Below, piece after piece: positions 1 to 64,000 of a DNA stretch of 64,000 nucleotides. The stretch spans positions 558,001-622,000 of the forward strand of contig NZ_BMTW01000001.1 in assembly GCF_014649875.1 (NCBI RefSeq), read 5' to 3'. The notes under the pieces are model-generated. The model did no database searches and had not been told where the DNA came from. It was given only the letters and a program-made list of their open reading frames with translations. Positions within the stretch are counted from its first letter, which is position 1. Every line of letters begins with the position of its first letter. Made by a program: the position numbers and the translations under genes. This DNA comes from Streptomyces rubiginosohelvolus (lineage in GTDB: Bacteria; Actinomycetota; Actinomycetes; Streptomycetales; Streptomycetaceae).

Positions 1-1300
1 GGCGGTCGGCGGTGTCCTTGAGCCGGGCGAGGACTTCCTCCGGCTCCAGGTCGAGGCCCGCCAGCGCCTGGATGACCGTACGCAACTGGCCCATGGCGAT
101 GGCCGACTGGAGGCCCTCGCCCGCGACGCCGCCGACGACGAGTGCGGTACGGGCGCCGGACAGGGCGATGGTGTCGAACCAGCAGCCGCTGTCCCGGCCG
201 GGCAGCAGGACGTGCGCGGTGTCGACGGCGGCCTGCTGCCGCTCGGCCTGCGGGAGCAGCCGCCGCTGGACCGTCGAGGCGATGACGTGCTCGCGCTCGT
301 AGCGGCGGGCGTTGTCGATGGCCAGGGACGCGCGGGTGGCCGCCGTGACGGCCAGCGAGACGTCGTCCTCGTCGAAGGGTTCGGAGTCCCCGCAACGGTA
401 GAGGCTGACCAGTCCGAGGACCGCGCCCCGCAGCGTGAGGGGCACGACGATCAGGGAGTGCGCGCCGGTCTCCGCGACGGCGCGCGCCCCGTCCTGGTCG
501 GTGTCCGGCCACGGGGTGTCCGGGCCGAGCGGGACGAGCCGGGCCCGCAGGTCGGCGGCGGCGAGCGCGTACGGCGTACGGGCGGGAAGGTGGCGGGTCG
601 TGCCCGGCGCCCGCCCCCGGGCCCCGTTCCCGCTCTCCACCGCGCCCCGCACGGAGTCGCACCGGCCGCTCGCGGCGCGGCGCAGCGGGGTTCCGGGCGG
701 CATCGGGCCCACCGGCGGCTCGGCGCCCCGCAGGACGTCGTCCACCACCTCCACGACGGCGAGATCGGCGAAGCCGGGCGCCAGGGCGTCGGCGAAGGCA
801 CGGCAGGTGGTGGAGACGTCGAGGAAGCCGCCGACCGCGTCCCGCACGGCGGTGAGCGCGGCCTCCCTGGCCCGGCCCCGTTCCCGCTCGGTGACGTCGA
901 CGACCGCGACCACCAGGCCGCGGGCGGGGGCGTCGGGGCCGCCGGAGCCGTGCAGGCGGTACAGGGAGGTCAGGAACTGCCGGTCGCCGGGGATCCGGCG
1001 CAGCCGCCCCCGCACGAGGTGGTCGCGCACCGGGCCCTCACCGGCCAGCACCCGCTTCATGAGCTGCTCGGAGCCGTCCGGGTCGTCGAGCCGGAAGACC
1101 TCGGCGAACGGGCGGCCGGCGTACTCCCCGGTCACCACGCCCTCGACGAGGGAGTTGGCGCGTACGAGCCTGAGCCGCGGGTCGAGCACGAGCAGGCCGA
1201 CGGCGGACTGGGTGAACAGCACCGCGAGAAGCGCCTCGTCGAAGCCGCCGTCCGGCCTCGCGGCCCGCCCCGGCCCGGCCGGGGTCTCACTGTCCGCCAC
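1..1300 (-). CDS. PAS/GAF-domain SpoIIE-family protein phosphatase (3' end outside window)
   Basis: Read on the minus strand from a GTG at 1300, preceded by GGAGGG. The product begins with a PAS-like segment (FTQSAVGLLVLDPRLRLVRA), followed by a GAF-like domain (SLIVVPLTLRGAVLGLVSLY) and the start of a SpoIIE/PP2C phosphatase (VQRRLLPQ, then GVAGEGLQSAIAMGQLRTVI). The frame is still open at base 1, so the catalytic domain is cut by the window edge. Such proteins usually sense a signal through PAS/GAF and dephosphorylate anti-sigma-factor antagonists; the partner here is unknown. A cupin gene lies upstream in the same orientation, 138 bp away. Confidence 0.88.
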   Translation of the reverse strand, partial: MADSETPAGPGRAARPDGGFDEALLAVLFTQSAVGLLVLDPRLRLVRANSLVEGVVTGEYAGRPFAEVFRLDDPDGSEQLMKRVLAGEGPVRDHLVRGRLRRIPGDRQFLTSLYRLHGSGGPDAPARGLVVAVVDVTERERGRAREAALTAVRDAVGGFLDVSTTCRAFADALAPGFADLAVVEVVDDVLRGAEPPVGPMPPGTPLRRAASGRCDSVRGAVESGNGARGRAPGTTRHLPARTPYALAAADLRARLVPLGPDTPWPDTDQDGARAVAETGAHSLIVVPLTLRGAVLGLVSLYRCGDSEPFDEDDVSLAVTAATRASLAIDNARRYEREHVIASTVQRRLLPQAERQQAAVDTAHVLLPGRDSGCWFDTIALSGARTALVVGGVAGEGLQSAIAMGQLRTVIQALAGLDLEPEEVLARLKDTADR

Positions 1301-1438
1301 GGATCCACCCGCCCTCCGGCTCCGGCACGCCGGAGTACCGGTTCCGGCCCGCGCCGCACCAGCATCACCCGCCGCACCGGCCCGGGCCACCGGTGGACGG
1401 CAGGGGTGTGACGGCACGGCTGCCGGGGGCGGCGGGGG

Positions 1439-1738
1439 TCAGTCCCGGTCCACGATGACCAGCGTGCCCCGGCTGCCGGGCCGTACCGCGTGGGCGGCAC
1501 CCGCGCCCACCACGTACATCCCGCCCGGTCCCACCGTCACCTCGCGCCCCTCCACGGACAGTTCGAGGCGGCCGTCGAGCACCAGCAGGACCTCGGCCTC
1601 GCTGTGCCGCTCCTCCTCGACCGGCAGCGCGTCCATGCGCAGGACCCGCACCGACGCCGTCCCCACCCGGGCGAGCACCGTCGAACTCCACGCCCGGGGA
1701 AGGGCGGACGCCGTTTCCGACACCGTGACCACGCTCAT
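1439..1738 (-). CDS. Small cupin-domain protein
   Basis: 99-aa single-domain cupin. The fold is indicated by the H-x-E-AEVLLVLDGRLEL strand pattern and a second motif, GPGGMYVVGAGAAHAV. Metal or ligand chemistry cannot be assigned, since only part of the histidine set is obvious (H in EEERHSEAEV and in GAAHAV). The ATG at 1738 is preferred over an in-frame GTG three codons upstream because GAGAGG then sits at normal ribosome-binding distance. It is transcribed toward the PP2C phosphatase gene and may be co-transcribed with it. Possible roles are small-molecule binding or sugar/amino-acid isomerisation; none can be chosen. Confidence 0.8.
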   Translation of the reverse strand: MSVVTVSETASALPRAWSSTVLARVGTASVRVLRMDALPVEEERHSEAEVLLVLDGRLELSVEGREVTVGPGGMYVVGAGAAHAVRPGSRGTLVIVDRD

Positions 1739-1920
1739 CGCACACACCTCTCGGCGGGCTCTTCACGGCATGCCGTGGGGAGCCCGCGCCTCGGAATCGA
1801 AGGGATGCGAGGACGCTATCCGGGGCGGGGAGGCGGTGGGTCGACCGTTCGGCAAAGACTCCCGCCGGTGCCTTCCCCGGGTCTGCGTCATACTGATCCG
1901 CCGGAGCACAGGGGGGCGGC

Positions 1921-3156
1921 GTGAATCTGCCGGAACGTATCGGTGGCTACAACGTGGAGCGGGAGTTGGGTGCCGGCGGCATGGGCACCGTCTATCTGGC
2001 GCGCTCCCGTGGCGGGCGGTCGGTGGCCGTGAAGGTGGCCCGCCCGGAGCTCGCGGGCGATCCGCACTTCCGGGAGCGGTTCCGCGCCGAGGTCGCCGCC
2101 GCCCGCAGCGTGGGCGGCTTCCACACGGCCCCCGTGGTGGACGCGGACCCGGACGCGGCGGCACCCTGGCTGGCCACCGCGTACATTCCCGGGCCGACCC
2201 TCTCCGCTCTCCTGGCGGCCGAGGGGCCGATGGACGAGGTGCGGCTGCGGGGTCTTGGCGCGGCGCTCGCCGAGGCGCTGGCGGCGATCCACGGCTGCGG
2301 CCTGGTGCACCGCGATCTGAAGCCCGGCAACATCATCATGGCGGCGGACGGCCCCCGGGTCCTGGACTTCGGCATCGCGCGGGCGCTGGAGTCGACCCGG
2401 CTGACGGCCACCGGTACGGCCTTCGGCACCCCGGGGTTCCTGGCGCCGGAGCAGGCCCAGGGGCAGGAGGTCGACGGGGCCGCCGACGTGTTCGCGCTGG
2501 GCGCGGTGCTCGTCGCCGCGGCGGGCGGCAGCGCGTTCGGGGCGGGTACGCCGATGGGCCTGATGTACCGGTCGGTGCACGAGCCGCCGGACCTGGCCGC
2601 CGTGCCGGAGGGGCTGCGGCCGGTCCTCGCGGCGTGCCTGGCCAAGACCCCGGCGGAGCGGCCCGCACCGGCGGCCCTGCTGGACCTGTTCGTCCCGGAC
2701 GCGGCGCCTTCTCCGCCCGGCGCGGCGTACGCCCCCACGGTCGCGGCGGTTCCGCCGCCACCGCCGTACGCCCCGTACAACGGCTTCCAGCCACCGCACC
2801 CGTACCCGACCCCGGCCCACAGCTTCGCGCCGCAGCACCGGGCGACGGCCTGGTCCATGGGGGCGGGCGGCGCTCCGGACGACGACGCCGACCTCTCGTT
2901 CGTGGCGGTCGGCCCGGGCAGCTCCCTCCTGATCGACGCGACAGGCATCACGCTGGGCCCGGAGGGCGCGGAGACGCCATACGCCTGGGCCGAGATCCGC
3001 ACCGTGACGTACGCGGCCGAGGGCCCCAAGCACCTCCAGGTCGTCGTCCACCCGCACCACGGCACGGCCCACCCGTGCGTCATCGCCGCCCGCCGGAAGT
3101 CCCGCCTCCAGGAGTGGCTGCAGGACCTGCCGCTGATCCTGGAGTGCTTCCTGTAG
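1921..3156 (+). CDS. Soluble Ser/Thr protein kinase (Hanks type)
   Basis: 411 aa, GTG start. The kinase domain (about residues 8-265) is complete: glycine loop GAGGMGTVYLA, lysine in VAVKVA, catalytic HRDLKPGN, DFGIARA, and activation segment ending in GTPGFLAPEQ. A Pro-rich linker (about 265-320) joins a C-terminal domain of about 90 residues (SLLIDATGITLG to ILECFL) that looks like a small beta-rich PH-like module. No membrane segment is visible, so it is probably cytosolic, unlike the receptor-type kinase at 54321-56357. Substrates are unknown. It stands alone on this strand, its 3' end 15 bp from the convergent tetR gene. Confidence 0.93.
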   Translation: MNLPERIGGYNVERELGAGGMGTVYLARSRGGRSVAVKVARPELAGDPHFRERFRAEVAAARSVGGFHTAPVVDADPDAAAPWLATAYIPGPTLSALLAAEGPMDEVRLRGLGAALAEALAAIHGCGLVHRDLKPGNIIMAADGPRVLDFGIARALESTRLTATGTAFGTPGFLAPEQAQGQEVDGAADVFALGAVLVAAAGGSAFGAGTPMGLMYRSVHEPPDLAAVPEGLRPVLAACLAKTPAERPAPAALLDLFVPDAAPSPPGAAYAPTVAAVPPPPPYAPYNGFQPPHPYPTPAHSFAPQHRATAWSMGAGGAPDDDADLSFVAVGPGSSLLIDATGITLGPEGAETPYAWAEIRTVTYAAEGPKHLQVVVHPHHGTAHPCVIAARRKSRLQEWLQDLPLILECFL

Positions 3157-3171
3157 CGGCAGGGACCGGCC

Positions 3172-3762
3172 TCAGTACCCCGGCGCCCGCAGCGACCGCA
3201 GGACGTGGTCCACCAGTGCGGCGATGGTCTTCTCGTCCTGGACGGGCTTGCGCAGCACATGGCGGTAGTAGACGGGGCCGTACAGCATCTCCACCGCCAG
3301 CGGGAGGTCCGCGCCGGGCGGGATCTGGCCCTGGTCCTGGGCGCTGCGGAGGCGGCCGATCGCCTCCTCGACGCGCGGGTCGACCAGCTGTTCGCGCAGT
3401 TGCTGGGCCAGGCGGTCGTCGTGGTGGAGCTCGGAGAGGATGCCCGCGTAGGCGGGGCCGAAGGGCGGGACCGAGAGCAGTTTCACCGCGCCGGCGACGT
3501 GGGAGCGCAGGTCGGCGCCGATGTCGCCGGTGTCCACGAACGGAGTCGCGTCGATCAGGGCGTCCGTGAACGCCTCCAGCAGGACCGCCCCTTTTGACGG
3601 CCACCAGCGGTAGATCGTCTTCTTGCTGACCCCGGCGTCGGCCGCGATGGCCTCTATCGTGACGTGCCCGTACCCCCGCTCCGTACAGAGGTCCAGGGCG
3701 GACCGCAGGATCGCGCGGCGTGATCGTTCGCTGCGTCGCACACTGCTCGGCGGTGTGATCAT
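3172..3762 (-). CDS. TetR/AcrR-family transcriptional regulator
   Basis: 196 aa from the chosen ATG. The N-terminal helix-turn-helix is clear: RRAILRSALDLCTERGYGHVTIEAIAADAGVS, then KKTIYRWWPSKGAVLLEAF. The rest is a TetR C-terminal ligand domain (DLPLAVEMLYGPVYYRHVL). A longer start at 3804 adds 14 residues, but the HTH begins soon after the shorter start and neither has a good Shine-Dalgarno. A TATGCT element six bases before the 3762 ATG would suit a leaderless transcript. The neighbouring ABC exporter lies upstream in the same orientation (ending 3998), so it may be a target, but that is a guess. Confidence 0.9.
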   Translation of the reverse strand: MITPPSSVRRSERSRRAILRSALDLCTERGYGHVTIEAIAADAGVSKKTIYRWWPSKGAVLLEAFTDALIDATPFVDTGDIGADLRSHVAGAVKLLSVPPFGPAYAGILSELHHDDRLAQQLREQLVDPRVEEAIGRLRSAQDQGQIPPGADLPLAVEMLYGPVYYRHVLRKPVQDEKTIAALVDHVLRSLRAPGY

Positions 3763-3997
3763 TCGGTGAGCATAGGGGGGTTCCAGCCAATCTCTTGTTG
3801 ACATCTCGTCGCCAAAGACCGAACAATACCCAGGCGGAAACGGAACGTACCGTGTCGTGTCGTTCCGGTTGCCCGCACCGTTCGTGCCGTTCGTGCCGCG
3901 ACGAGCCGATCGGGGGACGGCTCGCCCGGCCGACGGTGCGTGCGGACCCCGCCGATCCGATCAGGCCAGACCCCCTTGCGCTCACGCGGAACGGCCC

Positions 3998-4909
3998 TCA
4001 CGCCGTGATGTCCTTGGCCGTGAAGCGGGCCCAGGCCGCCGAGCCGAACACCGCGACGTACAGCCCCTGGAGCTGGAAGTTCTTGCTCAGGTCGTCCCAG
4101 TGGACCGGTTCGCGCAGGACGTCGGCGAACGACATCCAGTAGTGCGCGAACAGATACGGGTGCACGCCGCTCAGCTGCGGAATGCTGTCCAGGATCTGCA
4201 CCGTGATCAGCAGTCCGACCGTGGCCGCCATCGCCCCGATCCCACTGCCGGTCAGCGTCGAGACGAACAGCCCGATCGCGGCGAACCCGGTCAGCGACAC
4301 CGCGACGACCAGCGCGGTCAGCGCCGCCCGCACCACCCCCTCACCGAAGCCGATCCGGGTCCCCGAGATCGTGGTGACATCACCCACCGGGAACAGCAGC
4401 GCGCCCGCCGCCAGCGCCGACACCGCCACGACCAGGGTCGCGATCAGGCAGAAGACGAGGACGGAGGCGTACTTCACGAGCAGCAGCCGGGTGCGGCCCG
4501 CCGGGGCGACCAGCAGATAGCGCAGGGTGCCGCTGTTCGCCTCGCCCGCGACCGCGTCGCCCGCGACGACACCGACGGCCATCGGCAGGAACACCGGCAG
4601 CGTCGCGGCGAGGGCGGCGAAGACCAGGAAATAGCCGTTGTTGGTGACCTGGGCGAGGAAGGCCGGGCCCGCCCCGCCGTCCGGGCCGCCCTCCCCGCCA
4701 CCACCGCCTCCGCCCGTCTCGATCCGGACCGCGATCCCGATGAGGACGGGGACGGCGGCGAGGACGCCGAGCAGGGCGTAGGTGCGGTGGCGGCGCAGCA
4801 GCGTGGTGATCTCGGAGCGGAGGAGACCCAGGGTCCACAGCGGATGACGAGAGCCCTGCGGATCGCTGAGACGCGCCCGTTCAGCCTGCGACTTCTCAGC
4901 CTGCGACAT
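3998..4909 (-). CDS. ABC-2-type transporter permease
   Basis: 303-aa integral membrane protein with about six hydrophobic segments (for example YALLGVLAAVPVLIGIAV and MAATVGLLITVQIL) and a Gly-rich extracellular loop near residues 68-80. The motif NSGTLRYLLVAPAGRTRLLLVKY is typical of ABC-2 export permeases. The start overlaps the end of the ATPase gene by 14 bp and has GGGAGAGGG ahead of it, so the two are translationally coupled and form one exporter. The substrate (drug, lipid or antibiotic) cannot be read from sequence. Confidence 0.92.
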   Translation of the reverse strand: MSQAEKSQAERARLSDPQGSRHPLWTLGLLRSEITTLLRRHRTYALLGVLAAVPVLIGIAVRIETGGGGGGGEGGPDGGAGPAFLAQVTNNGYFLVFAALAATLPVFLPMAVGVVAGDAVAGEANSGTLRYLLVAPAGRTRLLLVKYASVLVFCLIATLVVAVSALAAGALLFPVGDVTTISGTRIGFGEGVVRAALTALVVAVSLTGFAAIGLFVSTLTGSGIGAMAATVGLLITVQILDSIPQLSGVHPYLFAHYWMSFADVLREPVHWDDLSKNFQLQGLYVAVFGSAAWARFTAKDITA

Positions 4910-5885
4910 CGAATCCCTCTCCCGTGAGTGCGACGAAGGCGTCCTCCAGCGAACCCCGCTCGACGCCGAAGGACCGCACCCGCACCCCGCCGCCCACCAG
5001 CGCCGCGTTGAGGTCGGCGAGGTCCACGGCGGCGGGCGGGGCGTCGGCGGTCAGCCGGTCGCCGTCGGTGCTCAGGCCGGTGATCCCGTGCTCCCTGAGG
5101 ATGCGGGCGGCTTCCCCGGGGTCGGGGGTGGTGACGGCGAGCCGGCCCCGGGCGCGCGCGGCGAGGTCGGCGACCGGGCCCTGGACGATCAGCCGGCCCC
5201 GGGCCATCACCGCCGCGTGCGTGCAGACCTGCTCGATCTCGTCCAGCAGGTGGGAGGAGAGGAACACCGTGGTGCCCTCGGCCGCCAGCTCCCGGACCAG
5301 GAGCCGGATCTCGCGCATGCCCTGCGGGTCGAGGCCGTTGGTCGGCTCGTCCAGGACCAGCAGCCGGCGCGGCCGGAGCAGGGCGGCGGCGAGGCCGAGG
5401 CGCTGCTTCATGCCGAGCGAGTACGCCTTGGCCTTCTTCCCGGAGGCGGCGGCGAGCCCGACCCGTTCCAGGGCCGTACCGACGCGGGCCCGGCGGGTGC
5501 GCGGGTCGGCGGTGGGGTCGGCCCGGTCGTACCGCAGGAGGTTGTCCCGGCCGTTCAGGAAGCCGTACAGCGCGGGCCCCTCGATCAGCGCGCCGACTTC
5601 CGGCAGCACCGTACGGGCGGCCTCCGGCATCGGGCGGCCGAGCACCTCGGCGGTGCCGGACGTCGGGTCGATGAGGCCCATCAGCATCCGGATCGTGGTG
5701 GTCTTCCCGGAGCCGTTGGGGCCGAGGAAGCCGAAGACGCTGCCGGCGGGCACGGTCAGGTCGAGGCCGTCCACGGCGAGCTGACCGCCCCGGTAACGCT
5801 TGGTCAGGCCACGGGTGCGGATGACGGGGGCGCCGGCGGCCGCGTCCGGCGCGGAGTCCCTGGCCTCAGCCGCTGTGTCCGTCAT
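4896..5885 (-). CDS. ABC exporter ATP-binding protein
   Basis: 329 aa from the ATG at 5885, which has GGAGAGG upstream; a longer reading to 5945 lacks a ribosome site. Walker A is GPNGSGKTTT, the signature region SLGMKQRLGLAAALL, Walker B LLVLDEPTNGLDP, and the switch histidine lies in LSSHLLDEIEQ. The C-terminal regulatory tail (about 100 residues) resembles DrrA/CcmA-type ATPases. It pairs with the downstream overlapping permease. A strong hairpin at 5931-5968 separates this pair from the upstream LolA-like gene, so it probably has its own promoter. Confidence 0.95.
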   Translation of the reverse strand: MTDTAAEARDSAPDAAAGAPVIRTRGLTKRYRGGQLAVDGLDLTVPAGSVFGFLGPNGSGKTTTIRMLMGLIDPTSGTAEVLGRPMPEAARTVLPEVGALIEGPALYGFLNGRDNLLRYDRADPTADPRTRRARVGTALERVGLAAASGKKAKAYSLGMKQRLGLAAALLRPRRLLVLDEPTNGLDPQGMREIRLLVRELAAEGTTVFLSSHLLDEIEQVCTHAAVMARGRLIVQGPVADLAARARGRLAVTTPDPGEAARILREHGITGLSTDGDRLTADAPPAAVDLADLNAALVGGGVRVRSFGVERGSLEDAFVALTGEGFDVAG

Positions 5886-5930
5886 GGCGGTCGCACCTCT
5901 CCGTGAGCACGGGGTCGTCGAGCGCGGAGC

Positions 5931-5968
5931 CGCCGTGACCTCCACGCGGGTGCGCGGAGGTCACGGCG
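5931..5968 (-). terminator. 13-bp stem terminator between the LolA-like gene and the ABC operon
   Basis: CGCCGTGACCTCC (5931-5943) pairs perfectly with GGAGGTCACGGCG (5956-5968) around a 12-nt loop. It follows the LolA-like gene by about 30 bp on the minus strand. There is no U-tract, as is common for Streptomyces terminators. Confidence 0.75.
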
Positions 5969-5998
5969 GCCGGGTGTCCAGGTGCCCCTGGGAAGGTT

Positions 5999-7249
5999 CT
6001 ACTTCGCGGCGGCGTCGGCCGCACGCACCAGCGCGTCCTTCGTCACCGCTCCGACGTACACCGAGCCGTCGTCCGTCAGCAGGGCGTTGACCAGGCGCGT
6101 CTTGAAGACCGTGCCCGAGCCGAACTTCCCGGTGACCTTGTCGCCGAGCGCGTCGAGGAAGCCCTGCGCCTCGGCCGGCATGTCGTCCGAGCCCGCCTCG
6201 GGGAGGCCCTTGCCGCCGGGGGACTTGATCTCGGCGATCGAGGTCCAGCCCTCTCCGATGACGTTGAAGCCGCCCTCGCCCGCGAGGCCGTCCAGCTCGG
6301 CCAGCTGTCCGGGCAGCGCCTTCTGGGCCGCGCCGCGCTCGTCCTTGCCGGTCTCCAGCTCGTCGGCCTCGGTCACCTTGGCGCCCTTGGGCGGCGTGAA
6401 GGCGAACGTGGACGCGGCGGGCTTGGAGAAGTCGACCTTGGTGAACCCGGCGTCGACGACGGCCTTGCCGCCGCTCGCCGCGGACAGGGTGAACTTCAGC
6501 GGTACGCCGTTCTCGGCGTCCACGGCGATCCGGACCGAGCCGATCGTCGAGCCGGACTGCTTCGGCTTGATCAGCAGCTGGTACGCGTCGCGCCCGGCGA
6601 CCTGCGCCGTGCCGTCCACGGTCACCGAGGTGGTGTCCCCGGCCGCCGCGAGCGCCTGCTCGGCGAAGTCCTTCGGGGTGGCCGGAGCGCCCTCGGGCCC
6701 CTTCGGGGCCTTCTCCGCGTGCTTCCCGGCATCCCGGCCCTCGGGTGCCTCGGCGTGGTAGACCTCGTCGGACGCGCTGTCGTACGCCCAGACCTCGCCC
6801 TGGTTGTGGATGACGCTGTACTCGGACGCGTCCCCGAGGACGGAGAGCTTCTGCCGCTCCGGTCCGTCGGCGGCCACCCGCAGCGTGTGCGTGCCGGACG
6901 TCAGCTCCATGAGCTTGTCCTGCGGGGCCGCCGCGCCGCCGTCCTTGCCCTCGCCGCCCGGTACGAGCGAGCCCGCGAGGCCGTCCAGGGGCAGGCCCAG
7001 GTCGGTGCTGATCTTGAACGTGCCGGAGAGCTGCTCCTCATCGGAAGCGGCGATCTTCTCGATGAGTTCCTGTGCGCTGATCTTCGGCAGGTCCGGGTCG
7101 CCCGAGCTCGCGAGCGCCGGGACGAGTCCGATGGTCGCGGCCGCCACCCCCGCGACCGCGACGGGGACGATGTAGCGCGCCGTCTTCCGGCGGCCCACGA
7201 CAGTGCTCGTGGCCTCTCCGATGGTCTCTGCGCTGTCGTTCGGTGCCAT
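5999..7249 (-). CDS. LolA-like outer-membrane-lipoprotein-sorting-fold protein (membrane-anchored)
   Basis: 416 aa from the ATG at 7249, with GGAGG upstream. An N-terminal hydrophobic segment (YIVPVAVAGVAAATIGLVPA) acts as an uncleaved anchor or signal. The extracytoplasmic part has LolA/LppX-type features: an ISAQELIEKIAASDEEQLSGTF opening, then VWAYDSASDEVYH and a C-terminal GSVYVGAVT strand. Actinobacteria lack the Gram-negative Lol route, so it more likely binds a lipid or lipoprotein at the membrane surface. The ABC exporter downstream is an attractive partner, although a terminator intervenes. Confidence 0.82.
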   Translation of the reverse strand: MAPNDSAETIGEATSTVVGRRKTARYIVPVAVAGVAAATIGLVPALASSGDPDLPKISAQELIEKIAASDEEQLSGTFKISTDLGLPLDGLAGSLVPGGEGKDGGAAAPQDKLMELTSGTHTLRVAADGPERQKLSVLGDASEYSVIHNQGEVWAYDSASDEVYHAEAPEGRDAGKHAEKAPKGPEGAPATPKDFAEQALAAAGDTTSVTVDGTAQVAGRDAYQLLIKPKQSGSTIGSVRIAVDAENGVPLKFTLSAASGGKAVVDAGFTKVDFSKPAASTFAFTPPKGAKVTEADELETGKDERGAAQKALPGQLAELDGLAGEGGFNVIGEGWTSIAEIKSPGGKGLPEAGSDDMPAEAQGFLDALGDKVTGKFGSGTVFKTRLVNALLTDDGSVYVGAVTKDALVRAADAAAK

Positions 7250-7469
7250 GGTGTGCCCTACCTCCGTGGTCGGCGGCTTCCGTTGATAACCATCTGACCA
7301 AATCGGGCGGTTCGAAGCGTCAGCCCGGGGAATCAACTCCGCCTACTGCTCCGGTATGACAACCGAAGGGGGCGTGTACGCCATCCCGTAGGGGTGGGCC
7401 GCCCCGTGAAACCACGTGGTGGGGCCCCCGGTGACACCGCGTCGAGCGGCGGCGGACACCCCCTAGGCC

Positions 7470-8480
7470 TCAGCCCGCGCGGTGCACCACCGCGTCGCAC
7501 AGCTCCTCCAGCGCGGCCTTCGCGTACCCCTCGGGCAGCGGGGCGAGCGTGGCACGCGCCTCCTGGGCGTAGCGCACGGTGTCCTGGCGGGCCTGCTCCA
7601 GCGCCGGGTGGGCGCGCAGCCGGCGCAGCACCTCGGCCAGGGCGTCGTCGCCGCTCAGGTCACCGTCGAGCAGTTCGACGAGCTCCAGGTCGTCGGGCTT
7701 GCCGTAGGCGGCCGCCTGGGCGCGCAGCCGCAGGACCGGGAGCGTGGGGATGCCCTCGCGCAGGTCGGTGCCGGGGGTCTTGCCGGACTCGTGGGAGTCG
7801 GAGGCGATGTCGAGGACGTCGTCGGCGAGCTGGAAGGCGATGCCGAGCCGTTCCCCGTACTGGGTGAGGACGTCCACGGTCCGCTCGTCGGCGCCGGACA
7901 TCATCGCCCCGAACCGGCCGGAGACGGCGACCAGCGAACCGGTCTTGCCGCTGAGCACGTCCAGGTAGTGGTCGACCGGGTCGCGGCCGTCCCGCGGGCC
8001 CGCGGTCTCCAGGATCTGTCCGGTGACGAGGCGCTCGAAGGCCTCGGCCTGGATGCGGACGGCCTCGGGGCCGAGGTCGGCCAGGATGTGGGAGGCGCGG
8101 GCGAAGAGGAAGTCGCCGGTGAGGACGGCGACCGAGTTGCCCCAGCGGGTGTTCGCGCTGGGCACCCCGCGCCGGACGTCGGCCTCGTCCATCACGTCGT
8201 CGTGGTAGAGCGTGGCCAGATGGGTCAGCTCGACGACGACGGCCGAGGGGACGACTCCCGGCGCGTCGGGATCCCCGAACTGTGACGCGAGCATGACCAG
8301 CAAGGGACGGAACCTCTTGCCCCCCGCGCGCACCAGGTGCTGGGCGGCGTCCGTGATGAAGGGGACATCGCTCTTGGTGGCTTCGAGCAGCCCTGCCTCG
8401 ACAGCGGCCAGGCCCGACTGGACATCGGCCTCAAGAGCCTGGTCCCGCACGTGCAGTCCGAACGGCCCGACGACGGTCAC
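7470..8480 (-). CDS. Long-chain all-trans polyprenyl diphosphate synthase
   Basis: 336 aa, GTG start with GGAGA upstream. The first Asp-rich motif is DDVMDEAD (residues about 93-100) and the second DDVLDIASDS (about 217-226); GGKRFRPLLVMLAS is the usual isopentenyl-binding region. The residues just before the first Asp motif (ELTHLATLYH) are small or medium sized, as expected for long-chain synthases, so a menaquinone side-chain enzyme is the likely role. That fits the nuo, menG, mqnA and mqnC genes in this window. It is divergent from the POT transporter at 8640. Confidence 0.93.
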   Translation of the reverse strand: MTVVGPFGLHVRDQALEADVQSGLAAVEAGLLEATKSDVPFITDAAQHLVRAGGKRFRPLLVMLASQFGDPDAPGVVPSAVVVELTHLATLYHDDVMDEADVRRGVPSANTRWGNSVAVLTGDFLFARASHILADLGPEAVRIQAEAFERLVTGQILETAGPRDGRDPVDHYLDVLSGKTGSLVAVSGRFGAMMSGADERTVDVLTQYGERLGIAFQLADDVLDIASDSHESGKTPGTDLREGIPTLPVLRLRAQAAAYGKPDDLELVELLDGDLSGDDALAEVLRRLRAHPALEQARQDTVRYAQEARATLAPLPEGYAKAALEELCDAVVHRAG

Positions 8481-8639
8481 GGGGGCATCTCCTGTCTGCT
8501 GACGATCACACGCAATGTCGATGTGTCGCTGTCTCTCGAATCAACTTCAGCGTATCCGGTCCTCTATGGATCACCGTGGGCGGCTTCCCATGACTGCCGG
8601 TATGTTCGGGATCAGCTCATACGATCAGGAGTCTCCGCT

Positions 8640-10139
8640 TTGTCCCACAGCACCGCCGCCACCGAGCCGGCCCAGCCACCGCCCGAGGACGACCACGCCT
8701 TCTTCGGGCAGCCACGGGGCCTGATGACCCTGTCCGGCCTGGAGGTCTGGGAACGGTTCTCGTTCCTGGGCATGCAGGCCATCCTGGTGCTGTTCTTCGC
8801 CGACACCGTGGCGAACGGCGGCATGGCCATGGACCCCGGCACCGCCGCCTCCGTCGCCGCCGCCTACGGCACGCTGGTCTATCTGGTCTCCGTGGCGGGC
8901 GGCTGGCTGGCCGACCGGATCCTCGGCTCGTACCGGGCCGTGCTCTACGGCGGCATCCTCATCGCCTGCGGCCACTACTCCATGGCCGTCCCCACCGACG
9001 CCATGACCTGGGTGGGCCTCGGCCTGATCAGCGCCGGAACGGGCCTGCTCAAGCCCAATGTGGCCTCCATGGTCGGCAAGCTCTACCGCACCGACGACGA
9101 ACGGCGCGACGCCGGCTTCGCCCTCTACTACATGGGCATCAACATCGGCGCGTTCGCCGGACCGCTGATCACCGGCTGGCTCGGCGAGCACTGGAGCTGG
9201 CACTGGGGCTTCTCGGCCGCCGCGGTCGGCATGACCTTCGGCCTGATCCAGTACGTCGCGGGCCGCCGTCACCTGGTCGGCCGCAAGGAGGGCGCGGAAT
9301 TCGCGCTGGCGCCCGACGCGATGCGGCGGGCGGTGCGCCTGATCATCGGCGGAGCCGTCGCGGTGGCCCTCGTCGCGACCGTCCTGGCGCTGGTGGGATG
9401 GCTGACCATCGACCGGTTCGTGGACGTGCTGACGGTGATCTCGATCATCGCCCCGATCGCCTACTTCGTGGTGATGTTCAAGAGCCCCCGGGTCACCGCG
9501 GAGGAGCGCGGCAGGCTGCGGCCGTACGTCGTGCTCTTCCTGGGTTCGGTCTTCTTCAACTTCATCCTCTTCCAGGCCTACTCGACGATGATCCTGCTGG
9601 CGTCGACCAACGCCCGGACCGAGATCTTCGGCTTCACCTTCCCGGCCAGCTGGTACGCCTCCGCGCTCGGCGCCTTCGAGGTGGCGCTCGCTCCGGTGGT
9701 GGCCGCCACCTGGGTGCGGATGGGCCGCCGCCAGCCGCACGCCTCCAACAAGATCGCCTTCGGCGTGATCCTCGGCGGGCTCTCCTTCCTGCTGATGGTC
9801 CTGCCGACCTCCGGGCACGCGGACGACACCTACAAAATGGCCGTCTGGTGGATCGTCGGCTCCTACCTGCTGCTCGGCCTCGGCGACGTCCTGCTGGAGA
9901 CCTCCGGCCTCTCGGCCAGCAGCAAGCTCGCCCCCAAGGCCTTCGCCAGCCAGACCATGGCCCTGTGGTTCCTCTCCCTGGCCGTCGCCAACGGCATCCA
10001 GGCCCAGACGGTGAAGCTGTACGGCGAGGTCTCCAACCCCGCGTACTTCGGCGTCAACGGGGCGATCGCGGTGGCGGCCGGTGTGGCGATGACCCTGGCC
10101 GCGCCCTGGCTGAAGCGCACCATGCACCCCGTCCACTGA
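8640..10139 (+). CDS. POT/PTR-family proton-coupled peptide transporter
   Basis: 499 aa from a TTG at 8640, chosen because AGGAG lies 8 bp upstream and the first family motif begins only about 35 codons later. It has 12-14 membrane segments. Family signatures are EVWERFSFLGM (the ExxERF proton-coupling motif; the usual Tyr is replaced), GGWLADRILGSYRAVLYGG, and the PTR2 signature FALYYMGINIGAFAGPLITG. It should import di- and tripeptides with protons. The CocE hydrolase begins 43 bp downstream on the same strand, so a peptide uptake and hydrolysis unit is possible. Confidence 0.93.
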   Translation: MSHSTAATEPAQPPPEDDHAFFGQPRGLMTLSGLEVWERFSFLGMQAILVLFFADTVANGGMAMDPGTAASVAAAYGTLVYLVSVAGGWLADRILGSYRAVLYGGILIACGHYSMAVPTDAMTWVGLGLISAGTGLLKPNVASMVGKLYRTDDERRDAGFALYYMGINIGAFAGPLITGWLGEHWSWHWGFSAAAVGMTFGLIQYVAGRRHLVGRKEGAEFALAPDAMRRAVRLIIGGAVAVALVATVLALVGWLTIDRFVDVLTVISIIAPIAYFVVMFKSPRVTAEERGRLRPYVVLFLGSVFFNFILFQAYSTMILLASTNARTEIFGFTFPASWYASALGAFEVALAPVVAATWVRMGRRQPHASNKIAFGVILGGLSFLLMVLPTSGHADDTYKMAVWWIVGSYLLLGLGDVLLETSGLSASSKLAPKAFASQTMALWFLSLAVANGIQAQTVKLYGEVSNPAYFGVNGAIAVAAGVAMTLAAPWLKRTMHPVH

Positions 10140-10182
10140 CCCGTACGCCTCTCCAGCACCCCGTCCCCCACCGAGGTGACCC

Positions 10183-12177
10183 ATGAACATCACAACCGAG
10201 TTCCCGTACGAGACCACCCACGAGGACGTCCGGATCCCGCTGTCCGACGGCACCCGGCTCTACGCCCGGATCTGGCGGCCGCTGACCGACGAACCGGTTC
10301 CCGCGCTGCTGGAGTACCTGCCCTACCGGCTCAGCGACTGGACCGCGCCGCGCGACTGGCAGCGCCACCCCTGGTACGCGGGCCACGGCTACGCCTCCGT
10401 ACGGGTCGACGTCCGGGGGCACGGCAACAGCGAGGGGCTGCCGGGCGACGAGTACGACGCGCAGGAGCTGGCCGACGGGGTCGCCGTCATCCACTGGCTG
10501 GCCCAGCAGGAGTGGTGCTCGGGCCGGGTCGGGATGTTCGGGATCTCCTGGGGCGGCTTCAACTCGCTCCAGATCGCCGCGCTCGCCCCCGAGCCGCTGA
10601 AGGCGATCGTCACCGTCTGCTCGGCCGACGACCGCTACGACAACGACGTCCACTACATGGGCGGCTCGGTCCTCGCCGTGGACATGCACGCCTGGGCGGC
10701 CACCATGCTCGCCTTCGCCTGCCGCCCGCCCGACCCGGCGCAGGTCGGCGACGACTGGAAGGAGATGTGGCTGAAGCGGCTGGAGGCCGTCGAGCCCTTC
10801 AGCCACACCTGGCTCGCCCACCAGAGCCGCGACGCCTACTGGAAGCACGGCAGCGTCTGCGAGGACTACGGCGCGATCAAGGCGAGCGTCCTCGCGGTCG
10901 GCGGCTGGCACGACCCGTACCGGGACACCGTCCTGCGGCTCGTGGAGCACCTCGACCCCGGGCGGGTGCGCGGGATCATCGGGCCGTGGTCGCACCAGTA
11001 CCCGGACCGGGGGCTGCCGCCGGGGCCCGCGATCGGTTTCCTCCAGGAGACGCTGCGCTGGTGGGACCAGCACCTGAAGGGCAAGGAGACGGGCGTGATG
11101 CGGGAGCCGCTGCTGCGGTCCTGGATCAGCGGCTCGCACCCGCCCGCCACGGTGTACGAGACGCTGCCGGGACGCTGGGTCGGGGACGCGTCCTGGCCGT
11201 CGGAGAACGTGAACCCGGTGGCGTACGCACTCCAGGGCGGCGAGCGGATCGTCGCCTCGCCGCAGCAGACCGGCCTGGACGCGGGCCGCTTCTTCCCGTT
11301 CGGCAACGAGGCGGACCTGCCGCCGGACCAGCGGGACGAGGACGCCAAGTCGGTGTCCTTCGAATTCCCCGTCACCGACGCGCCGATCGAGATCCTCGGC
11401 CGCCCCCGGGTGAAGCTCCGCATCCGGATGGACGCGACCCGCGGGCAGGCCATCGCCCGGCTCTGCGACATCGCCCCCGACGGCGCCTCGACGCTCGTCA
11501 CCCGGGGCGTCCTCAACCTGGCCGCCCGCAACGGCCGCGACCGCACCGACGACTGGACGCCCGGAGAGACCGAGGACGTGGTCTTCGACCTCAACGGCAT
11601 CGGGCACACCTTCCCGCCCGGCCACCGCATCCGGATCGCGATCTCCTCCGCGTACTGGCCCTGGATCTGGCCCCAGGCCGGCTCGGCGGGCTTCACCCTG
11701 GACGCCGACGGGAGCTTCGTCGAGCTGCCGGTGCGCCGCCACACCGAGGACCCGGCGATCACCTTCGGCGAACCGGAGCAGTCCGAACCGCTCGGCGTGG
11801 TCTACCCGGTCACCCTGGAGGAGCCGCGCCCCGAGCGCCTCGTCGTCCGCGATGTCGCCCAGGGCGAATGGCGCCTGGAGGTCGACCCCCGCTACGGCGG
11901 CACGCGCGTCTACCCCGACGGCCTCGAATTCACCGAGGACGCCCTGGAGACGTACACGATCCAGCAGGACGACCCGCTCTCCGCACGGACCCGCAGCGAC
12001 TGGACGATCCGGCTGCACCGGCCGGAGGCGGCATGGGACGTGGGGATCGAGACCCGCTCCGAGATCACCGCCGACGAGCACGACTTCATCACCTCCGACG
12101 AGGTGATCTGCAAGGACGGCGAGGAGATCGTCTTCCACCGCACCTGGGAGAAGCGCATCCCGCGCACGGCGGGCTGA
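10183..12177 (+). CDS. CocE/NonD-family alpha/beta hydrolase (peptidase S15-like)
   Basis: 664 aa, ATG with GAGGTGA upstream. It has an N-terminal alpha/beta hydrolase domain with the nucleophile elbow GISWGGF (Ser near residue 123) and oxyanion-region YLPYRLSDW. A C-terminal jelly-roll domain follows (FPPGHRIRIAISSAYWPWIWPQ). Family members are X-Pro dipeptidyl-peptidases, cocaine esterase or glutaryl acylases, so the substrate is uncertain. No signal peptide is visible. The peptide transporter just upstream suggests a peptide or amide substrate. A strong terminator follows at 12199. Confidence 0.92.
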   Translation: MNITTEFPYETTHEDVRIPLSDGTRLYARIWRPLTDEPVPALLEYLPYRLSDWTAPRDWQRHPWYAGHGYASVRVDVRGHGNSEGLPGDEYDAQELADGVAVIHWLAQQEWCSGRVGMFGISWGGFNSLQIAALAPEPLKAIVTVCSADDRYDNDVHYMGGSVLAVDMHAWAATMLAFACRPPDPAQVGDDWKEMWLKRLEAVEPFSHTWLAHQSRDAYWKHGSVCEDYGAIKASVLAVGGWHDPYRDTVLRLVEHLDPGRVRGIIGPWSHQYPDRGLPPGPAIGFLQETLRWWDQHLKGKETGVMREPLLRSWISGSHPPATVYETLPGRWVGDASWPSENVNPVAYALQGGERIVASPQQTGLDAGRFFPFGNEADLPPDQRDEDAKSVSFEFPVTDAPIEILGRPRVKLRIRMDATRGQAIARLCDIAPDGASTLVTRGVLNLAARNGRDRTDDWTPGETEDVVFDLNGIGHTFPPGHRIRIAISSAYWPWIWPQAGSAGFTLDADGSFVELPVRRHTEDPAITFGEPEQSEPLGVVYPVTLEEPRPERLVVRDVAQGEWRLEVDPRYGGTRVYPDGLEFTEDALETYTIQQDDPLSARTRSDWTIRLHRPEAAWDVGIETRSEITADEHDFITSDEVICKDGEEIVFHRTWEKRIPRTAG

Positions 12178-12198
12178 GCGGCTGCCTTGTTTCCGGCT

Positions 12199-12228
12199 CG
12201 GTTCCCCCCGGTTTCCCGGGGGGAACCG
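12199..12228 (+). terminator. 11-bp perfect stem terminator after the CocE hydrolase
   Basis: CGGTTCCCCCC (12199-12209) and GGGGGGAACCG (12218-12228) form a perfect hairpin with an 8-nt loop, 21 bp after the stop codon. It separates the transporter/hydrolase pair from fahA. Confidence 0.75.
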
Positions 12229-12349
12229 ACGGTAACCGGTGAACTTTCCGGGCAATACGCACAGTTGGGGATGGTCAGGGCACTGCCGCTGGGTAGGAGC
12301 CCCGACGTAACGTGTCCCCAACGCGACCTGGAAAGCGAGGCAGCACCAC

Positions 12350-13579
12350 ATGCCCGAGCAGAGCAGCCCGCTCGATCTGTCCGAGGGCGACCCCTTCGGC
12401 CCGCACAACCTTCCGTACGGTGTGTTCTCCACCCCCGACCACCCCGACGTCCGCCGGGTCGGCGTCCGCATCGGCAGCCACGTCCTGGACGCCGGGGCCG
12501 CCGCCCACGCGCTGGGCTCCCCGTACGCGGGGCTGCTGGCACAGCCGAGCCTGACACCGCTGCTCGCGGCGGGCCGCACCGCCTGGAGCGATGTGCGCCG
12601 CGCGCTCACCGCCTGGCTGACCGTCCCCGCCCACCGCGCGGACATCGAGCCGCTGCTGCACCCGGTGGACGCGGTGATCCTGCACCTGCCGTACGACGTG
12701 GCGGACTACGTCGACTTCTACGCCAGCGAGCACCACGCCACCAACGTCGGGAAGATCTTCCGGCCGGACGGCGACGCGCTCACCCCCAACTGGAAGCACC
12801 TGCCGATCGGTTACCACGGGCGCTCCGGCACCGTCGTGGTCTCCGGCACCGACGTCGTACGCCCCAGCGGCCAGCGCAAGGCCCCCACCGACCCGGCCCC
12901 CGTCTTCGGGCCCTCGGTGAAGCTCGACATCGAGGCCGAGGTCGGCTTCGTCGTCGGCGTCCCCTCCGCGCACGGCACCCCGGTCCCGCTGGCCGACTTC
13001 CGCGAGCACGTCTTCGGGCTCTCCCTGCTCAACGACTGGTCCGCGCGCGACCTCCAGGCCTGGGAGTACGTGCCGCTCGGTCCGTTCCTCGGCAAGTCCT
13101 TCGCCACCTCCGTATCGGCGTGGGTCACCCCGCTGGAGGCCCTGGACGCCGCCCGTACCGCGCCCCCGGCCCGGGACGTCCCCCTCCTCCCCTACCTCGA
13201 CGACGCCGAGGACGAGGAGCCGGGCGGCTTCGACATCCGGATCACCGTCGAGATCAACGGCCAGGTCGTCGCCGAGCCGCCGTTCGCCTCGATGTACTGG
13301 ACGGCGGCCCAGCAGCTCGCGCACATGACGGTCAACGGCGCGTCGCTGCGCACCGGCGACCTGTACGGCTCCGGCACGGTCAGCGGCCCCGAGACGCACC
13401 AGCGCGGCTCGCTCCTGGAGCTGACCTGGAACGGCCGCGACGCGCTCGAACTGACCGAGGGCAAGCGGACATTCCTGGAGGACGGCGACACGGTCACGCT
13501 GACCGCCTGGGCGCCCGGCCCGCACGGCACCCGCGTGGGCCTCGGCGACGTCACCGGAAGGATCGTCACCGCGCCATGA
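12350..13579 (+). CDS. fahA: Fumarylacetoacetase
   Basis: 409 aa, close to the usual length. The N-terminal SH3-like domain covers about residues 10-115. The FAH fold begins at YVDFYASEHHATNVGKIFRP, where the catalytic His and Asp ligands lie, and continues through GYHGRSGTVVVSG, KLDIEAEVGFVVG and SLLNDWSARDLQAWEY. It performs the last step of tyrosine/homogentisate breakdown, giving fumarate and acetoacetate. No homogentisate dioxygenase gene is in view. The stop overlaps the next ATG (ATGA), so it is translationally coupled to the GOLPH3-like gene. Confidence 0.95.
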   Translation: MPEQSSPLDLSEGDPFGPHNLPYGVFSTPDHPDVRRVGVRIGSHVLDAGAAAHALGSPYAGLLAQPSLTPLLAAGRTAWSDVRRALTAWLTVPAHRADIEPLLHPVDAVILHLPYDVADYVDFYASEHHATNVGKIFRPDGDALTPNWKHLPIGYHGRSGTVVVSGTDVVRPSGQRKAPTDPAPVFGPSVKLDIEAEVGFVVGVPSAHGTPVPLADFREHVFGLSLLNDWSARDLQAWEYVPLGPFLGKSFATSVSAWVTPLEALDAARTAPPARDVPLLPYLDDAEDEEPGGFDIRITVEINGQVVAEPPFASMYWTAAQQLAHMTVNGASLRTGDLYGSGTVSGPETHQRGSLLELTWNGRDALELTEGKRTFLEDGDTVTLTAWAPGPHGTRVGLGDVTGRIVTAP

Positions 13580-14289
13580 CGCAGGACGCCTCCGCCCTGA
13601 CCCTGCCCGAGGAACTGCTCCTGCTGACGCTGGACCCGGAGCGCGGCAAACCGCTCTGCAGCCGCGCGTATCTGCGGTACGGCGCGGCGGGAGCTGTCCT
13701 CGCCGAGCTGGAGCTCCAGGGCCGGATACGCGAGGAGCGCGGCCGGGTCCAGGTGGTCAACCCCCTGGATCCGGCCCACCCGCTGCTCGCCTCGCTGCTG
13801 GGCACGCTCGACCCGCCGTCCGCCAAGAAGAAGCGATTCCGCCCGGGGACCAGCGCCAAGAGCTGGATCCGGCTGTACGGCCGCAACGCCGAGGAACGCC
13901 ACCTGGACCACCTGGTGGAGCGCGGCCTCCTGCGCCGCGAGACCCGCCGCTTCCTCGGCGTGCTCCCCTACCAGCGCCACTTCCCGGGCGACCCCGACCT
14001 GACCGGCGCGACCCGCTGGCGCTTCGGCCAGGCGGAGGACCGGGGCTTCCCGGACCAGCGCAGCCGCGCTTTGGCCGGCCTCGTCTCGGCGGTGGGCCTG
14101 GCCGGCACCCTCACCACCGGAGGCCGCGAGGGCCGCCTGGCGATGAGGACCGTACGCCGCGCCCTGTGGTTCGCCTCGGCGGTCCACCACAACGTCCGCC
14201 AGAGCCAGTCCAGCGGCGACGGCGGCGACAGCGGCGGTGGCTGGACCGACGGCGGCGGGGGCGGCTGCGGAGGGGGCGGCGGGGACTGA
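13576..14289 (+). CDS. GOLPH3/VPS74 (GPP34)-family protein with Gly/Cys tail
   Basis: 237 aa. The N-terminus LTLPEELLLLTLDPERGKPL is the standard opening of bacterial GPP34 proteins. Later family blocks are YLRYGAAGAVLAELELQGRI and LVERGLLRRETRRFLGVLPYQRHF. Eukaryotic GOLPH3 binds PI4P and Golgi glycosyltransferases; bacterial roles are unknown. The last 30 residues are low complexity and end in GGGGGCGGGGGD, with one cysteine in the glycine run. The start overlaps fahA by 4 bp. About 165 bp without a gene follow before the next operon. Confidence 0.88.
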   Translation: MTQDASALTLPEELLLLTLDPERGKPLCSRAYLRYGAAGAVLAELELQGRIREERGRVQVVNPLDPAHPLLASLLGTLDPPSAKKKRFRPGTSAKSWIRLYGRNAEERHLDHLVERGLLRRETRRFLGVLPYQRHFPGDPDLTGATRWRFGQAEDRGFPDQRSRALAGLVSAVGLAGTLTTGGREGRLAMRTVRRALWFASAVHHNVRQSQSSGDGGDSGGGWTDGGGGGCGGGGGD

Positions 14290-14454
14290 GGACGAGCCTG
14301 CGCGGGTCGGCGGAGACGCTCCTCGCGGTGGGGACGGGTGCGAACGCGGTTGGCGGGTACCCGGGCGACAGCAGCACACATCCGGACGCGGAGGTTCCGT
14401 CACGGCCTTCCGCTTTCACGTGCCGATGTCGACAGGGAAGAGCCAGGTGACCTC

Positions 14455-14874
14455 ATGAGCACAGCAGGACGGCAGACCCCCACCTCCACCGGCGATGAAC
14501 CGGTGGGCGTTCTCGTCTCACGTGCCTCGCAGCAGATCTCGGAACTGGTCCGTGAGGAAATGCAGCTGGCACGTTCGGAGATGGCGGAGAAGGGCAGGCG
14601 CTTCGGTAAGGGCGGCGGCCTGTTCGGCGCCGCGGGGTTCGTCGGCATCCTGGCGTCTCAGGCCCTGGTGGCGACCTGCATCGCCGCACTCGCGCTGGCC
14701 CTGCCCCTGTGGGCGGCGGCCCTCATCGTCACGGCGGTGCTGGCCGCGGTGGCGGGAGCAGCCGCCCTCGCGGGGAAGAAGCAGATCGCCCGCGCCGGAA
14801 CCCCCGCCCCGGAGCAGACCATCGACAGCGTCAAGGCCGATCTGGCCGAGGTCAAGGAGAGGGCTCACCGATGA
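14455..14874 (+). CDS. Phage-holin-like (holin superfamily III type) membrane protein
   Basis: 139 aa with an amphipathic N-terminal helix (SRASQQISELVREEMQLARSEM), two adjacent membrane segments (about residues 60-80 and 83-108) and a charged C-terminal helix. This matches the actinobacterial 'phage holin family' profile, but no phage genes are nearby and the family is chromosomal in Streptomyces. Function is unknown; an envelope or stress role is usually assumed. Its stop overlaps the start of the DUF3618 gene (ATGA), and that gene overlaps the DUF4235 gene, so the three form one operon. Confidence 0.85.
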   Translation: MSTAGRQTPTSTGDEPVGVLVSRASQQISELVREEMQLARSEMAEKGRRFGKGGGLFGAAGFVGILASQALVATCIAALALALPLWAAALIVTAVLAAVAGAAALAGKKQIARAGTPAPEQTIDSVKADLAEVKERAHR

Positions 14875-15491
14875 ACGACGAGTCGCAGAACAAGATGGGT
14901 TCGCCCACCCCCGAGGAACTGCGCCAGCAGGTCGAGCGCACACGTGACGAACTCGGTCAGACCGTCGAGGCATTGGCGGGCAAGGCCGACGTCAAGGCGC
15001 AGGCGAAGGAGAAGACCGCGGCGGCGAAGAAGCAGGCCGCCGAGAAGACGGCTGAGCTGAAGGAGCAGGCCGCGGAGAAGACGGCGGCTGCGAAGGAACA
15101 GGCAGCGGAGAAGGCGACAGCGGTGAAGGAACAAGCCGCGGAGAGGTCCGCCGAACTGAAGGAGCAGGCCGCCGAGAGGACCGCGGCGGTCAAGGAACAG
15201 GCCGCAGCCGCCACCGCCCAGATCCGTGCGAAGACCGCGCAGGCCGCGCAGGCGGTGAAGGACAAGACGCCGGAACCCGTGCAGGAGAAGACCGCACAGG
15301 CCGCCACGCAGGTGCGGGAAAGCGCGGCCCGGGCCGGGCAGTTCGCGGTGGACCGGACCCCCGACCCGCTGCTGGAGAAGGCGGACCGGGTCGCGAAGGC
15401 CGCCCGCGCCAACCGGACCCCGCTCCTCGCGGGCGGTGCGGTGCTGGTCGCCTTCCTGTTGATACGCCGCGGCCGGGGGCGTAACAAGTGA
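14871..15491 (+). CDS. DUF3618 protein with 11-residue coiled-coil repeats
   Basis: 206 aa. Residues about 12-35 (TPEELRQQVERTRDELGQTV) are the DUF3618 motif. The middle (about 45-125) is an Ala/Lys/Glu-rich array with an 11-residue period, seen as AAEKTAELKEQ, AAEKTAAAKEQ, AAEKATAVKEQ, AAERSAELKEQ and AAERTAAVKEQ. This resembles LEA-type or apolipoprotein-like amphipathic helices. The C-terminus carries one membrane segment (LLAGGAVLVAFLLI) followed by RRGRGRNK, so the helical rod is probably anchored to the membrane. It sits between two small membrane-protein genes, overlapping both by 4 bp. Confidence 0.87.
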   Translation: MNDESQNKMGSPTPEELRQQVERTRDELGQTVEALAGKADVKAQAKEKTAAAKKQAAEKTAELKEQAAEKTAAAKEQAAEKATAVKEQAAERSAELKEQAAERTAAVKEQAAAATAQIRAKTAQAAQAVKDKTPEPVQEKTAQAATQVRESAARAGQFAVDRTPDPLLEKADRVAKAARANRTPLLAGGAVLVAFLLIRRGRGRNK

Positions 15492-15754
15492 AGGCGTCCA
15501 AGCTCGCCTACAAGCCGATGGGGTTCGCCCTCGGCGCGCTCAGCGGCGTGATCGCGAGCGCCGCGTTCAAGCAGACGTGGAAGGTCATCGAGGGCGAGGG
15601 CGACGCCCCCGACGCCCTCGACGAGGACCGTCCGTGGCGACAGATCCTTCTCGCCGCCGCCGTACAGGGCGCGATCTTCGCGGTGGTCAAGGCCACCGTG
15701 GAACGCTCGGGCGCGAAGGCGACCCGGCGCGTCACGGGCGTCTGGCCGGCCTGA
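15488..15754 (+). CDS. DUF4235 small membrane protein
   Basis: 88 aa, GTG start within the overlap GTGA. Two hydrophobic segments (GFALGALSGVIASAAF and ILLAAAVQGAIFAVVKA) flank an acidic loop with the conserved-looking W (FKQTWKVIEGE). This is the DUF4235 pattern, a family often found beside DUF3618 and holin-like genes in Streptomyces. Function is unknown. It is the last gene of the operon; a GC-rich hairpin at 15771-15798 probably ends both this transcript and the convergent response-regulator transcript. Confidence 0.85.
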   Translation: MKASKLAYKPMGFALGALSGVIASAAFKQTWKVIEGEGDAPDALDEDRPWRQILLAAAVQGAIFAVVKATVERSGAKATRRVTGVWPA

Positions 15755-15770
15755 CCCGCGGTGGTGCCTG

Positions 15771-15798
15771 CCGGGCCCGGGTCAGTGTCCGGGCCCGG
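15771..15798. terminator. Shared terminator hairpin between convergent genes
   Basis: CCGGGCCCGG occurs at 15771-15780 and again at 15789-15798, separated by 8 nt. Each copy is its own reverse complement, so they fold into a 10-bp hairpin. The second copy encodes the last residues of the response regulator, whose stop lies in the loop. Confidence 0.65.
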
Positions 15799-16474
15799 GG
15801 TCTTCGGCGTCCCGGACGAGCAGGGCGATCCGCACCCGGTTGTCCACCTCCAGCTTGCTGAACAGGCTGCTGGTGTGGGCCTTGACGGTGGCGACGGTGA
15901 TGCCGAGACGTTCGGCGATCTCCTGGTTGCCCAGCCCGTCCGCGATGGCCCGCGCGGTGTCGAGTTCACGCCGCGTCAGGGCGGACAGCCGCTTTCGGGC
16001 GGCATCGCGGACGGCCCCGCGAACCACCGGACCGCCGGCCGCGGTGGCCGCCGCGATGAGCCGCGCCGTGGCCTGCGGGGACAGGGCGGGTTCGCCGTTC
16101 GCGACCGTGCGTACCGCGTCGATGATCCGGTCGGGCGGGGTGTGCTTGAGGACGAAACCGAGAGCCCCCGCGCGCAGTGCGTCGAGGACCAGCGCGTCGG
16201 AGTCGAAGGCGGTCAGGACGATGACCCGCGGCGGCCGGTCCAGCGCCAGGAGTTCCCGGGTCCAGCTCACACCGTCCCGCCCCGGCATCCGTACGTCCAT
16301 GAGCACGACGTCCGGCGTCCTCTCCCGTACGAGGGCGAGGGCCTCCTCCCCGTCGGCGGCCTCGCCCACCACGGTGAGGTCGCTCTCGCCGTCGATGACC
16401 AGACGCACCGCCATCCGGATCAGCTGTTCGTCGTCGACCACGACCACCCGCACCGGCGGCTCACCGGATTCCAC
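15782..16474 (-). CDS. NarL/FixJ-type response regulator
   Basis: 230 aa. The receiver domain (about residues 8-125) has acidic pocket VVDDEQ, phospho-acceptor Asp in VVLMDVRMPG, T in VLTAFD and K in GFVLKH. The LuxR-type HTH (about 160-222) reads LTRRELDTARAIADGLGNQEIAERLGITVATVKAHTSSLFSKL. It should be phosphorylated by the histidine kinase whose stop lies 2 bp upstream of this start. The target genes are unknown; the kinase gene's divergent neighbour, a secreted hydrolase, is one candidate. Confidence 0.95.
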   Translation of the reverse strand: MESGEPPVRVVVVDDEQLIRMAVRLVIDGESDLTVVGEAADGEEALALVRERTPDVVLMDVRMPGRDGVSWTRELLALDRPPRVIVLTAFDSDALVLDALRAGALGFVLKHTPPDRIIDAVRTVANGEPALSPQATARLIAAATAAGGPVVRGAVRDAARKRLSALTRRELDTARAIADGLGNQEIAERLGITVATVKAHTSSLFSKLEVDNRVRIALLVRDAEDPGPGH

Positions 16475-16476
16475 GC

Positions 16477-17775
16477 TCAGGACCTCCGCTCGGGCTCGTC
16501 GCCGGGCCGGGAGGGTCGGGCGGGCTCGTCCGTGCTGGGCCTCGGCCCGGGCTCGTCCGTCCCGGCCGTGCGCCCCGCCTCGTCGGCCGGCCAGGGCAGC
16601 CGGGCGGTGAGGGTGAACCCGCCGTCGGGCGCCGGGTGGTGGTCAAGGGTCCCGCCGACGGCCCGGACCCGCTCGGCGAGACCCGGCAGGCCGTACCCGG
16701 AGGCCGGCGGCGGCCCGGTCCTCGTCCGGGCGGCCGGGCCGTTGCGGACGGCGACGCCGAGCGCGCCGCCGGGTGCCCCGTCCAGGGTGATCCGGACCGG
16801 GGCGCCGGGGGCGTGCTTGGCCGCATTGGTCAGGGCTTCCCGGACGACGCGGTAGCAGACGTCGCCCAGCGCGTCCGGGGGTTCGCCGGTCGCGCCGACG
16901 GTGAGCGTCACGTCCATGCCGGAGGCGCGTGCGTCGTCCACCAGGGCGGGGACGCGGTCGTAGGAGGGGCGGGGCGGCTCCGGGCGGTCCGGCTGTTCGG
17001 CCCGGAGCACGCCGAGCACATCGCGCAGATCCTCCAGGGCCCGGTACGAACCGTCCGCGATGCCCCGGACCAGCACGGCGCGCTCCTCGTCCGGCAGATC
17101 GGGGCGGTGGTCCAGCGCCCCGGCCTGCAGGGCGACCAGGGAGATCCGGTGGGCGAGGCTGTCGTGCATCTCGCGGGCGATCCGGTTGCGCTCCAGCACC
17201 CGCGCCCGGTCCGCCAGGGCGGTCTGTTCGCGTTCCGCGCTCCGGGCCCGCTCCCGGAGCGAGAGGACTTCGGCGCGGCGGGCTCCCACGGCCCATCCCG
17301 TGGCGACGGCGAACCCGGCCGTCAGCAGTTGCAGGCTGAGTTGGATCCAGGGGGAACCGGGCGGCCGCCCCACCGGGTACAGCCCCGTGGTGAACAGCGG
17401 CGCGATGACGAACGCGGCCACCACCGGCGCGATCTCGGCCGGACGCCGACGGGCCGCCAGGGAGCCGATCGCCAGCAGTGCCGCGCCGGACGCCAGGGCG
17501 GAGGCGGCGGACGCGACGGCGACGGCGAGCGCCACGGGGACGGGGAACCGCCGCCGCCAGGCCACCGCCGTCAGGCAGCCGAGAGCGACGAGCGGGTCGC
17601 CGGTGACGAACCAGGAGCAGGAATCCTCCGCACATCCACGCGGCAGCATCGCGCCGGTGAGCAGCCAGAGCAGCACCCCCACCACAGCGGCCGCCCCGAG
17701 CCGCACCGCCTGCTGCCAGGGACCTCGGGGAGGCAGGGGCACGGGCCTTGGGGGTGGCGCGGCGTCCGTCTCCAT
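16477..17775 (-). CDS. Sensor histidine kinase (HisKA_3 type)
   Basis: 432 aa from the ATG at 17775. About five N-terminal membrane segments (for example LGAAAVVGVLLWLLTG) make up the sensor. The dimerisation/phospho-acceptor motif is RNRIAREMHDSLAHRISLVALQAG, with His in EMHDSLAH. The ATPase domain shows EALTNAAKHAPGAPVRIT and GYGLPGLAERVRAVGG. The gene runs into the response regulator 2 bp downstream, a standard two-component operon. The stimulus is probably sensed in or near the membrane. The start lacks a strong ribosome site. Confidence 0.94.
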   Translation of the reverse strand: METDAAPPPRPVPLPPRGPWQQAVRLGAAAVVGVLLWLLTGAMLPRGCAEDSCSWFVTGDPLVALGCLTAVAWRRRFPVPVALAVAVASAASALASGAALLAIGSLAARRRPAEIAPVVAAFVIAPLFTTGLYPVGRPPGSPWIQLSLQLLTAGFAVATGWAVGARRAEVLSLRERARSAEREQTALADRARVLERNRIAREMHDSLAHRISLVALQAGALDHRPDLPDEERAVLVRGIADGSYRALEDLRDVLGVLRAEQPDRPEPPRPSYDRVPALVDDARASGMDVTLTVGATGEPPDALGDVCYRVVREALTNAAKHAPGAPVRITLDGAPGGALGVAVRNGPAARTRTGPPPASGYGLPGLAERVRAVGGTLDHHPAPDGGFTLTARLPWPADEAGRTAGTDEPGPRPSTDEPARPSRPGDEPERRS

Positions 17776-17966
17776 CGCTTCATTATCGCGACGCCGCCCG
17801 GCCGGCACGTCCGACCTGGGGAGGGGGCCGTCTTCGACTCCGGTCGAAGGTCCGCGTCCGTCCCCCCGTCTCCGGTTCCGGACACGACGGCCCGAGCGGG
17901 CGACGCGCGGACAGCCGCGCGGTCGGAAGACTGATGGCTTCTCACGGACGACGAGGAGGACTTCAC

Positions 17967-19424
17967 ATGCGCCGGAAACCCCTGGCCCTGGCTCTCGCGG
18001 CCACCGCCTTCGTCGCGACCTGGGTCGCCCCGGCCTCGGGCGCGCCATCGGACGCGGCGGCCACCGCACCGGCACCGCTGAAGTGGGGGCCCTGCCCGGG
18101 GACGAACCCTCCCAAGCAGCTCCAGTGCGGCACGCTGAAGGTTCCGCTGGACTACCGCGATCCCGAGGGCCGGCAGATCGAGATCGCGGTCTCCCGGCTG
18201 CCGAGCCGGAACCCCGAGCAGCGCCGGGGTGCGCTGCTCACCAACCCGGGCGGCCCCGGTGGATCCGGCCTGGGCTACCCGCTGGCGCTCGGGGCGACAC
18301 TGCCCCGACAGGTGCTGGACACCTACGACATCATCGGCATGGACCCGCGCGGTGTGGGCCGCAGCGCCCCGGTGACCTGCGACCTGACCACGGACCAACT
18401 GAAGCGCGGCGCGTACCCCACGTACGCCCACGGCCCGGGCGACGTGGCGCGCGAGGCGCGGTACGCGCGCGGCATCGCCGAGCAGTGCGCCGCGTCGGAC
18501 ACCGCGTGGATGCTGCCGCACACCACGACGGCGAACACCGCGCGGGACATGGACCGCATCCGGGCCGCCCTCGGCGAGCCCCGGATCTCCTACCTCGGAG
18601 CCTCGTACGGCACCCAGCTCGGCGCCGCCTACGCACAGCTGTTCCCCGAGCGTGGCGACCGGATCGTGCTCGACAGCGCCCTCGGCCCGCGCGGCTACGA
18701 CGTCACCGCGTTCCGGCTGCTGGCACGCGGCATGGAGGACCGGTTCCCCGATTTCGCAGCGTACGCGTCCGCCCACCCCGAGTACCGCCTGGGCACCACC
18801 CCCGCCGAGGTGGAGGCCACGTACGCCGCCCTCGCCCGCCGCCTGGACGCCGAGCCGCTCGGGAACATCACCGGAACCCTGTTCCGCGGGCTGACCCTGG
18901 AACTGCTCTACTCGGACACACGGCTTCCGGAGCTGGCGAAGATGTGGCAGACCCTGAAGGCGGGAAAGCCCTACCCCTTCGAGCCGACACCGGACCAGGA
19001 GAACACCGCCGCCTCCCGCCTCCACGTCCTTTGCGCGGACTCCCGGTGGCCCCGCCACCAGCTCGCCTACCAGCTGAACGTCGCGGTCGACCGCGCCGGG
19101 TATCCCAAGCTCGGCGCCTCGACGGCGAACATCACCCCCTGCGCGTTCTGGCCGTCCGAACACCGCGAACCGCCGGTGCGCATCGGCGACCGGGGCCCGT
19201 CGAACATCCTGCTGGTCCAGAACGAACGCGACCCGGGAACCCCGCTGGCGGGAGCCCAGAAGCTCCGGCAGGCACTGGGCCAGCGGGCCAGGATGGTCAC
19301 CGCCGACCAGGGCGGCCACGGCGTCTACCCCTTCGGCGCCAACACCTGCGCCAACGAGGCGACGACCACGTTCCTCACCACGGGCAAGCGCCCGGCGGTC
19401 GACCTGCGCTGCGCCGCGGGGTAG
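17967..19424 (+). CDS. Secreted alpha/beta hydrolase, tripeptidyl-aminopeptidase-like (S33)
   Basis: 485 aa, ATG with GGAGGA upstream. A Sec-type signal peptide is visible (MRRKPLALALAATAFVATWV, cleavage near ASGAP). Motifs are NPGGPGGSG (oxyanion region), the nucleophile elbow GASYGTQLG, NERDPGTPLAGA with the catalytic Asp, and DQGGHGVYP with the catalytic His; a C-terminal TAP-like domain completes it. Streptomyces enzymes of this type release tripeptides or degrade mycelial proteins. It is divergent from the two-component system (191 bp apart). Confidence 0.92.
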   Translation: MRRKPLALALAATAFVATWVAPASGAPSDAAATAPAPLKWGPCPGTNPPKQLQCGTLKVPLDYRDPEGRQIEIAVSRLPSRNPEQRRGALLTNPGGPGGSGLGYPLALGATLPRQVLDTYDIIGMDPRGVGRSAPVTCDLTTDQLKRGAYPTYAHGPGDVAREARYARGIAEQCAASDTAWMLPHTTTANTARDMDRIRAALGEPRISYLGASYGTQLGAAYAQLFPERGDRIVLDSALGPRGYDVTAFRLLARGMEDRFPDFAAYASAHPEYRLGTTPAEVEATYAALARRLDAEPLGNITGTLFRGLTLELLYSDTRLPELAKMWQTLKAGKPYPFEPTPDQENTAASRLHVLCADSRWPRHQLAYQLNVAVDRAGYPKLGASTANITPCAFWPSEHREPPVRIGDRGPSNILLVQNERDPGTPLAGAQKLRQALGQRARMVTADQGGHGVYPFGANTCANEATTTFLTTGKRPAVDLRCAAG

Positions 19425-19443
19425 CCGACGGGACGCCCCCGGG

Positions 19444-19476
19444 GGGGCGGCGGACCGGAGTAGGTCCCGCCGCCCC
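19444..19476. terminator. Bidirectional terminator between secreted hydrolase and recQ
   Basis: GGGGCGGCGGACC (19444-19456) pairs with GGTCCCGCCGCCCC (19463-19476), leaving one bulged base and a 6-nt loop. It sits between two convergent genes and can serve both. Confidence 0.75.
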
Positions 19477-19500
19477 TCGCCCCGCCGCCCGGTCCGCGCC

Positions 19501-21525
19501 TCACTCGTACTCGGGCGGTTCCTCGTCCCAGCCGAACTCGGGGTCGCCGTGCTGCGGGGCCGCGGCCGGAGCTTGCGTACGAGCCGGGGCCGCCGCACGG
19601 GGTGCGGGCTCCGGGGAGGCCGGAGCCTTCGGGGCCGCTCCCGGGGACGTCTCGGCCAGGACCTCCAGCACGCCCTCCCCATACGTCGCGAGCTTCTTCT
19701 CGCCCAGGCCGCTGATGCCTCCCAGCTCCCCGATCGTCGTCGGGTGGACCGTCGCGATCTCCCGCAGCGTCGCGTCGTGGAAGATCACGTACGCCGGGAC
19801 GCCCTGCTCCTTCGCCGTCGCCCCGCGCCAGGCGCGCAGCGCCTCGAAGACCGGGACGGCGGATTCCGGGAGGTCGGCGGCGGCCGCCTTGCCCTTGGCG
19901 CCCCTGCCGCCGCCCGCCGAGGACGACGAGCGGGACGTCGGCTTCTTCGGTTCCTTGCGGAGCAGCACATCGCGCTCCCGGCCCAGGACCGTCGCGCTCT
20001 CGTCCGTGAGAACCAGCGTGCCGTACTCCCCCTCGACCGCCAGCAGGCCCTGGGCCAGCAGCTGGCGGACCACGCCGCGCCACTCCGCCTCGGCCAGCTC
20101 CTCGCCGATGCCGAAGACGGAGAGCTGGTCGTGGTCGAACTGGATGACCTTCGCGGTCTTGCGGCCGAGCAGGATGTCGATGATCTGGCCCGCGCCGAAC
20201 TTCTGGTTCCGCTCCCGCTTCAGCCGCACCACCGTGGAGAGCAGCTTCTGCGAGACGACCGTGCCGTCCCAGGTCTCCGGCGGGGTGAGGCAGGTGTCGC
20301 AGTTGCCGCAGGCGGCGGCGGTGGGCTCCTGGCCGAAGTAGGTGAGGAGCTGGGCCCGGCGGCACTGGACCGTCTCGCACAGGGCCAGCATCGAGTCCAG
20401 GTGGGCGGCGGCCCGGCGGCGGTGGGCCTCGTCGCCGTCACCGCCCTGGATGAGCTTGCGCTGTTGGACGACGTCCTGGAGTCCGTACGCCATCCAGGCC
20501 GTCGACGGCTCCCCGTCACGGCCCGCGCGGCCGGTCTCCTGGTAGTACCCCTCGACGGACTTGGGGAGGTCCACGTGGGCGACGAAGCGGACGTCCGGCT
20601 TGTCGATGCCCATGCCGAACGCGATCGTCGCGACGACGACGAGCCCCTCCTCCCGGAGGAACCGCGCCTGGTGGGCGGCGCGCGTGCCGGCGTCCAGGCC
20701 CGCGTGGTACGGAACGGCCTGCACGCCGTTGTTGCTCAGATACTCCGCGATCTTCTCGGTGGAGTTGCGCGAGAGACAGTAGACGATGCCCGCGTCCCCG
20801 GCGTGTTCCTCCTTGAGGAAGGAGAGCAGCTGCTTCTTGGGCTCGGTCTTCGGGACGATGCGGTACTGGATGTTCGGCCGGTCGAAGCTCGCGACGAAGT
20901 GCTTCGCGTCCGGCATGCCGAGCCGGCGGGTGATCTCCTCGTGCGTGGCGTTCGTCGCGGTCGCCGTCAGGGCGATGCGCGGCACGTCCGGCCAGCGCTC
21001 GCCGAGCACGGACAGCGCCAGGTAGTCCGGGCGGAAGTCGTGGCCCCACTGGGCGACGCAGTGCGCCTCGTCGATCGCGAAGACGGAGACCTCGCCCCGG
21101 GCCAGCAGGGAGAGCGTGGAGTCAAGGCGCAGCCGCTCGGGCGCCAGGTAGAGGATGTCCAGCTCGCCCGCGAGGAACTGCGCCTCCATCGAGCGGCGCT
21201 CGTCGAAGTCCTGCGTGGAGTTCATGAAGCCGGCCCGGACGCCGAGCGCCCGCAGGGCGTCGACCTGGTCCTGCATGAGGGCGATCAGCGGGGAGACGAC
21301 GACGCCGGTGCCCCGCCGGACCAGGGACGGGATCTGGTAGCAGAGGGACTTTCCGCCGCCGGTGGGCATGAGCACGACCGCGTCGCCGCCCGCCACCACA
21401 TGCTCGATGATCGCGCCCTGCTCGCCGCGGAACGACTCGTACCCGAAGACGCGGTGCAGTGTGCGCCGCGCCTCGCTCTCGCCTCCCGCGCCGGTGTCGG
21501 TCACCGTCCCGGTGGTCTCGTCCAT
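19501..21525 (-). CDS. recQ: ATP-dependent DNA helicase RecQ
   Basis: 674 aa from the ATG at 21525; an in-frame GTG two codons upstream is also possible. Helicase motifs: Walker [19 protein letters not shown] box in [20 protein letters not shown], motif [16 protein letters not shown], and motif [13 protein letters not shown] four-cysteine zinc site follows ([15 protein letters not shown], then CGNCDTC), then the RQC winged helix and a C-terminal HRDC domain ([14 protein letters not shown]). The C-terminal tail is Pro/Ala-rich. It unwinds 3'-5' during recombination and fork repair. It follows the nuo operon but is separated by a terminator. Confidence 0.96.
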
Positions 21526-21632
21526 GCTCACGCCCAATGCTCTGTCCCCCGAGGGTCCGCCGAGGGTCCGCTCGCCCGGCCCTGTCCCGTCCTGCTCTCG
21601 TCCCCGTCCACGATAGGCGGAGCCAACGACAA

Positions 21633-21667
21633 CGCCGGACGGTCTGTGGATAACCGACCGTCCGGCG
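21633..21667 (-). terminator. nuo operon terminator (12-bp stem)
   Basis: CGCCGGACGGTC (21633-21644) and GACCGTCCGGCG (21656-21667) form a perfect 12-bp stem with an 11-nt loop, 44 bp after the nuoN stop on the minus strand. The loop contains TGTGGATAA, whose complement TTATCCACA is the classic DnaA-box sequence. Confidence 0.85.
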
Positions 21668-21710
21668 CTGCCGTCGCTCATACTGCGGGGGCTTCCCGCG
21701 CGGGCTGCCG

Positions 21711-23375
21711 CTACCGCACGAAGACTCCCGCCTGGCTCGCCAGGTCCAGGAAGTACTGCGGGGCGAGGCCCAGCACCAGGGTGACGGCGACGCCGACCGC
21801 GATCGTCGTCATGGTCAGCGGGGACGGGACGGCGACCGTGGGGCCGTCCGCCTTCGGCTCGCTGAAGAACATCAGGACGATCACGCGGATGTAGAAGAAC
21901 GCCGCGACGGCCGACGAGAGCACACCGACGACGACCAGCGCACCGGCCCCGCCCTCGGCCGCCGCCTTGAACACCGCGAACTTGCCGGAGAACCCGGAGG
22001 TCAGCGGGATGCCCGCGAAGGCCAGCAGGAACACCGCGAAGACCGCCGCGACCAGCGGCGAGCGGCGGCCGAGCCCGGCCCACTTCGACAGGTGGGTGGC
22101 CTCGCCGCCCGCGTCGCGCACCAGCGTGACCACGGCGAACGCGCCGACCGTCACGAAGGAGTAGGCGAGCAGGTAGAAGAGGACCGAGGAGATGCCCTCC
22201 GGGTTGGCCGCGATGACGCCCGCGAGGATGAAGCCCGCGTGCGCGATCGAGGAGTAGGCGAGGAGCCGCTTGATGTCGGTCTGGGTGATCGCGACGATCG
22301 CGCCACCGAGCATCGTGACGATGGCCACCGCCCACATGACCGGCCGCAGGTCCCAGGTGAGGCCCGGCAGCGCCACGTACAGCAGGCGCAGCAGCGCACC
22401 GAACGCGGCGACCTTCGTGGCCGCGGCCATGAAGCCGGTGACCGGGGTCGGGGCGCCCTGGTAGACGTCCGGGGTCCACATGTGGAACGGGACCGCGCCG
22501 ACCTTGAAGAGCAGGCCGGTCAGGATCATCGCGCCGCCGATGAGCAGCAGCGCGTCGTTGCCCATGGTGTCGGCGAGGGCGGGGTCGATCTCCAGGACCG
22601 AGCCGTCGACGACGTTGGCGATCCCGGCGTACGAGAGGGAGCCCGCGTAGCCGTAGACGAGGGCGATCCCGAAGAGCAGGAACGCCGAGGAGAACGCGCC
22701 GAGCAGGAAGTACTTCACGGCCGCCTCCTGCGACATCAACCGCTTGCGGCGGGCGACGGCGCACAGGAGGTAGAGCGGCAGCGAGAAGACTTCCAGCGCG
22801 ATGAAGAGGGTCAGCAGGTCGTTGGCGGCCGGGAAGACCAGCAGCCCCGCCACCGAGAAGAGCAGCAGCGGGAAGACCTCGGTGGTGGTGAACCCGGCCC
22901 GCACCGCGGCCTTCTCGCCCTCGCCGCCCGGGACGGCCCCGGGCTGGGCGGCGAACGAGTCGACGCGGTTGCCGTCGCTGCCGGGGTCGAGCCGGCGTTC
23001 GGCGAAGGTGAACACCGCCACCATGGCGACCAGGAGAATGGTGCCTTGCAGGAACAGGGTGGGGCCGTCGATCGCGATGGCCCCCATGGCCGCGATCTGG
23101 GCCTTCGTGGTGCCGTATCCCCCGGCGGCGAGGCCGACGATCGCGGCGAACGAAGCGGCGACCGCGACCACGCTCAGGAAGAGCTGGGTGTGGTAGCGGG
23201 CCCGGCGCGGCACGAAGGCCTCGACCAGGATGCCCAGGACGGCGGCGCCCACGATGATCAGGACCGGCATCAGCTGGGTGTACTCGATCTTCGGCGCCGT
23301 GAACGAGTCGCCCGGCGCCGCCGCTGTCACCCCGCTCGCCGTCGTCCACAGACTGTGGACAGCTGTTGCGCTCAC
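21711..23375 (-). CDS. nuoN: NADH-quinone oxidoreductase subunit N
   Basis: 554 aa, about 14 membrane helices, one of the three antiporter-like proton-pumping subunits of complex I. Typical segments are [34 protein letters not shown] and [20 protein letters not shown]; the Lys and Glu/Asp residues of the proton path lie in these helices. It is about 70 residues longer than E. coli NuoN, because of an insertion near residues 130-160 ([20 protein letters not shown]) that most likely lies outside the membrane core. GTG start overlapping the nuoM stop (GTGA). Last gene of the operon, followed by a terminator. Confidence 0.97.
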
Positions 23376-24943
23376 TTGGCGGCCTCCACCTCGGGCTGGG
23401 GGTCCTTCTTCTGTACGTCGGACATGGTGTGCTCCACCGCCGGGTTGACCACGTCGGTGAGCGGCTTCGGGAAGACGCCCAGGAAGATCAGCACGGCGAT
23501 CAGCGGAACCGCGACCGCCAGCTCACGGGCCCGGAGGTCCGGCATGGAGCGGACCGATTCCTGCACCGGACCGGTCATCGTGCGCTGGTAGAGGACCAGG
23601 ACGTAGAGCGCGGCGAGCACGATGCCGGAGGTGGCGATGATGCCGGCCACCGGATACGCGCTGAACGTGCCGACCAGGACCAGGAACTCACTGACGAACG
23701 GGGCGAGTCCGGGCAGCGACAGGGTGGCGAGCCCGCCGATGAGGAACGTCCCGGCCAGCACGGGGGCGACCTTCTGCACCCCGCCGTAGTCCGCGATGAG
23801 CCGCGAGCCGCGCCGGGTGATCAGGAAGCCCGCGACCAGCAGCAGCGCGGCCGTGGAGATGCCGTGGTTGACCATGTAGAGCGTGGCGCCCGACTGGCCC
23901 TGGCTGGTCATCGCGAAGATGCCCAGGATGATGAAGCCGAAGTGCGAGATCGAGGCGTAGGCGATGAGCCGCTTGATGTCGCGCTGGCCGACCGCGAGGA
24001 GCGCCCCGTACACGATGGAGATCAGCGCCAGGGTGATGACCACCGGCGTCGCCCACTTGCTGGCCTCCGGGAAGAGCCCGAGGCAGAAGCGGAGCATCGC
24101 GAAGGTGCCGACCTTGTCGACGATCGCGGTGATCAGCACGGCGACCGGGGCGGTCGCCTCGCCCATCGCGTTGGGCAGCCAGGTGTGCAGCGGCCACAGC
24201 GGGGCCTTCACCGCGAAGGCGAAGAAGAACCCGAGGAACAGCCACCGCTCGGTGCTGGTCGCCATCTCCAGGGAGCCGTTGGCGCGGGCCTCGGCGATCT
24301 CGGAGAGCGAGAAGCTGCCCGCGACCACGTAGAGGCCGATGACCGCGGCCAGCATGATCAGACCGCCGGCCAGGTTGTAGAGGAGGAACTTGACCGCCGC
24401 GTACGACCGCTGGGTCGCGGCGCTCTCGTCGGTGCCCGCGTGGGCCCGGTCGCCGAAGCCGCCGATGAGGAAGTACATCGGGATGAGCATGGCTTCGAAC
24501 AGGATGTAGAAGAGGAAGACGTCCGTCGCGACGAACGACAGGATCACCATGGCCTCGACCATGAGGATCAGGGCGAAGAAGCCCTGCGTCGGACGCCAGC
24601 GCGTGGACTTCGTCTCCAGGGGGTCCGCGTCGTGCCAGGCGGCGACGATGACGAACGGGATCAGCAGCGCGGTGAGGCCGAGGAGCGCCACCCCGATGCC
24701 GTCGACGCCCAGTTCGTACCGGACGCCGAAGTCGGCGATCCAGGCCCGGGACTCGGTGAGCTGGTAGCGGTCGCCGCCCGGCTCGAACCGGAGGAAGACG
24801 ACCGCCGCCAGGACGAGCGTGCCGAGCGAGAAGAGCAGCGCGAGCCATTTGGCCGCGGTGCGCCGTGCGGCGGGGACGGCGGCGGTGGCGATCGCGCCGA
24901 TCGCCGGGAGCGCCGCCGTCGCCGTCAGGAGGGGAAAGGACAT
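23372..24943 (-). CDS. nuoM: NADH-quinone oxidoreductase subunit M
   Basis: 523 aa, about 14 membrane helices. Antiporter-like motifs are [36 protein letters not shown] and [22 protein letters not shown]. It lies in the distal membrane arm and moves protons when quinone is reduced. The C-terminus is extended and charged ([15 protein letters not shown]). ATG start 4 bp after the nuoL stop; its own stop overlaps the nuoN start. Confidence 0.97.
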
Positions 24944-24947
24944 GTGA

Positions 24948-26843
24948 TCAGACCGCCCTCATCAGCAGGGTCGCGGCGATGACGACCGCCGTACCGCCGA
25001 ACATCGAGACCGCGTAGGTGCGGGCGTAGCCGTTCTGGAGCTTGCGCATCCGGCCGGAGAGCCCGCCGACCGACGCGGCCGTGCCGTTGACGACGCCGTC
25101 GACCAGGGAGTGGTCCACGTAGACCAGCGAGCGGGTGAGGTGCTCGCCGCCGCGGACCAGGACCACGTGGTTGAAGTCGTCCTGGAGGAGATCGCGGCGG
25201 GCGGCCCGGGTGAGGACCGAGCCGCGCGGGGCGATGACCGGGACGGGCTTGCGGCCGTACATCGCCCAGGCGATGCCGACGCCGATGACCAGGGCCACCA
25301 CGGTGGCTCCGGTGACCGTGGCCGCGCTCAGCGGGGAGTGCCCGTGGTCGTAACCGGTGACCGGCTCCAGCCAGTTGACGAACCGGTCGCCGATCGCGAA
25401 GAACCCGCCCGCGAAGACCGAGCCGAAGGCCAGCACGATCATCGGGATGGTCATCGACTTCGGGGACTCGTGCGGGTGGGGCTCGTGGCCGTCCGCGTCC
25501 GGCTGCCAGCGCTTCTCGCCGAAGAACGTCATCAGCATCACGCGCGTCATGTAGAACGCGGTGATCGCGGCGCCCAGCAGGGCGACCGAGCCGAGGATCC
25601 AGCCCTCGGTGCCGCCCTTGGCGAAGGCCGCCTCGATGATCTTGTCCTTGGAGAAGAAGCCGGACAGGCCGGGGAAGCCGATGATGGCCAGATAGCCGAG
25701 CCCGAAGGTGATGAAGGTGACCGGCATGTACTTCCGCAGGCCGCCGTACTTGCGCATGTCGACCTCGTCGTTCATGCCGTGCATCACGGAGCCCGCGCCG
25801 AGGAAGAGCCCGGCCTTGAAGAAGCCGTGCGTCACCAGGTGCATGATCGCGAAGATGTAGCCGATGGGGCCGAGGCCCGCGGCGAGGATCATGTACCCGA
25901 TCTGCGACATCGTGGAGCCGGCGAGCGCCTTCTTGATGTCGTCCTTCGCACAACCGACGATCGCACCGAAGATCAGCGTGACCGCACCGACGATGACGAC
26001 GACCAGCTGGGCGTCCGGGGCGGCGTTGAAGATCGCGCCGGAGCGGACGATCAGATAGACACCGGCGGTGACCATGGTCGCGGCGTGGATGAGGGCGGAG
26101 ACCGGGGTCGGGCCCTCCATCGCGTCACCGAGCCAGGACTGCAGCGGCACCTGGGCCGACTTGCCGCAGGCGGCCAGCAGCAGCATCAGGCCGATGGCCG
26201 TCAGCTTGCCCTGGCTCGTCTCGTCCGCCGACTCCAGCACCGGCCCGAAGGCGAAGGTGCCGAAGGTGGTGAACATCAGCATGATGGCGATCGACAGGCC
26301 CATGTCGCCGACCCGGTTGACCAGGAAGGCCTTCTTCGCGGCGGTGGCCGCGGTGGGCTTGTGCTGCCAGAAGCCGATGAGCAGGAACGACGCCAGACCG
26401 ACGCCCTCCCACCCGACGTACAGCAGCAGGTAGTTGTCGGCGATGACCAGGATGAGCATCGCGGCGAGGAACAGGTTGAGATAGCCGAAGAAGCGGCGCC
26501 TGCGCTCGTCGTGCTCCATGTAGCCGATGGAGTAGATGTGGATCAGCGTGCCCACACCGGTGATGAGCAGGACGAACGTCATCGACAACTGGTCGAGCTG
26601 GAAGGCGATGTCGGCCTGGAAGCCTTCCACCGGGATCCAGCTGAACAGGTGCTGGTGCAGGGCCCGGTCCTCGGCGCCCTTCCCCAGCATGTCGGTGAAG
26701 AGGATCAGTCCGACGACGAACGAGGCGGCGGCGAGCGCGGTGCCGAGCCAGTGGCCGGTCTTGTCGAGCCGGCGGCCGCCGCAGAGCAGGACCGCCGCTC
26801 CGAGCAGGGGCGCCGCGACGAGCAGCGCAATCAGGTTCTCCAC
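24948..26843 (-). CDS. nuoL: NADH-quinone oxidoreductase subunit L
   Basis: 631 aa, GTG start. This is the terminal antiporter-like subunit, with the long lateral helix near its C-terminus. Key stretches are [55 protein letters not shown] and [23 protein letters not shown] His-rich loop ([13 protein letters not shown], about residues 450-465) lies between helices. It completes the proton-pumping arm with NuoM and NuoN. 12 bp separate it from nuoK. Confidence 0.97.
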
Positions 26844-26855
26844 GTTTCCGACCCC

Positions 26856-27155
26856 TTACAGCTTCATCAGGCTGGCGTCGTCGACCGAGGCCGAGTGGCG
26901 GGAGCGGAACAACGACACGATGATCGCGAGCCCGACGACGACTTCCGCGGCGGCGACGACCATCGTGAAGAACGCGACGATCTGCCCGTCGAGGTTGCCG
27001 TGCATCCGGGAGAACGTGACGAGCGCCAGATTGCAGGCGTTGAGCATCAGCTCGACGCACATGAACACCACGATCGCGTTCCGCCGGATCAGCACCCCGG
27101 AGGCGCCGATCGCGAACAGCAGGGCCGCGAGGTAGAGGTAGTTGACCGGGTTCAC
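26856..27155 (-). CDS. nuoK: NADH-quinone oxidoreductase subunit K
   Basis: 99 aa, three membrane helices, the usual size. The conserved glutamates of the E-channel are in [18 protein letters not shown] and in the third helix ([15 protein letters not shown]). GTG start overlapping the nuoJ stop (GTGA). It lies beside NuoJ and NuoA at the junction of the membrane arm. Confidence 0.97.
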
Positions 27156-28021
27156 TTGGCGGCCTCCGAATTCTCCGCCGCGGACGCGGGTTCCGCTCCG
27201 CGTGTCGTGGCGTCCGCGTCCTCACGTCCGAGCCGCTCCCCGGAGCGCTGCTCCAGGGCCTTGAGATCGGCGAGGGACTTCTGCGAGACGTCCCGGATCT
27301 GACCGCGCTCCCGCAGCGTCTGCATGACCGTGAGGTCGGACGGCGTGCCGTCGGGGAGCAGGCCGGGGATGTCCACCGCGTTGTGCCGGGCGTAGACGCC
27401 GGGGGCGGGGAGCGGCGGGAGGTGCTTGCCCTCGCGGACGCGCTGCTCGGCCAGCTCCCGCTGGGTCTTGGCCCGTTCGGTGCGCTCGCGGTGGGTGAGC
27501 ACCATCGCGCCGACCGTCGCCGTGATCAGCAGGGCGCCGGTGATCTCGAAGGCGAAGACGTACTTGGTGAAGATGAGGTTGGCGAGTCCCTCGACGTTGC
27601 CGCCGTGCCGGGCATTGGCCGCGCCGAGCCCGTTGAACGTGGAGAGCGAGGCGTTGCCGATGCCCGCGATCAGCAGGATGCCGAAGCCGAGGGCGCATCC
27701 GGCGGCCATCCAGCGCTGCCCCTTGAGGGTCTCCTTGAGGGAGTCCGCCGCGGTGACGCCGACGAGCATGACGACGAAGAGGAACAGCATCATGATCGCG
27801 CCGGTGTAGACGACGATCTGGACGACGCCGAGGAAATAGGCCCCGTTGGCGAGGTAGAACACCGCGAGGACGATCATCGTGCCGGCGAGGGAGAGCGCGC
27901 TGTGCACGGCCCTCTTCAGCAGGACCGTGGAGAGCGCGCCGATCACGGCGACGGTGCCCAGGATCCAGAACTGGACGGCCTCGCCGGTGGAGGTGGTGGT
28001 GGCTGCGGCCAGGGCGTTCAC
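27152..28021 (-). CDS. nuoJ: NADH-quinone oxidoreductase subunit J (C-terminally extended)
   Basis: 289 aa, GTG start overlapping the nuoI stop. The first 170 residues hold five membrane helices with the conserved [21 protein letters not shown], the helix near the quinone-to-proton coupling path. The remaining 110 residues form a hydrophilic tail (from about [19 protein letters not shown]) ending in a Glu/Ala-rich stretch. E. coli NuoJ is about 184 aa, so the tail is an addition that should face the cytoplasm. Confidence 0.96.
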
Positions 28022-28716
28022 GCGCCCACCCCCTTGTCGTGCCGGGTGGCGTCGGCGGCCCGGGTGGACTCGATGGGGTCCTCGTCGGGCTTGTCGCCCT
28101 CGCCCTTGGACACGGCCGTCTGCCGGACCGTACCGGGGGCGGCCTCGGTGACCACGCCCCGGTAGTAGTCCTGTTCGTCCATGCCGGGGAAGATCGCGTG
28201 CGGGCTGTCGACCATGCCCTCCTGCAGCCCCGCGAGCAGCTCGTCCTTGGTGTAGATGAGGCTCTCGCGGGTGGTGTTGGCCAGCTCGAACTCGTTCGTC
28301 ATCGTCAGCGCCCGGGTGGGGCAGGCCTCGATGCAGAGTCCGCAGAGGATGCAGCGCGCGTAGTTGATCTGGTAGACGCGGCCGTAGCGCTCGCCCGGGG
28401 AGTAGCGCTCCTCCTCGGTGTTGTCCGCGCCCTCCACGTAGATCGCGTCGGCGGGACACGCCCAGGCGCACAGCTCGCAGCCGACGCACTTCTCCAGGCC
28501 GTCCGGGTGGCGGTTGAGCTGGTGGCGGCCGTGGAAGCGGGGCGCCGTCACCTTCGGCGTCTCCGGATACTGTTCGGTGAGCCGCTTCTTGAACATGGCC
28601 TTGAAGGTCACGCCGAAGCCGGCCACCGGGTTCTGGAACTTCTCCCCCGGCTCGTCCGCCCGGCCCGAGGACCCAGCGGATCCCGATGAGCCCGTGAGCT
28701 CTGGTTTCTCAGACAC
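28018..28716 (-). CDS. nuoI: NADH-quinone oxidoreductase subunit I
   Basis: 232 aa from a GTG at 28716 with GGAGG at -6 (a longer reading has no better site). It holds two 4Fe-4S clusters (N6a/N6b): [20 protein letters not shown] and [18 protein letters not shown]. It passes electrons from NuoG toward NuoB. Both ends are extended: a Ser/Gly-rich N-terminus and an acidic C-terminus. The start overlaps the nuoH stop by 8 bp; the end overlaps nuoJ (GTGA). Confidence 0.97.
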
Positions 28717-30112
28717 CGCCGGCCTCCTTTCCGTCACTCGCGTTTCCGTCACTCTGAGTATCCGGTCCACCACTGACAACGAGCTCCCGCTCACGTCGTG
28801 GAGTGCGCCTGGGCACCGGCGGCAGGCTCTGTCCGGGCAGCGGAGGCACCGGGAACCCGCCCGCCATCGGGTCGAAGGCGGGCTCGGGTCCGGCCGCTTC
28901 CGTCTCGGTCCGCCTCTTCCGGTCGCGGAACATGTCGACGACGAAGGAGATCAGCAGGATCGCGATCACCGCCGCACCGACGTACAGCACGATCCGGGAG
29001 AAGTCGTAACCCTCGTTGCGCAGGGCGCGGACGGTGGCGACGAGCATCAGCCAGACCACGGAGACCGGGATGAGGACCTTCCAGCCGAGCTTCATCAGCT
29101 GGTCGTAGCGGACCCGGGGCAGGGTGCCGCGCAGCCAGATGAAGAAGAACAGCAGCAGCTGGACCTTCAGGACGAACCAGAGCATCGGCCACCAGCCCTG
29201 GTTCGCGCCCTCCCAGAAGGTGCTGACCGGGTACGGAGCCCGCCAGCCGCCGAGGAAGAGGGTCACGGAGACCGCGGAGACGGTGACCATGTTGACGTAC
29301 TCGGCGAGCATGAACATCGCGAACTTGATCGAGGAGTACTCGGTGTTGAACCCGCCGACGAGGTCGCCCTCGGACTCCGGCATGTCGAACGGCGCCCGGT
29401 TCGTCTCCCCGACCATCGTGATGATGTAGATGATGAAGGAGACCGGCAGCAGGATGACGAACCACCGGTCCGCCTGCGCCTCCACGATCGCCGAGGTCGA
29501 CATCGACCCGGAGTAGAGGAACACCGAGGCGAACGCGGCGCCCATCGCGATCTCGTAGCTGATCATCTGGGCGCAGGAGCGCAGACCGCCGAGGAGCGGG
29601 TACGTCGATCCGGAGGACCAGCCCGCGAGGACGAGGCCGTAGATGCCGACCGAGGCGACCGCGAGGATGTAGAGCATCGCGATCGGCAGGTCGGTGAGCT
29701 GCATCGTCGTGCGGTGGCCGAAGATCGATACCTGGTTGTTGGCGGGGCCGAACGGGATGACCGCGATCGCCATGAACGCCGGGATCGCCGCGACGATCGG
29801 CGCCAGGATGTAGACGACCTTGTCGGCCCGCTTGACGATGACGTCTTCCTTCAGCATCAGCTTGATGCCGTCGGCGAGCGACTGGAGCATGCCCCAGGGG
29901 CCGTTGCGGTTGGGGCCGACGCGCAGCTGCATCCAGGCGACGACCTTGCGCTCCCACACGATGGAGAACAGCACGGTCACCATCAGGAACGCGAAGCAGA
30001 AGACCGCCTTGATGACGACGAGCCACCAGGGGTCGGTGCCGAACATCGAGAGATCCTCGGCGGCGAGGACGACGCCCTCGGGCGCCGTCGTGAGTGCGGC
30101 GAGGCCAGTCAC
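28709..30112 (-). CDS. nuoH: NADH-quinone oxidoreductase subunit H (C-terminally extended)
   Basis: 467 aa, GTG start with GGAGG upstream and a GTGA overlap with nuoG. Eight membrane helices form the quinone cavity with NuoB and NuoD. Signatures are [46 protein letters not shown] and [23 protein letters not shown]. About 80 extra residues follow the last helix ([18 protein letters not shown] to GKEAGGV), Pro-rich and hydrophilic. E. coli NuoH is about 325 aa. Confidence 0.97.
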
Positions 30113-32619
30113 GCTCGTACCTCCGATGGTTCGACGGGAGCGCCCGGTGCGGCGGCGGGGCCGATCCGCACCAGGCCGCCCGGGTTCACGCCGGTGTCGG
30201 CGGGGATGCCGCGTCCCACCGAGTTCAGCGGCACCCAGACCACCCGGTCCGGCATGTCGGTGACCTGGAGGGGCAGTTCGACGGTGCCGGCGGGTCCGGT
30301 GACGGCGAGCAGGTCGCCGTCCTTGACGCCGGTCTCGGCGGCGGTGACCGCCGAGAGCCGGGCGACGGCCGCGTGCCGGGTCCCGGCGAGCGCGGTGTCG
30401 CCCTCCTGGAGCCGGCCGAGGTCGAGCAGCATGCGGTGGCCCGCGAGGACCGCCTCGCCGTCGCCGGGCCGGGGCAGCGGCTGCGCACCCTCGCGCGGGT
30501 CGTCCGCGTGGCCGCCCTCCCAGCCGCCGAGCCGGTCCAGCTCGCGGCGGGCGGCGGTCAGGTCCGGGAGCGCGAAGTGCACGTCCATGGCGTCGGCCAG
30601 CATGTGCAGCACCCGGGAGTCGGTCGGCGCGAGCGTCCGGGACATCTGCTCGGGCTTCAGCGCCGCCTGGAACATCCGGACCCGGCCCTCCCAGTTGAGG
30701 AAGGTGCCGGACTTCTCCGCGACGGCGGCGACCGGGAAGACCACGTCCGCCCGGGCGGTGACCGCGCTCGGCCGCAGCTCCAGGGAGACCAGGAAGCCGA
30801 CCTCGTTCAGCGCCTGGATGGCGCGGTTCGGGTCGGGCAGGTCCTCGACGCCGACCCCGGCGACGAGCAGCGCGCCCAGTTCGCCGGTGGCCGCGGCCTC
30901 GACGATCTGACCGGTGTCGCGGCCGTGCCGGGAGGGCAGTTCGGCCAGCCGCCACAGCTCCGCGACCTCGTCGCGGGCGCGCGGGTCGGTGGCCGGGCGG
31001 CCGCCGGGCAGCAGCGAGGGGAGCGCGCCGGCCTCGATCGCGCCCCGGTCGCCCGCCCGGCGCGGAATCCACACCAGGCGTGCGCCGGTGGCGGTGGCGG
31101 TGCGGATCGCGGCGGACAGTGCGCCGGGCACGCCCGCGAGCCGCTCGCCGACGATGATCAGCGCGTGCTCACCGCGCAACGCCTCGGCCGCCGCGGCCCC
31201 TTCGGCCTCCAGGCCGACGCCGCCCGCGAGCGCGTCCAGCCACTCGGTCTCGGTGCCGGGGGCGGCGGGCAGCAGGGTGCCGCCCGCCTTCACCAGGCCC
31301 CGGGTGGCGTGCGAGGCGAGCGCGAAGGTCTTCTGGCCGCTCTTGCGGTGGGCCTTGCGCAGCCTGAGGAAGACGCCGGGGGCCTCCTCCTCGGACTCGA
31401 ACCCGACGAGCAGGACCGCGGGCGCCTTCTCCAGCGCGGTGTACGTGACGCCTTCGCCGTCGAGGTCCCGGCCGCGTCCGGCGACGCGGGCGGCCAGGAA
31501 GTCGGCCTCCTCGGCGCTGTGGACGCGGGAGCGGAAGTCGATGTCGTTGGTGTCGAGGGCGACCCGGGCGAACTTGCTGTACGCGTAGGCGTCCTCGACG
31601 GTCAGCCGGCCGCCGGTCAGGACACCGGTGCGGCCGCGGGCGGCGAGGAGTCCGGCCGCCGCGGCTTCCAGCGCCTCGGGCCAGCTCGCCGGTTCCAGTT
31701 CGCCGTCGGCGTTGCGGACCAGCGGGGTGGTGAGGCGGTCGCGCTGCTGGGCGTAGCGGAAGCCGAACCTCCCCTTGTCGCAGATCCACTCCTCGTTGAC
31801 CTCGGGCTCGTTGGCCGCGAGGCGGCGCATGACCTTGCCGCGCCGGTGGTCGGTCCGGGTGGAGCAGCCGCCCGAGCACTGCTCGCACACCGAGGGCGTG
31901 GAGACCAGGTCGAAGGGGCGGGAGCGGAACCGGTACGCCGCCGAGGTGAGCGCGCCGACCGGGCAGATCTGGATGGTGTTGCCGGAGAAGTACGACTCGA
32001 AGGGGTCGCCCTCGCCGGTGCCGACCTGCTGGAGCGCGCCGCGCTCGATCAGCTCGATCATCGGGTCGCCCGCCACCTGGTTGGAGAACCGGGTGCAGCG
32101 CGCGCAGAGCACGCACCGCTCACGGTCCAGCAGCACCTGGGTGGAGATCGGGACGGGCTTCTCGAAGGTCCGCTTCTTTCCCTCGAACCGGGAGTCGGCG
32201 CCGCCGTGCGACATCGCCTGGTTCTGGAGCGGGCACTCGCCGCCCTTGTCGCAGACGGGGCAGTCCAGCGGGTGGTTGATCAGCAGCAGCTCCATCACGC
32301 CCTTCTGCGCCTTCTCGGCGACAGGAGAGGTGATCTGCGACTTGACGACCATGCCGTCGGTGCAGGTGATGGTGCAGGAGGCCATCGGCTTGCGCTGGCC
32401 CTCGACCTCGACGATGCACTGGCGGCAGGCGCCGGCCGGGTCGAGGAGCGGGTGGTCGCAGAAGCGCGGGATCTCGATACCGAGGAGTTCGGCGGCCCGG
32501 ATCACCAGGGTCCCCTTGGGGACGCTGATCTCGATGCCGTCGATGGTCAGCGTGACCAGGTCCTCGGGCGGAACCGCCGCCTCGCCGCCCCCGGAGGGCG
32601 CACTCGTGGTGACTGTCAT
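30109..32619 (-). CDS. nuoG: NADH-quinone oxidoreductase subunit G
   Basis: 836 aa, ATG at 32619 (ATGA overlap with nuoF). The N-terminal 2Fe-2S domain has [15 protein letters not shown]; then [17 protein letters not shown] and CVLCARC carry further 4Fe-4S clusters. The molybdopterin-oxidoreductase-like domain begins near residue 225 with a four-Cys site (CEQCSGGC) for the extra cluster. It carries electrons from NuoF/E to NuoI. The C-terminal part resembles a formate-dehydrogenase fold without cofactor. Confidence 0.97.
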
Positions 32620-33995
32620 GCGTTCACCCCCCGGTGAGCGTTCTTGCCGTCGGTGTTCTTGTCGTCGGCCCAGGCCGTGGACCGGGCGGGGTCGAAGGGG
32701 CAGCCCTTGCCGGTGATGTGCTGCTCGTACTCCTCGCGGAAGTACTTCAGCGAGGAGAAGATCGGCGAGGCCGCGCCGTCGCCGAGCGCGCAGAACGACT
32801 TGCCGTTGATGTTGTCGGCGATGTCGTTGAGCTTGTCGAGGTCGGCCATCTCGCCCTTGCCGGCCTCGATGTCGCGGAGCAACTGGACCAGCCAGTAGGT
32901 CCCTTCGCGGCAGGGCGTGCACTTGCCGCAGGACTCGTGGGCGTAGAACTCGGTCCAGCGGGTGACGGCCCGCACGACGCAGGTCGTCTCGTCGAAGCAC
33001 TGGAGCGCCTTGGTGCCGAGCATGGATCCGGCGGCGCCGACGCCCTCGTAGTCGAGGGGGACGTCGAGGTGCTCCTCGGTGAACATCGGGGTGGAGGAGC
33101 CGCCCGGCGTCCAGAACTTCAGCCGGTGCCCGGCCCGCATGCCGCCGCTCATGTCGAGGAGCTGGCGGAGCGTGATACCGAGCGGGGCCTCGTACTGGCC
33201 GGGGCTGGTGACATGGCCGCTGAGCGAGTAGAGCGTGAAGCCCGGGGACTTCTCGCTGCCCATCGACTTGAACCAGTCCTTGCCCTTGTTCAAAATCGCG
33301 GGAACCGACGCGATGGACTCGACGTTGTTCACCACAGTGGGACAGGCGTACAGACCGGCGACCGCAGGGAAGGGGGGCCGCAGCCGGGGCTGGCCACGCC
33401 GTCCTTCGAGAGAGTCGAGCAGCGCGGTTTCCTCACCACAGATGTACGCACCCGCACCCGCGTGCACCGTGAGTTCCAGATCGAGTCCTGAACCCAGGAT
33501 GTTCGTCCCCAGATAACCCGCCTCGTACGCCTCTCGTACGGCCTCGTGCAGTCGTCGCAGCACGGGGACGACCTCACCGCGCAGGTAGATGAACGCATGC
33601 GAAGAACGGATCGCGTAACAGGCGATCACGATGCCCTCGATGAGGCTGTGCGGGTTCGCGAAGAGGAGCGGGATGTCCTTGCAGGTCCCCGGCTCCGACT
33701 CGTCGGCGTTGACAACTAGATAGTGCGGTTTGCCATCGCCCTGCGGGATGAACTGCCACTTCATCCCAGTGGGGAACCCCGCGCCACCACGGCCGCGCAG
33801 ACCGGAGTCCTTGACGTACGCGATGAGATCGTCGGGCGCCATGGCCAGCGCTTTGCGCAGCCCTTCGTAGCCCTCGTGGCGGCGGTAGGTGTCCAGCGTC
33901 CAGGACTCGGGCTGGTCCCAGAAGGAGGAGAGGACGGGGGCGAGCAGCTTCTCGGGGCTCGTCCCGTTGTGGTCGATCTCGGCGGCCAAGGTCAT
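32616..33995 (-). CDS. nuoF: NADH-quinone oxidoreductase subunit F (NADH- and FMN-binding)
   Basis: 459 aa. The Gly-rich NADH/FMN sites are [15 protein letters not shown] and [19 protein letters not shown]. Cluster N3 ligands are in [15 protein letters not shown] plus a later Cys in [12 protein letters not shown]. It accepts hydride from NADH and passes electrons to NuoG. ATG chosen at 33995, sharing one base with the nuoE stop (TGATG). Confidence 0.97.
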
Positions 33996-34860
33996 CACTC
34001 CCCCTCCTCGGCTGCGGGCCCGGCCGGGTGCTCCGGGTCGGAGGCCGAGGTCTGCTGCGGTGCGTCGTGCGAGCTGAGCCGCTCGGTCGGCGACGGGTCG
34101 TGGACCTGCGCGTCCGGCGGCCCGTCCTGGGGCTGTCCGGCGCGCGGGGAGACCACGCGCGCCTTGGGAAGCGCCTCGCCCTTGGCGAGCTTCAGCCCGA
34201 TCAGGGAGGCGGGGCCCGCGCCGCCGGTCGCCTCGACGGCGCCGGGGCGCTCGTCGGGGAAGCCGGCGAGGATGCGGGCGGTGTCCTTGTACGAGCAGAG
34301 GGGGGCGCCCCGGGTCGGCTCGACGGTCCGGCCGGCGATCAGGTCGTCGACGAGCTGCGTGGCGCTCTCCGGCGTCTGGTTGTCGAAGAACTCCCAGTTG
34401 ACCATCACGACGGGCGCGAAGTCGCAGGCGGCGTTGCACTCGATGTGTTCGAGGGTGACCTTGCCGTCCTCGGTGGTCTCGTTGTTGCCGACCCCGAGGT
34501 GCTCCTTGAGCGTGTCGAAGATGGCGTCACCGCCCATGACCGCGCACAGGGTGTTGGTGCAGACGCCGACCTGGTAGTCGCCGCTCGGCCTGCGCCGGTA
34601 CATGGAGTAGAAGGTGGAGACGGCGGTGACCTCGGCGGTGGTGAGGTCGAGCGTCTCGGCGCAGAAGGCGATGCCCGTACGGGAGACGTATCCCTCCTCG
34701 GACTGCACGAGGTGCAGCAGCGGCAGCAGGGCGGAGCGGCTGCCGGGGTAGCGGGCGAGCACCTCCTCGGCGTCCGCGTCGAGCCGGGCGCGTACCTCGG
34801 CCGGGTAGGGGGTGGCGGGGAGCTGCGGCATCCCCAGACTGACGTCTTGGCGTGAGGTGG

Positions 34861-34864
<4 letters not shown>
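33995..34864 (-). CDS. nuoE: NADH-quinone oxidoreductase subunit E (C-terminally extended)
   Basis: 289 aa, GTG start overlapping the nuoD stop. The thioredoxin-like domain has the N1a 2Fe-2S ligands in [11 protein letters not shown] and [16 protein letters not shown]. Typical NuoE is 160-240 aa; here residues after about 215 form a Pro/Ala/Asp-rich tail ([17 protein letters not shown] to PAAEEGE), probably disordered and on the outside of the NADH module. Translationally coupled on both sides. Confidence 0.97.
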
Positions 34865-36182
<1,318 letters not shown>

Positions 36183-36183
<1 letters not shown>

Positions 36184-36914
36184 CAGGAGTACGACCTCCG
36201 CTGGTCCGGAGCCGGGATCTGGGCGCCCTTGTACTCGACGGCGATGCCGCCGAGCGGGTAGTCCTTGCGCTGCGGGAAGCCCTGCCAGTCGTCCGGCATC
36301 ATGATCCGGGTCAGGGCGGGGTGCCCGTCGAAGATGAGCCCGAAGAAGTCGTACGCCTCGCGCTCGTGCCAGTCGTTGGTCGGGTAGACCGCGACGAGCG
36401 ACGGGATGTGCGGGTCGCTGTCCGGGGCGGACACCTCCAGCCGGATGATCCGGCCGTGGGTGAGCGAGCGCAGGTGGTAGACGGCGTGCAGCTCGCGGCC
36501 CTTGTCGCCCAGGAAGTGGACGCCGCTGACGCCCGTGCAGAGCTCGAAGCGCAGGGCGGGGTCGTCGCGCAGGGTGCGGGCGACCTGGACCAGGTGTTCG
36601 CGGGCGATGTGGAAGGTCAGCTCGTCGCGGTCGACGACGGTCTTCTCGATGGCGTTGGCGGGGAGCAGGTCCTGCTCCTCCAGGGCCCCTTCGAGCTCGT
36701 CGGCCACCTCGTCGAACCAGCCGCCGTAGGGCCGGGAGGCGGCTCCCGGCAGGGTGACGGTGCGGATGAGGCCGCCGTAGCCGGAGGTGTCGCCGCCGTT
36801 GTTCGCGCCGAACATGCCCTTGCGGACGCGGATGACCTCGCCGCCGGTGTCGCGCGGCGCCGGTACGGCGTTGGCGTTGTGCTCGTCGCCGTTGGCGTTG
36901 GGGTTCTCGGTCAC
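36183..36914 (-). CDS. nuoC: NADH-quinone oxidoreductase subunit C
   Basis: 243 aa, GTG start in a GTGA overlap with nuoB. The 30-kDa signature is [31 protein letters not shown]. The first 60 residues are a variable Asn/Gly-rich extension (for example [20 protein letters not shown]). NuoC packs against NuoD and NuoB in the connecting module. It is not fused with NuoD, unlike in E. coli. Confidence 0.97.
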
Positions 36915-37465
36915 CGCAGCAGCCCCTTCATCTCGATCAGGGGCAGTGCCTTGAGGGCCGCTTCCTCCGCCTCGCGGGCGGCCTCCTCCGCGTTGACCCC
37001 GAGCTTGGAGCCCTGGATCTTCTGGTGGAGCTTGAGGATGGCGTCCAGCAGCATCTCGGGGCGGGGCGGACAACCCGGCAAATAGATATCCACCGGGACA
37101 ATGTGATCAACACCCTGCACAATGGCGTAATTGTTGAACATACCGCCAGATGACGCGCAAACTCCCATGGAGATGACCCACTTGGGATTCGGCATCTGGT
37201 CGTAGACCTGCCGCAGGACGGGCGCCATCTTCTGGCTCACCCGGCCCGCGACGATCATCAGGTCCGCCTGGCGCGGCGACCCGCGGAAGACCTCCATTCC
37301 GAACCGGGCCAGGTCGTAGCGGCCCGCGCCGGTCGTCATCATCTCGATGGCGCAGCAGGCCAGTCCGAACGTGGCCGGGAAGACGGAGGCCTTCCGCACC
37401 CAGCCCGCGGCCTGCTCGACCGTGGTCAGAACGAAGCCGCTCGGCAGTTTCTCTTCGAGTCCCAT
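36911..37465 (-). CDS. nuoB: NADH-quinone oxidoreductase subunit B
   Basis: 184 aa. The terminal cluster N2 is bound by the tandem cysteines in [11 protein letters not shown] plus those in [17 protein letters not shown] and [11 protein letters not shown]. It hands electrons to quinone at the NuoD interface. The C-terminal helix ([16 protein letters not shown]) is charged. The start lies 18 bp after the nuoA stop. Confidence 0.97.
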
Positions 37466-37483
37466 GGTGTGCCCCTCAGCCCC

Positions 37484-37843
37484 TCAGTCCCATTCCAGGC
37501 CGCCGCGACGCCACACATACGCGTAGGCGACGAAGACGGTGAGCACGAAGAGCAGCATCTCCACGAGCCCGAAGATCCCCAGGGCGTCGAAGGAGACCGC
37601 CCAGGGATAGAGGAAGACGATCTCGATGTCGAAGACGATGAAAAGCATCGCCGTCAGGTAGTACTTGATGGGAAAACGGCCGCCTCCGACCGGAGTCGGG
37701 GTGGGTTCGATACCGCACTCGTACGCTTCGAGCTTTGCCCGGTTGTAGCGCTTGGGGCCGATAAGCGTGGCCATGACCACGGAGAAGATCGCAAACCCTG
37801 CCCCGAGGGCGCCGAGCACGAGGATGGGCGCGTAGGCATTCAC
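37484..37843 (-). CDS. nuoA: NADH-quinone oxidoreductase subunit A
   Basis: 119 aa from a GTG at 37843, with GGAGCGAGGAGC upstream; an in-frame ATG further up lacks a ribosome site. Three membrane helices. The loop YECGIEPTPTPVGGGRFPIKYYLTA contains the conserved Cys near the quinone channel, followed by MLFIVFDIEIVFLYPWA. First gene of the 14-gene operon; a Rex-type operator lies 80-100 bp upstream. Confidence 0.97.
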   Translation of the reverse strand: MNAYAPILVLGALGAGFAIFSVVMATLIGPKRYNRAKLEAYECGIEPTPTPVGGGRFPIKYYLTAMLFIVFDIEIVFLYPWAVSFDALGIFGLVEMLLFVLTVFVAYAYVWRRGGLEWD

Positions 37844-38630
37844 GCTCCTCGCTCCTTCCAGTCGTCCTTGACCTTTGGACCGCATCGGGCGACCGGCTCG
37901 CCACCTCACCAAGATCGTGCACATGTGAGGCAGTTCACAAGCCCGACTGCCCCGCATCCTATGCCCGGTCCCCTGTGATCTGCGACACGGGGTACGACAA
38001 CGACTTTGTGATCTCCACCACCTGACGAAGGATCATGAAGTCGTATGAGCGGTGATCTTCGTACGCGAAGCGGCCGAGTGATCACGAGACGTGACATTCG
38101 ATGGTGTTACCGCTGGCCAAAGGCGTGCCGCGCTATCAATGGAAGGGCTGTACAAGCAAATTGGCGATGGACTGCCCGAGGGTGATAAGGGACCCGGTCG
38201 ACTTCGGTGCTCACCCGGACGAGGGGTGACCGGGACCGAAGGGGACATGTGCGCGCATTCACGAAGTTCCGGAAGGGGCGATTCCCGAGGCGGAGGGGGT
38301 CCGACGGTCGCCCGCCCCGGGCGACCCGCCCACGCGCATCGCGGGCGCGAGGGTTGCCTGGCTCGGCACCCTCGCACTGTGACCTGCGCCACTCGCCCTC
38401 CGGCACCAGGAAACCGGGCTTGGCCATCGGTGTGAACGGATGGTAAGCGACGGGCAATTCGGGCGTATTGCCGAAAGGCAGTGATCACGGGCCTGATCGC
38501 GACTGCCCGTTTTGCCCGTTACGGCGTCAATAAAGGCCCTCAGAAAGCGGATTCGGAGATTCCGAACGTAACTGTGTCGCAACACACGTTTCTTGATGGG
38601 ACCCCTACAGCCCTGATAGCGCTAGTACCC
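37844..38630. other. Long intergenic region between nuoA and nlpC/P60 (divergent promoters)
   Basis: 787 bp between the divergent starts. It holds the Rex-like site at 37923-37940 and a TAGGAT -10 candidate just upstream of it on the minus strand. It also has a CTTCG/CGAAG hairpin near 38060 and a GGCAAT/ATTGCC hairpin at 38453-38472 on the plus strand. No open frame has convincing codon bias or a ribosome site. The stretch from about 38480 to 38600 is less GC-rich than its surroundings. A long leader for the plus-strand gene is plausible, but no known riboswitch was recognised. Confidence 0.55.
37923..37940 (-). promoter_or_regulatory. Rex-type redox operator upstream of nuoA
   Basis: On the minus strand the 18 bases read TTGTGAACTGCCTCACAT. 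The published Rex operator of Streptomyces is TTGTGAANNNNTTCACAA; the left half-site is exact and the right differs at two positions. Rex is known to repress nuo and cyd genes in S. coelicolor and to release DNA when NADH is high. The site lies about 80 bp before the nuoA start. Confidence 0.75.
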
Positions 38631-39473
38631 ATGTCCCACACCGCTCACATACCCAGCCACCGGAAGCCCCGTCAGCGCGCCTCGAAGTCGGCACTGCGGG
38701 CCGGAGTTGCCGGTGGCTTCCTCAGCACCATCGCGGTCGCGGGTGCCGCCGGTCCGGCCCAGGCCGAGCCGGTGACCCAGACGATCGAGATGCCCACGAT
38801 CACGGACGGCCTCTCCACCGCTGTCGCCGCCTCCGCTCAGGCCACGCAGCAGGTCGCCCTCGACCTGGAGACGCAGGCCAGCGAGGACGCCGCCGCCGAG
38901 AAGGCCGCGAAGGCGGCCAAGAAGGCCCACGCCGAGGCTGTGCGCAAGGCCGAGGCCAAGAAGAAGGCCGAAGCCGCCGCGAAGGCCGAGGCGGAGGCCG
39001 AGGAGCGCGCCGAGCGCGCCTCCCGGACCTCCGAGCGCACGACGCTCAGCGCCTCCTCCGGCTCCTCGGACTCCGGCAGCTCCGCCTCCGCCCCGTCCTC
39101 CTCCTCCTCGAACGTGAGTGGTTCCGCCGCCTCCATCGTGGCGTTCGCCAAGGCCCAGGTCGGCGACGCGTACGTCTCCGGCGGCACCGGCCCGAACGCG
39201 TGGGACTGCTCGGGCCTCGTCCAGGCCGCCTACCGCACGGCGGGCATCGACCTGCCGCGCGTCTCCCAGTCCCAGTCGACGGCCGGCACCCAGGTCTCCC
39301 TGGACAACCTCCAGCCCGGCGACATCCTGTACTGGGGCGGCGCGGGCAGCGCGTACCACGTGGCGATCTACGTCGGTGGCGGCGAGTTCGTCGGTGCGCA
39401 GAACTCCAGCACCGGCACGGTGCAGCGCTCCATGGACTACGACCGGCCGACCGGCGCGGTCCGCGTTCTCTGA
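38631..39473 (+). CDS. Secreted NlpC/P60 peptidoglycan hydrolase
   Basis: 280 aa from the ATG at 38631. A Tat/Sec-like export signal comes first (HRKPRQRASKSALRAGVAGG, cleavage near AQAEP). A Lys/Ala/Glu-rich coiled coil (about residues 80-145) follows, then a Ser-rich linker. The C-terminal NlpC/P60 domain has the catalytic Cys in NAWDCSGLVQAAY, His in SAYHVAIYVGGGEFVGA and the SQSTAGTQV lead-in. It should cut D-Glu-mDAP/LL-DAP bonds in peptidoglycan. It is divergent from nuo and ends 1 bp from the convergent MFS gene. Confidence 0.94.
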   Translation: MSHTAHIPSHRKPRQRASKSALRAGVAGGFLSTIAVAGAAGPAQAEPVTQTIEMPTITDGLSTAVAASAQATQQVALDLETQASEDAAAEKAAKAAKKAHAEAVRKAEAKKKAEAAAKAEAEAEERAERASRTSERTTLSASSGSSDSGSSASAPSSSSSNVSGSAASIVAFAKAQVGDAYVSGGTGPNAWDCSGLVQAAYRTAGIDLPRVSQSQSTAGTQVSLDNLQPGDILYWGGAGSAYHVAIYVGGGEFVGAQNSSTGTVQRSMDYDRPTGAVRVL

Positions 39474-39474
39474 T

Positions 39475-40668
39475 TCACAAGCGGGTCCCTGAGAGCCGCC
39501 GTTCCCCCGCTCGGGGACGGCGGCTCTTCGCCGTGGTCGCGGTGACGAGCACCGCCGCCACCATCAGCAGGGCGCTCACCCCGACCGGCGCCCGGTAGCC
39601 GAACCCCGCGCCCAGGGCCAGGCCGCCCGCCCACGGGCCCACCGTCGCCCCCAGGTTGAACGCGGTCGTCGAGGAGGCGCCGGCCAGCGTCGGGGCCCCG
39701 GGGGCGAGGCTCAGGACCCGAGTGATCAGGGCGGTGCCCGTACCGAAGGCGAGCAGGCCCAGCAGCGGGACCAGGGCCAGGGCGAGCACCGGGCTGCCCG
39801 CCGTCAGCGCCAGCGCCGACCAGCCGACGGTGAGAGCGGCCATGCCCGTGGCGACGACGGCGACCGGGTGGGCGTCCGCGTACCGGCCGGCCACCGTGAC
39901 CCCGGCGAACGCCCCCGCCCCGAAGAGCGCCAGCGCCACCGGCACCCACCCCGCGCCAAGGCCCGACTCCCGGGTGAGGAGCGGCTCCAGATAGGAGAAC
40001 GTGCAGAAGGTCGCCCCCTGCACCAGGGCCATCGTGAGCAGGACCGGCCGCAGCCGGGGACCGGTCAGGACCCGCAGTTCGTCCCGTACGGAGACGGAGG
40101 CGGCACCCTCGTCCGTAGCGCTCCGGCCGCCCGGGATGCTGCGCAGGACCGCGAGGAAGGCGGGCAGCGAGACGATCGCGACCGCCCAGAAGGCCGACCG
40201 CCACCCCCACCGCTCCCCCAGCACCGCACCGGCCGGTACGCCCACCACGCAGGCGACCGTCACGCCGCCGACCACCACGGCGGCGGCCCGGCCCTTCAGC
40301 CGGTCGGGGACCATCGCGACGGCGGTGCTCAGCGCGACCGCCCAGAACCCCGCGTTGGCGAGGGCCCCGACGAAGCGGGTCGCGAGGAGCACCCCGTAGC
40401 TGGGAGTGAGAGCGCCGACGGCGTGGACGGCGACGAACACCGCGAGGAAGAGGAGCAGCGCGCGGCGGCGCGGCCAGGTGCGGCCGGCCAGCGCCATGAC
40501 GGGTGCGCCGACGACCATGCCGACGGCGAACGCGGAGGTGAGGAGGCCGGCGGCGGAGAGGGAGACGCCGAGGTCGGCGGCGATGCCGGAGAGAAGCCCG
40601 GACAGCATGAACTCGGAGGTGCCCTGGGCGAAGACCGCGAGCCCGAGGACGTAAACGGCGAATGGCAT
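39475..40668 (-). CDS. MFS exporter, Cmx/CmrA (chloramphenicol efflux) type
   Basis: 397 aa with 12 membrane helices. The N-terminus MPFAVYVLGLAVFAQGTSEF closely matches Streptomyces CmlR-type chloramphenicol exporters, and GFWAVALSTAVAMVPDRLKGRA plus the motif-C region VTVACVVGVPAGAVLGERWGW fit DHA1 antiporters. It probably exports phenicols or a related natural compound with protons. The ribosome site is weak (AAGGGG about 10 bp before the ATG). Its 3' end carries the terminator of the convergent nlpC gene. Confidence 0.9.
   Translation of the reverse strand: MPFAVYVLGLAVFAQGTSEFMLSGLLSGIAADLGVSLSAAGLLTSAFAVGMVVGAPVMALAGRTWPRRRALLLFLAVFVAVHAVGALTPSYGVLLATRFVGALANAGFWAVALSTAVAMVPDRLKGRAAAVVVGGVTVACVVGVPAGAVLGERWGWRSAFWAVAIVSLPAFLAVLRSIPGGRSATDEGAASVSVRDELRVLTGPRLRPVLLTMALVQGATFCTFSYLEPLLTRESGLGAGWVPVALALFGAGAFAGVTVAGRYADAHPVAVVATGMAALTVGWSALALTAGSPVLALALVPLLGLLAFGTGTALITRVLSLAPGAPTLAGASSTTAFNLGATVGPWAGGLALGAGFGYRAPVGVSALLMVAAVLVTATTAKSRRPRAGERRLSGTRL
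39492..39527. terminator. Terminator hairpin inside the 3' end of the efflux gene
   Basis: AGAGCCGCCGTTCCCC at 39492-39507 pairs with GGGGACGGCGGCTCT at 39513-39527 with one bulged base. It lies 19 bp after the nlpC stop and inside the last codons of the convergent exporter gene, so it can only act for nlpC (+). Confidence 0.75.
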
Positions 40669-41003
40669 GGGTGAGTAGCCCCTTGGACGGAACCGTCGGG
40701 TGGACAGACAGACGGGGTGCGGGGATACGGGCCGCGCGGACGGCCGCGCCGGAGGTCCGGCGGGGCGGCGCGAAGGCGTGCCCGGCGGTGATCGGCCGGT
40801 GGCACGAATCCCGCGTACGGCGGTGCTTCAGCGCGTACGCGAGAGGGAACGGCCCGTACCCGCGGTGATCCGGCGGGCGTGGAACCGTGACGGAGGGACC
40901 GGTGACCCGGGAGGGGTCAGTCGGTGGAGCTCAGCACGGACACGGCCACCGGCGCACCGGTGGCCGGAGTCTGTCCGACTCGGGGCTGGCCATGGGTGAG
41001 AGC
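40669..41003 (-). other. 335-bp leader between the 58-aa gene and the efflux gene
   Basis: No credible gene. On the minus strand it contains GC-rich inverted repeats near 40738-40765 (CCGGACCTCCGG and GGCCGTCCGCGCGGCC), which could form an attenuator ahead of the exporter. Some Streptomyces chloramphenicol exporters are controlled through leader attenuation, but no leader peptide with a ribosome site was identified here. Confidence 0.4.
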
Positions 41004-41180
41004 TTACCGGCGGCGGGGGCGGCGGTTGGGCCGCTCCTGCTCCCGGGCCGAGGTGGTGGGCGCGGGGAGCGCGTCGTACGCGGCGTCGAAGTCCTCGTCG
41101 TCGTCCGGCGCGGTCAGGTCCACGGCGAAGCGGGGCTCCAGGAAGAGGTCCTGGTGCTGGGGCAGGGAAGCGGTGGTCAT
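41004..41180 (-). CDS. 58-aa hypothetical protein, acidic centre and basic tail
   Basis: ATG at 41180 with AAGGA 9 bp upstream, TAA stop at 41004. Nearly all of the 59 codons end in G or C, so this is almost certainly translated. The protein starts MTTASLPQHQDLFLEPRF, has an acidic block (DDDEDFDAAYD, about residues 26-37) and ends in a strongly basic tail (RPNRRPRRR). There is no membrane segment or cysteine. It has its own promoter candidate (41248-41277) and may be co-transcribed with the efflux gene. The family is not recognised; a nucleic-acid or protein-binding role is only a guess from charge. Confidence 0.72.
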   Translation of the reverse strand: MTTASLPQHQDLFLEPRFAVDLTAPDDDEDFDAAYDALPAPTTSAREQERPNRRPRRR

Positions 41181-41245
41181 GGCTGTCTGTCCTTGGGGTC
41201 GAGCAGCGCTGTAGCGGCTTGTTCCGTGCCCCGCCGGCCTGCGTT

Positions 41246-41277
41246 CGATAAGAGGATGCGATATGAGGGTGCGTCAA
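41246..41277 (-). promoter_or_regulatory. Promoter with tandem 13-nt repeats upstream of the 58-aa gene
   Basis: On the minus strand TTGACG (41272-41277) and TCTTAT (41248-41253) are 18 bp apart. Two abutting direct repeats, CGATAAGAGGATG (41246-41258) and CGATATGAGGGTG (41259-41271, 11 of 13 identical), cover the spacer and -10, where a regulator would block transcription. Confidence 0.5.
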
Positions 41278-41450
41278 AGAGGTGGCACGCACCGCGTGCC
41301 GCCACGGGTGGGCGGGGGCGGGCGTGGGCCGGCCCGGGCCACCGATAGGGTCCGGCAGGCGCGCAAATCATCGCACACGATCACCCGTGGGGCTGAGGAT
41401 TAACTCCCGGCGTGATGCGGAGGGCCGGGTTCGGGTGTCGTCCGGTGGTG

Positions 41451-42188
41451 TCAGAGGACGACACGGAAGTGGGTGGTCAGCCGCCGGTCCTCGCCCAGGA
41501 TGTGAAACGCCAGGCCGGGCGGCTGGTCCCGGTCGGCCGGCCGGTCGCCCTCCCAGGGCAGGCGCAGGGTCCAGGTGACGGCGGGGCCGACGATCAGGGG
41601 GCGGCCCGCGAAGGTCGAGGCGGCGGCCGTGTGGGCGTGTCCGGTGAGGACGGCGACGACGCGCGGGTGGGCGTCGAGCAGGGCGGCGAGCCGCTCGGGC
41701 TCCTGGAGCATCCCGGCGTCCGGCAGCGGGTGGTGGAGTTCGACGGGCGGCTGGTGGAAGGCGATCAGCGCGGGGACGCCGTCCGGGAGAGCGCCGAGCG
41801 TGGTGTCGATCCAGGCGAGCGTCTCCGCGTCGAGGCGCCCCTCGTCCCGTCCGGGAATGGTCGCGTCACACATCAGGACGGCGGTTCCGGCGATGTGGTG
41901 GACCCGGTTGACGGGGGCGGTGTCCGGGGCCTCGCCGAGGAACGCCTTGCGGTAGGCGGGGCGGGCGTCGTGGTTGCCGGGGCACGCGAGTACGGGGAAC
42001 GGCGCGTCCAGCAGGCGTACGGCCTCCTCGTACTCGGCCTCCGCCGCGTGGTCGGCGATGTCCCCGGTGACCAGCAGCGCGTCGACCGGGCGGGGCAGGG
42101 CCCGCAGGTACCCCATGACGCGGTCCGCCCGGTCCGTGGCACGGTCGCTGCCGTCCAGATGCAGATCGCTGATCTGAGCAAGCAACAT
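41451..42188 (-). CDS. Metallophosphoesterase, cyclic-nucleotide phosphodiesterase (CpdA) type
   Basis: 245 aa from the ATG at 42188, with GGGAG 8-9 bp upstream. All calcineurin-like motifs are present: QISDLHLDG, VTGDIAD, CPGNHDARP, AFHQPP and VLTGHAHTA, giving the two-metal site. Close relatives hydrolyse 3',5'-cAMP or other phosphodiesters. cAMP affects germination and antibiotic production in Streptomyces, but the true substrate is not shown by sequence. It is divergent from the CGNR regulator gene, 96 bp away. Confidence 0.9.
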   Translation of the reverse strand: MLLAQISDLHLDGSDRATDRADRVMGYLRALPRPVDALLVTGDIADHAAEAEYEEAVRLLDAPFPVLACPGNHDARPAYRKAFLGEAPDTAPVNRVHHIAGTAVLMCDATIPGRDEGRLDAETLAWIDTTLGALPDGVPALIAFHQPPVELHHPLPDAGMLQEPERLAALLDAHPRVVAVLTGHAHTAAASTFAGRPLIVGPAVTWTLRLPWEGDRPADRDQPPGLAFHILGEDRRLTTHFRVVL

Positions 42189-42229
42189 GAGCAGCACTCC
42201 CCCGGCTAACGCTTATTCGTCTTCTTTCA

Positions 42230-42241
42230 TTAGGACCCTAA
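42230..42241. promoter_or_regulatory. Inverted repeat in the phosphodiesterase/CGNR divergent promoter
   Basis: TTAGGACCCTAA is a 5-2-5 inverted repeat about 45 bp from either start. It overlaps a possible -10 region for both genes and could be an operator for the adjacent CGNR protein. Confidence 0.35.
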
Positions 42242-42284
42242 GCTGGAGAGCGCAGACGTTCAAGAGACCTGGAGGGACAAGGCG

Positions 42285-42917
42285 ATGACCGAGCGTCCCG
42301 TGATGGCACTGGCGGGCACCATCCGCCACGACGGGGACGGCGGGGTCCTCGACGACCTGGACACGGTCCGGGGAGCGCGTCGCTGGCTTCAGCAGCAGCC
42401 CGGCATCCTGGCCGTCGTCACCGGGAAGCCGGTCCTCGACGAGGAGCTGAGAGAGGCGGTCGTCGACGTACGGCGGGCCGTCCGGGCCCTGTTCGCGCGG
42501 GTGGTCAGCCCGGCCCCGCCGAGCCCGGCCGACGCCCACCGCCTGCTGCCCGTCGACGAGGCCCTGCGACTGCTCAACGAAGCCGCGGCCCGGGAGCCGG
42601 TGGCTCCCCAACTGGACTGGCCCGCCGAAGGGCCGCCCACGGCAGGCCTGTTGTCGGCCGAGGGCGAACCGGGCGTACGGCTGGTCGCGGCACTGGCACG
42701 CGACGCCGTGGACTTCCTGAGCGGGCCGCAGCGCGAGCACCTGCGCGCCTGCCGCGCGCCGCGCTGCGTCCGGTATTTCGTCAAGAGCCACGGCCGGCAG
42801 GAGTGGTGCAAGCCGTCCTGCGGCAACCGGGCGCGGGTGGCCCGCCACTACGAGCGGGCGCGCGCGACGGGCTCCCCCCGGATCAGGCCTTCGGCGCCAC
42901 CTTCGACAGGCCGTTGA
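42285..42917 (+). CDS. CGNR zinc-finger (ABATE-type) regulator
   Basis: 210 aa. The C-terminal zinc finger reads CRAPRCVRYFVKSHGRQEWCKPSCGNRARVARHY; four cysteines and the CGNR signature are intact. The N-terminal helical domain (about residues 1-150) is the ABATE ligand/stress domain. Family members are thought to bind DNA, but few have been studied. The ATG has GGAGGGACAAG upstream. The last 35 bp overlap the 3' end of the convergent MenJ-like gene. Confidence 0.9.
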   Translation: MTERPVMALAGTIRHDGDGGVLDDLDTVRGARRWLQQQPGILAVVTGKPVLDEELREAVVDVRRAVRALFARVVSPAPPSPADAHRLLPVDEALRLLNEAAAREPVAPQLDWPAEGPPTAGLLSAEGEPGVRLVAALARDAVDFLSGPQREHLRACRAPRCVRYFVKSHGRQEWCKPSCGNRARVARHYERARATGSPRIRPSAPPSTGR

Positions 42918-44166
42918 TGATGCGGTCCATCGCGTCGCCGCCCTGCGGGTCGGTCAGGTTGGCGAGCATCTTGAGCGTGAACTTCATCAGCAGCGGGTGG
43001 GTCAGGCCGCGCTGGGTGGCGACCTTCATGACCTTCGGGTTGCCGATCAGCTTCACGAAGGCGCGGCCCATCGTGTAGTAGCCGCCGTAGGTCTCCTTGA
43101 GGACCTTCGGGTAGTTGTTCAGGGCCAGTTCGCGCTGGGCGGGGGTGGCGCGGGCGTGGGCCTGGACGATGACGTCGGCCGCGATCTGGCCGGACTCCAT
43201 GGCGTACGCGATGCCCTCGCCGTTGAACGGGTTGACCATGCCGCCCGCGTCGCCGACGAGGAGGAGGCCCTTGGTGTAGTGCGGCTGGCGGTTGAAGGCC
43301 ATCGGGAGGGCGGCGCCCCGGATGGGCATCGTCATGTTCTCGGGGGTGTAGCCCCAGTCCTCCGGCATCGAGGCGCACCAGGCCTTGAGGACCTCGCGCC
43401 AGTCCAGCTCCTTGAAGGCGGAGGAGGAGTTGAGGATGCCGAGGCCGACGTTGGAGGTGCCGTCGCCCATGCCGAAGATCCAGCCGTAGCCGGGCAGCAG
43501 CCGGTCCTCGGCGCCGCGCCGGTCCCACAGCTCCAGCCAGGACTCCAGGTAGTCGTCGTCGTGGCGGGGCGAGGTGAAGTACGTGCGGACGGCGACGCCC
43601 ATCGGGCGGTCGTCGCGGCGGTGCAGGCCCATCGCGAGGGAGAGGCGCGTGGAGTTGCCGTCGGCGGCGACGACGAGCGGGGCGTGGAAGGTGACCGGGG
43701 TCTTCTCCTCGCCGATCTTCGCCTCGACGCCGGTGATGCGGCCGGTGCGCTCGTCGCGGATGGGGGCGCCGACGTTGCAGCGCTCGTACAGCCGGGCGCC
43801 GGCCTTCTGCGCCTGGCGGGCCAGCTGCTCGTCGAAGTCGTCGCGTTTACGGACCAGCCCGTAGTCCGGGTAGGAGGCGAGGTCCGGCCAGTCGAGCTGG
43901 AGGCGGACGCCGCCGCCGATGATGCGCAGGCCCTTGTTGCGCAGCCAGCCCGCCTCCTCGGAGATGTCGATCCCCATGGAGACGAGCTGTTTCGTGGCGC
44001 GGGGCGTGAGCCCGTCGCCGCAGACCTTCTCGCGGGGGAAGGCCGTCTTTTCCAGCAGCAGGACGTCCAGTCCGGCCTTGGCGAGGTAGTACGCGGTCGT
44101 GGAGCCGGCAGGGCCCGCTCCGACGACGATGACATCCGCGCTGTGCTCGGAGAGGGGCTCGGTCAC
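42883..44166 (-). CDS. Geranylgeranyl-reductase-family flavoprotein, probable menaquinone reductase (MenJ-like)
   Basis: 427 aa from a GTG at 44166 with GGAGA upstream. The FAD-binding Rossmann motif is DVIVVGAGPAGSTTAYYLAKAG; the family motif REKVCGDGLTPRA and second FAD region LLVGDAGGMVNPFNGEGIAYAMESG are complete. Mycobacterial MenJ saturates the beta-isoprene unit of menaquinone and its gene lies beside menG. Here menG is about 640 bp upstream, with only a divergent GNAT gene between, which supports the same role. Confidence 0.85.
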   Translation of the reverse strand: MTEPLSEHSADVIVVGAGPAGSTTAYYLAKAGLDVLLLEKTAFPREKVCGDGLTPRATKQLVSMGIDISEEAGWLRNKGLRIIGGGVRLQLDWPDLASYPDYGLVRKRDDFDEQLARQAQKAGARLYERCNVGAPIRDERTGRITGVEAKIGEEKTPVTFHAPLVVAADGNSTRLSLAMGLHRRDDRPMGVAVRTYFTSPRHDDDYLESWLELWDRRGAEDRLLPGYGWIFGMGDGTSNVGLGILNSSSAFKELDWREVLKAWCASMPEDWGYTPENMTMPIRGAALPMAFNRQPHYTKGLLLVGDAGGMVNPFNGEGIAYAMESGQIAADVIVQAHARATPAQRELALNNYPKVLKETYGGYYTMGRAFVKLIGNPKVMKVATQRGLTHPLLMKFTLKMLANLTDPQGGDAMDRIINGLSKVAPKA

Positions 44167-44263
44167 GGTCGGATCTCCCGAAGACTCGAATTCGCGTGCC
44201 GCGCGGCACATGTCCCGTGCAGTCTATGGGGGCCTGCGAACCAACCCTCCGAAGGGCTCCCTC

Positions 44264-44791
44264 ATGTCGATCGCGCCTGCCACGCCCCACGCTTCGGCCC
44301 CCGCCGTACGCCTCCGTGTTCCGACCGACGAAGACGCCCTGAACTGGTACCGGGTCTTCGACGACCCCGAGGTGATGGAGTTCTTCGGCGGCCGCCGGGC
44401 CGACCTGTCCGTGTACGAGGAGCTCACCGCCCGCCAGCGCCGCCACGACGCCGAGTTCGGCTACTGCCTGTGGACGCTCACGGACGAGGAGGACACGGTC
44501 CTCGGCTTCACCGGGGCGCAGCCGTGGCCGCACACGCACTACGGGCCGGTCGGGGCGATCGAGATCGGCTGGCGGCTGGGGCGTACGGCGTGGGGGCGCG
44601 GGTACGCCACCGCCGCCGCCCGCGCCACGCTGGAGCGGGTGCGGGCGGCCGGGGTGGGCGAGGTGGTCGCGATGATCCACTCCCGTAACGCCCGTTCGAT
44701 GGCGGTCGCGGAGCGGCTCGGGATGCGGCGGGCCGAGTCGTACGACACCCCGCGCGGCCAGGAGGCCGTCTGCTTCCGGCTGGAGTTGTGA
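44264..44791 (+). CDS. GNAT-family N-acetyltransferase (RimJ/RimL-like)
   Basis: 175 aa from the ATG at 44264 (GAAGGG upstream). The acetyl-CoA-binding motif A is IEIGWRLGRTAWGRGYATAAARATLERV, followed by SRNARSMAVAERLGMRRAES. The fold matches RimJ-type enzymes that acetylate protein N-termini or small amines; the substrate is unknown. It is divergent from the MenJ-like gene (97 bp) and convergent with menG, with no obvious functional tie to menaquinone. Confidence 0.92.
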   Translation: MSIAPATPHASAPAVRLRVPTDEDALNWYRVFDDPEVMEFFGGRRADLSVYEELTARQRRHDAEFGYCLWTLTDEEDTVLGFTGAQPWPHTHYGPVGAIEIGWRLGRTAWGRGYATAAARATLERVRAAGVGEVVAMIHSRNARSMAVAERLGMRRAESYDTPRGQEAVCFRLEL

Positions 44792-44806
44792 GACCCCGCA
44801 GGTGAC

Positions 44807-45499
44807 TCAGGCGCGGGTGGCCCGGTGCAGGGCCACCACGCCGCCGGTCAGGTTGCGCCACGCGACCTTCGACCAGCCCGCCTTCTGGAGCAGTGCGGCG
44901 AGGGCGGGCTGGTCGGGCCAGTCGCGGATGGACTCGGCGAGGTAGACGTACGCGTCCGGGTTGGACGACACCGCGCGGGCGGCCGGCGGGATCGCCCGCA
45001 TCAGGTACTCCGTGTAGACCGTGCGGAACGGGGTCCAGGTCGGCTGGGAGAACTCGCAGATCACGACCCGGCCGCCGGGCTTCGTCACCCGGTACAGCTC
45101 GCGCAGCGCGACCTCGGTGTCCTGGATGTTGCGCAGCCCGAAGGAGATCGTGACGGTGTCGAACGTCTCGTCCCTGAACGGCAGCTTCATCCCGTCGCCC
45201 GCCGTGAACGGCATCCACGGGTGGCGCTCCTTGCCGACCTTGAGCATGCCCAGCGAGAAGTCACAGGGCACGACGTAGGCGCCCGCCTTCACGAAGGGCT
45301 GCGAGGAGGTCGCCGTACCGGCCGCCAGGTCGAGGATCTTCTGCGCGGGGCGGGCGTCGACCGCCGCCGCGACCGCCTTGCGCCACAGCCGGGCCTGGCC
45401 GAGCGAGATCACGTCGTTGGTCAGGTCGTAGTTGGCCGCCACACCGTCGAACATCGAGGCGACTTCGTGCGGCTGCTTTTCCAGGGAGGCTCGGGTCAC
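44807..45499 (-). CDS. menG: Demethylmenaquinone methyltransferase
   Basis: 230 aa from a GTG at 45499; the alternative TTG at 45511 adds four residues. UbiE/MenG signatures are [23 protein letters not shown] and [20 protein letters not shown]; the SAM site is [16 protein letters not shown]. It methylates demethylmenaquinone, the last ring step of menaquinone synthesis, using S-adenosylmethionine. It pairs with mqnA/mqnC and the polyprenyl synthase in this window. Confidence 0.95.
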
Positions 45500-45529
45500 C
45501 CTTCCATTCAAGCAGCCGCACCACCGGGA

Positions 45530-46453
45530 TCAGTGAGGGCGGTCGCCCGCGATGGCCACGCGCTCCGCGACCCGGCGGTACGGGGCGTAGTCGTTGACCG
45601 CGTAGTGCTGGGTGGCCCGGTTGTCCCAGAACGCGACGTCGCCCGCCCGCCAGGAGAACCGCACCTGGAACTCCGGAGCGTGCGCCTGCTGGAACAGCAG
45701 GCGCAGCAGCCGGTCGCTCTCCTCCTGCGCGAAACCGACGATCCGGGTGGTGAACGACGCGTTGACGAAGATCGTGCGGCGGCCGGTGACCGGGTGGCGG
45801 CGCACCACCGGGTGCTCGACCGGCGGGAACTCCTCCTGGTGCGCCGCCAGCCGCTCCGGCGGGTAGAAGCGGGCGAACCCGGGGATGAAGTCGTGCACCG
45901 CCCGCGCCCCCTCGATGCGCTCCTTCACCTCATCGGGCAGGTTGTCGTACGCGGCCGCCATGTCCGCCCACAGCGTGTCGCCGCCCACCGGAGGCACCTC
46001 GCGCAGTTGGAGGACCGCGCCGAGGGCGGGGCGCTCGCGGAAGGTGACGTCGGTGTGCCAGACGTTCTCGAAGGTGGGCACGGTGGTGCGGTCGAGGCGG
46101 GCCACCTCGGGGTCGTCGCCGGTGGCGAGGAGCGGGTTGGTCTCCAGCTCGCCCCAGAGCCCGGCGAACGCCCGCTGCTGCTGCGAGGTGAGGTGCTGGT
46201 CGCGGAAGAACAGCACCTTCCACTCCAGCAGCGCCCGGTCCAGCTCGGCGCGCACGTCCGCCTCCAGCGGGCGGGACAGGTCGACGCCGTGGATCTCCGC
46301 GCCGATGACCCGGCCGAGCGGGACCAGGCGGAGGCGCTCGTACGGGCGGTCGGTCCAGCCCTCCGGGACCCGGCGCAGCTCGCGCGGGCCCTCGTACAGG
46401 CCGTCGGCGGGGATGCGGTGGTCGCGCAGGACGGGGGTCGTCGCGGTGGTCAT
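45530..46453 (-). CDS. TauD/TfdA-family Fe(II)/2-oxoglutarate dioxygenase
   Basis: 307 aa. The iron triad is the His and Asp of WHTDVTFRERPALG plus a distal His in WDNRATQHYAVNDY, with Arg in YRRVAERV for 2-oxoglutarate. ALLEWKVLFFRDQHLT and LGAVLQLREVPPVGGDTLWADM are family hallmarks. It probably oxidises an organosulfonate or alkyl sulfate, releasing sulfite or sulfate. It is last in the sulfonate-transport operon, 39 bp after the ATPase gene. Confidence 0.92.
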   Translation of the reverse strand: MTTATTPVLRDHRIPADGLYEGPRELRRVPEGWTDRPYERLRLVPLGRVIGAEIHGVDLSRPLEADVRAELDRALLEWKVLFFRDQHLTSQQQRAFAGLWGELETNPLLATGDDPEVARLDRTTVPTFENVWHTDVTFRERPALGAVLQLREVPPVGGDTLWADMAAAYDNLPDEVKERIEGARAVHDFIPGFARFYPPERLAAHQEEFPPVEHPVVRRHPVTGRRTIFVNASFTTRIVGFAQEESDRLLRLLFQQAHAPEFQVRFSWRAGDVAFWDNRATQHYAVNDYAPYRRVAERVAIAGDRPH

Positions 46454-46492
46454 GATCCTTCTCCTCTCGTCGTACGGGGGTCGTACGGGGTG

Positions 46493-47311
46493 TCAGCTGG
46501 CCGCTTCGCGGACCGCAGTGCCGATCTCGGCGCGCAGCGCGGCGTACGCGGGCAGCCCGCGCAGTTCGTCGGGGTCGGCGCCGGTCCGGGGCAGGTCGAT
46601 GGGGACGTCCAGGGCGACGGTCCCCGGACGGTTGGTGAGGACGATCGCGCGGGTGCCGAGGAAGACCGCCTCGTCGACGCTGTGGGTGACGAAGACCGAC
46701 GTGGTCCCGGTCTCGGCGCTGACCGTGCGCAGGTCCTCCTGGAGCCGCTCCCGGGTCAGCGCGTCCAGCGCGGCGAACGGCTCGTCGAGCAGCAGGAGCC
46801 GCTTGCCGCCCGCCAGGGCTCGGGCGATGGCGACGCGCTGCTGCTGGCCGCCGGAGATCTGCCAGACGCGGCGGCCCGCCGTGTCCGCGAGCCCGACTCG
46901 CGCCAGCAGCCCCGCGATCCGCTCCGGCCGTTCGGCCCGGGGAACCCCCGCGTACTTCAGGGCGAGGCCGATGTTGTCGCCGACCGTCCGCCAGGGGAAG
47001 AGGCGCGGCTGCTGGAACACGATGCCCGCCTGGCTTCCCGGGTCCGGGCGCTCGCCGAACACCTCGACCGCGCCCTCGGTGGCCTGCTCGAAGCCCGCGA
47101 TCAGCCGCAGCAGGGTGCTCTTGCCGCAGCCGGAGGGGCCGACGAGGACCAGGAACTCACCGGCCGGGATCTCCAGGGAGAGCGGGCCGAGGGCGGTGAC
47201 CGCGTCCGCGCCCCGGCCGTAGGAGTGCCGGACGCCGGTCACGGAGACGACGGGGGCGCTCCCCGGCGCCTTGGCGGTCCGGGTCTTCTCGGTGTCAGGG
47301 GCTGACGGCAT
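46493..47311 (-). CDS. Sulfonate/taurine ABC transporter ATPase (SsuB/TauB type)
   Basis: 272 aa. Walker A is GPSGCGKSTLLRLIAGFE, signature SGGQQQRVAIARAL, Walker B LLLLDEPFAALD, and H-loop VFVTHSVDEAVFL. The FQQPRLFPWRTV stretch is typical of the nitrate/sulfonate/taurine importer group. The start overlaps the end of the substrate-binding protein gene by 17 bp, so production is coupled. It powers uptake with the permease at 48402-49292. Confidence 0.94.
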   Translation of the reverse strand: MPSAPDTEKTRTAKAPGSAPVVSVTGVRHSYGRGADAVTALGPLSLEIPAGEFLVLVGPSGCGKSTLLRLIAGFEQATEGAVEVFGERPDPGSQAGIVFQQPRLFPWRTVGDNIGLALKYAGVPRAERPERIAGLLARVGLADTAGRRVWQISGGQQQRVAIARALAGGKRLLLLDEPFAALDALTRERLQEDLRTVSAETGTTSVFVTHSVDEAVFLGTRAIVLTNRPGTVALDVPIDLPRTGADPDELRGLPAYAALRAEIGTAVREAAS

Positions 47312-48347
47312 CGCTGAGCCCTTCCGCGTGGATGGCCTTGCGCAGGGTCTCGATGTCCGGCGCGGAGTCGATCTGCTTCTGGTCGACGAGGAACTGCGCG
47401 GCGCTGTGCAGGTTGTCCGCCAGGCCGCCGGCCTTGCCGGGGGTGCCGAGCCACTTCGCGTCCGCCTGCTCGGCGGGCTTGAGGAAGATGCCCTGCTTCA
47501 GCTGGGAGCCCGCCTCGGCCGGGCTGATGCCGAGCTGCTTGCCCACGGCGGCCGACGCGGCGTCCGGGTCGTCGTGGATCAGGTCGAGTGCCTGGGCCTG
47601 GGCCTTGCGCCAGGCGGGCAGCACGTCGGGGTGGGCCTTGAGGAAGCGGGTGGCGGCGACCCCGAGGTCGAGGGTGGGCTTGCCGTCCGCGGCGAGTTCA
47701 CGGCTGGAGACGATGACCTTGCCGGTCTTCTTCAGCTCCTCCAGCGTCGGCAGCCAGACGTACGTGGCGTCGATGTCGCCGCGCGTCCAGGCGGCCAGGA
47801 TGTCCTGCGGCTCCAGGTCGAGGAGCTGGACCTTCGAGGCGTCCACCCCGGCCCGGTCGAGGGCGGCGAGCAGGCTGTAGTGGGAGGTGGAGCTGAAGGG
47901 GGTGGCGACCTTCTTGCCCTCCAGGTCCTTCACCGAGGAGATCTTGGACCCGTTACGGGCGACGAGCGCCTCGTTGTCCCCGGCGACGTCGAGCACCCAG
48001 GTGACCTCGTACGGGATGTTCAGCGGCGCGGAGAGCCCCCGGGCCACCGGGCTGGAGCCGATGGCCGCGAGGTCCACGGACCCGGCGACGAACGCGGTGT
48101 TGATGCTGGCCCCGGAGTCGAACTTGGTCCACTTGATGTCGTAGCCGGGCAGCGCCTTCTCCAGCCAGCCCTTCTCCTTGACGATCAGGTCGCCGCTGGG
48201 GAACGCCTGGTAGGCGATGCGTATGGTCTTGCCGCCGTCGCCCCCGTCGCCGGAGCCGCCGCCCTGGCCGCACGCCGTCACCGCCAGCAGGGTGCCGAGG
48301 GTCACGGCGAGGAAGGTGAGGCGGAGCGGGCCGCGTGTTCGGGGCAT
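47295..48347 (-). CDS. Sulfonate ABC transporter substrate-binding lipoprotein (SsuA type)
   Basis: 350 aa. A lipoprotein signal ends in LLAVTACGQ, with Cys as lipidation site. The mature part is a type II periplasmic-binding fold (IRIAYQAFPSGDLIVKEKGWLEKALPGYDIKW to LAAWTRGDIDATYVWLPTLEELKK). It should capture aliphatic sulfonates or taurine at the outer face of the membrane. It lies between permease and ATPase genes. Confidence 0.94.
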   Translation of the reverse strand: MPRTRGPLRLTFLAVTLGTLLAVTACGQGGGSGDGGDGGKTIRIAYQAFPSGDLIVKEKGWLEKALPGYDIKWTKFDSGASINTAFVAGSVDLAAIGSSPVARGLSAPLNIPYEVTWVLDVAGDNEALVARNGSKISSVKDLEGKKVATPFSSTSHYSLLAALDRAGVDASKVQLLDLEPQDILAAWTRGDIDATYVWLPTLEELKKTGKVIVSSRELAADGKPTLDLGVAATRFLKAHPDVLPAWRKAQAQALDLIHDDPDAASAAVGKQLGISPAEAGSQLKQGIFLKPAEQADAKWLGTPGKAGGLADNLHSAAQFLVDQKQIDSAPDIETLRKAIHAEGLSDAVSP

Positions 48348-48401
48348 GTGCGTGTCCTTCGTACGTCAGTGGGTGGAAGACCGGGTGGGAAAGGGGGGCG
48401 G

Positions 48402-49292
48402 TTACGCGTGGCTGCGCCACGGGGCGAGGCGGTCGGCCAGCAGGCGCAGGGCCGCGTCGATGAGCAGGCCGGAGATGCCGATGGCGAAGAGGCCGAGCAC
48501 GACGGTGTCGGACTGGTTGTAGCGCTGGGCGTCCCGGATCAGGCCGCCGATCCCCGGTAGTCCGTTGACGGTCTCGGCGGCGACGACGGAGGAGTACGCG
48601 ATGCCGAAGGCGAGCCGGACGCCGACGAGGATCTCGGGCAGCGCGGAGGGAAGCACGACGGAGGTGACGACCTGTCCGCGCCGGGCCCCGATCGCCCGGG
48701 CCGCCTCGACCAGGGCCGTCGGCGCGGACGCCACGGCGGACGCGGTGGCGACGGCGACCGGCGGCATCGCGGCGATGGCCAGCAGCCACAGCTTGGGCGC
48801 CTCGTCGATGCCGAACCAGATGATCAGCAGGCTGAAGTAGGCGAGCGGGGGCAGGGTCCGCAGGAACGCCACAGCGGGCTCCAGCACCACCCGTACCCAC
48901 GGCAGCGTCCCCATGAGGACGCCGAGCACGAGGCCCGCGGCCACCCCCGCACCGGCCCCGATGAAGATCCGGCGGAGGCTGATCCCGAGGTGTTCGATCA
49001 GGGTGTGGCCCTGGTAGCCCCGGACGCCGTCGTGCGTGCCGGAGGTCTCCAGCAGCGCCCGCCACACGGCGGCGGGCGAGGGCACCAGGACCGGCGACCA
49101 CAGCTGGAGCGCGGTCACCAGCTGCCAGCCGCCGAGCAGGACGGCGAGCGCGAGGACGCGCAGCCCGATCCGGCGCAGCAGGGCGGCGCGTTCGGGACGG
49201 GCGCGGCGGCCGTCGCCCTTGTTCGGCGGGCCCGGGGGCACGGGAGCGGCGGCTTCGGCGGTCCGTTCCCGCAGGGACGGGGAGGTCGGCAT
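48402..49292 (-). CDS. Sulfonate ABC transporter permease (SsuC/TauC type)
   Basis: 296 aa from the ATG at 49292, with GGAGA 6-7 bp upstream. Six membrane helices. The EAA loop is VEAARAIGARRGQVVTSVVLPSALPEILVGVRLAFGIA. The N-terminus (about 45 residues) is a Pro/Arg-rich cytoplasmic extension. First structural gene of the operon, 213 bp after a Cys-rich leader peptide. Confidence 0.94.
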   Translation of the reverse strand: MPTSPSLRERTAEAAAPVPPGPPNKGDGRRARPERAALLRRIGLRVLALAVLLGGWQLVTALQLWSPVLVPSPAAVWRALLETSGTHDGVRGYQGHTLIEHLGISLRRIFIGAGAGVAAGLVLGVLMGTLPWVRVVLEPAVAFLRTLPPLAYFSLLIIWFGIDEAPKLWLLAIAAMPPVAVATASAVASAPTALVEAARAIGARRGQVVTSVVLPSALPEILVGVRLAFGIAYSSVVAAETVNGLPGIGGLIRDAQRYNQSDTVVLGLFAIGISGLLIDAALRLLADRLAPWRSHA

Positions 49293-49465
49293 GAAGGGGT
49301 CTCCGGGGTCATGGAGCCTCGCCGGACCCGCGGGAGGCGGCAGGCCGGGAGGACACACGCGGGGGCGGCGCTGGGAACGCGACGATGCGAGGGGCGGGAC
49401 CCGGAGGGGATCAGGCGCGGAAGGCGTGGATAGCGCTCAAGGTGCTCATACCGGGGACGCGCGCA

Positions 49466-49506
49466 GGCATCACGTGGGCATCGCGAAGGATGCCGCGGCC
49501 GGCATC
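49466..49506 (-). promoter_or_regulatory. Attenuator-like alternative hairpins after the Cys leader
   Basis: In the minus-strand RNA the order is GAUGCC (49506-49501), GGCAUC (49494-49489), GAUGCC (49482-49477), GAUGCC (49471-49466). The single GGCAUC can pair with any one of the three GAUGCC copies, so the hairpins exclude each other. The first GAUGCC overlaps the leader's stop codon, so a ribosome paused at the final Cys codon would cover it. Confidence 0.6.
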
Positions 49507-49576
49507 AACAGGATGCGCTGGAGACGCGGCAGAGATCGATGTGGAGGCACTCCACCAGAAAACGATCGACTGTCAC
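49505..49576 (-). CDS. Cys-rich leader peptide of the sulfonate operon (23 aa)
   Basis: A GTG at 49576 opens a 23-codon frame that ends TGC-CGC-GTC-TCC-AGC-GCA-TCC-TGT-TGA. The product has three Cys (positions 10, 16, 23) and the block HIDLCRVSSASC, which matches the actinobacterial 'putative leader peptide' class (H-x-DL-x-R-x-SSAxC) found before sulfur-assimilation genes. No Shine-Dalgarno is visible. TAGAAC ends 7 bases before the GTG, so the transcript may be leaderless. Inferred role: translation stalls when Cys-tRNA is scarce and this changes downstream RNA folding. Confidence 0.8.
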   Translation of the reverse strand: MTVDRFLVECLHIDLCRVSSASC

Positions 49577-49804
49577 GGGCGCTGTTCTAGCACAGCGTTT
49601 CGCGCCCGCACCAGGATCCGCCAGGGAGTGAGACACCTCGGGACCGGTCCGTGGACGGGCCCGGTGACCTGTGGCCGGGGCCGTGGACCCGTCGGCGGGC
49701 GGGCGCACACACGTCTCGAACTGATCTTCACTCCTCTTCAACCTTTTCGGCACACGGGTGCTCTGTAACGGGTGGGAGTCGAGGAGAGCGAGAGAGGAGG
49801 GCGG

Positions 49805-50338
49805 ATGCCGGCAGGGGCTCAGCCCGCCATGGCGGACGACGAGCGCGCCGCGTTCGAGGCGTACGCCAGGACCGGGCAGCGCCGCCTGTACCGGACGGCC
49901 TACCTGCTGTGCGGAGACACCGAGGGTGCGCAGGACCTGACGCAGACGACGCTCGCCAAGCTGTTCCAGCACTGGCGCAGGGCGAGCCGGGCGGACAACC
50001 TCGACGCCTACGCCAAGACCGTGCTGGTGCGCACCTTCGTGGCCGAACGCCGCCGCTCCGTACGGGATCTGCTCGCCCACAACCGCAACGCGCCCCGCCC
50101 GCAGCCCAATCCGGCGCCGGGCGCCGACCTCCGGGTCACCCTGCTGGCCCTCCTCGCCGAACTCCCGCCCCGGGCAAGGGCGATGGTCGTCCTGCGCTAC
50201 TGGGACGACCTGAGCGTGGAGACCGTGGCGTCGCTGCTGCGGTGCAGCGAGTCCACGGTGAAGAGCCAGTGCTCGCGTTCGCTCGTCCGCCTGCGCGCCC
50301 GGATGGGCGACGTCCAGCTCTACTCCACCGGAAGCTGA
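49805..50338 (+). CDS. SigE-family ECF RNA polymerase sigma factor
   Basis: 177 aa from the ATG at 49805, with GAGGAGG upstream. Region 2 is EAYARTGQRRLYRTAYLLCGDTEGAQDLTQTTLAKLFQHWRR; region 4 is LPPRARAMVVLRYWDDLSVETVASLLRCSESTVKSQCSRSL. This matches the streptomycete SigE-like subfamily in which the sigma gene is followed by a membrane protein gene. That gene, 9 bp downstream, has one membrane segment and may restrain the sigma factor. The promoters controlled are unknown. Confidence 0.93.
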   Translation: MPAGAQPAMADDERAAFEAYARTGQRRLYRTAYLLCGDTEGAQDLTQTTLAKLFQHWRRASRADNLDAYAKTVLVRTFVAERRRSVRDLLAHNRNAPRPQPNPAPGADLRVTLLALLAELPPRARAMVVLRYWDDLSVETVASLLRCSESTVKSQCSRSLVRLRARMGDVQLYSTGS

Positions 50339-50347
50339 GGGCCGGTC

Positions 50348-51286
50348 ATGACCCCTGAACCGTACGAGCACCTGCCGCGCCGCACGCCTGACGAAGAGCC
50401 GGTCCGGGACGAGGAGTTGTTCCGGGAGGCCCTGCACCGGACGGTCGGCGCCCTGTCCCTCCAGCCCGATCTGGTGTCCGACGCCGTCCGGGAGGGTCAC
50501 CGGCGGCGGGCCAGGAGCCGGGGGTACACGGTCGCGGGCGCGTTCGTCGCGGTGACCGCGCTGACCCTGGGCCTCTCCGTGCTCGGCCCCCGGCTGCTGT
50601 CGGGCCCGGAACCCGTGTCGCCCGCCGGACCGTCCCTCTCCCTGCCCGCCTCCCCGCCCACCCCGTCCCCCCGACGTACGGAGCAACCCCCCGACATGCC
50701 GAGCCCCACCGCCACCCCCGTGCCGACGGAGTCCGCGGCCGTGCCGCCCGCTCCCCCCGGGCCGCCCGCACCCTCCCTGTCGGTCCCGCCCGGGCTCGGC
50801 CCCGAGGAGGCCCAGCGCCTGGAGGCGTTCCGGCAGCAGGCGGCCCGGGCCCTGGACGCGCTGCTGCCCGCGTCGGTCGGGGACGTCCGGCCGGCCGACG
50901 ACGACCCGGGGAGCTATGCGGGGCGGCGCGGCGGTGTCGTGCACGCCGTCCGGCTTTCGGTGGTCCCGGATCCGGGGAGCCCCGAGCCCGCCTGCCGCGA
51001 CATCCCGGAGAAGGGGCTGACCTGCGTGGCCCTCACCCTGGACGACGGCACCCCCGCCCGGGCCTACCGGCAGGCCGTCGCGGACCGGGCGGTCACCGAG
51101 GTCTCCCTCCAGTACCGGTCCGGCCGCAGCACGGTGGCACTGTCGGTGTCGCCCGCGCGGTCCGGGGCGGGCGGCACGCCCGTCACCGTCGGGGACCTCG
51201 TCCGGGTCGCCGAGAGCCCGCGGTTCCGGGAGCTGATCGCGTACGCCGACGAGAACCCGGTGGCGTGGGGCGGGGCCGCCTCGTGA
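50348..51286 (+). CDS. Single-pass membrane protein behind the sigma factor (possible anti-sigma)
   Basis: 312 aa. The cytoplasmic N-terminus (about 1-59) includes EPVRDEELF at residues 17-25. One membrane helix follows (about 60-80, TVAGAFVAVTALTLGLSVLG), then a Pro/Ser/Thr-rich stalk and a C-terminal extracytoplasmic domain (GPEEAQRLEAFRQQAARALDALLP to ENPVAWGGAAS). It has no HxxxCxxC zinc motif of classical ZAS anti-sigma factors. Position and topology fit an anti-sigma factor, but homology is not recognised. Its stop overlaps the next gene (GTGA). Confidence 0.8.
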   Translation: MTPEPYEHLPRRTPDEEPVRDEELFREALHRTVGALSLQPDLVSDAVREGHRRRARSRGYTVAGAFVAVTALTLGLSVLGPRLLSGPEPVSPAGPSLSLPASPPTPSPRRTEQPPDMPSPTATPVPTESAAVPPAPPGPPAPSLSVPPGLGPEEAQRLEAFRQQAARALDALLPASVGDVRPADDDPGSYAGRRGGVVHAVRLSVVPDPGSPEPACRDIPEKGLTCVALTLDDGTPARAYRQAVADRAVTEVSLQYRSGRSTVALSVSPARSGAGGTPVTVGDLVRVAESPRFRELIAYADENPVAWGGAAS

Positions 51287-52362
51287 CGCGCCGCCGCACG
51301 ACCGGCACGCTGCCGCCCGCGTACGGGGAACCGGTCCGCGACGAGGACACGTTCCGGCTGCGCGTGCCGCCGCCCCGGGCCCCGGGTCCGGCCGGCAACG
51401 GCTCGCCGCCCCCTGCCCGTTCGGGCCCCGGTGCTCCCTCCGGGTCCGCTTCCCGCTCCCGGTCCCGGCCGGCCTCCGCTCCCCGGTCCCGGTCGGCGGC
51501 GCGGTCGCGGGTGCGGCGGCGGCAGCGGAACCGGCGGCGGGTTCTCTCGCTGGCCGTGCTGGTGCTCGCGGTGGTGGCGGGCGCGGCGCTCCTCGTCGGC
51601 CGGCCCTGGCGGCACGGCGGCGGCCCGGCCGACGCGGCCCCGGACCCGTCCCGTACGGCCCCGGCGGGCGGACCGGACAACGCCTCCGAACCGCTGGAGG
51701 ACGCCCCCGAGCCCACTCCCCCGCCGACCCCCACCCCGACTCCGTCCGCCTCGGCCGGCGCGGACGCGTCCGGGGAAGGTGACGCCCTCGGCCCCGAGGA
51801 CATCCCCGCCTCGGGGCCCGGCACGTTCACCGTGGCCCGTGCGGGCGTCACGCCGAAGGGCAGGGGCAGCGCCTACCGGGTCGAGGTGGAGAACGGCATC
51901 GGCGTCGACCCCGACCGGGCCGCCGCCGACATCGCCGCCGTTCTCGCCGACCCGCGCGGCTGGAGCCACGGCGGCGAGCGCTCGTTCCGCCAGGTCGCCG
52001 ACGGATCGGCCGGGCTGGTGATCCGGATCGCCACCCCGGCGACGACCGACCGGGAGTGCGGTGCGTACGGCCTGAAAACGCGCGGCGAGGTCAACTGCCG
52101 GGGCGGCGAGAAGGTGATGGTCAACCTGAAGCGCTGGCAGCTCGGTTCACCGCAGTTCGACGGCCCCGTCTCCGAGTACCGGGCGCTGATCGTCAACCAC
52201 GAGGTCGGCCACTGGCTGGGGCGCGGCCACGAGACCTGCCCGGGGAAGGGGCGTCCCGCGCCCGCGATGATGCAGCAGATCGACGGGCTGAAGGGCTGCG
52301 TCGCCAACGCCTGGCCGTACGACGCGAAGGGACGCTACCTGGGCGGCCCGAAGGTCCCGTGA
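51283..52362 (+). CDS. DUF3152 membrane-anchored putative metalloprotease
   Basis: 359 aa, GTG start overlapping the previous gene. The N-terminal cytoplasmic segment contains EPVRDEDTF (residues 16-24), then a Ser/Arg/Pro-rich region, one membrane helix (about 87-106) and a Pro/Thr linker. The extracytoplasmic DUF3152 domain ends in NHEVGHWLGRGHETC (about residue 306), which has the HExxHxxGxxH zinc pattern of metzincins. A membrane protease or binding protein is possible. Co-transcription with the sigma factor suggests a shared signalling unit. Confidence 0.87.
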   Translation: MTRRRTTGTLPPAYGEPVRDEDTFRLRVPPPRAPGPAGNGSPPPARSGPGAPSGSASRSRSRPASAPRSRSAARSRVRRRQRNRRRVLSLAVLVLAVVAGAALLVGRPWRHGGGPADAAPDPSRTAPAGGPDNASEPLEDAPEPTPPPTPTPTPSASAGADASGEGDALGPEDIPASGPGTFTVARAGVTPKGRGSAYRVEVENGIGVDPDRAAADIAAVLADPRGWSHGGERSFRQVADGSAGLVIRIATPATTDRECGAYGLKTRGEVNCRGGEKVMVNLKRWQLGSPQFDGPVSEYRALIVNHEVGHWLGRGHETCPGKGRPAPAMMQQIDGLKGCVANAWPYDAKGRYLGGPKVP

Positions 52363-52382
52363 CGCCCGCCGGTGCACCGGCC

Positions 52383-53042
52383 TCAGCGGGCGCGGTGCAC
52401 CAGCCGCCCTGCGAGCACGGTCGCCACGCAGGGCCGGGGCCCGCCCCCGTACAGCGCCGCCTCGTCGGGCACGTCGAAGACCGCGAGATCGGCCCGGCCG
52501 CCGACGGTCAGCGGGCCGTGCGCGGTACGGGCCAGATCGCCGCCCGCCGCGAAGGGGTCCAGGTCCGGCACCCCTTCCCGTACCGGAACGGGCGACGGCG
52601 CGATCCGGACGGCCAGGCCCGACCGGGCGACGGCCGTGCGCAGCGCCGGGTCGTCCGCGCCGAACGGGCCCACCAGGTGCGTGGTGCCGTGGCGCAGCAT
52701 CCGCTGGAGCCCGCGCCGTACGCTGCCGGCCCGCCGGGTCGTGTCCATCGCCGCCGCCTGCCGCTCGAACTCCTCGCCCCACAGCGGGAGTTCACCCAGC
52801 TCGTCGGCCTCGCGCGGGTCCGGGTGGTAGCAGCGGGTGAGCAGCTCACGGGCCCGGTCCTGGCGCAGTCCGGGGGTGAGGAGGCCGGGCCATCGGCGGA
52901 CCCGGGCGGCCGGGTGCGCGGCGGCGACCTCCGCGTACGGGCCGAGGGCGGCGATCCGGTCGCCGTCCACCGCGACCGCCCCGTCCGCGACGGCCGCCAC
53001 GCCCACCGGGAGGACCAGGGGCGCGGCATGAATCGTCAGCAC
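52383..53042 (-). CDS. Truncated amidohydrolase-like (imidazolonepropionase-like) protein
   Basis: 219 aa, about half a normal amidohydrolase. The N-terminal beta-sandwich (VAAVADGAVAVDGDRIAALGPYAEV) and its C-terminal partner (LTVGGRADLAVFDVPDEAALYG to VLAGRLVH) are preserved. Where PG-x-ID-x-H-x-H should lie it reads GLLTPGLRQDRARELL, so both metal His residues are absent, and much of the barrel is missing. It should not catalyse classical hydrolysis. It ends the mqnC transcript (7 bp after mqnC), which suggests a link to menaquinone synthesis. Confidence 0.82.
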   Translation of the reverse strand: MLTIHAAPLVLPVGVAAVADGAVAVDGDRIAALGPYAEVAAAHPAARVRRWPGLLTPGLRQDRARELLTRCYHPDPREADELGELPLWGEEFERQAAAMDTTRRAGSVRRGLQRMLRHGTTHLVGPFGADDPALRTAVARSGLAVRIAPSPVPVREGVPDLDPFAAGGDLARTAHGPLTVGGRADLAVFDVPDEAALYGGGPRPCVATVLAGRLVHRAR

Positions 53043-53049
53043 GGCTACG

Positions 53050-54249
53050 TCAGTTGGCGTTGAGGAGCTTCAGCTCCGGGTGGGCCGTGCCGCCCTCGAT
53101 CGCGGTGGACGAGATGTGCGAGACGACGCGCTCGTCGACCGGGTCGTTCGCCGGGTCGTCGTGCACGACGAGGTGCTCGTAGGTCGTGGCGCGCTGCGCG
53201 GGGACCCGGTCCGCCTTGCGGATCAGGTCGATGATCTCCAGCCGGTTGGAGCGGTGCTTGGCCCCGGCCGAGGAGACGACGTTCTCCTCCAGCATGATCG
53301 AGCCGAGGTCGTCCGCGCCGTAGTGCAGCGACAGCTGGCCGACCTCCTTGCCGGTGGTGAGCCAGGAGCCCTGGATGTGGGCGACGTTGTCGAGGAAGAG
53401 CCGGGCGATGGAGATCATCCGCAGGTACTCGAAGAGCGTGGCCTGCGTGCGGCCCTTCAGCTTGTTGTTCTCCGGCTGGTAGGTGTACGGGATGAAGGCG
53501 CGGAAGCCGCCCGTACGGTCCTGGACGTCCCGGATCATCCTCAGGTGCTCGATGCGCTCGGCGTTGGTCTCGCCGGTGCCCATCAGCATGGTGGACGTCG
53601 ACTCGACGCCGAGGCCGTGCGCGATCTCCATGATCTCCAGCCACCGCTCGCCGGACTCCTTGAGCGGCGCGATGGCGGTGCGCGGCCGGGCGGGCAGCAG
53701 CTCGGCGCCCGCACCGGCGAAGGAGTCGAGCCCGGCGGCGTGGATGCGGCTGATGGCCTCCTCGGCGGAGACCTTCGAGATGCGGGCCATGTGCTCGATC
53801 TCGGAGGCGCCGAGCGAGTGGATGACCAGTTGCGGGTACGCCTTCTTGATCGCGGAGAAGTGCTCCTCGTAGTACTCCACGCCGAAGTCCGGGTGGTGGC
53901 CGCCCTGGAACATGATCTGGGTGCCGCCCAGCTCCACGGTCTCCGCGCAGCGGCGCAGGATGTCGTCGAGGTCGCGGGTCCAGCCCTTGTCGGTGGCCTT
54001 GGGCGGGGCGTAGAAGGCGCAGAACTTGCAGGCCGTCACGCACACGTTGGTGTAGTTGATGTTGCGCTCGATGATGTACGTCGCGATGTGTTCCGTACCG
54101 GCGTAGCGGCGGCGGCGTACGGCGTCGGCGGCGGCGCCCAGTGCGTGCAGCGGCGCGGACCGGTAGAGGTCGAGCGCCTCCTCCGGGGTGATCCGACCGC
54201 CTTCGGCGGCTCGGTCGAGGACGGGCTGAAGGTCGGCCTTCTCGGTCAC
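53050..54249 (-). CDS. mqnC: Cyclic dehypoxanthinyl futalosine synthase
   Basis: 399 aa, GTG start with AAAGGTGAC upstream. The radical-SAM cluster motif is CVTACKFCAF (C-x3-C-x2-C). Other family marks are ELGGTQIMFQGGHHPDFGVEYYEE, GTGETNAERIEHL and the C-terminal SIMLEENVVSSAGAKHR. It closes the ring of dehypoxanthine futalosine in the futalosine (Mqn) route to menaquinone. The operon includes the truncated amidohydrolase-like gene. It lies one gene away from mqnA. Confidence 0.96.
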   Translation of the reverse strand: MTEKADLQPVLDRAAEGGRITPEEALDLYRSAPLHALGAAADAVRRRRYAGTEHIATYIIERNINYTNVCVTACKFCAFYAPPKATDKGWTRDLDDILRRCAETVELGGTQIMFQGGHHPDFGVEYYEEHFSAIKKAYPQLVIHSLGASEIEHMARISKVSAEEAISRIHAAGLDSFAGAGAELLPARPRTAIAPLKESGERWLEIMEIAHGLGVESTSTMLMGTGETNAERIEHLRMIRDVQDRTGGFRAFIPYTYQPENNKLKGRTQATLFEYLRMISIARLFLDNVAHIQGSWLTTGKEVGQLSLHYGADDLGSIMLEENVVSSAGAKHRSNRLEIIDLIRKADRVPAQRATTYEHLVVHDDPANDPVDERVVSHISSTAIEGGTAHPELKLLNAN

Positions 54250-54320
54250 CGGGCTGTCACCTTTCGGCGGTTTTTTGAGGATCCACGGACCGATCCAGCG
54301 TACGCCAGCCCCTTGCGCGA

Positions 54321-56357
54321 TCAGTCGCCGGACCGGGTGAGCTTCCCGTACGGGAGCCCCGCGGCGCGTTCCTCCGAGCGGTAGTCCAGGGTGCCGTCAT
54401 CGGCGAGCCGGAAGACGAGGTCGGCCTCGGTGGCGGTGCACAGGCCGGGGGTGCTGGGGCGGTCCGGGTCGGTGGCCTCGCGGATGTTCAGCTCCTTCGC
54501 GGTACCGGAGGTGAGGGTGCCGACGCTGTTGCAGGTGACGGTGATGCCGAGCTGGGAGATGGTCGTGCTCATCCGGACGACCCGCTCCCCTCGCTCGCCC
54601 CCGGTGAAGACGGCGGTGAGCGTGCCGTGGGGCTGGCCGGTCGTCCTCTCGGTGACCGGGCCCTTCCAGGTGCCGACGTACGCCTTCGGCAGGGCGGTGG
54701 CCGGAGCCTCGCTCGCGTCGCCGGATGCGGAGGGCGTCGGCTTCTCCCCCGCCGGCGGGGAGGCGGACCTCGACGGGGTCGCGGCGGCGTCGCTGCCCCG
54801 GTCCCGGTCGGCGTCGCCGCCCGGGAAGAGGCCGTCGAGCAGACCGGTGCCGATCGTGACGGCCGCGAGCGCGCCCGCCACGGCCAGGGCGACGGTGCAG
54901 CTGACCCGGCGGCCGCGGCGCTCGCCGGGGGTCTGCCGGTTCTCGGCGCTGACGGTGAGGGAGAGGCGGGGGTCGCCGCCGCGCTGCCCCGGCAGGCCGC
55001 TCGCGCCGTGCGTGCCGTCGCCGCCCTGCCGGTAGGTCCCGGCGTGCGCCGGGGGCGGGGGTCCGGTGGGGGCGGACGTGGCACGCGGAGGCATCGGGGG
55101 CGGAGGAGGGGGCGGCGTCCCGTAGTCGTCCTGCGGATGCGGCGTCCCGTACGCGTCGTCCTGCGGATGCGGCGCCCGGAACGGCACGTCGTCCTGAGCC
55201 GTTTCTCCCGGCGCTCGACGCGACGCTTCCGCTGCCGCTTCTCCCGGCGCCCGTCGCGACGCTTCCGCTTCACCCGGCGCTTCCTGCGGACGCGGTGTCC
55301 CGTACGGCGCTTCCCGAGGGTCCTGGGCGGGCGGGCCGGATGCGTCGGCCCGGCCCGGTGCCACCTCCCCGGGCCAGGGGCGATGCCCGGCCCCCGCCCC
55401 GGCCCCCGCTCCCAGCGACGCGCTGCTGAACGGCACGGGCCCCGACTGCACCGGGGCGTCCTGCGGTTCCAGGTCCAGCAGCGCCACCGCCGACCGGCTC
55501 ACCTCGCGCACCAGCCGGCCCGGCAGCCAGCCGCCCGCCACCATCGCCGCCGCCCCGCCGGGAGCGAGCGCCCGGGCGAGGTCGGCCGGGGCGGGGCGGT
55601 CCGCCGGGTCCTTGGCGAGGCAGCCCGCGACCACCTCGCGCAGTTCGCCCTCCAGGTCGCCCAGTTCGGGTTCCTCGTGGACCACCTTGTAGAGGAGTAC
55701 GGCGGAGGAGTCGCCGGGGAAGGGGGCGGCGCCCGTCGCCGCGTACGCGAGGACCGCGCCCAGCGAGAAGACGTCGGCCGCGCCGGAGACGTCCCGGCCC
55801 CGGATCTGCTCGGGCGCCATGTAGCCGGGCGAGCCGACGGAGACCCCGGAGGAGGTGAGCGAGACGGCCGCGCCGAGGGCCCGCGCGATACCGAAGTCGA
55901 TGAGGCGGGGGCCGTCCAGGGCCAGCAGCACGTTGGAGGGCTTCACATCGCGGTGGACGATGCCCTGCCCGTGGACGACGGCGAGCGCCTCGGCGAGGCC
56001 CGCGCCCAGGGTGCGTACCGCGTGTTCGGGCAGCGGGCCGTGCTCGGTGATCGCCTGGGAGAGCGGGGGGCCCGCGACGTAACCGGTGGCGACCCACGGC
56101 ACCGGGGCGTCCGGGTCGGCGTCCAGGACGGGAGCCGTCCACTGCGCGCCGATGCGCCGGGCGGACTCCACCTCGCGCCGGAACCGGGCGCGGAACTGCT
56201 CGTCGAGGGCGAAGTGGGGGTGGACCACCTTGACCGCGACCGTACGTCCGCCCGCGCTGCGGCCGAGATAGACCCGGCCCATGCCGCCCGCGCCGAGCCT
56301 GCCGAGCAGCCGGTAGGCACCGATGGTGTGCGGTTCGCCCGCTTCCAGCGGCTGCAT
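54321..56357 (-). CDS. Receptor-type Ser/Thr protein kinase
   Basis: 678 aa. The N-terminal kinase domain has LGAGGMGRVYLG, VAVKVVHPHF, HRDVKPSN, LIDFGIARAL and SPGYMAPEQ. Its linker is low complexity with short duplications: EASRRAPGE twice and HPQDD/YGTP units two or three times. One membrane helix lies at about 484-505 (VALAVAGALAAVTIGTGLL), and a C-terminal outer domain (about 540-678, AYVGTWKGPVTERTTGQPHG) is the sensor. It faces mqnA upstream on the same strand, with 294 bp between; targets are unknown. Confidence 0.93.
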   Translation of the reverse strand: MQPLEAGEPHTIGAYRLLGRLGAGGMGRVYLGRSAGGRTVAVKVVHPHFALDEQFRARFRREVESARRIGAQWTAPVLDADPDAPVPWVATGYVAGPPLSQAITEHGPLPEHAVRTLGAGLAEALAVVHGQGIVHRDVKPSNVLLALDGPRLIDFGIARALGAAVSLTSSGVSVGSPGYMAPEQIRGRDVSGAADVFSLGAVLAYAATGAAPFPGDSSAVLLYKVVHEEPELGDLEGELREVVAGCLAKDPADRPAPADLARALAPGGAAAMVAGGWLPGRLVREVSRSAVALLDLEPQDAPVQSGPVPFSSASLGAGAGAGAGHRPWPGEVAPGRADASGPPAQDPREAPYGTPRPQEAPGEAEASRRAPGEAAAEASRRAPGETAQDDVPFRAPHPQDDAYGTPHPQDDYGTPPPPPPPMPPRATSAPTGPPPPAHAGTYRQGGDGTHGASGLPGQRGGDPRLSLTVSAENRQTPGERRGRRVSCTVALAVAGALAAVTIGTGLLDGLFPGGDADRDRGSDAAATPSRSASPPAGEKPTPSASGDASEAPATALPKAYVGTWKGPVTERTTGQPHGTLTAVFTGGERGERVVRMSTTISQLGITVTCNSVGTLTSGTAKELNIREATDPDRPSTPGLCTATEADLVFRLADDGTLDYRSEERAAGLPYGKLTRSGD

Positions 56358-56600
56358 ATGGACTCCCCCTGTGAACCCTGTGATCCCTGCGGACGGTGAA
56401 ACCGTGGACGGTAATCCCTGGGGTCGGTCCGGACCCGGACCGAAGCCTAGGGGGCTCCTCCGGCGCGGTCACCGGGAAACGGCCGGACCATTCCCCCTTC
56501 TCCGGTCAGGAGGGGATCTTTTCGCCCCGGGGAAAGGCGCGAATGTGTTGTTCCGGAGCCCACCATTCACTGCCCGGTACGCCTATCCGGCAGACCTGTT

Positions 56601-56636
56601 CCGGGAAGGGGATAAGGGAATTCCTTCCTTTCCCGG
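56601..56636 (-). terminator. Possible terminator after mqnA
   Basis: CCGGGAA (56601-56607) pairs with TTCCCGG (56630-56636); the intervening AAGGGAATTCCTT can fold further. It lies just after the mqnA stop on the minus strand. Confidence 0.45.
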
Positions 56637-56651
56637 GCGGGGCCGCAGGCT

Positions 56652-57539
<888 letters not shown>

Positions 57540-57722
57540 CTAGACCCGCATCCCGCCACGAGCACCACCGGGGCCCGCGCAGCCCCTTTTCACGGGCCTC
57601 TCGCGGGACGCCCGGCGGGTCGATCAAACCTTCGGGTGAAGTGATCTTTCCCTCTACCGCTCTCCGGAGACTGCGTGCTAGGCTCGCCCGCAAGTTGCAG
57701 TTTGGTTTCCCTTGCAGTACAG

Positions 57723-57753
57723 AGCCTGCGGAGCATGTAACCCGCAGGCTTTT
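57723..57753 (+). promoter_or_regulatory. Terminator-like hairpin in the cold-shock 5' leader
   Basis: AGCCTGCGG (57723-57731) pairs perfectly with CCGCAGGCT (57742-57750) across a 10-nt loop, followed by TTTGTAGTTTT. The surrounding leader (57690-57815) is T-rich for this genome. It lies 63 bp before the cold-shock ATG and could be an attenuator or temperature-sensitive fold. Confidence 0.55.
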
Positions 57754-57815
57754 GTAGTTTTCAGACTTGTTTGCAGGTTCTGGAGCAGGGCAACCCTTTG
57801 GCCCAAGGAGGGCTT

Positions 57816-58019
57816 ATGGCTACCGGAACCGTCAAGTGGTTCAACGCTGAAAAGGGCTTCGGCTTCATCGCCCAGGACGGCGGCGGCCCGGATGTCTTCG
57901 TTCACTACTCCGCGATCAACGCGTCCGGGTTCCGCTCCCTCGAGGAGAACCAGGTCGTGAACTTCGACGTCACTCAGGGACCCAAGGGTCCGCAGGCTGA
58001 GAACGTCACCCCGGCCTAG
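57816..58019 (+). CDS. Cold-shock protein (CspA family)
   Basis: 67 aa, ATG with AAGGAGG upstream. The RNA-binding motifs are complete: [15 protein letters not shown] (RNP1 KGFGFI) and DVFVHYSAI (RNP2 VFVHY). It binds single-stranded nucleic acid and acts as an RNA chaperone. A long leader with a terminator-like hairpin precedes it, as is common for cold-induced csp genes; a strong terminator follows. Similar short csp genes in Streptomyces are sometimes named scoF or csp. Confidence 0.96.
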
Positions 58020-58061
58020 TTGCCCGGGTCGGTCGATCGCGGCCGCACATAGCAGTACCCA

Positions 58062-58103
58062 AGGAGCCCCGCTCCCCCGCTTCGGCGGAGGAACGGGGCT
58101 CCT
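58062..58103 (+). terminator. Strong terminator after the cold-shock gene
   Basis: AGGAGCCCCG (58062-58071) pairs with CGGGGCTCCT (58094-58103); inside, CCGC-TTCG-GCGG forms a tetraloop-capped extension. It lies 42 bp after the stop. Confidence 0.88.
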
Positions 58104-58133
58104 GCCTGTATACGGCCCGCAAACCGGTACCGC

Positions 58134-58164
58134 TTGACCTTGACCCCGTGTGAAGGGGTGCAGT
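58134..58164 (+). promoter_or_regulatory. MerR-type promoter with spacer dyad
   Basis: TTGACC (58134-58139) and TGCAGT (58159-58164) are separated by 19 bp, the long spacing typical of MerR-controlled promoters. The spacer contains ACCCC-GTGTGAA-GGGGT (58143-58159), a dyad suited to MerR. It probably drives the following MerR gene autogenously. Confidence 0.6.
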
Positions 58165-58173
58165 GGAGCCATC

Positions 58174-58998
58174 ATGTTCACCATCGGAGACTTCGCCAGG
58201 TACGGACGGGTGTCGCCCCGCATGCTGCGTCATTACGACGCCATCGGACTGCTGCGCCCGGACCGCACCGACCCCGCCACCGGCTACCGCCTGTACGGCG
58301 CCGCCCAGCTCGCCCGGCTCAACCGGATCATCGCGCTCAAGGACCTCGGCTTCACGCTCCAGCAGGTGGGGGCGGTCCTGGACGAACAGGTGGGCCCGGA
58401 GGAGCTGCGCGGCATGCTGCGGCTGCGCCGGGCGGAGCTGGCGGAGGCGGCGGCAGCGGCTACGGCGCGGCTGGCCCGGGTCGAGGCGAGGCTCCGGTCG
58501 ATCGAGAGCGAGGGGCACATGCCTGCCGACGACGTCGTGATCAAGACCGTTCCTGCGGTCCGGGTGGCCGAGCTGACCGGGACGGCCGCCAGCTACCAGC
58601 CCGAGGACATCGGGCCGGTGATCGGCCCGCTGTACGAGCGACTCTTCCCGCTCCTGGACGGCGCGGGCGTCCGGCCCACCGGCCCCGGCATCGCCCGGTA
58701 CGAGGACGAGCCCGGGGGCGGCGGCATCGTCGTGCACGCCGGGGTGACGGTATCCGGCCCGGTGGGCGCGGTAGGGGACACGGGGGTGCGGGTGGTGGAG
58801 CTGCCGGCGTTCGAGGCGGCGGCGATCGTGCACCGGGGCGCGATGGACGACGTGCTGCCGGCGGCCCACACCCTGGCCCGCTGGCTGGAGGCCAACGGCT
58901 ACCGCTCCACGGGGTACGCCCGCGAGGTCAACCTGGAGTGCCCGCCGGACCGGGAGCAGTGGGTGACGGAACTTCAGGAGCCGGTGGCGAAGGCCTGA
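58174..58998 (+). CDS. MerR-family regulator with GyrI-like effector domain
   Basis: 274 aa from the ATG at 58174. The N-terminal MerR HTH (FTIGDFARYGRVSPRMLRHYDAIGLL, then GYRLYGAAQLARLNRI) leads into a dimerisation coiled coil (about 80-115). The C-terminal domain (about 130-270) is GyrI/BmrR-like, with PLYERLFPLL and ECPPDREQWVTELQEPV. Such regulators sense drugs or other hydrophobic ligands. The promoter with 19-bp spacer directly upstream suggests self-control. It is convergent with the amidohydrolase gene, separated by a strong hairpin. Confidence 0.93.
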   Translation: MFTIGDFARYGRVSPRMLRHYDAIGLLRPDRTDPATGYRLYGAAQLARLNRIIALKDLGFTLQQVGAVLDEQVGPEELRGMLRLRRAELAEAAAAATARLARVEARLRSIESEGHMPADDVVIKTVPAVRVAELTGTAASYQPEDIGPVIGPLYERLFPLLDGAGVRPTGPGIARYEDEPGGGGIVVHAGVTVSGPVGAVGDTGVRVVELPAFEAAAIVHRGAMDDVLPAAHTLARWLEANGYRSTGYAREVNLECPPDREQWVTELQEPVAKA

Positions 58999-59003
58999 CG
59001 CGG

Positions 59004-59072
59004 CCGCCCGTACGGGGAGGGGGTCACGGCCTCCTCCCCGTACGGGCGGGGGTCACGACCTCCTCCCCGTAC
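59004..59072. terminator. 17-bp-stem bidirectional terminator with duplicated arm
   Basis: CCGCCCGTACGGGGAGG (59004-59020) pairs perfectly with 59033-59049. A 24-nt direct repeat (59020-59043 and 59049-59072, one mismatch) copies the right arm, so the left arm has two possible partners. It lies between convergent merR and amidohydrolase genes. Confidence 0.82.
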
Positions 59073-59083
59073 CCACCGCAGGC

Positions 59084-60304
59084 TCAAGGGCCCGCCCAGA
59101 GCCCGTCCTCCGTGAGCCCCAGCAGCTCGATGGCGTTGCCGCGCACGATCCGGTCCACGACGTCCGGGGCGAGGTGGCCCATCTGCTCCTCGCCGACCTC
59201 GCGGGAGCGGGGCCAGGTGGAGTCGGAGTGCGGGTAGTCCGTCTCGTACAGGACGTTGCCGACGCCGATCGCGTCGAGGTTCTTCAGCCCGAAGGCGTCG
59301 TCGAAGAAGCAGCCGTAGACGTGCTCGGCGAACAGCTCGGACGGCGGGCGGTGGACCTTGTCGGCGACGCCGCCCCAGGCGCGGTTCTCCTCCCAGACCA
59401 CGTCGGCGCGTTCCAGGATGTAGGGGATCCAGCCGATCTGCCCCTCCGCGTACATGATCTTCAGGTTGGGGAAGCGTTCGAACTTGCCGCTCATCAGCCA
59501 GTCGACCATCGAGAAGCAGCAGTTGGCGAAGGTGATGGTGGAGCCGACGGCGGGCGGGGCGTCGGCGGAGGTGGACGGCATGCGCGACGAGGAGCCGATG
59601 TGCATGGCGATGACGGTGCCCGTCTCGTCGCAGGCCGCGAGGAGCGGATCCCAGTCGTCCGCATGTATGGACGGAAGCCCGAGATGGGGAGGTATCTCGG
59701 AGAACGCGACGGCGCGCACGCCCCGCGCGGCATTGCGCCGCACCTCGGCGGCGGCGAGTTCCGCGTCCCACAGCGGGATGAGGGTGAGGGGGATGAGGCG
59801 GCCGTGCGCCTCGGGGCCGCACCACTCCTCCACCATCCAGTCGTTGTACGCGCGCACCCCGAGGAGCCCCAGTTCGCGGTCCTTCGCCTCGGTGAACGTC
59901 TGCCCGCAGAAGCGCGGGAAGGTCGGGAAGCAGAGCGCGGACTGGACGTGGTTGACGTCCATGTCGGCGAGCCGGTCCGGGACCGAGAAGGAGCCGGGAC
60001 GCATCTGCTCGTAGGTGATGATCTCCAGCTTGATCTCGTCCCTGTCGTAGCCGACGGCGGTGTCCAGGCGGGTGAGCGGGCGGTGCAGGTCCTCGTACAC
60101 CCACCAGTCGCCCACCGGCCCGTCGTCGCCCTTGGCGCCCATCACGGGTGCGAACTTTCCGCCCAGGAAGGTCATTTCCTTCAGGGGCGCCCGGACGATG
60201 CGCGGGCCGGAGTCCGCGTACCTGGACGGGAGCCGGTCCCGCCAGACATGAGCGGGCTCCACCGTGTGGTCGTCCACCGAGATGATCTTCGGGAAGGTCT
60301 CCAT
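59084..60304 (-). CDS. Metal-dependent amidohydrolase/decarboxylase-like protein (amidohydro_2)
   Basis: 406 aa from the ATG at 60304. The opening KIISVDDHTVEPAHVWRDRLP is the usual (D-x-H-x-x-EP) start of this COG2159-type family. Later AMHIGSSSRMPST, MYAEGQIGWIPYILERAD and YETDYPHSDSTWPRS supply the other metal and active-site residues. Relatives include ACMSD-like decarboxylases and hydrolases of unknown substrate. No signal peptide. It is divergent from afsR, 290 bp away, so the region between should hold both promoters. Confidence 0.9.
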   Translation of the reverse strand: METFPKIISVDDHTVEPAHVWRDRLPSRYADSGPRIVRAPLKEMTFLGGKFAPVMGAKGDDGPVGDWWVYEDLHRPLTRLDTAVGYDRDEIKLEIITYEQMRPGSFSVPDRLADMDVNHVQSALCFPTFPRFCGQTFTEAKDRELGLLGVRAYNDWMVEEWCGPEAHGRLIPLTLIPLWDAELAAAEVRRNAARGVRAVAFSEIPPHLGLPSIHADDWDPLLAACDETGTVIAMHIGSSSRMPSTSADAPPAVGSTITFANCCFSMVDWLMSGKFERFPNLKIMYAEGQIGWIPYILERADVVWEENRAWGGVADKVHRPPSELFAEHVYGCFFDDAFGLKNLDAIGVGNVLYETDYPHSDSTWPRSREVGEEQMGHLAPDVVDRIVRGNAIELLGLTEDGLWAGP

Positions 60305-60594
60305 GTGTTCCACGGTAGCGCCGATCTGACGACCCGTCAGTAATCGTGCGCGCATTCGCGACGGGCAGGGCACGGGGCGTGGTTCCCGAATCGTTGTCGA
60401 GGGCTTGTGCAGAGCGTCACCCACTGCTGACGAGTCCGCCCGAGACAAGGCAGACTGTTGAGCGCGATACCAGCGGTACCGCGCCATCCGGATGCACACC
60501 GCACTTCGGCGCAGGGCGGACATTCGGGCGCGGGCACCACCGGCAGGATCCGCAGACGAGCGGGACCGGCAGGCGAGCAGGACAGGGGGCATCA

Positions 60595-63550
60595 ATGGAC
60601 CGTGCCAGCGGGCCACGCGTGCGCGTACCGGAGCAGCGTGTTCCGGAGAAACCGGTTACGGCGGACGCCCTCAGGTTCACCGTGCTCGGCCCCGTACGGG
60701 CCTGGCGTGGTTCGCAGCTGCTCTCCTCCGGCTCGCCCCAGCAGCGCGCCCTGCTGACCGCGCTGCTGCTGCGCGAGGGCCGGACGGCCACCGCGGGCGA
60801 GCTGATCGACGCGTTCTGGGGCGAGGACCCGCCCTCGCAGGCGCTGGCCACGATCCGGACGTACGCCTCCCGGCTGCGCAAGATCCTGGGCCAGGACACG
60901 CTGGTGAGCGAGTCGGGCGGGTACGCGATCCGCATCGACCGGGGCGCGCTGGATCTCACCCTGGCCCAGGACCTGGCGGCCGAGGCGGAGAAGGCGCGGG
61001 CGGCCGGGGACCGGTGCCAGGCACGCACCCTGATCAACAAGGTGCTGGGCCTGTGGGACGGCGAGGCGCTGGCCTCCGTGCCCGGCCCGTACGCGGACAA
61101 CCAGCGGACCCGGCTGGAGGAGTGGCGGCTCCAGCTCACCGAGACGCGGCTCGACCTGGACCTGGAGGTCGGCTGCCACGCGGAGGCCGTGTCCGAGCTG
61201 ACCGCGCTCACCGCGGCGCACCCGCTGCGGGAGCGGCTGCGCGAGCTGCTGATGGTGGCGCTGTACCGCAGCGGCCGGCAGGCCGAGGCGCTCGCGGTGT
61301 ACGCCGACACCCGCCGCCTCCTCGCCGAGGAACTGGGCGTCGACCCGCGCCCCGAACTGGCCCAGCTCCAGCAGCGGATCCTGCGCGCCGACGAGGAGCT
61401 GGCCCGCCCGGCGGACGAACCGGCTCCGGCGCCCGCGCCGTTGCGGCCGGCGCAGCTGCCGGCCACGGTGCCCGACTTCACCGGCAGGTCCGCGTTCGTG
61501 TCGGAACTGGGCAGTCGGCTGGCCACGGCGGAAGGCTCGGTCATGGCGGTCTCGGCCGTGGCCGGGATCGGAGGCGTGGGCAAGACGACGCTGGCGGTAC
61601 ACGTCGCGCACCAGGCCCGCCGGCACTTCCCGGACGGGCAGTTGTACGTCGACCTCCAGGGTGCGGGGGCGCGGGCGGCGGAGCCGGAGACGGTCCTCGG
61701 CTCGTTCCTGCGCGCTCTCGGCACGGCGGACTCGGCGATCCCGGACACGCTGGACGAGCGGGCGGCGCTGTACCGCTCGACGCTGGACGGCCGCCGCATC
61801 CTGATCCTCCTGGACAACGCCCATGACGCGGCCCAGATCCGCCCGTTGCTGCCCGGTACGCCGGGGTGCGCGGCGCTGGTGACGAGCCGGGTGCGGATGG
61901 TGGACCTGGCCGGGGCGCATCTGGTGGACCTGGACGTGATGTCGCCGGAGGAGGCGCTCCAGCTCTTCACCTGGATCGTGGGCGAGGAGCGGGTGGGTTC
62001 GGAGCGGGAGGCGGCCCTGGACGTGGTGGCCGCGTGCGGCTTCCTGCCCCTGGCCATCCGCATCGCCGCCTCCCGCCTGGCGGCGCGCCGCACCTGGACG
62101 GTGTCGGTGCTGGCCGCGAAGCTCGCGGACGAGCGGCGCCGGCTGGACGAGCTCCAGGCGGGGGACCTCGCGGTGAAGGCGACGTTCGAACTCGGCTACG
62201 GCCAGCTGGAACCGGCCCAGGCCCGCGCCTTCCGCCTCCTGGGCCTCGCGGACGGCCCGGACATCTCCCTGGCCGCGGCCGCCGCCCTGCTGAACCTGGA
62301 CCCGCACGCGGCGGAGGACCTCCTGGAGGCCCTGGTCGACACGAGCCTGGTGGAGTCCGCCGCCCCGGGCCGCTACCGCTACCACGACCTGGTGCGCCTC
62401 TACGCGCGTGCGTGCGCGGAGCGGGACGAGCGGGCGGTGGAGCGGGAGTCGGCGTTGTCGCGGCTGCTGGACTTCTATCTGGCGACGGCTGCGGGGGTGT
62501 ATGCGCTGGAGCGGCCGGGGGACCGGTTGGTGGACCACCTGGAGCCGACGGATCACGCGGGCCTCGTCTTCGCCGACCGGCACGCGGCCCTGGACTGGCT
62601 GTACACGGAGGCGACCAACCTGCTGGCCTGCGTGCGCCAGGTGGCACGCCCGGCCACCCTGCGCCGCACGGTGGACCTGCTGTACGCCGCCCTGGACCTG
62701 GGCGAGTCGGGTGCGAACGCGAAGCAGTACGAAGCGGCGGCCGTGACCGTGCGCGAAGCAGCCCGCGAGTGCGGTGACCCCCGGGCGGAGAGCCGAGCCG
62801 TCATGTCGCTGGCCAACGCGCACCAGTTGGCGGGCCGGTTCGACCATGCGGACCGGGAGGCCGAGGAGGCGATGCGGCTGGCCGAGACCGCCCAGGACCT
62901 GCTGGCGGTCAGCTGGGCGGCCAACGCCCGGGGCATCATCGCGCTCTACCACAACCGCCACCAGGACGGCGAAGCCTTCCTGAACCAGGCGATCGACGCG
63001 TTCCGCAGCGACGGCAACCGGCCGGGCGAGGCCAGCGCCCTGTGCAACCTCTCCCGCATCCACCTCGCCACGGGACGAACCGCCAGTGCGATCACGCTGG
63101 CCCGCTCCGGCATCGGGATCTACGACTCCCTGGGGCATGCCCTGCGCGGCGCGAACGGCCGCTACGCCCTGGGCATGGCGCTGACCCAGAGCGGCGAGTT
63201 CGCGGCCGCCACCGCGAAGCTGACCGAGGCGCTGGAGATATTCCGCGACAGTCGCCAGCGGCTGTGGGAGGGCATGTCCCTGTTCCGGCTGGCGGAGGTG
63301 GAGATCGCATCCGGCCGGCCCGCGCAGGCCGCCCCAGTACGCGGAACTCGCGCTGACCGTCCTGCGGGGCATCGGCGGCGAGTGGCGGCGGGGGAACGTC
63401 CTGACCGTGCTGGGACGCGCACTGGCGGGCATAGGCCAGACCGGACGCGCGCAGGTCTGCTGGAACGAGGCGCTGGGCATCTACGACGATCTGGACGCGC
63501 CGGAGGCGGAGGGCGTCCGCTCCCTGCTGACGGGCATCTCGACGCACTGA
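60595..63550 (+). CDS. afsR: AfsR-type SARP/NB-ARC/TPR global regulator, apparent frameshift near 63335
   Basis: ATG at 60595 with AGGGGG upstream. The SARP DNA-binding domain (about residues 25-105, FTVLGPVRAWRGSQLLSSGS) and BTAD helices (to about 265) precede an NB-ARC ATPase (P-loop GIGGVGKTT about residue 325; Walker B ILILLDNAH), then TPRs. The raw frame loses TPR character after RPAQAA near 63330. The +1-shifted frame resumes QYAELALTVLRGIGGEWRRG and ends at TGA 63548-63550, giving about 985 aa, close to S. coelicolor AfsR (993). One extra C in the CCCC at 63332-63335 explains this. The afsS-like gene downstream supports the name. Confidence 0.85.
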
Positions 63551-63559
63551 AGCAGGCGC

Positions 63560-63592
63560 GTTCATCGTTCGTTTATCGCCCCCCGCCATGCT
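63560..63592 (+). promoter_or_regulatory. AfsR/PhoP-type direct repeats at the afsS promoter
   Basis: GTTCATCGTTC (63560-63570) is followed directly by GTTTATCGCCC (63571-63581), two 11-nt units beginning GTT[CT]ATC, the spacing of PHO boxes. CATGCT at 63587-63592 is a possible -10. In S. coelicolor both AfsR and PhoP bind repeats overlapping the afsS -35. Confidence 0.65.
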
Positions 63593-63668
63593 CAGTCCTG
63601 TCGATCCGTCGCGTCGGGGGGCAGACGGGGGCGACATCGGGCGCGCTATTAAGGTGAGCGGCCCCAAG

Positions 63669-63710
63669 AGGCCCGCCCAGCAGTCCACGGGGGAACAGCT
63701 GGACGGGCCT
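63669..63710 (+). promoter_or_regulatory. Hairpin in the afsS leader
   Basis: AGGCCCG-C-CCAGC (63669-63681) pairs with GCTGG-A-CGGGCCT (63698-63710), 12 bp with one C:A mismatch and a 16-nt loop. It could end afsR transcription or structure the afsS 5' leader; the position, 45 bp before the afsS ATG, allows both. Confidence 0.5.
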
Positions 63711-63754
63711 CGTCAACCCACTGCGCATCGCACAGAGAGAAGGAGTTGACCATC

Positions 63755-63907
63755 ATGGCCGACGCCACGAAGAAGGACCCGGTCTTCAAGCCCGCCGACC
63801 AGCACGCGACCGGCGAGCCGACGACGCAGGACCAGCACGCGACCGGCGAGCCGGTGACGACGCAGGACCAGCACGCCACGTCGGAACCGTTCAAGCCGAA
63901 GAAGTAG
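63755..63907 (+). CDS. afsS: AfsS-like small regulatory protein (50 aa)
   Basis: ATG at 63755 with AAGGAG upstream; TAG at 63907. The protein is basic at both ends (MADATKKDPVFK and FKPKK) and carries three repeats: DQHATGEP, DQHATGEP and DQHATSEP. AfsS of S. coelicolor (63 aa) is the known target of AfsR, has T-x-D-x-HAT repeats and activates secondary metabolism. This copy is shorter but matches in repeat, size and position downstream of afsR. How AfsS acts is not established. Confidence 0.78.
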   Translation: MADATKKDPVFKPADQHATGEPTTQDQHATGEPVTTQDQHATSEPFKPKK

Positions 63908-64000
63908 GCCTCCCCGACGGGGATACGGGGGACGCGGTCGCGGCGACGCCGAGGGGGAGCCGCCGCGGTCGCGGTACGGGGGAATGTGTGAGGGGCCCGA
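63908..64000. other. Window end after afsS
   Basis: 93 bp with no gene seen. CCCCGACGGGG directly after the afsS stop can form a short hairpin that may help end the afsS transcript. Confidence 0.4.

Follow-up and report, generated by a model that had tools for sequence, protein, structure and literature searches.

The window, the whole stretch of 64,000 nucleotides of Streptomyces rubiginosohelvolus DNA analysed here (contig NZ_BMTW01000001.1, positions 558,001–622,000), carries on its minus strand a taurine-type operon preceded by a short leader peptide gene. The first structural gene of the operon encodes a TauC-like ABC transporter permease (48402–49292; PF00528) and has a GGAG Shine–Dalgarno (SD) sequence at 49301–49304, which is also present upstream of the start in 14 listed loci. 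The other genes encode a TauA-like substrate-binding lipoprotein (47295–48347; the best match is TIGR01729 with 236 bits, below the cut-off of 304), a TauB-like ABC transporter ATPase (46493–47311; PF00005, with the best match, PRK11248, below its cut-off) and a TauD-like dioxygenase (45530–46453; PF02668, 1.8e-66). A reading made from the sequence alone had placed a sulfonate transporter operon downstream of the leader; the domain matches confirm this and specify the operon as taurine-type, with taurine or some other sulfonate as the probable substrate. The gene of a SigE-family ECF sigma factor (49772–50338; TIGR02983) lies divergently from the operon on the plus strand, and after it comes a gene (50348–51286) whose product has no Pfam match. 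The minus strand also encodes cyclic dehypoxanthinyl futalosine synthase MqnC at 53050–54249, with a TIGR03699 match above the cut-off.

The leader peptide gene occupies positions 49576–49505 of the minus strand and consists of a GTG start codon at 49576, 23 codons in all, and a UGA stop codon (49507–49505). The peptide, VTVDRFLVECLHIDLCRVSSASC, has cysteine residues at codons 10, 16 and 23, Cys23 directly preceding the stop. The 23-codon frame and its three Cys codons, the last of them before the stop, had been described from the sequence with the strand left unstated, and all of this holds for the minus strand. At the cysteine usage of six window genes (9 of 1812 codons), at least three Cys codons among 22 are expected with p = 1.8e-4.

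Orthologs of the leader were collected in several ways. A permease search returned 80 loci, 19 of which contained a leader according to a motif scan; the matches in L058, L078 and L088 were judged spurious. A DNA search yielded further leader orthologs, and a search by sequence pattern across 392 Streptomyces genomes found matches in 16, including G021, whose leader is a different one. After removal of copies, 40 pattern-bearing rows gave 23 distinct leader sequences, which were aligned; five divergent leaders (L050, L054, L086, L087 and L092) were omitted from the alignment, and the permease tree covers 18 of the 23 leader loci. Cys16, the terminal Cys and a DLCR motif are conserved in all 23 orthologs and Cys10 is found in 17; synonymous codon changes are numerous across the frame. 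The larger set of orthologs ends with SSASC, SSACC or SASCC and a smaller set of seven with VTSCSC or VTGCSC, while L044 (VTSASC) stands separately. The first gene after the leader is tauC in 19 of the 23 orthologs. In the other four (L006, L011, L131 and L132), tauC is absent or a remnant, the leader is kept and tauD is the next gene; in three of these loci tauB is absent, broken or shortened, being apparently in two pieces in L011. The leaders retained before tauD may point to recent deletions of transporter genes.

A −10-like box, TAGAAC (within TGTGCTAGAAC), is located at 49584–49589 on the minus strand, 7 nt upstream of the leader GTG. This box does not have the last T of the TAnnnT consensus given for S. 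lividans in PMC8079986 and is a weak promoter match; a sigma-70 consensus scan of 49250–49700 found no sites. All 23 orthologs have a TGTGYTA-N4 box 6–7 nt 5′ of the GTG, and four SD-like strings sought upstream of the GTG are absent from all of them. Since the −10-like box so closely precedes the start codon and SD-like strings are missing there, the alignment suggests that the leader mRNA is leaderless, with transcription starting at or beside the GTG. A GTCTCA motif about 55 nt 5′ of the leader start (49629–49634 on the minus strand of the window) recurs in many clade-A orthologs and is a possible regulator site.

The window peptide matches the NCBIfam model NF042934, ‘putative leader peptide’ (cis_reg_atten), with 25.8 bits (E 5.8e-6), below the cut-off of 27. 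Of nine orthologs scanned with this model, two score above the cut-off, L003 (28.0) and L042 (29.7), and the other seven below it, so the window leader is to be regarded as close kin of NF042934 by orthology and not by the cut-off. It resembles the family in its C-terminal end (profile positions 7–19 of 19), in its length and in its place before a sulfur gene. The earlier attribution to a known class of actinobacterial Cys leaders located before sulfur genes is thus upheld by an NF042934-type motif and a terminal Cys, both of which all 23 orthologs keep; the class itself is already known, and the taurine-operon leader joins it. Judging from these features, the leader is very probably a cysteine-sensing regulator of the operon.

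Nine other leaders were found in the same genome, seven above the NF042934 cut-off and two weaker. The first genes after them encode ThiS, cysteine dioxygenase, a nitrite/sulfite reductase, an SfnG-like dimethylsulfone monooxygenase, an SsuC-like permease, a flavin reductase, a rhodanese-type sulfurtransferase, a ROK protein and a dicarboxylate-type symporter; six of the nine leaders stand before clear sulfur-metabolism genes. The leader before the ROK-family (PF00480) gene (L118, G000:C2:61135-61188) fits a 2014 paper whose title ties PF00480 proteins to sulfur metabolism via the regulation of expression. Leaders of the NF042934 class are present in 13 of 13 Streptomyces genomes, with 3–10 per genome, and in 45 of 60 Actinomycete genomes.

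The RNA at and after the leader stop codon contains one GGCAUC (49494–49489, minus strand) and three copies of its complement, GAUGCC, on the same strand. The first copy (49506–49501) overlaps the stop codon and is the 5′ arm of a first stem, which shares the GGCAUC arm with a conserved hairpin formed with the second copy (49482–49477), the 3′ arm; in the window this hairpin begins 10 nt past the stop. The third copy (49471–49466) is not conserved as a GGCAUC partner. Folded alone, the first stem has 7 bp, a 4-nt loop and −11.3 kcal/mol, and the second hairpin has 6 bp and −9.1 kcal/mol. Chance readily yields a perfect stem of at least seven pairs within 60 nt, which 179 of 2000 dinucleotide shuffles and 9.1% of the 2132 60-nt windows in the 64 kb contain; a 6-mer accompanied by three reverse-complement copies within 60 nt is rare (none of 2000 shuffles; 0.14% of windows). 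No pair of GATGCC and GGCATC occurs in the inspected stretches of other leaders of the genome; L119 has GGCATC without GATGCC. The minimum free energy of the leader RNA is not lower than that of shuffled sequences (z −0.93 and −0.25), and neither proposed hairpin is part of the minimum free energy structures. An RNAalifold helix joining codons 17–18 to GAUGC of the third copy was set aside, as clade B would form mostly G-U pairs and the alignment is unsure there. The only Rfam match up to E 5 was to a CRISPR repeat model and scored far below the gathering threshold, and such an identity was rejected.

The sequence-only reading had proposed that the two hairpins are mutually exclusive and that a ribosome pausing at the terminal Cys codon selects the second. 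Its elements, namely the single GGCAUC, the three GAUGCC copies and the 7-bp stem, are all present in the window, but the first GAUGCC occurs in exact letters in only 8 of 23 orthologs. Six of the eight carriers can be placed on the tree, where a single shallow group of eight rows holds them all; 2 changes are required, and the branching is open. The first stem has no covariation in the 23 orthologs (score 0.014, below the shuffles, every one of which is as high); its inner GCC:GGC pairs are nevertheless present in 95.7% of the cells of the alignment. In 21 of 23 orthologs, all except L009 and L044, the second hairpin lies some 10 nt past the stop and, folded alone, has −8.8 to −9.5 kcal/mol. 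Of its cells, 92% are paired, and its covariation score of 0.181 was attained by none of 500 shuffles, which gave 0.061. Only one pair accounts for this covariation; it is U-A in 15 sequences, G-C in seven and C-G in one, since the count of double-change pairs (1) was reached by 480 of 500 shuffles and that of further pair types (3) by 476; another of the six pairs is broken in eight sequences. Pairing of GGCAUC with the third copy did not covary above controls. Hence the expected covariation of GGCAUC and GAUGCC was found for the second hairpin, at one pair, and neither for the stem at the stop codon nor for the third copy, and the two exclusive hairpins are not both conserved. The proposed switch is partly supported by the alignment, one half of it being conserved and the other restricted to near relatives. 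The full stop-codon stem is read as an addition of the S. griseus-like group that may sharpen the switch.

The start of the second hairpin, 10 nt after the stop, adjoins the predicted edge of a ribosome held at the stop or at the terminal Cys codon; a stalled ribosome covers up to 12 nt according to PMC4833913. A thermodynamic model of the window raises the probability of the second hairpin from 0.04 to 0.96 when the ribosome is stalled at Cys23. Over 21 sequences, the mean probability in the same model is 0.13 for free RNA, 0.29 with a Cys-stalled ribosome and 0.40 with a ribosome at the stop, so that the idea of a pause switching the hairpins is borne out by the window but only weakly by the set (0.13 to 0.29). 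The stall model, as well as the ribosome-binding-site (RBS) duplex test described below, took in 21 of the 23 orthologs, among which tauC is intact in 18 and a remnant in L006, while L131 and L132 have tauD as the first gene; L009 and L011, for which no gene start was found, were left out.

One more complementarity is seen. At the codons of Cys16 and Arg17 the leader has the segment UGCCGCG (49525–49531, minus strand), which is complementary to a post-stop CGCGGCA and is a possible, unproven extra competitor. The five-pair core, UGCCG:CGGCA, is complementary in 23 of 23 orthologs, four pairs being invariant and one having a single U-G. Its covariation is not above shuffles (score 0.018, 500 of 500 as high), and the helix cannot be judged by covariation because the core hardly varies.

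The untranslated spacer at 49293–49465 on the minus strand is rich in C and poor in G and is a candidate entry site for Rho; a scan of 49250–49700 found no intrinsic-terminator-like sites. The skew, (C−G)/(C+G), is positive in the spacers of all 23 orthologs. Over the first 200 nt it is 0.248 in the window, a value reached by 0.66% of the 200-nt windows in the 64 kb; in ten of the 23 orthologs, mostly of clade B, it is weaker, with 4–20% of windows as high. The property extends to the class: the mean post-stop skew of 66 class leaders (L111–L119 and L143–L199), which are the best-scoring matches with loci returned and not a random sample, is 0.238, with 64 positive values and two of 0.00; 58 of these leaders were folded. 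The controls, which were ordinary gene flanks rather than known 5′ UTRs and from which leader-like regions were excluded, gave 0.022 ahead of 252 other gene starts (p about 1e-24) and 0.054 downstream of 272 gene stops (p about 1e-19); both p values are too small because many leaders are orthologs of one another. Another control set of 139 regions takes in the window's own tau region and perhaps those of four loci. Within the genome studied, the skew is positive (0.16–0.32) for the tau leader and for all nine other leaders, which precede nine different genes. In the class, the skew begins at the stop codon, rising from values between −0.05 and 0.08 in the eight preceding 25-nt bins to 0.29 in the first bin after it, and falls to 0.13 at +125 to +150. 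In the tau orthologs it is 0.08 in the first 25 nt, which are largely the hairpin region, and then 0.15, 0.26 and 0.32. Such a skew is as expected for Rho-dependent attenuation and is suggestive only; it is not specific to Rho, since the cysteine dioxygenase leaders, which have an RBS lock as described below, also have a strong excess of C over G. A point against gating of Rho by the ribosome is that, of the roughly 200-nt spacer, a stalled ribosome would cover only some 12 nt.

The best of several options considered is a Cys-responsive stalling leader with Rho as the effector, and the probability of the whole chain is put at about 0.45; the leaderless start, the stalling, the part of Rho and the direction of control are what we infer within it. 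Transcription would start at or beside the GTG, and the peptide would be read from a leaderless mRNA. With ample Cys-tRNA, the ribosome would reach the UGA and depart, and the vacated C-rich, G-poor RNA would become accessible to Rho, which would stop transcription before the tau genes. With scarce Cys-tRNA, the ribosome would halt at the Cys codons, chiefly at Cys23, covering the stop codon and about 12 nt, and the hairpin of GGCAUC with the second GAUGCC would form directly ahead of it. The hairpin together with the halted ribosome would make Rho loading poorer, and the taurine operon would be expressed and supply sulfur.

Control could instead act on translation, in the manner of the mycobacterial polycysteine leaders: the end of the leader would pair with the RBS of tauC and a stalled ribosome would free it. 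Translation attenuation of such a kind is cited for M. smegmatis, and in the window codons 18–19 (GUCUCC) can pair with GGAGAC, the modelled accessibility of the SD sequence rising from 0.16 to 0.41 on stalling. This case partly carries a slight rise over the 21 sequences (Wilcoxon p 0.046), in which the mean changes only from 0.104 to 0.122. The duplexes between the leader end and the RBS in the 21 tau orthologs do not surpass those of shuffles (mean z 0.11, with no value under −2; for the 18 orthologs with intact tauC, a hand-made average of the individual values is about 0.03). The same test, which took in 61 of the 66 class leaders, detected such pairing among nine cysteine dioxygenase leaders (mean z −2.8, seven of nine below −2) and thus can reveal the mechanism, which it does not do for tau; the 52 other class leaders gave a mean z of −0.51, with five below −2. 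The signal of the cysteine dioxygenase leaders arises because their last codons (CCGUCCUG in seven of nine) mirror the RBS (CAGGACGG). The spacer between the leader and tauC, moreover, varies in length from about 140 to 390 nt. The leader persists before tauD where tauC has been lost, which fits control at the transcript level better than control of the RBS of one gene. Release of the tauC RBS is accordingly considered unlikely. The nine cysteine dioxygenase leaders comprise the one before the gene L112:1646-2218 (tested with PF05995) and those of L153, L154, L161–L163 and L168–L170, where the proteins have similar starts; the lock, clear as it is by the duplex test, is odd for an enzyme that destroys cysteine.

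A switch in which the position of the ribosome decides whether GGCAUC pairs with the GAUGCC at the stop or with a later copy is a less probable explanation still. All its elements are in the window, the triple GAUGCC exceeds chance, and both the modelled response to stalling and the near-universal inner pairs of the first stem agree with it; yet the GAUGCC at the stop is found in 8 of 23 orthologs, its stem covaries less than shuffles, and the scan and the duplex test tied neither hairpin to a terminator or an RBS. Slightly lower again is the standing of a classical attenuator of alternating segments, where UGCCG of Cys16–Arg17 would pair with the post-stop CGGCA in competition with the conserved hairpin. 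The core complementarity in every ortholog, and the change on both sides in L044 that extends the helix, argue for it, but the covariation score is equalled by all shuffles, the leader side is fixed by coding and no terminator-like site lies in 49250–49700. It is very improbable that a chance ORF or relic with no regulatory role is all that is seen here, as the frame, the terminal Cys, the promoter spacing and the class motif are kept in 23 orthologs despite many synonymous changes.

Canestrari and co-workers reportedly described in 2020 mycobacterial polycysteine leaderless short ORFs of the Ms4527A and Ms5788A families. These ORFs are similar to the window leader in having Cys codons near the stop, a probable leaderless start and a place before sulfur operons, and there is a weak profile similarity; unlike them, the window leader has no polycysteine run, and sequestration of the RBS is unsupported in the tau duplex test. 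In the Rho-dependent attenuation of the E. coli tnaC type, a ribosome held at the end of the leader shields a Rho site near the stop codon. The mechanism proposed for the window is alike in the shielding of a Rho site by the ribosome, Rho being putative here. However, tnaC uses an arrest peptide and a bound amino acid, whereas the signal in the window would be scarcity of Cys-tRNA.

Leaders of cys operons in Mycobacterium, Propionibacterium and Bifidobacterium were compared by Seliverstov et al. in 2005 (PMC1262725). As in the window, they have Cys codons near the stop and no conserved terminator, and polyY candidate Rho sites were suggested there. In contrast to the present case, the Rho idea relied on non-conserved motifs, and the passages compared contain no Streptomyces cys leader or sulfonate operon; the same passages leave open the route from stalling at Cys codons to expression. 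PMC13236596 and PMC9031893 both cite attenuation in response to cysteine by leaders of this kind in M. smegmatis. A re-annotation of S. lividans lists eight leader peptides, none of which is called cysteine-dependent in the part consulted (PMC8079986). Searches of the open-licence literature, which were not taurine-specific, found no description of the taurine leader.

The class-wide composition signal is the most interesting by-product of the analysis. It is conceivable, though rather doubtful as a whole, that Actinomycete Cys leaders share a C-rich, G-poor Rho entry region that begins at the stop codon, and that a ribosome at the terminal Cys codon would gate Rho before many sulfur operons; to this arrangement, the taurine operon would add a conserved hairpin and the S. 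griseus-like group a competing stem. The comparison thereby separates two possible routes by which such leaders may act: an RBS lock before cysteine dioxygenase and, on the other hand, a class-wide change of composition at the stop codon, which points to Rho.
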